Of a stretch of 16,444 bases of DNA, positions 1-16,444 are shown one piece after another (position 1 is the stretch's first letter; each line of letters opens with the position of its first letter). The stretch comes from Candidatus Hydrogenedentes bacterium CG07_land_8_20_14_0_80_42_17. GTDB lineage: Bacteria; UBA8481. Below the pieces are notes generated by a model that saw nothing but the letters and a program-made list of their open reading frames with translations, was not told where the DNA came from and ran no database searches. Location: NCBI GenBank assembly GCA_002780065.1, contig PEWQ01000044.1, positions 1 through 16,444 on the forward strand, written 5' to 3'. Both the position numbers and the translations under genes were made by a program.

Positions 1-101
1 AAAAGATCCGGTCCTCTTCTTACAGCGGATGTATCCCCAAGAATCAAAAACGTTGAAAGAGCCAGCGGAAGAAATATCGGCAACATTAGAGTAATTGGCA
101 T
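1..101 (-). CDS. Partial exported hypothetical protein (N-terminus only)
   Basis: An open frame on the minus strand starts at ATG 101-99 and stays open to the left edge, about 33 codons. The visible residues, MPITLMLPIFLPLALSTFLI and then LGDTSAVRRGPDL, look like a hydrophobic signal peptide or membrane segment. It begins about 10 nt after the stop of the CsgG-like gene at 112-669 on the same strand, so it is probably the third gene of that operon. No Shine-Dalgarno is visible before either candidate ATG (101 or 86). Too little is present to name a family. The reading frame and hydrophobic start are seen; export and operon membership are inferred. Confidence 0.4.
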   Translation of the reverse strand, partial: MPITLMLPIFLPLALSTFLILGDTSAVRRGPDL

Positions 102-111
102 TACGAATAAT

Positions 112-669
112 TTATCGTTCGTTCATGGTTCTGACAAGTTCTCTAACTGTCACGCTCGCCAATGCCTCAGGGTCTTTTCTCAATCTCATAGAATCGTATC
201 GATCCTCAGCTAATTTCTGCACAGCAATATTAGTAGCAAGAAGCGTATCGCGCGCCTGCCAGAGATGTTCTCCGGTCTCCGAATCAACAAGCCTCATCGA
301 AACACTGCAACGGCCGCGCGTATATTCATACACCTGCCCCAATACAACAGCAGACGCTCCGAGCATCTTTCCGATTTTAATCGCCATATCGTCATCAATG
401 CGTTCAGGATCGAAATCCTGTTCGTTGTAGAGTTCCTGAACTCTGATTCGCTCGACAAGTTTCCATCGGTTCAGTCGACCGATTTCAAGATTTGCGATAT
501 CAGTGACAGGATCGCTCGCACCGCCTCTGAACGTCAAAACAGCAATAGTTTTTCCTTCATGTCTTGCAAGCTGAGGCGACACAAAATATCCGCTCGTCCT
601 GTACGGCGCCACAGGAGCGCATCCTGCAATAAACAGTGAAAGAATTGTCAACGCAACAAAATTCCTCAT
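112..669 (-). CDS. CsgG-family lipoprotein (second of a tandem pair)
   Basis: A 185-residue protein with a type II signal peptide: MRNFVALTILSLFIAGC, lipobox IAG|C with Cys17 as the likely lipidated residue. The body matches the CsgG/curli-assembly-like fold: an N-terminal 'KTIAVLTFRGG' strand, then LVERIRVQELYNEQDFDPER and IGKMLGASAVVLGQV, and a late VDSETGEHLWQAR segment. The start is decided by a strong Shine-Dalgarno (AGGAGG, 6-nt spacing). It lies 19 nt after a paralogue on the same strand, sharing the VERIR-EL-EQDFD-RIDD-IGKMLGA core. Such proteins are typically outer-membrane lipoproteins facing the periplasm. True CsgG secretes curli, but no curli subunits are visible here, so the specific role is unknown. 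Confidence 0.82.
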   Translation of the reverse strand: MRNFVALTILSLFIAGCAPVAPYRTSGYFVSPQLARHEGKTIAVLTFRGGASDPVTDIANLEIGRLNRWKLVERIRVQELYNEQDFDPERIDDDMAIKIGKMLGASAVVLGQVYEYTRGRCSVSMRLVDSETGEHLWQARDTLLATNIAVQKLAEDRYDSMRLRKDPEALASVTVRELVRTMNER

Positions 670-688
670 AACTTTCCTCCTAATAATT

Positions 689-1384
689 TTAATTAACCTT
701 CAGCGTCTCGACCATATCTCCTGCAAGAACTCCGGTCAAAAAAACCACATCTTTTCTCAATCGATCCCATTCCGATCTAGGTCTTCGTTTTGTGAGAAAC
801 TTGTCATCGCCGCGATAACTGTTCCTCGCCTGCCACAAAATCTCGCCAGTCTCCGTATCGACCATTCTCACAGTCACTCCAATCTCCGCAACCGGAGTTT
901 TCATTGAGAGAAACGAAATGAGCGCCGCGGCGGTATTTGCGATAAGAGATATTGCTAAATCTTCCTCGCTTTCAACAGGCATCATAACAGGAAACGCATC
1001 GAAAGGAATCTCCGGCGGCCGATTGAAAGGTTTGAAACGCGTGACCGAACCGAGAATAACGGCCTTTGCTCCGAGCATCTTTCCTATTTGAACCGCCGAA
1101 GTGTCGTCGATTCTTTTGATGTCGAAATCCTGTTCCTCGAAAAGTTCTTTGATGCGTATCCGCTCCACCATTCGGAAATTTCCTGTCATACCGAGTCTGA
1201 GATTAAACTCATCAGTAGCATGGTAATCAGCGCCCAGCACATCAGTTTTGTTTTCGAACGGAAGCACGGCAACAGTTATTCCTTTCATCTCCTTCAGCGA
1301 TTGAGCAACAAATCCCACATCAGGCGCCTGAGGTTTTAAAACCGCGCAACCGCAAATGATAACGAGAAAGATCGCTTTTTTCAT
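689..1384 (-). CDS. CsgG-family lipoprotein (first of a tandem pair)
   Basis: A 231-residue protein from the start chosen here (MKKAIFLVIICGC, lipobox ICG|C, Cys13). A longer frame opens at 1417, but its extra 11 residues would precede a good -10 box (TATACT, 7 nt before ATG 1384) and would spoil the compact signal peptide, so 1384 is preferred. The CsgG-like core is clear: ITVAVLPFENKTD, MVERIRIKELFEEQDFD, IGKMLGAKAVILGSVTRF and VDTETGEILWQARNS. Compared with its neighbour it carries an insert of roughly 50 residues before the last motif, including a hydrophobic stretch (LAISLIANTAAALISFLSM). It heads the minus-strand operon, is probably an outer-membrane lipoprotein, and has unknown function. 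The tandem arrangement suggests local duplication. Confidence 0.8.
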   Translation of the reverse strand: MKKAIFLVIICGCAVLKPQAPDVGFVAQSLKEMKGITVAVLPFENKTDVLGADYHATDEFNLRLGMTGNFRMVERIRIKELFEEQDFDIKRIDDTSAVQIGKMLGAKAVILGSVTRFKPFNRPPEIPFDAFPVMMPVESEEDLAISLIANTAAALISFLSMKTPVAEIGVTVRMVDTETGEILWQARNSYRGDDKFLTKRRPRSEWDRLRKDVVFLTGVLAGDMVETLKVN

Positions 1385-1391
1385 CCGTAAG

Positions 1392-1397
1392 AGTATA
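1392..1397 (-). promoter_or_regulatory. -10 box for the CsgG-like operon, implying a leaderless start
   Basis: Reading the minus strand, TATACT is followed by CTTACGG and then ATG (1384-1382). The gap of 7 nt would place the transcription start at or next to the initiation codon. No Shine-Dalgarno lies in front of this ATG. A -35 is not convincing: TTGAGG sits upstream with only a 14-nt spacer. Confidence 0.45.
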
Positions 1398-1439
1398 AAG
1401 CAAATTTCGTGCCTCAATAAATATTTTTTTCTACTCCAC

Positions 1440-1467
1440 TTGACTCATTCAAACTTTCTTCTACACT
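1440..1467 (+). promoter_or_regulatory. Sigma-70-type promoter for argBDF
   Basis: TTGACT (1440-1445) and TACACT (1462-1467) are separated by 16 nt and match the housekeeping -35/-10 consensus well. The -10 ends 9 nt before the argB ATG (1477), so the transcript would begin within about 0-3 nt of the start codon. No Shine-Dalgarno precedes argB. The promoter lies in the roughly 90-nt divergent region shared with the CsgG-like operon. No arginine-repressor box was recognised. Confidence 0.55.
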
Positions 1468-1476
1468 TCTTTCAAT

Positions 1477-2352
1477 ATGAAAATCAAAAAACGGTGTTCT
1501 GCAATAATCGAGGCTTTGCCTTACATTCAAACACTTGCCGGTAAAACTGTTGTTATCAAATACGGCGGGAGCGCACAGCTCGATAATGAGCTCAGAAAAA
1601 AACTTTGCTCTGATCTTGTAATGATGCAGACTGTAGGAATCAAAACTGTTCTTATTCACGGTGGCGGACCCGAGATTTCAAGTTTTATGAAACGGCTTGG
1701 AAAGACAGCAGAGTTTATAGAAGGGTTGAGAATCACTGACGAAGAAACCGCAGAGATAACCGAAATGGTGCTTGTCGGAAAGATAAACAAAACTTTAGTC
1801 TCAGAGATTAATCTGTCCGGCGGGCGAGCAGTCGGACTGTCCGGCAGAGATGGAAATTTAGTACGAGCAGAACGGATGAAGCACATTACGCAGAAAGGCA
1901 AAGAGATCGATCTCGGATTGGTCGGAGAGCCGAATCGAATCGATACGGCAATTCTGAAAGACCTGCTCGAACACAAATATCTACCGGTTGTCGCTCCAAC
2001 AGGCATGGCGGCTGACGGACGGATGCTGAACATAAACGGCGATACAGTTGCAGCTCACATAAGCGGAGCAATTGCGGCGGAGAAATTAATATTTCTTACG
2101 GACCAAAAAGGCGTACTTCGAGATGTAAAAGAACCCGACAGCATAATATCAGCGATCAGAATAGACGAATTGGAAGAGTTAAAACGAATTGGAATTATTT
2201 CAGGCGGAATGATACCGAAGCTTGACGCGGCTCGGTCTGCGATCGAAGCCGACGTAAGCGCCGTGCATATCATCGATGGAAGAGTACCGCACTCGTTAAT
2301 TCTTGAGCTCTTCACATCAGCCGGAATAGGAACAATGATCACGCGACATTGA
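1477..2352 (+). CDS. argB: Acetylglutamate kinase
   Basis: A 291-residue cytoplasmic kinase that phosphorylates N-acetyl-L-glutamate with ATP, the second step of arginine biosynthesis. Family motifs are in order: the N-terminal helix IIEALPYIQTLAGKTVVIKY then GGSA (near residue 30), IHGGGPEI (near 63), INGDTVAAHIS and LIFLTDQKGVL in the nucleotide-binding half, and ISGGMIPKLDA near the C-terminus. Length is usual for the family. The N-terminal helix resembles that of arginine-inhibited hexameric enzymes, so feedback inhibition is possible but inferred. It is the first gene of argB-argD-argF. It has no Shine-Dalgarno, but a promoter lies directly upstream, suggesting leaderless translation. 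Confidence 0.96.
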   Translation: MKIKKRCSAIIEALPYIQTLAGKTVVIKYGGSAQLDNELRKKLCSDLVMMQTVGIKTVLIHGGGPEISSFMKRLGKTAEFIEGLRITDEETAEITEMVLVGKINKTLVSEINLSGGRAVGLSGRDGNLVRAERMKHITQKGKEIDLGLVGEPNRIDTAILKDLLEHKYLPVVAPTGMAADGRMLNINGDTVAAHISGAIAAEKLIFLTDQKGVLRDVKEPDSIISAIRIDELEELKRIGIISGGMIPKLDAARSAIEADVSAVHIIDGRVPHSLILELFTSAGIGTMITRH

Positions 2353-2377
2353 AGCGCAAAATCGAGGAGAAATAAAA

Positions 2378-3571
2378 ATGAGCGACAAAAATTTTATTGA
2401 AGAGTCTGAAAAGTATTTAATGAATACTTACGCAAGACAGCCGGTAGCATTCGTGAAAGGGCATGGAGTCACTCTTGTCGATTCCGATGGGAAGGAATAT
2501 TTAGATTTTCTCGCTGGAATTTCAGTTTGCTCTTTAGGACATTCACACCCGTCAATAGTTGCCGCAATTCAAAATCAAGCCGCCGAATTGATTCATACCT
2601 CTAACCTCTTTCACATTCCCAACCAAAGCAAAATCGCAAGATATCTCGTCGATCTTTCATTCGGCGACAAGGTCTTCTTCTGCAATTCCGGTGCGGAAGC
2701 GAACGAAGGCGCAATAAAGCTCGCCAGACGTTATCAATCAAAGATTGCAGGAAAACCTGAAAAGAAAACTATTCTTTCATTTAATAATTCTTTTCACGGA
2801 AGAACTCTAGCAACGCTCGCGGCAACAGGTCAGGAAAAATACCGCGACGGATTCGAACCAATTCCTCAAGGTTTTATTCAGGTTCCTTACAACGATATCG
2901 ATGCGGTAAAGAACGCGCTTGATAAAGACCCTGCCATCGGTGCAATTCTTATTGAGCCGATTCAAGCTGAAGGCGGAGTAATCCCCGCCAAAAAAGAGTT
3001 CATGAAAGAACTGCGCAAAATTACTTATGATCGAAATATTGTTTTGATCTTCGACGAAGTTCAAACCGGAATCGGAAGAACAGGAAAATTGTTTGCTTAC
3101 GAACACTACGATATTGCGCCGGACGTAATGACTTTAGCAAAAGGATTAGGCGGCGGCATTCCTATCGGCGCTGTAGTAGCATCGGAACATTTTGCAAAAG
3201 CTTTTGTGCCCGGAACTCACGCATCAACTTTCGGAGGAAATCATCTTGCAACTGCAGTCGCAATTGCAGTCATGAAAACGATTTTGAATGATCAGCTTGT
3301 CGATCGCGCTGCGGCGACCGGTGAATTCATAATGAAAAAACTTAGAGATGCTTCTCTTCAAGAAGTTAAAGAAGTTCGAGGAAAAGGGCTTCTAATCGGT
3401 ATCGAGCTCGATAAGCCGGCAGCGCCAATAATTTCTAAAATGCGTGAGAAAGGTTTCATAATCGGAAGCGCCGGAGAAAAAGTGATCAGGCTTGCGCCGC
3501 CGCTTATCGTCTCTGAAATTCATGCAGCAAAACTTGTCAATGCTCTGATAGAAACAATTAAAGCGGAGTAG
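2378..3571 (+). CDS. argD: Acetylornithine aminotransferase
   Basis: A 397-residue PLP-dependent class III aminotransferase that converts N-acetylglutamate semialdehyde to N2-acetylornithine, using glutamate as amino donor. Visible landmarks are FLAGISVCSLGHSHP near the N-terminus, FCNSGAEANEGAIKLAR for phosphate and cofactor binding, SFHGRTLATLAATGQ, LIFDEVQTGIGRTG with the cofactor-contacting Asp, and TLAKGLGGGIPIGAV with the Schiff-base Lys. Length fits the family. A Shine-Dalgarno (AGGAG) sits about 8 nt before the ATG, and the gene follows argB by 25 nt. In many bacteria ArgD also acts as N-succinyl-diaminopimelate aminotransferase in lysine synthesis; this is possible here but not shown. 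Confidence 0.96.
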   Translation: MSDKNFIEESEKYLMNTYARQPVAFVKGHGVTLVDSDGKEYLDFLAGISVCSLGHSHPSIVAAIQNQAAELIHTSNLFHIPNQSKIARYLVDLSFGDKVFFCNSGAEANEGAIKLARRYQSKIAGKPEKKTILSFNNSFHGRTLATLAATGQEKYRDGFEPIPQGFIQVPYNDIDAVKNALDKDPAIGAILIEPIQAEGGVIPAKKEFMKELRKITYDRNIVLIFDEVQTGIGRTGKLFAYEHYDIAPDVMTLAKGLGGGIPIGAVVASEHFAKAFVPGTHASTFGGNHLATAVAIAVMKTILNDQLVDRAAATGEFIMKKLRDASLQEVKEVRGKGLLIGIELDKPAAPIISKMREKGFIIGSAGEKVIRLAPPLIVSEIHAAKLVNALIETIKAE

Positions 3572-3575
3572 AAAA

Positions 3576-4508
3576 ATGATAAAACATTTTGTAGGAATCA
3601 CCGACGAGACGCCGGAAACTTTTATAAAATTAATTAAGCGGTCTGAGTTCTGGAAAAAAAGTGTAAAAAAAGGAAATGTTCAGCAAATTTTAGGTCCAAC
3701 TAAAAATAGAACTTCATCAAAAGTTATTGCAATGATATTTCAGAAGCCTTCGACTCGTACACGAGTATCATGCGAAATGGCTCTGCATCATCTCGGAGGA
3801 AGAGGGCTTTATCTTTCTCCAAATGAAATAGGTCTTGGAAAGCGAGAAGCAACAAAAGATGTTGCGGCAGTTTTAGGACGGCTTGTTGACGGCATTCTTG
3901 CTCGAGTCTTTTCTCATTCGGACGTTTTGGAACTTTCTAAACATGCGGGAGTTCCGGTAGTTAATGGGCTTTCCGACGCAGAGCATCCATGTCAAATTCT
4001 CGGAGATTTTCTAACAATGCTTGAGCACGGATGGCGGCCTGGTAAAGGCAAACTCGCATTTATCGGAGACGGCAACAATGTATGCAATTCTCTTATAGCA
4101 GGAGCCGCATTAACAGGAACAGAGTTTGTCTGGGTCGGGCCAAAAGGTTACGAGCCGGACAAAAAGTTTGTTGAATTTGCTTATCAAAATGGCGGAAAAA
4201 TAATTTTGTCGAATAAAATTTCCGAACTGAAAGGTTCGGATTTTATTTACAATGACGTCTGGACATCGATGGGATTCGAAGACGAAGCAAACAAAAGGCG
4301 CAAAAAATTTAAACCATACCAAATGAATTCAAAGGTGATGGAGTTAGTTCCGAGCGCAAAGATTTTGCACTGTCTGCCGGCTCATCGCGGCGAAGAAATT
4401 ACGGATGAAGTCATTGATGGAAAAAATTCAATTGTGTTAGATCAGGCTGAGAATCGAGTCTATTCCAAAATGGCGGTCTTCGAGCGGCTTTTCTGTAATC
4501 ACAAATAA
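3576..4508 (+). CDS. argF: Ornithine carbamoyltransferase
   Basis: A 310-residue enzyme that joins carbamoyl phosphate and ornithine to make citrulline. The family signatures are intact: PSTRTRVSCEMA (carbamoyl-phosphate binding), EHPCQILGDFLTM, the ornithine-side loop DVWTSMGFEDE, and HCLPAHRGEEI near the C-terminus. The DxWxSMG signature separates it from aspartate and acetylornithine carbamoyltransferases. Its ATG lies 4 nt after the argD stop with a GGAG Shine-Dalgarno inside the end of argD, so the two are co-transcribed and probably translationally coupled. It is the last gene of this arg operon. No argC, argJ, argG or argH is present in the window, so the rest of the pathway must be encoded elsewhere. 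Confidence 0.96.
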   Translation: MIKHFVGITDETPETFIKLIKRSEFWKKSVKKGNVQQILGPTKNRTSSKVIAMIFQKPSTRTRVSCEMALHHLGGRGLYLSPNEIGLGKREATKDVAAVLGRLVDGILARVFSHSDVLELSKHAGVPVVNGLSDAEHPCQILGDFLTMLEHGWRPGKGKLAFIGDGNNVCNSLIAGAALTGTEFVWVGPKGYEPDKKFVEFAYQNGGKIILSNKISELKGSDFIYNDVWTSMGFEDEANKRRKKFKPYQMNSKVMELVPSAKILHCLPAHRGEEITDEVIDGKNSIVLDQAENRVYSKMAVFERLFCNHK

Positions 4509-4515
4509 AAATATT

Positions 4516-4615
4516 GGAAATTACAATTTCCTGCTGTCATTGCGAGCACCGAAGGTGCGAAGCAATCTGTAATGTTTAACAGATTGCTGGTATGTTATAA
4601 TATTTGAAATTGTAA
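4516..4615. repeat. Nested inverted-repeat element between convergent operons
   Basis: Several dyads are stacked here. GGAAATT/AATTTCC (4516-4531) is a tight hairpin. ATTGC-GA-GCACC-GAA-GGTGC-GAA-GCAAT (4539-4566) is a long stem with a GAA loop. AGCAATCTGT (4561-4570) pairs perfectly with ACAGATTGCT (4579-4588), sharing one arm with the previous stem, so the two hairpins exclude each other. An outer pair, TTACAATTTC (4521-4530) and GAAATTGTAA (4606-4615), encloses them. The CATTGCGAGC...GAAGCAATC form resembles short dispersed palindromic repeats I recall from many bacterial genomes. Its position suggests a bidirectional terminator or a REP/MITE-like insertion; both are inference. Confidence 0.6.
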
Positions 4616-4811
4616 GTTGGAAAGTGCAAATTGAAAATTTTATTTTTCCAATTTTCATTTTTCAATTATTTCACACGTTCTTTGGAAGACAGGCCGGAGA
4701 CAAGGAAAAAAAGTTAAAATAAAAAATCTCCGTGTCTCTGTTTCTCCGTGATTCAAAAATGCTACTTGCACGGTTCCGGTATTTAAAATATTTCGTGCAA
4801 TCCGTGGTTTC
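4616..4811. other. AT-rich gene-free spacer with degenerate repeats
   Basis: I see no gene here. The stretch contains low-complexity AATTGAAAATTTT / AATTTTCATTTTTCAATT runs (about 4630-4670) with weak dyad symmetry, and three copies of a CCGTG-containing motif (TCTCCGTGTCTCTG, TCTCCGTGATTC, CAATCCGTGGTTT; about 4728-4808). These look like decayed copies of short dispersed repeats. The 3' ends of argF and flgJ face each other across this DNA. Confidence 0.4.
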
Positions 4812-5204
4812 TTATCTTTTTATCTTCGAATTTGCCTCGTAAAGCATTTCGTAGATTCTATTGTTCAATACTGTACCGGTATTTGAAGACGCGTTCTTCG
4901 CGTATTCATCAAAAACAAAACTGCGGAACATCTCTTCTGTCTTCCCGCCGTCAAGTAGTCCTGTTCGCTCAACGGTTTTGTCCATCTCCCTGAAAAGCAT
5001 TCCATAGAGTATTGAAACAAACTCATCAGCAGTCTTCTTGATCTTCTGCTCTTCAGGAGTTTTTGCGCTTTCATACAGCCTTTGCGACTCTTCCGGCGAT
5101 CTTACAATATTTCCGTTCGGAGCGGCGAACCTTTGCAAATTCGCCTTCTGAAGCTCAAGCATTGCCTGATGCGGATCAACCGCCAGATTCGCCGTTTCGA
5201 TCAT
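4812..5204 (-). CDS. flgJ: Flagellar rod-binding protein, FlgJ N-terminal type
   Basis: A 130-residue protein matching the rod-binding domain of FlgJ: TADEFVSILYGMLFREMDKT near the middle, then a GLLDGGKTEEMFRSFVFDEYA segment and NRIYEMLYEAN at the C-terminus. The muramidase domain found in the longer enterobacterial FlgJ is absent. This short form is common outside gammaproteobacteria, and peptidoglycan cutting must then come from another protein. It probably caps or scaffolds rod assembly in the periplasm. Its ATG overlaps the flgI stop as ATGA (5201-5204), indicating translational coupling. It is the last gene of the flagellar operon in the window. Confidence 0.85.
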   Translation of the reverse strand: MIETANLAVDPHQAMLELQKANLQRFAAPNGNIVRSPEESQRLYESAKTPEEQKIKKTADEFVSILYGMLFREMDKTVERTGLLDGGKTEEMFRSFVFDEYAKNASSNTGTVLNNRIYEMLYEANSKIKR

Positions 5205-6346
5205 ATAAATACCAGCTCCGCGTGAAGCGCTCCCGCCTGAGCAATCGCCTGAATTACGGAAATGATATCGCCGGGTGTAGCTCCAATAGAATTCAAAGCT
5301 TTGACTAAATCCCTTACACTCGAACCTTCCTGCATAGTCAAAGTATTTTCTTTGCTCTCTTCGATGGTCAAAGTTGCGGCGGCAGGTCCGGCGCCGGCGG
5401 CTGCATTCGGCGCAACTTCGCCCTTAATAGTTACTGAAAGCGCGCCATGTGAAACAGCAACTGTCGAGATTCTGCAGTTCTCGCCGAAAACTATGGTTCC
5501 GGTTCGTTCGTTCACTACAACCTTTGCGACTGCATCCGGTTGCATCAGCACGTCTTCTATCTTTGCAATAAACGAAACCGGATTATTTCGATAGTTTTGA
5601 GGAAGCGTAACTTTAATTCGTTCGGCATCCAGCGCCATTGCGAGCGGAGGATTGAATCCTCGATTGATCGCATCAACAACACTCATAGCCGTATTGAAAT
5701 CAGGATTATTTAAAACCCAAGTCAAATTTCCATCCGCATCGAGAATATCGGATCTAACATCATTCTCAATAAGCGCGCCGTTCACGAGCCTTGCCGTGGT
5801 CTTATGCATCGAGCGGTTTGCGTTTCCTGCGGCAATTCCTGCCACTGAGCTTCCTCCGCCAAGTGAAAGAACACCTTGAGCGACTGCGTAAACATTGTTG
5901 TCAGCGCCAAGAATAGGAGTCTGCAATAAAACTCCGCCTTCAAGACTTTCAGCATCTCCAATCGTTGAAATTGTTACATCCAACTTCTGACCGCTGGTTG
6001 CAAATGGCGGCAATGTAGCAGTGACTATCACAGCCGCCACATTTTTTTGGTTAATGTTGCGCTGATTAGTTTGTATTCCCAGTCTGTCCAATGTTGAGAG
6101 ATCGAGATTAATTCCAAGTTTCTTCAGCATTGATAAAACGGAAAGTATTGTAAACATCGAGCGGTTCGAATCTCCAGTGCCCTGAAGCCCTACTACGAGT
6201 CCATATCCGACTAGTTGGTTATCTCGAACTCCTCTAAGCCTCGCGATATCTTTTATTCTTACACTCGGAGCGGCTCCAACTTCAAGCGCTATGCAAAGCA
6301 TAACTAAAACAGCAATGACTTTTCGAATCGAGTTGAATTTATTCAT
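5201..6346 (-). CDS. flgI: Flagellar P-ring protein
   Basis: A 381-residue periplasmic protein that polymerises around the rod in the peptidoglycan layer to form the P-ring bushing. It has a Sec signal peptide (MNKFNSIRKVIAVLVMLCIA then LEVGA, cleavage probably before APSVRIKDIA). FlgI signatures follow: LRGVRDNQLVGYGLVVGLQG TGDS, KNVAAVIVTATLPPFA, GQKLDVTISTIGDA, GVLLQTPI, a C-terminal half containing VVVNERTGTIVFG, and a final SIGATPGDIISVIQAIAQAG. Length is normal. Its ATG overlaps the flgH stop (ATGA, 6343-6346), and its own stop overlaps flgJ. The presence of a P-ring supports a diderm cell. Confidence 0.96.
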   Translation of the reverse strand: MNKFNSIRKVIAVLVMLCIALEVGAAPSVRIKDIARLRGVRDNQLVGYGLVVGLQGTGDSNRSMFTILSVLSMLKKLGINLDLSTLDRLGIQTNQRNINQKNVAAVIVTATLPPFATSGQKLDVTISTIGDAESLEGGVLLQTPILGADNNVYAVAQGVLSLGGGSSVAGIAAGNANRSMHKTTARLVNGALIENDVRSDILDADGNLTWVLNNPDFNTAMSVVDAINRGFNPPLAMALDAERIKVTLPQNYRNNPVSFIAKIEDVLMQPDAVAKVVVNERTGTIVFGENCRISTVAVSHGALSVTIKGEVAPNAAAGAGPAAATLTIEESKENTLTMQEGSSVRDLVKALNSIGATPGDIISVIQAIAQAGALHAELVFI

Positions 6347-7260
6347 AAGAAAAGTCCGGACACGAAGGAGAAAATTCTTTCCAGCGGACTCGGCTTCTGA
6401 TCATTCATATATCGCAAAGTGCCGTTAACTTTTATTGTGGCATCGGCAATTGCACTCGACAAAACAATATTGTTTTCACTTACATCTTCAGGCCGAATAT
6501 TTCCCATAAGTTCAATCAGCTGTTCCTCAGAATTAACCCTGATGACTTTTCTAGCTATGATCTGAATGTTTCCGTTAGGCATTACGTTAACAACCTCTGC
6601 GGCAACAGAGGCGGAAAGATTGGTGCTGCGGTCAGACTGATTGTCTGTCTGAAACTGAGATTGATAATCCAAACCCATAAACGGAAAAAATCTTCCGAAA
6701 AGATTTTTGTTTCCTGCTCCGTCTCCCGTTGGCGCCGTAGTGCCGGCGACCTGCCATTGTTTGTCGCGTTGAGCTGTCCACTGCTGATCTGCAGAAGAGT
6801 TCTCCTGAATTAATATTTTTATGATATCGCCGTTTTTAAATGCCTTCCTTGTCGGAATAAAATAACTTTGAGAAGAAGGCGACCAGAGCGAAATCGAAAG
6901 AACAGGATTACAAATAAATAATGCCAGCGAAAGTCCCATAATAACTCTTGATGCATAGCTCAACCTGTTTCTGCGTCTTGCTCTGCGAGTTTTTGTTCTC
7001 AAAGAAACTAATCCGCCGGCAAAAGTTTGATTTTCATTCTGCTCAACAGAAGGAGCGCTCTCCGCTATTCTCTTCATTTCTTTGAAATCGACAATTTGAG
7101 CCTTCTCAAAAGCAGGCGCGCGCTCAACCGATATATTAGCTTTTGATTTTTTTAGATAAGCCTCGAACTCAATAATCCCTTCCGAAGTTGTAGATGGAAT
7201 TGGAATTCCTATATCTTCATTCTGAACTGCATCCAATAAATCTTTCTTCGTATTATTCAA
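6343..7260 (-). CDS. flgH: Flagellar L-ring protein with a long N-terminal extension
   Basis: The C-terminal part (about residues 123-305) is FlgH: SLWSPSSQSYF, FKNGDIIKILIQENSSA, SVAAEVVNVMPNGNIQIIAR, then the GNIRPEDVSENNIVLSSAIA and DATIKVNG end. FlgH forms the L-ring in the outer membrane. Unusually, about 100 residues precede the hydrophobic segment (MGLSLALFICNPVLSISLW, from residue 108). This extension ends in a very basic RTKTRRARRRNR patch. The TTG start at 7260 is backed by GGAGGT with 8-nt spacing and overlaps the end of flgA. A shorter start at ATG 6939 would give a normal FlgH but leave about 310 nt unexplained. No classical lipobox is seen (LFIC at Cys117 lacks a small residue before the Cys). 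Confidence 0.88.
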   Translation of the reverse strand: MNNTKKDLLDAVQNEDIGIPIPSTTSEGIIEFEAYLKKSKANISVERAPAFEKAQIVDFKEMKRIAESAPSVEQNENQTFAGGLVSLRTKTRRARRRNRLSYASRVIMGLSLALFICNPVLSISLWSPSSQSYFIPTRKAFKNGDIIKILIQENSSADQQWTAQRDKQWQVAGTTAPTGDGAGNKNLFGRFFPFMGLDYQSQFQTDNQSDRSTNLSASVAAEVVNVMPNGNIQIIARKVIRVNSEEQLIELMGNIRPEDVSENNIVLSSAIADATIKVNGTLRYMNDQKPSPLERIFSFVSGLFL

Positions 7261-8182
7261 CGATCATTACCTCCCCGGCGCTGATTACTCGGCCCGAAAT
7301 AATTCTTCCAGATGTTTGGTTCTTAACCTTTACAACCTCGCCTAAAGCTCCTGATTCACAAGATGTTCCTTTGACTACAACTTCAACTCCGGGAATCATC
7401 ACTTTGATTTTTACCTCATCGCCGCGACGAACAACCATGTTGCGTTCAATGGAAGAGTTAATGATGACTGTAGAGGGAACAATAGTTCTTGCCGCCGCGC
7501 TTCCGATTATCTCGCTTTGCACCATAACTGCGCCGTGAGGCATTTCATAAAGGTCAATATTTTTTTCCTGAATATCTGATTCGGCGATAACCTCGCCCCG
7601 TTCAATTCTTCTTGAAGCCTGAAAAACTTTTCCAAAACGTGAAACCTTCACGACTGCATTAATCCGTAAAGACTCGTTGCCGACTCTCACTGTGACGGGA
7701 ACGATAATCGTCCTTTCGAGTTTTTGAGGAAAGCTGATCTCGAATTCAACTTTCCCTTCAGGCATTGGCTTTGTCTGAGATATTCTCTGAACTTGAATCG
7801 TCGCATCGGCCGGCACAAGAGGTTTCAGTCTTGACTGAATCTCATCAGAAATTTTTTCCGCTTCGATTGTCTGAGATCTGCGCGTAACTACTGATCCGTT
7901 TCCTGAAATATTAATCTCATTTGGAAGATATCCGAGCCGCATTGCCGCAAGTCGAATCGTCTCCACCGGAATATTTTTCGTCGTCCCGGCCGGAGGTGCA
8001 TACGCAACTACAATATCCGCCAGCTTGTCCGCAGCAGTATGGGATACTTCACCAAAGTTTGCGATTTTTCCCATCTGAACTACGCAATCGGAAATTTCAG
8101 CATCATGAAGTTCAATAACCAAAGAGTGCGCCGGAGCGGCAAAGGCAAGGAAAAGAGCCATGACTCTTGCGAATAGAGCCAT
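7253..8182 (-). CDS. flgA: Flagellar P-ring assembly chaperone FlgA
   Basis: A 309-residue exported protein with a short signal peptide (MALFARVMALFLAFAAPAHS). The C-terminal third is an SAF/FlgA domain: RRIERGEVIAESDIQEKNID near residue 190, SAAARTIVPSTVI, VRRGDEVKIKVMIPGVEVVV near 250, and a final GEVVKVKNQTSGRIISGRV then ISAGEV. FlgA is the periplasmic chaperone for P-ring formation by FlgI. The roughly 180 residues before the SAF domain are poorly conserved in the family, and the total length is on the long side. A weak GAGG Shine-Dalgarno precedes the ATG. The gene sits between flgG and flgH, and its stop lies inside the start of flgH. Confidence 0.92.
   Translation of the reverse strand: MALFARVMALFLAFAAPAHSLVIELHDAEISDCVVQMGKIANFGEVSHTAADKLADIVVAYAPPAGTTKNIPVETIRLAAMRLGYLPNEINISGNGSVVTRRSQTIEAEKISDEIQSRLKPLVPADATIQVQRISQTKPMPEGKVEFEISFPQKLERTIIVPVTVRVGNESLRINAVVKVSRFGKVFQASRRIERGEVIAESDIQEKNIDLYEMPHGAVMVQSEIIGSAAARTIVPSTVIINSSIERNMVVRRGDEVKIKVMIPGVEVVVKGTSCESGALGEVVKVKNQTSGRIISGRVISAGEVMIVE
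7269..7274 (-). promoter_or_regulatory. Shine-Dalgarno that sets the TTG start of flgH
   Basis: GGAGGT on the minus strand, 8 nt upstream of TTG 7260-7258 and inside the last codons of flgA. An ATG directly after it is in the flgA frame and cannot start flgH. The site supports translation of the full-length, N-terminally extended FlgH. Confidence 0.7.
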
Positions 8183-8239
8183 TAATCAAACCTCGCTCTT
8201 TCTTGCCGTCCGCTTCCAGCGTTAGTCAAATTAGTCACC

Positions 8240-9025
8240 TTATCGCTTCAGATTCGATGCTGTAGCTAATATTGAATCCTGAGTCTGAATCGATTTTGAG
8301 TTCACTTCATACGCACGTTGCGCAACAATCAAATCAATAAGTTCCTCGGCAACATTAACGTTCGAAATTTCGACATAACCTTGTCTGAGATATCCTGTTC
8401 CATTCTGTCCAGGATTTCCGGTTATCGCCGGGCCTGATGCCGCTGTTTCGCGGAATGTATTTGAGCCCAATGATTGAAGTCCTGCCGGATTAATAAAATT
8501 AGTCAATTGAATCTGACCTGCTTGCTGTAGAGTGCCGTCAGGCATCTGCTGAGTCACTACGCCTTCAGCATTGATCTCAACATTGACAGCGTCAGGAGCA
8601 ATCGTCACTGGCGGCTGAAGAATGAAACCTGAATGAGTCACAATCTGACCGTTCGAGTCGCGTTCGAACGAACCGTCGCGGCTATATGCCATTGAACCGT
8701 CAGGAAGCTGAATCTGAAAAAAACCGCCGCCTTCAATTGCAACATTGAACTGATTTTCAGTCAGACGAAACGAGCCTTGAGTAAATATTTTTTCGGTAGA
8801 AACTACATTTGTTCCATGTCCAACCTGAACTCCAGACGGCACCTGAGTGCTGACGGAAGAAGGCGTGCCTGCAAGATGTAATGTCTGATACAGGAGGTCT
8901 TCGAAATGAGTTCTTGAGCGTTTGAAGCCCGTAGTATTCACATTTGCTAGATTGTTTGCTATCACGTCAGTGTAGAACTGCATAGCGCTAAGGCCGGTTG
9001 CAGAAGTATAAAGTGCACGAGTCAT
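8240..9025 (-). CDS. flgG: Flagellar distal rod protein FlgG
   Basis: A 261-residue axial protein with MTRALYTSATGLSAMQFYTD and VIANNLANVNTTGFKRSRTHF FEDL at the N-terminus, the conserved rod/hook start. The central DGSMAYSRDGSFERDSNGQ region and the C-terminal VNVAEELIDLIVAQRAYEVN then SKSIQTQDSILATA segment are those of FlgG, the major distal rod subunit exported by the flagellar type III apparatus. There is no Sec signal, as expected. A GGAG Shine-Dalgarno precedes the ATG, and a candidate sigma-28 promoter lies about 90 nt upstream. The length (about 260) and the AQRAYEVN signature separate FlgG from the neighbouring FlgF. Confidence 0.95.
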   Translation of the reverse strand: MTRALYTSATGLSAMQFYTDVIANNLANVNTTGFKRSRTHFEDLLYQTLHLAGTPSSVSTQVPSGVQVGHGTNVVSTEKIFTQGSFRLTENQFNVAIEGGGFFQIQLPDGSMAYSRDGSFERDSNGQIVTHSGFILQPPVTIAPDAVNVEINAEGVVTQQMPDGTLQQAGQIQLTNFINPAGLQSLGSNTFRETAASGPAITGNPGQNGTGYLRQGYVEISNVNVAEELIDLIVAQRAYEVNSKSIQTQDSILATASNLKR

Positions 9026-9113
9026 TTATTAACTCCTCACAGAGAAAGATGCGGCGAATCGGTCGATCATCGCTGCGCGGGCTTCTCCATGCAGAGTCCA
9101 GCCCGTATTCTCT

Positions 9114-9140
9114 TTATCGGCACAGATTTGTTTGGCTTGA
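9114..9140 (-). promoter_or_regulatory. Candidate sigma-28 (FliA) promoter upstream of flgG
   Basis: On the minus strand TCAAGCCA, an 11-nt spacer and GCCGATAA. The -10 is a perfect match to the FliA consensus and the -35 matches TAAAGTTT at 4 of 8 positions, including most of the TMAAG core, at the canonical spacing. The predicted transcript starts around 9107, giving a leader of about 80 nt before flgG. The promoter could raise flgG and downstream genes independently of flgF. Confidence 0.55.
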
Positions 9141-9174
9141 TAGATTTTTGTATAGAATTTTAGAAATGATTGCG

Positions 9175-9232
9175 GTAGGGGCAGACCTATGTGTCTGCCC
9201 TATCAAGGGCGAACACATAGGTTCGCCCCTAC
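9175..9232. repeat. Compound palindrome (two hairpins plus overall dyad)
   Basis: Between flgF and flgG lies a 58-nt dyad framed by GTAGGGG (9175-9181) and CCCCTAC (9226-9232). It contains two perfect 8-bp hairpins, GGGCAGAC-CTATGT-GTCTGCCC (9179-9200) and GGGCGAAC-ACATAG-GTTCGCCC (9207-9228). Their 6-nt loops are reverse complements of each other. The two stems differ at two bases, each difference compensated within its own hairpin. I recall similar GTAGGGGCGAACCTATGTGTTC-type repeats scattered in many environmental genomes, so this is likely a dispersed REP/MITE-like element. Confidence 0.75.
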
Positions 9233-9259
9233 GAATAAATTATTGGTTAACGATTATTA

Positions 9260-10105
9260 TCAGCCGACGCGGCCGACATCATTGACTGCTTGCCCCAGTA
9301 AAGTATCGTGCGTTGAAACTACTTTTGCCGCAGCTTCATAAGCTCTGTGTGATTTAATAAGGTTGACCATCTCGGTCACAGGGTTCACGTTTGATGACTC
9401 GAGCATGCCGGTTCTCAATGAAACTCCGAAGAGAACAGTTCTAGGCGGACCTGATTCCGCAGTCGACTTAAAAAATGTGTAACCGTTCTTCTCAAGTCCA
9501 TCAGCATTGTCGAATGTAACTATTCGCATCTTGTCGACAGCCCGGCGGTCCTGCCACATATTCACGCCTTCACCGTTGTATTGAGTGTTGGAAATTATCG
9601 TTCCATCAGGTTCGAATTTTACATTCATCGGATCGACTTTTATCGGACCGTTTTCTCCGAGCACAAATGCTCCGGTACTGGTCACAAGATATCCGTCAGA
9701 ATTGACCTGAAAGTTTCCAGCTTTTGTGTACATGAGTCCCTGAGTCGTCATAACCTCAAAAAATGCGTAAGAACTTTTTACGCCTGGAACGCCTTCCAAA
9801 GCCATATCAAATGGATTTCCCGTATTTTGAAATGATGGGGAGATGTCATGGTCGGTAACAATGTCGTCGACTTGAACTCCGGTCCCAACTCTGCCAATCG
9901 GAGGAACCGGATCGAATTCGCGCATTGGAGTCCAAAGGGTTTCATCATGAAGTCTATGAAGCATCATAGCAGGGAAATCTCGGTAAACAGTGGTATCTCG
10001 CTTGAAGCCCACAGTATTAATATTTGCCAGATTATTCGCAATTACATCCGAATCGACTGTCCGCGCCACCATTGAGAGCGCTCCTGTGTAAAGACCTCTA
10101 TCCAT
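9260..10105 (-). CDS. flgF: Flagellar proximal rod protein, FlgF type
   Basis: A 281-residue axial protein. The N-terminus MDRGLYTGALSMVARTVDSD VIANNLANINTVGFKRD is the rod/hook family start, and the MDRGLYT form is typical of FlgF. The C-terminus SSNVNPVTEMVNLIKSHRAY EAAAKVVSTHDTLLGQAV is the conserved coiled-coil end. The middle contains YTKAGNFQVNSDGYLVTSTG. FlgF is a minor rod subunit between the MS-ring side and the distal FlgG rod. It is the first gene of the flagellar run on this strand, with an AAGGA Shine-Dalgarno 7 nt before the ATG and a sigma-28-like promoter just upstream. A second flgG-like paralogue is the alternative name, but the order flgF-flgG-flgA-flgH-flgI-flgJ favours FlgF. 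Confidence 0.88.
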   Translation of the reverse strand: MDRGLYTGALSMVARTVDSDVIANNLANINTVGFKRDTTVYRDFPAMMLHRLHDETLWTPMREFDPVPPIGRVGTGVQVDDIVTDHDISPSFQNTGNPFDMALEGVPGVKSSYAFFEVMTTQGLMYTKAGNFQVNSDGYLVTSTGAFVLGENGPIKVDPMNVKFEPDGTIISNTQYNGEGVNMWQDRRAVDKMRIVTFDNADGLEKNGYTFFKSTAESGPPRTVLFGVSLRTGMLESSNVNPVTEMVNLIKSHRAYEAAAKVVSTHDTLLGQAVNDVGRVG

Positions 10106-10122
10106 TTTTCAATCCTTATACA

Positions 10123-10149
10123 ATGTCGGACGATCTTTAACAAACTTAA
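10123..10149 (-). promoter_or_regulatory. Candidate sigma-28 (FliA) promoter for flgF operon
   Basis: On the minus strand TTAAGTTT, an 11-nt spacer and TCCGACAT. The -35 matches TAAAGTTT at 7 of 8 positions and the -10 matches GCCGATAA at 5 of 8, at the canonical FliA spacing. The promoter is about 17 nt upstream of the flgF ATG. No sigma-54 GG-N10-GC element was seen in this region. Confidence 0.5.
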
Positions 10150-10182
10150 ACATTTTTTCATGAAACTTCGTCACAAAAATAA

Positions 10183-10211
10183 TTGCCGACTCTCAACCTA
10201 GCAATTACAAT
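10183..10211 (+). promoter_or_regulatory. Sigma-70-type promoter for recR, implying a leaderless start
   Basis: TTGCCG (10183-10188), a 17-nt spacer and TACAAT (10206-10211). The -10 ends 6 nt before the recR ATG (10218), so the transcript should begin at or next to the start codon. No Shine-Dalgarno is visible. Confidence 0.55.
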
Positions 10212-10217
10212 CAATTC

Positions 10218-10826
10218 ATGTCAATTCGTCCTCAAGCATTCGAATCGCTTGTAAAAGCGATTTCTCAGTTTCCAACAATAGGCCCTAAAACAGCCGCCAG
10301 AATAGCGCTGTGGCTCCTCTCTAAACCTCAGTCTGTCAGCGAAGAGATCGGAAAGACGTTGATCGAAGCCAGAGCGCAGATTCGGCCATGCTCCGTTTGC
10401 TATCAATTCACAGATGCAGAAGTTTGCGAAATATGTTCCGACGTCTCCAGAGACCGCTCGTTAATTTGCGCCGTAGAAACGTCTGTCGATGTCTGGAACT
10501 TTGAGCGGACAAAACAATTCAAAGGGCTCTATCACGTTCTTGGCGGAGCGTTATCGCCGATTGATGGAATAGGGCACGACGAATTAAAAATAGATTCGCT
10601 CATCGATCGAATAAAAAAATCCGATCCTCCTGTCGCCGAAATAATACTTGCAACCGATCCTGATACCGAAGGCAATGCGACTGCATATTATATTTCCGAA
10701 TTGCTTTCCGGTTTCAATATCAAAAAGACCAGACTCGCTCATGGGATTCCTATAGGCGGTGAAGTTGCCTATTCCGACGATGCAACGCTTTCTGCCGCTC
10801 TAATAGAGCGAAAGCTGATAGGTTAG
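10218..10826 (+). CDS. recR: Recombination mediator protein RecR
   Basis: A 202-residue protein of normal family length. It shows an N-terminal helix-hairpin-helix (ISQFPTIGPKTAARIALWLL), a four-Cys zinc finger (CSVCYQFTDAEVCEIC, residues about 58-73), and a Toprim domain starting at LICAVETSVDVWNFERT with ILATDPDTEGNATAYYI for the acidic motif. The end GIPIGGEVAYSDDATLSAAL is the usual RecR C-terminus. RecR works with RecO/RecF to load RecA onto SSB-coated single-stranded DNA at gaps. It stands alone here, transcribed divergently from the flagellar operon; the common partner dnaX is not adjacent. Its stop codon lies 1 nt before a MITE-like repeat. Confidence 0.96.
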   Translation: MSIRPQAFESLVKAISQFPTIGPKTAARIALWLLSKPQSVSEEIGKTLIEARAQIRPCSVCYQFTDAEVCEICSDVSRDRSLICAVETSVDVWNFERTKQFKGLYHVLGGALSPIDGIGHDELKIDSLIDRIKKSDPPVAEIILATDPDTEGNATAYYISELLSGFNIKKTRLAHGIPIGGEVAYSDDATLSAALIERKLIG

Positions 10827-10827
10827 A

Positions 10828-10944
10828 GGGTCAGGCTTGAACTTTTTTACTTTTTAATTTTAAAATTTGCATTATTTGTAACTCTAATTGGAAATATTCC
10901 TATCCGTGATTACAAAAAAAAGTAAAAAAGTTCAAGCCTGACCC
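10828..10944. mobile_element. MITE-like element with 28-bp perfect terminal inverted repeats
   Basis: The left arm (10828-10855) begins GGGTCAGGCTTGAAC and the right arm (10917-10944) ends GTTCAAGCCTGACCC; the two arms are perfect reverse complements over 28 nt. They flank a 61-nt AT-rich interior with no coding potential. No target-site duplication is evident. The GGGTCAGGCTTGAAC...TTTTTTAC arm resembles short repeats I recall near REP-associated tyrosine (Y1) transposases in environmental genomes, but that link is from memory. The element fills nearly all of the recR to radical-SAM intergenic space and could fold into one long hairpin in RNA. Confidence 0.7.
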
Positions 10945-10953
10945 CCTTATGAC

Positions 10954-10962
10954 TGCTATAAT
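10954..10962 (+). promoter_or_regulatory. Extended -10 promoter for the radical SAM operon
   Basis: TGC-TATAAT is a perfect -10 hexamer with an extended TGn motif, which can act without a strong -35. It ends 6 nt before ATG 10969, so the mRNA is probably leaderless. Any -35 would fall inside the right arm of the adjacent MITE-like element; none is convincing there. Confidence 0.6.
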
Positions 10963-10968
10963 CTTTTC

Positions 10969-12006
10969 ATGGAACGGGTTAATGCCAGAGAACTAAACCG
11001 AAAATTTAAAAAATGTCCTACACCTTCAGCTGCAATACTTGAATTGACCAATCGATGCACATTGAACTGCTTTCACTGTATTCGCGAGGCAAACCGTCTA
11101 AACCTCAGCAACGAGCTCTCCACTTCGGACTGGCTGAATGTTCTCGAAGACCTTCGTTCCATTCAAACCTTCTCGATATGTTTTTCAGGAGGTGAAGCTC
11201 TAGAACACGAGGGCTTCTTCGAACTTGCGGTGCGTGCCAGAGAACTCGGTATGGTAACAACGTTAAAGACAAACGGCATGAAGCTCTCAGAATTTAAATC
11301 GAAATTGAAAGATGTCGGAATTGGTTCTGTCGATGTTTCTCTATACGGTTCAAATTCAGAAACTCACGATTCAATAACAGGAAGTAAAGGTTCTTTTGCC
11401 CGTTCAATAGAAGGAATTAAATCAATACGTGAAGAAGGAATTCCTGTTCACATATCTTATCTGATAATGAGAGCCAATGCCGCCGAGTCAGAAGAGATGC
11501 GGTTTCTTGCGAATAAACTTGATGCAACAATACAACGAGATTTTTTTCTAATGCCCACTGACTGCGGCAAAGAACTCGATGATTCCTTCATAACTCCTGT
11601 CCAGATCAGAGAAGTCGAAGAAGCCTGGCCGATGTCGTCTCTTCCTTCAAATCAAAACGGCAGAGACGGAATCAAAGTTTGCGCTCAAGGAATGAATGTC
11701 ATCTCAATCACAGCAAGCGGAGATATTCTTTCCTGCGAGCTCTTGAGAAAACCGCTCGGAAACGTAAAAGAAGAGGGTATTCGCCGCATTTGGGCGGAAG
11801 CGTCTAGTCAACCGGGTCGAACTCATAATCTGAACTTTTTGCTTTTTAAAACATGTAAAGATTGCAATTTATTGCCTCAATGCTACATTTGTATAGGTCA
11901 GAATTATACGTCGACTGGAAGTTTTTACGAACCTCCTCTCGAAAGGTGCTACATAACAATGGCATTATTTGGAAATAAATTGCAGAAGGAAGAGACTTAT
12001 GCGTAA
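10969..12006 (+). CDS. Radical SAM/SPASM peptide maturase
   Basis: A 345-residue enzyme. The radical SAM cluster motif is CTLNCFHC (Cys30, 34, 37; CX3CX2C), followed by the SAM-binding CFSGGEAL (near 71) and a TIM-barrel body. The C-terminus has a complete seven-Cys SPASM pattern: Cys238-X12-G-X4-Cys256, then Cys296-X2-Cys299-X5-Cys305-X2-Cys308, and Cys327, to hold auxiliary iron-sulfur clusters. Such enzymes usually modify ribosomal peptides, for example through thioether or C-C crosslinks. The next gene overlaps its end by 8 nt and encodes a Cys-rich 74-residue peptide, the obvious substrate. No separate RRE/PqqD-like leader-binding domain is obvious. Fold and family are seen from the motifs; the chemistry performed is unknown. 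Confidence 0.92.
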   Translation: MERVNARELNRKFKKCPTPSAAILELTNRCTLNCFHCIREANRLNLSNELSTSDWLNVLEDLRSIQTFSICFSGGEALEHEGFFELAVRARELGMVTTLKTNGMKLSEFKSKLKDVGIGSVDVSLYGSNSETHDSITGSKGSFARSIEGIKSIREEGIPVHISYLIMRANAAESEEMRFLANKLDATIQRDFFLMPTDCGKELDDSFITPVQIREVEEAWPMSSLPSNQNGRDGIKVCAQGMNVISITASGDILSCELLRKPLGNVKEEGIRRIWAEASSQPGRTHNLNFLLFKTCKDCNLLPQCYICIGQNYTSTGSFYEPPLERCYITMALFGNKLQKEETYA

Positions 12007-12223
12007 GCAATACAAAAAGCCAATTCTAACGTGCTATGAGCGAGCCGATCTCGGATATTATTCTCCCTCCAATGCAAATACAAACTGTCAGGCTGATTGC
12101 TCCGCGAGCGTATGCTCTCTCGTCGCCACAAATTCTGGAAGTCCGTGCGATGCTTGCGATTGTTTTGACACTTGCGGAACAGGAATTGTGCCCGCCATCG
12201 ACTGCTTCCCTGGAGACTGCTAA
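11999..12223 (+). CDS. Cys-rich peptide, probable RiPP precursor
   Basis: A 74-residue peptide starting MRKQYKKPILTCYERADLGY. The start at 11999 is preferred over an in-frame ATG 30 nt upstream because AAGGA lies 8 nt before it, and it gives a clean leader. Residues 1-15 hold all the basic residues, with a KQYKKPxL motif like that of several RiPP leaders. Residues 25-74 form an acidic core without Lys or Arg. Ten Cys are at 12, 30, 34, 39, 50, 53, 55, 59, 69 and 74; the core contains CDACDCFDTC and ends DCFPGDC. The gene overlaps the radical SAM gene by 8 nt. I do not recognise the exact family. It is inferred to be the substrate of the upstream SPASM enzyme; a metal-binding peptide is the alternative. 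Confidence 0.8.
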   Translation: MRKQYKKPILTCYERADLGYYSPSNANTNCQADCSASVCSLVATNSGSPCDACDCFDTCGTGIVPAIDCFPGDC

Positions 12224-12231
12224 TTGTATAA

Positions 12232-13143
12232 ATGAAAACTTATTACGTATCTATCAACGGCACGACATACGGCCCCTCGAATTATGAAACTCTTGAAGAG
12301 TGGTATAAAGGAGGGTCGCTCCTGCCAACGGATTTTGTATGGAGTGAAGAAGAAAACTCATGGAAGCCAATCAGAGAAATTCCTGAATTAGCTAAAATAT
12401 TTTTATCAGCTCCTTCAAACATTAATGTCGAGGATGCAAGCGAAATTCCAACAGTTGAATCAAAAGAAACAAAAAAATCAAATGTAATCGAAGAGATAAT
12501 TTTCTGCGACAATCACGATTCAATCCCATCGACCTTTGTATGCTCTCAATGCAAGCGATCTCTCTGCGATAAATGTAAGGATAACGAGGTTCAGGAGATT
12601 TGCATCGACTGTTCGAGCATAAATAAAGATAAGTCTACCGGCACTAAAAAGCGAAACATAATAATCGTCGTTGCTGTGTTTTTCATAATCGCATTAACCT
12701 TTGCGACTTACATATTTTTCGGGCCTAAAGTTGTAGAACAGCCGACAGCTCCGCCAAAAATCGAAATAAAACTTGGCGTCGCTCCGAGACTCGATCTAGA
12801 AGGTCTCACTCCTGAAGAATACAGCAAGGCTGAATCCGACCTATTGTCGCTTCATAATGCCTGTAAAAAAGCGCTGGCTGATACAACATTTGTATTGGCG
12901 AATGGTTCGGAATGGATTCAACAGCTCACGGAAAAAGGATTTCTTCCGGCTCCAGTCGCTCCTCCGCGCACAGACTTAATCTATCGTCTCGGAGCTTCAC
13001 CTCCTGAAATCGAATTATGGCTGATGTCTGAAAAAGATTCCCACTGCATCTTCATTGCTCAAAGTGATACCGTAATCTCTGCGAAAAAAGCTAAGTCCTC
13101 TATTTTGCCGATTACTACTCCTTCTAAAATTCAAACTCGATGA
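12232..13143 (+). CDS. GYF-domain, zinc-finger, single-TM protein
   Basis: A 303-residue protein of mixed architecture. Residues 1-57 resemble a GYF_2-type domain (YYVSINGTTYGPSNYETLEE WYKGG...W.PIREIPEL). Residues 92-127 hold a B-box-like cluster: FCDNH, FVCSQCKRSLCDKC and ICIDC (Cys92, His95, Cys104, 107, 112, 115, 124, 127). A basic KKR is followed by one TM helix (about 142-163), so the N-terminal half should face the cytoplasm. The 140-residue C-terminal domain is outside and unrecognised; a pilin-like fold is only a guess. It starts 8 nt after the Cys-rich peptide stop and its own stop overlaps the next ATG (ATGA, 13140-13143). Function is unknown; it may be an accessory for peptide handling or export. 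Confidence 0.8.
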   Translation: MKTYYVSINGTTYGPSNYETLEEWYKGGSLLPTDFVWSEEENSWKPIREIPELAKIFLSAPSNINVEDASEIPTVESKETKKSNVIEEIIFCDNHDSIPSTFVCSQCKRSLCDKCKDNEVQEICIDCSSINKDKSTGTKKRNIIIVVAVFFIIALTFATYIFFGPKVVEQPTAPPKIEIKLGVAPRLDLEGLTPEEYSKAESDLLSLHNACKKALADTTFVLANGSEWIQQLTEKGFLPAPVAPPRTDLIYRLGASPPEIELWLMSEKDSHCIFIAQSDTVISAKKAKSSILPITTPSKIQTR

Positions 13144-15362
13144 ATCAAGACAGCTATAAAAATTTTCTAGCAACTATCGCACCGCCGGCATCGGCTGAAG
13201 TGTTAGGTAAATGGGGCATTACGACAGCGCAACTGCTTACCTCAAAAGTCGAAGAATTAATACTTCCAATCTTTAACAAAATGGATCCGAACGAGATCAG
13301 CATATACGCAGTCGGCGGATTCGGCCGTAAAGAGCTCGCTCCTTTTTCGGATGCAGATTTACTTTTTCTAACAACAGAACGAATCGAGATATCAAATACA
13401 ATTGCGGCGCTTTGGGATTTAGGAATCAAGCCGAGCATACTTGTCAGAAAAGGCGGCGAGCTAATCACGAGCGTAAAAAGAGATTTGAAATTTGCAACGA
13501 CTCTGATCGATGCAAGACACCTCTACGGTTTCGAACTTCCTCTGCTCCTCGGTCCAAAAGAATGGATTGAAAAGGCGCGGCCGTGGTTTCATAGGGAACA
13601 GGAGTATGAACGCCGAATAAGACTTTTGAAAGCCCTTGGTGCAGGATGTCAGGAACCGAACATTCGAGACGGCAGAGGCGGACTTCGCGATCTTCAATTA
13701 AAGCATTGGCTTCTCAAAATATCAGAAAAGCATGAAATGAAATCGGATTCGGAATCCAGAGAAAACAACAATATTCTACTCGGAGCCAGAACAGCAATTC
13801 ATCTTGCTGTAAAGCGGCGCGAAGATAGAATGTTATTGTCGGACCGTAGGCAGTTAATTTCATGGCTTGGCTGGGAAAATGAAGACTCTTTTTTCCAGTC
13901 AGTCATGCTGGCGATGAAAAGAAATGCATACGGGAAGAAAAAAAAGAGTGATAATCGTAAACATTTAGTTGAAGAATTCAAGTCGAGGCTCAGAGATGTT
14001 CCTCTTAGACCTATTTCAGGTTTTTTAAGACTCCTAGACGAAACAGGCGAACTCGAACTGTTATTGCCTGAATGGCGAAGAATCGAAGGTCTAGTCAGAG
14101 CCGACTCAGCTCACAAATACACTCCTGATGAACACACATTAAGAGTCATAGAAAATCTCGAATCTCTTTTTCAGACTCAAAACAACGAAATAAATCTAAG
14201 TTATCTTCAGAGGCATGACCTTTTGATTTTAGCCGCGCTCTTTCACGATATAGGAAAGGGCACCGGAAAAAATCATGAAGAGGAAGGCACTAAATCTGCT
14301 GTCGAATTCACCAAAAAATTTGGATTCACGAAAACCGAAATCGAAAGAGTATCTTTTCTTGTTCGAAATCATTTACTTCTCTCTTACAATGCATTCAGAC
14401 GCGACATTGACGACCCGCATCTGATTCATGACCTTGCAAAAAAAATCGGCGATGTAGAAAATTTGATTATGCTGTATCTTCTGACAGTAGCTGATCTCAA
14501 AGCGGTATCTTACACTCTGTGGAACGATTGGAAAGCAAGACTGCTCGATACTTTAGTCTCGAGACTCATGAGGCAATGTTCCTCTTATCTTCCTCCTGAA
14601 CTCTTCGCCAAAGAAGCCATAATCAGAAGAAAAGCGACGGTTGAAGATCTGCTTTCAAATTCGAAAAGTGCCGAATACATATCGGCTCATTTCGATTCAG
14701 TCGACGGCAGATATGCGCTCGCTCATACCCCTGAGCAGATCGCAAGGCATATTCAGCTCATTCCTGAACTGAAAAAAAACGCTGTTGTAGTAGAGCGGAA
14801 TCAGCATCCGGTTTCCAACTGTATAGAGCTCGTCGTGATAACCCATTCGCATCAAGGTTTGTTTGCAGAAATAGCAGGAACGCTTTCAGCGCGAGACTTC
14901 AATATTCTTTCCGCGGATATTTCCACTCGAAGCGACGGAGTAGCTATAGATACGTTTAGAGTGTCGGACTCGAATAACATAGATTCTTCCCGCTGGAATT
15001 CATTCGTGGAGGATTTGAAAAAAGTAATAAGCGGAGCGGAAAATGTTGAAAATCTACTGAATAAAATAATGCCTTACAAAAAAAAATCCGTCGGAATTAA
15101 AACAGAAGTGTCCGTAGAGATAGACAATGAGAGTTCAGGTGATTACACGATAGTTGAAGTTATGCTGCCTGATGAAATCGGACTTTTGTATAGAATAGCA
15201 TCAGTCTTTAGAAATTGTGAAATGAGTATTGCAACTGCAATTATCAACACAGAGTCCGAACACGGTGTCGATGTCTTCTACGTAACCGACAATTCAGGAA
15301 AAAAAATAGTGAAAAAAAATTTATTGAAACGCCTCAAAGAAAAGATGCTGGAAATTGCGTAG
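13140..15362 (+). CDS. glnD: [Protein-PII] uridylyltransferase / uridylyl-removing enzyme
   Basis: A 740-residue GlnD-type nitrogen sensor. It uridylylates PII proteins when glutamine is low and removes UMP when it is high. Domains in order: nucleotidyltransferase with VGGFGRKELAPFSDADLLFL (Asp71, Asp73) and KRDLKFATTLIDAR; the GRGGLRDLQLKHW linker; HKYTPDEHTL (near 326); HD hydrolase with ALFHDIGKGTGKNHEEEG (His369-Asp370); and two C-terminal ACT domains (about 562-608 and 669-716) for glutamine sensing. It is shorter than the roughly 890-residue E. coli enzyme, mainly at the N-terminus and linkers, but all catalytic motifs are present. It overlaps the GYF gene by 4 nt. No glnB or glnK is in the window. 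The final role in the operon is unclear. Confidence 0.93.
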   Translation: MNQDSYKNFLATIAPPASAEVLGKWGITTAQLLTSKVEELILPIFNKMDPNEISIYAVGGFGRKELAPFSDADLLFLTTERIEISNTIAALWDLGIKPSILVRKGGELITSVKRDLKFATTLIDARHLYGFELPLLLGPKEWIEKARPWFHREQEYERRIRLLKALGAGCQEPNIRDGRGGLRDLQLKHWLLKISEKHEMKSDSESRENNNILLGARTAIHLAVKRREDRMLLSDRRQLISWLGWENEDSFFQSVMLAMKRNAYGKKKKSDNRKHLVEEFKSRLRDVPLRPISGFLRLLDETGELELLLPEWRRIEGLVRADSAHKYTPDEHTLRVIENLESLFQTQNNEINLSYLQRHDLLILAALFHDIGKGTGKNHEEEGTKSAVEFTKKFGFTKTEIERVSFLVRNHLLLSYNAFRRDIDDPHLIHDLAKKIGDVENLIMLYLLTVADLKAVSYTLWNDWKARLLDTLVSRLMRQCSSYLPPELFAKEAIIRRKATVEDLLSNSKSAEYISAHFDSVDGRYALAHTPEQIARHIQLIPELKKNAVVVERNQHPVSNCIELVVITHSHQGLFAEIAGTLSARDFNILSADISTRSDGVAIDTFRVSDSNNIDSSRWNSFVEDLKKVISGAENVENLLNKIMPYKKKSVGIKTEVSVEIDNESSGDYTIVEVMLPDEIGLLYRIASVFRNCEMSIATAIINTESEHGVDVFYVTDNSGKKIVKKNLLKRLKEKMLEIA

Positions 15363-15652
15363 AGGAGAATAAGGCGGCTGAGAAGTCAAATCTATCTTGG
15401 TAGCATAGGTAGTAGGCAAAAATCCCACCCAACCAACAGTCACAGTCAAGCGTTTTTGAATTCTTCGAATTTTATGCGCCACCATTTGTGTGCCTGTTTG
15501 CATTTTTAGGTAGAGAAGATTTGATTGTTGATAAAATTTAAAATGTGGTATGTGTGAAATCATGTTGAACAATCTAAAATAGAGGCTAAATTATATTGAT
15601 TAAGGGATATCAGGAAAAGTAGCTCCGCACTACTAAGAGCAAGAAGTTGTAG
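15363..15652. other. Gene-free stretch, probably degraded
   Basis: No supported gene. Translated on the minus strand, part of it reads VGWVGFLPTTYATKIDLTSQ, which resembles strings often seen as spurious translations of dispersed repeats. No strong hairpin terminator for glnD was found. The DNA separates the glnD operon from the defence-type gene and may mark the edge of an inserted segment. Confidence 0.35.
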
Positions 15653-15703
15653 ATTAATCCCAAAGATTTAGAGGATTTTATTAAAACAATGGCAAATAAA
15701 TAA
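15653..15703 (+). pseudogene. Possible remnant of a DNA-binding (excisionase-like) protein tail
   Basis: An open frame reading INPKDLEDFIKTMANK and a stop ends 1 nt before the ATG of the PLD gene. The INPKDLEDFI string resembles the end of excisionase/MerR-like helix-turn-helix domains. Upstream in the same frame the readable TTKSKKL is broken by a stop at 15650, and the rest is scrambled, so at most a relic remains. It may also be chance. Confidence 0.25.
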
Positions 15704-15704
15704 A

Positions 15705-16444
15705 ATGAATACTGATTTGACATTTGTCACAAATGAAAAAAATCAAAATCTCAAGGATAGATTTGAGGTTTTGATAAAGGATACGAAATTTTTTGATTGC
15801 CTGGTAGGATTCTTTTATACGAGTGGATTTTATGCGATATACAAATCCTTGGAGGCAACCGATAAAATCCGCATCCTTATCGGCATAAGCACAAGCCGTC
15901 AAACATACGATTTGCTTAATAAAGCGGTAACCGACCTGTCTGCCGTGCCAACGGCACAGGCAGGAAAACAACAGGAGTTCCAATTTTCTCATGCAGAAAC
16001 AAAGCAAGAATTTCAGAGCTTGGTTGAAAAGGAGTTAGAGGGTTCCGAGGATGTTCGTCAAGTAGAAGAAGGAGTTGTTAAGTTTATAGAGTGGATAAAG
16101 AGCAAGAAATTAGAAGTAAGGGCATACCCTTCGCAAAATATCCATGCCAAGCTGTATATAATGACTTTTGCAGAGGATGACCGTGATGTGGGTCGGGTTA
16201 TTACCGGCTCTAGTAATTTTACCCAAGCGGGCTTGGTTGATAACCTTGAATTCAACGTAGAATTAAAAACCCGGGCCGATTATGAATTTGCTAAGCAAAA
16301 ATTTGAAGAACTCTGGAAAGACTCCGTTGATGTCAGTCAAAAATATATCCAGACCATAGAAGAGAAGACTTGGCTTAATCAGAATATTACGCCTCATCAG
16401 CTTTACCTTAAATTCCTATACGAATATTTCAAAGACGAATTGAG
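15705..16444 (+). CDS. N-terminal part of a PLD-type domain/SNF2-like helicase protein (cut by window edge)
   Basis: An open frame of 246 complete codons runs off the right edge. It starts MNTDLTFVTNEKNQNLKDRF and continues with FFDCLVGFFYTSGFYAIYKS and IRILIGIST. A single HxK motif (IHAKLYIM, His147/Lys149) is followed by VITGSSNFTQAGL and NLEFNVEL, a phospholipase-D-like signature. The end, KTWLNQNITPHQLYLKFLYE, is typical of the region before a helicase core in large PLD-helicase proteins often found in phage-defence islands. The helicase itself is outside the window and so inferred. The start is fixed by the usual N-terminus. Residues 77-87 are encoded by a GC-rich palindrome that looks inserted. 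Neighbouring defence genes would lie to the right. Confidence 0.8.
   Translation, partial: MNTDLTFVTNEKNQNLKDRFEVLIKDTKFFDCLVGFFYTSGFYAIYKSLEATDKIRILIGISTSRQTYDLLNKAVTDLSAVPTAQAGKQQEFQFSHAETKQEFQSLVEKELEGSEDVRQVEEGVVKFIEWIKSKKLEVRAYPSQNIHAKLYIMTFAEDDRDVGRVITGSSNFTQAGLVDNLEFNVELKTRADYEFAKQKFEELWKDSVDVSQKYIQTIEEKTWLNQNITPHQLYLKFLYEYFKDEL
15935..15964. repeat. GC-rich palindrome inside the PLD gene
   Basis: Thirty nucleotides (CCTGTCTGCCGTGCC followed by AACGGCACAGGCAGG) fold into an outer CCTGTC/GGCAGG stem (one wobble pair) and an inner GTGCC-AAC-GGCAC hairpin. The stretch is much richer in GC than its surroundings. Its length is exactly ten codons, so it keeps the frame and adds roughly DLSAVPTAQAG at residues 77-87. 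This looks like a small palindromic repeat inserted in a coding region. Confidence 0.6.

Follow-up and report, generated by a model that had tools for sequence, protein, structure and literature searches.

A probable two-gene radical SAM RiPP cassette with a candidate nine-cysteine precursor family in 'Candidatus Hydrogenedentota'

Introduction

Radical SAM RiPP cassettes commonly, though not universally, include an RRE at the locus, either fused or discrete. Their SPASM enzymes usually have a Cys-rich end of the form CX2CX5CX3C. Among maturases of known chemistry, SkfB forms a sactionine and PqqE forms a C-C bond. Lasso peptide loci encode B1 (an RRE), B2 (Transglut_core3) and C (an Asn-synthase-like cyclase), and Transglut_core3 marks the lasso-B2 type of leader peptidase. 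YxxP has been published as a motif recognised by RREs, and the RREs of lasso, PQQ and sactipeptide systems bind motifs related to it (PMC12710340). One of these is the sactipeptide RRE StsC (PMC12710340).

Here, we describe a radical SAM/SPASM enzyme gene overlapped by a small Cys-rich reading frame. Both lie in a window, the whole stretch of DNA analysed, that is one entire contig (G000:C53, 16,444 bp) of a 2.39 Mb genome (87% complete). The pair is a genuine radical SAM RiPP cassette of a two-gene form that lacks an RRE. It appears to be a real unit for a peptide natural product, one that has no name yet.

Results

P0002 has radical SAM and SPASM motifs

The enzyme gene (10969 to 12006, forward strand) was delimited by its open reading frame, Pfam matches and comparison with a relative. 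Its product, P0002, is a peptide maturase of 345 aa with no fused RRE domain. Pfam matches Radical_SAM (E=2.9e-19) and SPASM (E=2.1e-7). The radical SAM motif is C30-X3-C34-X2-C37, and the SPASM region has seven Cys (positions 238, 256, 296, 299, 305, 308 and 327). Hence, the CX3CX2C and seven-Cys SPASM motifs claimed by a sequence-only reading are both present and complete. All ten residues are retained in the 44% identical enzyme of the relative. One refinement is needed: the Cys-rich end is CX2CX5CX2C (C296, C299, C305, C308), so that the last close pair is CX2C and not the usual CX3C. This arrangement is common to most of the related enzymes found; more distant Chloroflexota relatives have CX2CX5CX3C. 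By motif criteria, P0002 is a predicted radical SAM/SPASM RiPP maturase with CX2C in place of CX3C.

No NCBIfam maturase model scored P0002 above its cut-off, and every score with the Sts, SkfB and mycofactocin models was far below. Likewise, no maturase model shown reached its cut-off with the relatives tested. Sequence and fold searches identified SkfB and PqqE as the nearest solved relatives. The AlphaFold model of P0002 (mean pLDDT 62, poor in the SPASM half) served only for the radical SAM barrel, which Foldseek confirmed. We also noted by eye, within 10951-10969, an extended -10-like sequence, TGCTATAAT, ending ~7 nt upstream of the P0002 ATG. Transcription from there would yield an mRNA with no 5' leader, or almost none.

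P0001 is a Cys-rich peptide with a leader and a putative core

The peptide gene runs from an ATG at 11999 to a stop at 12223, on the forward strand, and encodes P0001, a putative RiPP precursor of 74 aa. Its ATG overlaps the end of the P0002 gene by 8 nt, which bears out the overlapping 74-residue peptide of the sequence-only reading; an 84-aa version of the frame starts at an upstream TTG. Residues 1-25 (11999 to 12073, forward strand), MRKQYKKPILTCYERADLGYYSPSN, form a leader with a YxxP RRE-recognition-type motif, and we infer the leader/core boundary at this point. The putative core (residues 26-74; 12074 to 12220, forward strand) has 49 aa, nine Cys and no Lys or Arg, and ends in Cys. Over the whole peptide, Cys occupies positions 12, 30, 34, 39, 50, 53, 55, 59, 69 and 74, and no Lys or Arg occurs beyond residue 15. 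The basic KQYKKPxL leader and the acidic, Lys/Arg-free core with nine of the ten Cys had thus been described correctly. The window has 98 stop-to-stop frames with lengths of 50-150 codons, and the P0001 frame is the richest of these in Cys. No model in Pfam, NCBIfam or PHROGs matched P0001 over its cut-off.

The same pair occurs in a relative

Besides the window genome, we compared one genome from the phylum, the 'Candidatus Hydrogenedentota' MAG G001, and it has a matching pair. It lies on contig C58 (RFFU01000028.1, 'Candidatus Hydrogenedentota bacterium isolate J006'), at a different location from that in the window. The P0001 homologue (E=2.6e-5; 75 aa, beginning MTLRRYEKPELTFYGSAEIGYFSPSNMAADCSCDC...) overlaps the gene of the enzyme homologue at ATGA. 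An ABC transporter ATPase gene starts ~15 nt after it. The two peptides are identical at 26/74 residues, 15 of these 26 being encoded by different codons. Hence, we confirmed that P0001 is a real gene, beyond chance, by its Cys-richness in the window and by the overlapping homologous frame in G001.

Conservation is concentrated in the leader. Here, 14/25 residues are identical and both peptides follow the pattern YxKPxLTxY...GY-SPSN. For the leader, pS is 0.85 and pN 0.27, indicative of purifying selection. In the core, conservation is weak (pN 0.56). All these values are rough because pS is near saturation. The checks proposed with the sequence-only reading, co-occurrence of peptide and enzyme and selection on the small frame, therefore both came out in its favour. 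After the conserved SPSN, each peptide has exactly 49 residues, nine Cys and a terminal Cys. In contrast, core Cys spacings are 3,4,10,2,1,3,9,4 in the window and 1,1,7,7,8,3,3,6 in G001, and Cys12 of the P0001 leader is Phe in G001. CX3D/E occurs three times in the P0001 core (shuffle p 0.058) and not once in that of the relative. We rejected CX3D as a family motif for this reason. Given weak core conservation and differing spacings, no crosslink pattern can be deduced. The family signature is the leader, the core length and the Cys number. The suggestion of a new precursor family thus stands as regards database matches, while the Cys spacing first offered as its mark is not family-defining. 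On present sequences, P0001 is best read as a new, undescribed precursor family of radical SAM RiPPs with two known members.

The pair is inserted between host genes

In the window, the P0002-P0001 pair sits between recR and a GYF gene. On contig C96 of G001, recR, GYF and glnD are adjacent, with neither enzyme nor peptide between. Hence, the window pair is a two-gene insert, and GYF and glnD are host neighbours. We therefore rejected the GYF/B-box gene as a possible partner in the cassette: in G001 it lies between recR and glnD with no cassette there. The simplest reading is that enzyme and peptide would move together, as a unit of two genes. The stretch from recR to the cassette holds a 123 bp MITE/REP-like element (10825 to 10947, no strand assigned) with inverted arms of 31 nt, 97% complementary and 61 nt apart. 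Its terminus, GGGTCAGGCTTGAAC, has 29 copies in the genome, several in pairs ~110-125 bp apart. One pair, ~0.9 kb apart, flanks a Y1_Tnp transposase (L100 1024-1860). The element is a neighbour of the cassette and is possibly linked to its insertion.

No RRE, peptidase or transporter gene was found at the window locus, and no PqqD-type RRE lies beside either pair, in the window or in G001. Similarly, no lasso-type B1, B2 or Asn-synthase-like cyclase was recognised among the window ORFs. Hence, the B1, B2 and C set of a lasso locus is absent.

Both genomes encode a paralogous system with an RRE

The window genome has one clear PqqD-type RRE, stand-alone and on contig C150, although at 87% completeness the count may be low. 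It belongs to a cluster (L023 164-2673) with a second radical SAM/SPASM enzyme, 27% identical to P0002, and an overlapping WKKPELTRY peptide. In G001, contig C62 (L024, L122) carries the same cluster with adjoining Transglut_core3 and HprK-like proteins, the latter label denoting resemblance to ORFs weakly matching PF07475. The one Transglut_core3 protein over cut-off in the window genome is on contig C57, again with an HprK-like protein. The W/YxKP peptides of the paralogous clusters have two Cys. Within one genome, the leaders DWKKPELTRY (paralogous) and QYKKPILTCY (P0001) have KKPxLTxY in common.

Two further features of these genomes were observed. The C150 cluster has a methyltransferase whose C-terminal part gives a PRMT-like match (PRMT_C), which looks unusual in a radical SAM RiPP cluster. 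Elsewhere in G001 (C88; L102 433-3124), a PqqD accompanies an ATP-grasp-like protein and a PLP decarboxylase (LysA/FslC-like). At its N-terminus, this decarboxylase carries KKIYEKPMIL, which resembles YxxP leaders and gives the impression of an RRE tag joined to an enzyme.

Related enzymes adjoin YxxP-leader peptides

P0002 alone gave no match in the genome contigs. A two-row alignment of P0002 and the G001 enzyme retrieved the relative's record and some 25% identical enzymes from Chloroflexota and others, which do not adjoin YxxP peptides. Scans of viral contigs and plasmid tblastn gave no matches. With the two-peptide profile, 386 genomes yielded both members and four weak matches; the two of these inspected, L092 and L094, were rejected as precursors.

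We scored enzyme loci against the two-row enzyme profile. Of the loci retrieved, 21 from several phyla reached at least 150 bits. The window pair is one of them and some others are near-copies, so that they are not 21 independent cases. A same-strand YxxP peptide was present within 400 bp of the enzyme in 16 of them, and within 700 bp in 18. Adjacency fell to 4/19 at 130-150 bits and 1/28 below 130 bits, and was 1/68 in the reversed-sequence null. The leaders take the form [KR]xYx[K..]PxL. Of the 18 loci with a YxxP peptide, 14 also have a PqqD-type RRE next to the enzyme. More distant enzymes in other phyla (~30% identity) sometimes occur with a lasso-B2-type peptidase. Outside the window and G001 pairs, the peptides of most YxxP relatives contain far fewer Cys. 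The best-scoring outside group (L063-L065 and L114-L116, another phylum; enzymes 169-210 bits) has, where checked, the order RRE, Transglut_core3 of lasso-B2 type, enzyme, peptide. Pfam confirms the RRE in L115 and L064 and the Transglut_core3 protein in L115 and L116. In a tree, P0002 and the G001 enzyme form a 100/100 clade, with a position in the YxxP group that is not settled. As an aside, the related radical SAM enzymes of L109 (3793-6568) and L110 (4447-7125) accompany long ETSALACGK-type YxKP peptides. In both, a PLP aminotransferase-like gene lies upstream and no PqqD occurs in the stretch examined.

Discussion

As in radical SAM RiPP cassettes generally, P0002 has beside it a conserved candidate precursor with an apparent leader and core. 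We think it likely that the pair works as follows. The Y-x-K-P-x-L leader of P0001 would be bound by an RRE, or by the enzyme. With no RRE encoded at the locus, recognition is probably by the stand-alone PqqD of the paralogous C150 cassette. P0002, probably translationally coupled to P0001, would then act on the 49-residue, nine-Cys core. Its 5'-deoxyadenosyl radical would abstract hydrogen, and Cys sulfur would be joined to a backbone or side-chain carbon. The leader may be removed by a lasso-B2-type peptidase encoded elsewhere in the genome. The ABC ATPase gene of G001 suggests that the product is perhaps exported, and it may be bioactive.

The window pair may borrow both RRE and peptidase in trans, as a satellite of the paralogous system. 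We suggest this mainly because the KKPxLTxY leader motif is shared within one genome. Alternatively, P0002 could bind the leader directly and need no RRE, making a stand-alone two-gene system. This is quite plausible, if not what we expect on balance. The absence of a local RRE from both members, the extension of leader conservation beyond YxKP to GY-SPSN, and L109 and L110, related loci also without a nearby RRE, are consistent with it. However, YxxP is kept in both species, and the P0001 leader resembles that of the RRE-served paralogue. We continue to favour recognition by an RRE in trans.

SkfB and PqqE bracket the chemical options, which makes thioether formation by P0002 somewhat probable and not secure. 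Crosslinking of P0001 would then be of sactipeptide or ranthipeptide type, as the sequence-only reading supposed. We give tentative credence to a RiPP cassette with other chemistry: C-C or C-O crosslinks, epimerisation or decarboxylation, the nine Cys serving for disulfides or metal. SPASM enzymes carry out many reactions, and among the nearest solved structures a C-C bond former (PqqE) stands beside a sactisynthase (SkfB). Cys spacing varies freely, and peptides of most other YxxP relatives have far fewer Cys. Conversely, nine core Cys are conserved, an odd count that pairwise disulfides could not consume, so that Cys is the likeliest substrate. Thioether linkage remains our preferred outcome.

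An acidic, Cys-rich core could also fit a small protein with a metal-binding or redox role that P0002 matures or regulates, rather than a secreted natural product. The insertion adjoins housekeeping genes, and the window has no immunity or export gene. Nevertheless, this is unlikely: the peptide has a leader-core architecture with an RRE-type motif, an ABC ATPase gene lies just past the G001 copy, and the variable Cys spacing contrasts with metal sites, where spacing is usually conserved. Lastly, the ORF is short and only two sequences are available, yet chance resemblance is scarcely credible given a second genome with the frame in the same place and overlap, and identities kept through changed codons.

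A bolder version of the trans model is rather doubtful to us. The pair would be a mobile two-gene satellite. Via a shared YxKP-type leader, it would borrow the RRE and lasso-B2-type peptidase of the resident paralogous cluster to make a 49-residue product, densely crosslinked by thioethers in a topology not seen before. If the cassette is as we propose, radical SAM RiPPs gain a precursor family whose core is unusually dense in Cys, from a phylum represented here by two genomes. It would also suggest that maturase-precursor pairs move as minimal units, one RRE being shared in trans through a leader motif. Finally, the data point beyond the pair to a wider set of radical SAM clusters with YxxP leaders. 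Several of these clusters have lasso-type B1/B2 parts, and their enzymes, where tested, score under NCBIfam cut-offs.

Comparison with known systems

Sts (StsA/StsB/StsC; NCBIfam NF045558 and NF045574) resembles the window pair in combining a SPASM maturase with a small precursor, and its discrete RRE binds a motif of W/Y/LxxP type (PMC12710340). P0002 scores 76.6 bits with the StsB model, far below the cut-off of 625. A weak match to StsA (E=0.006) is given by the peptide of L007/L028, a related locus, whereas no StsA model matches P0001. The window pair has no local RRE and a core with nine Cys.

SkfB, the sporulation killing factor sactisynthase (PDB 6efn, TIGR04403), gives the best match to P0002 among solved structures, both by sequence (E=7.7e-26) and by fold (Foldseek E=1.9e-15). 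However, SkfB has ~90 extra residues before the matched region that are absent from P0002, and the P0002 score of 82 bits is below the cut-off of 300. This comparison covers the enzymes. PapB-type ranthipeptide maturases (NF047865) also pair a SPASM enzyme with a substrate rich in Cys and Asp, but PapB does not appear among the 25 NCBIfam models that match P0002 best. PapA/freyrasin-type ranthipeptides have conserved, repeated CX3D/E, unlike the window family, with three in one core and none in the other.

The L063-L065 and L114-L116 clusters differ from the window in having a local RRE, a two-Cys core (CxLxRC) and, where checked, a Transglut_core3 gene. Their YxKPxLxKY leader is similar to that of the window pair. 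They also share with it an enzyme followed by an overlapping or adjacent peptide and, where checked, the CX2CX5CX2C end.
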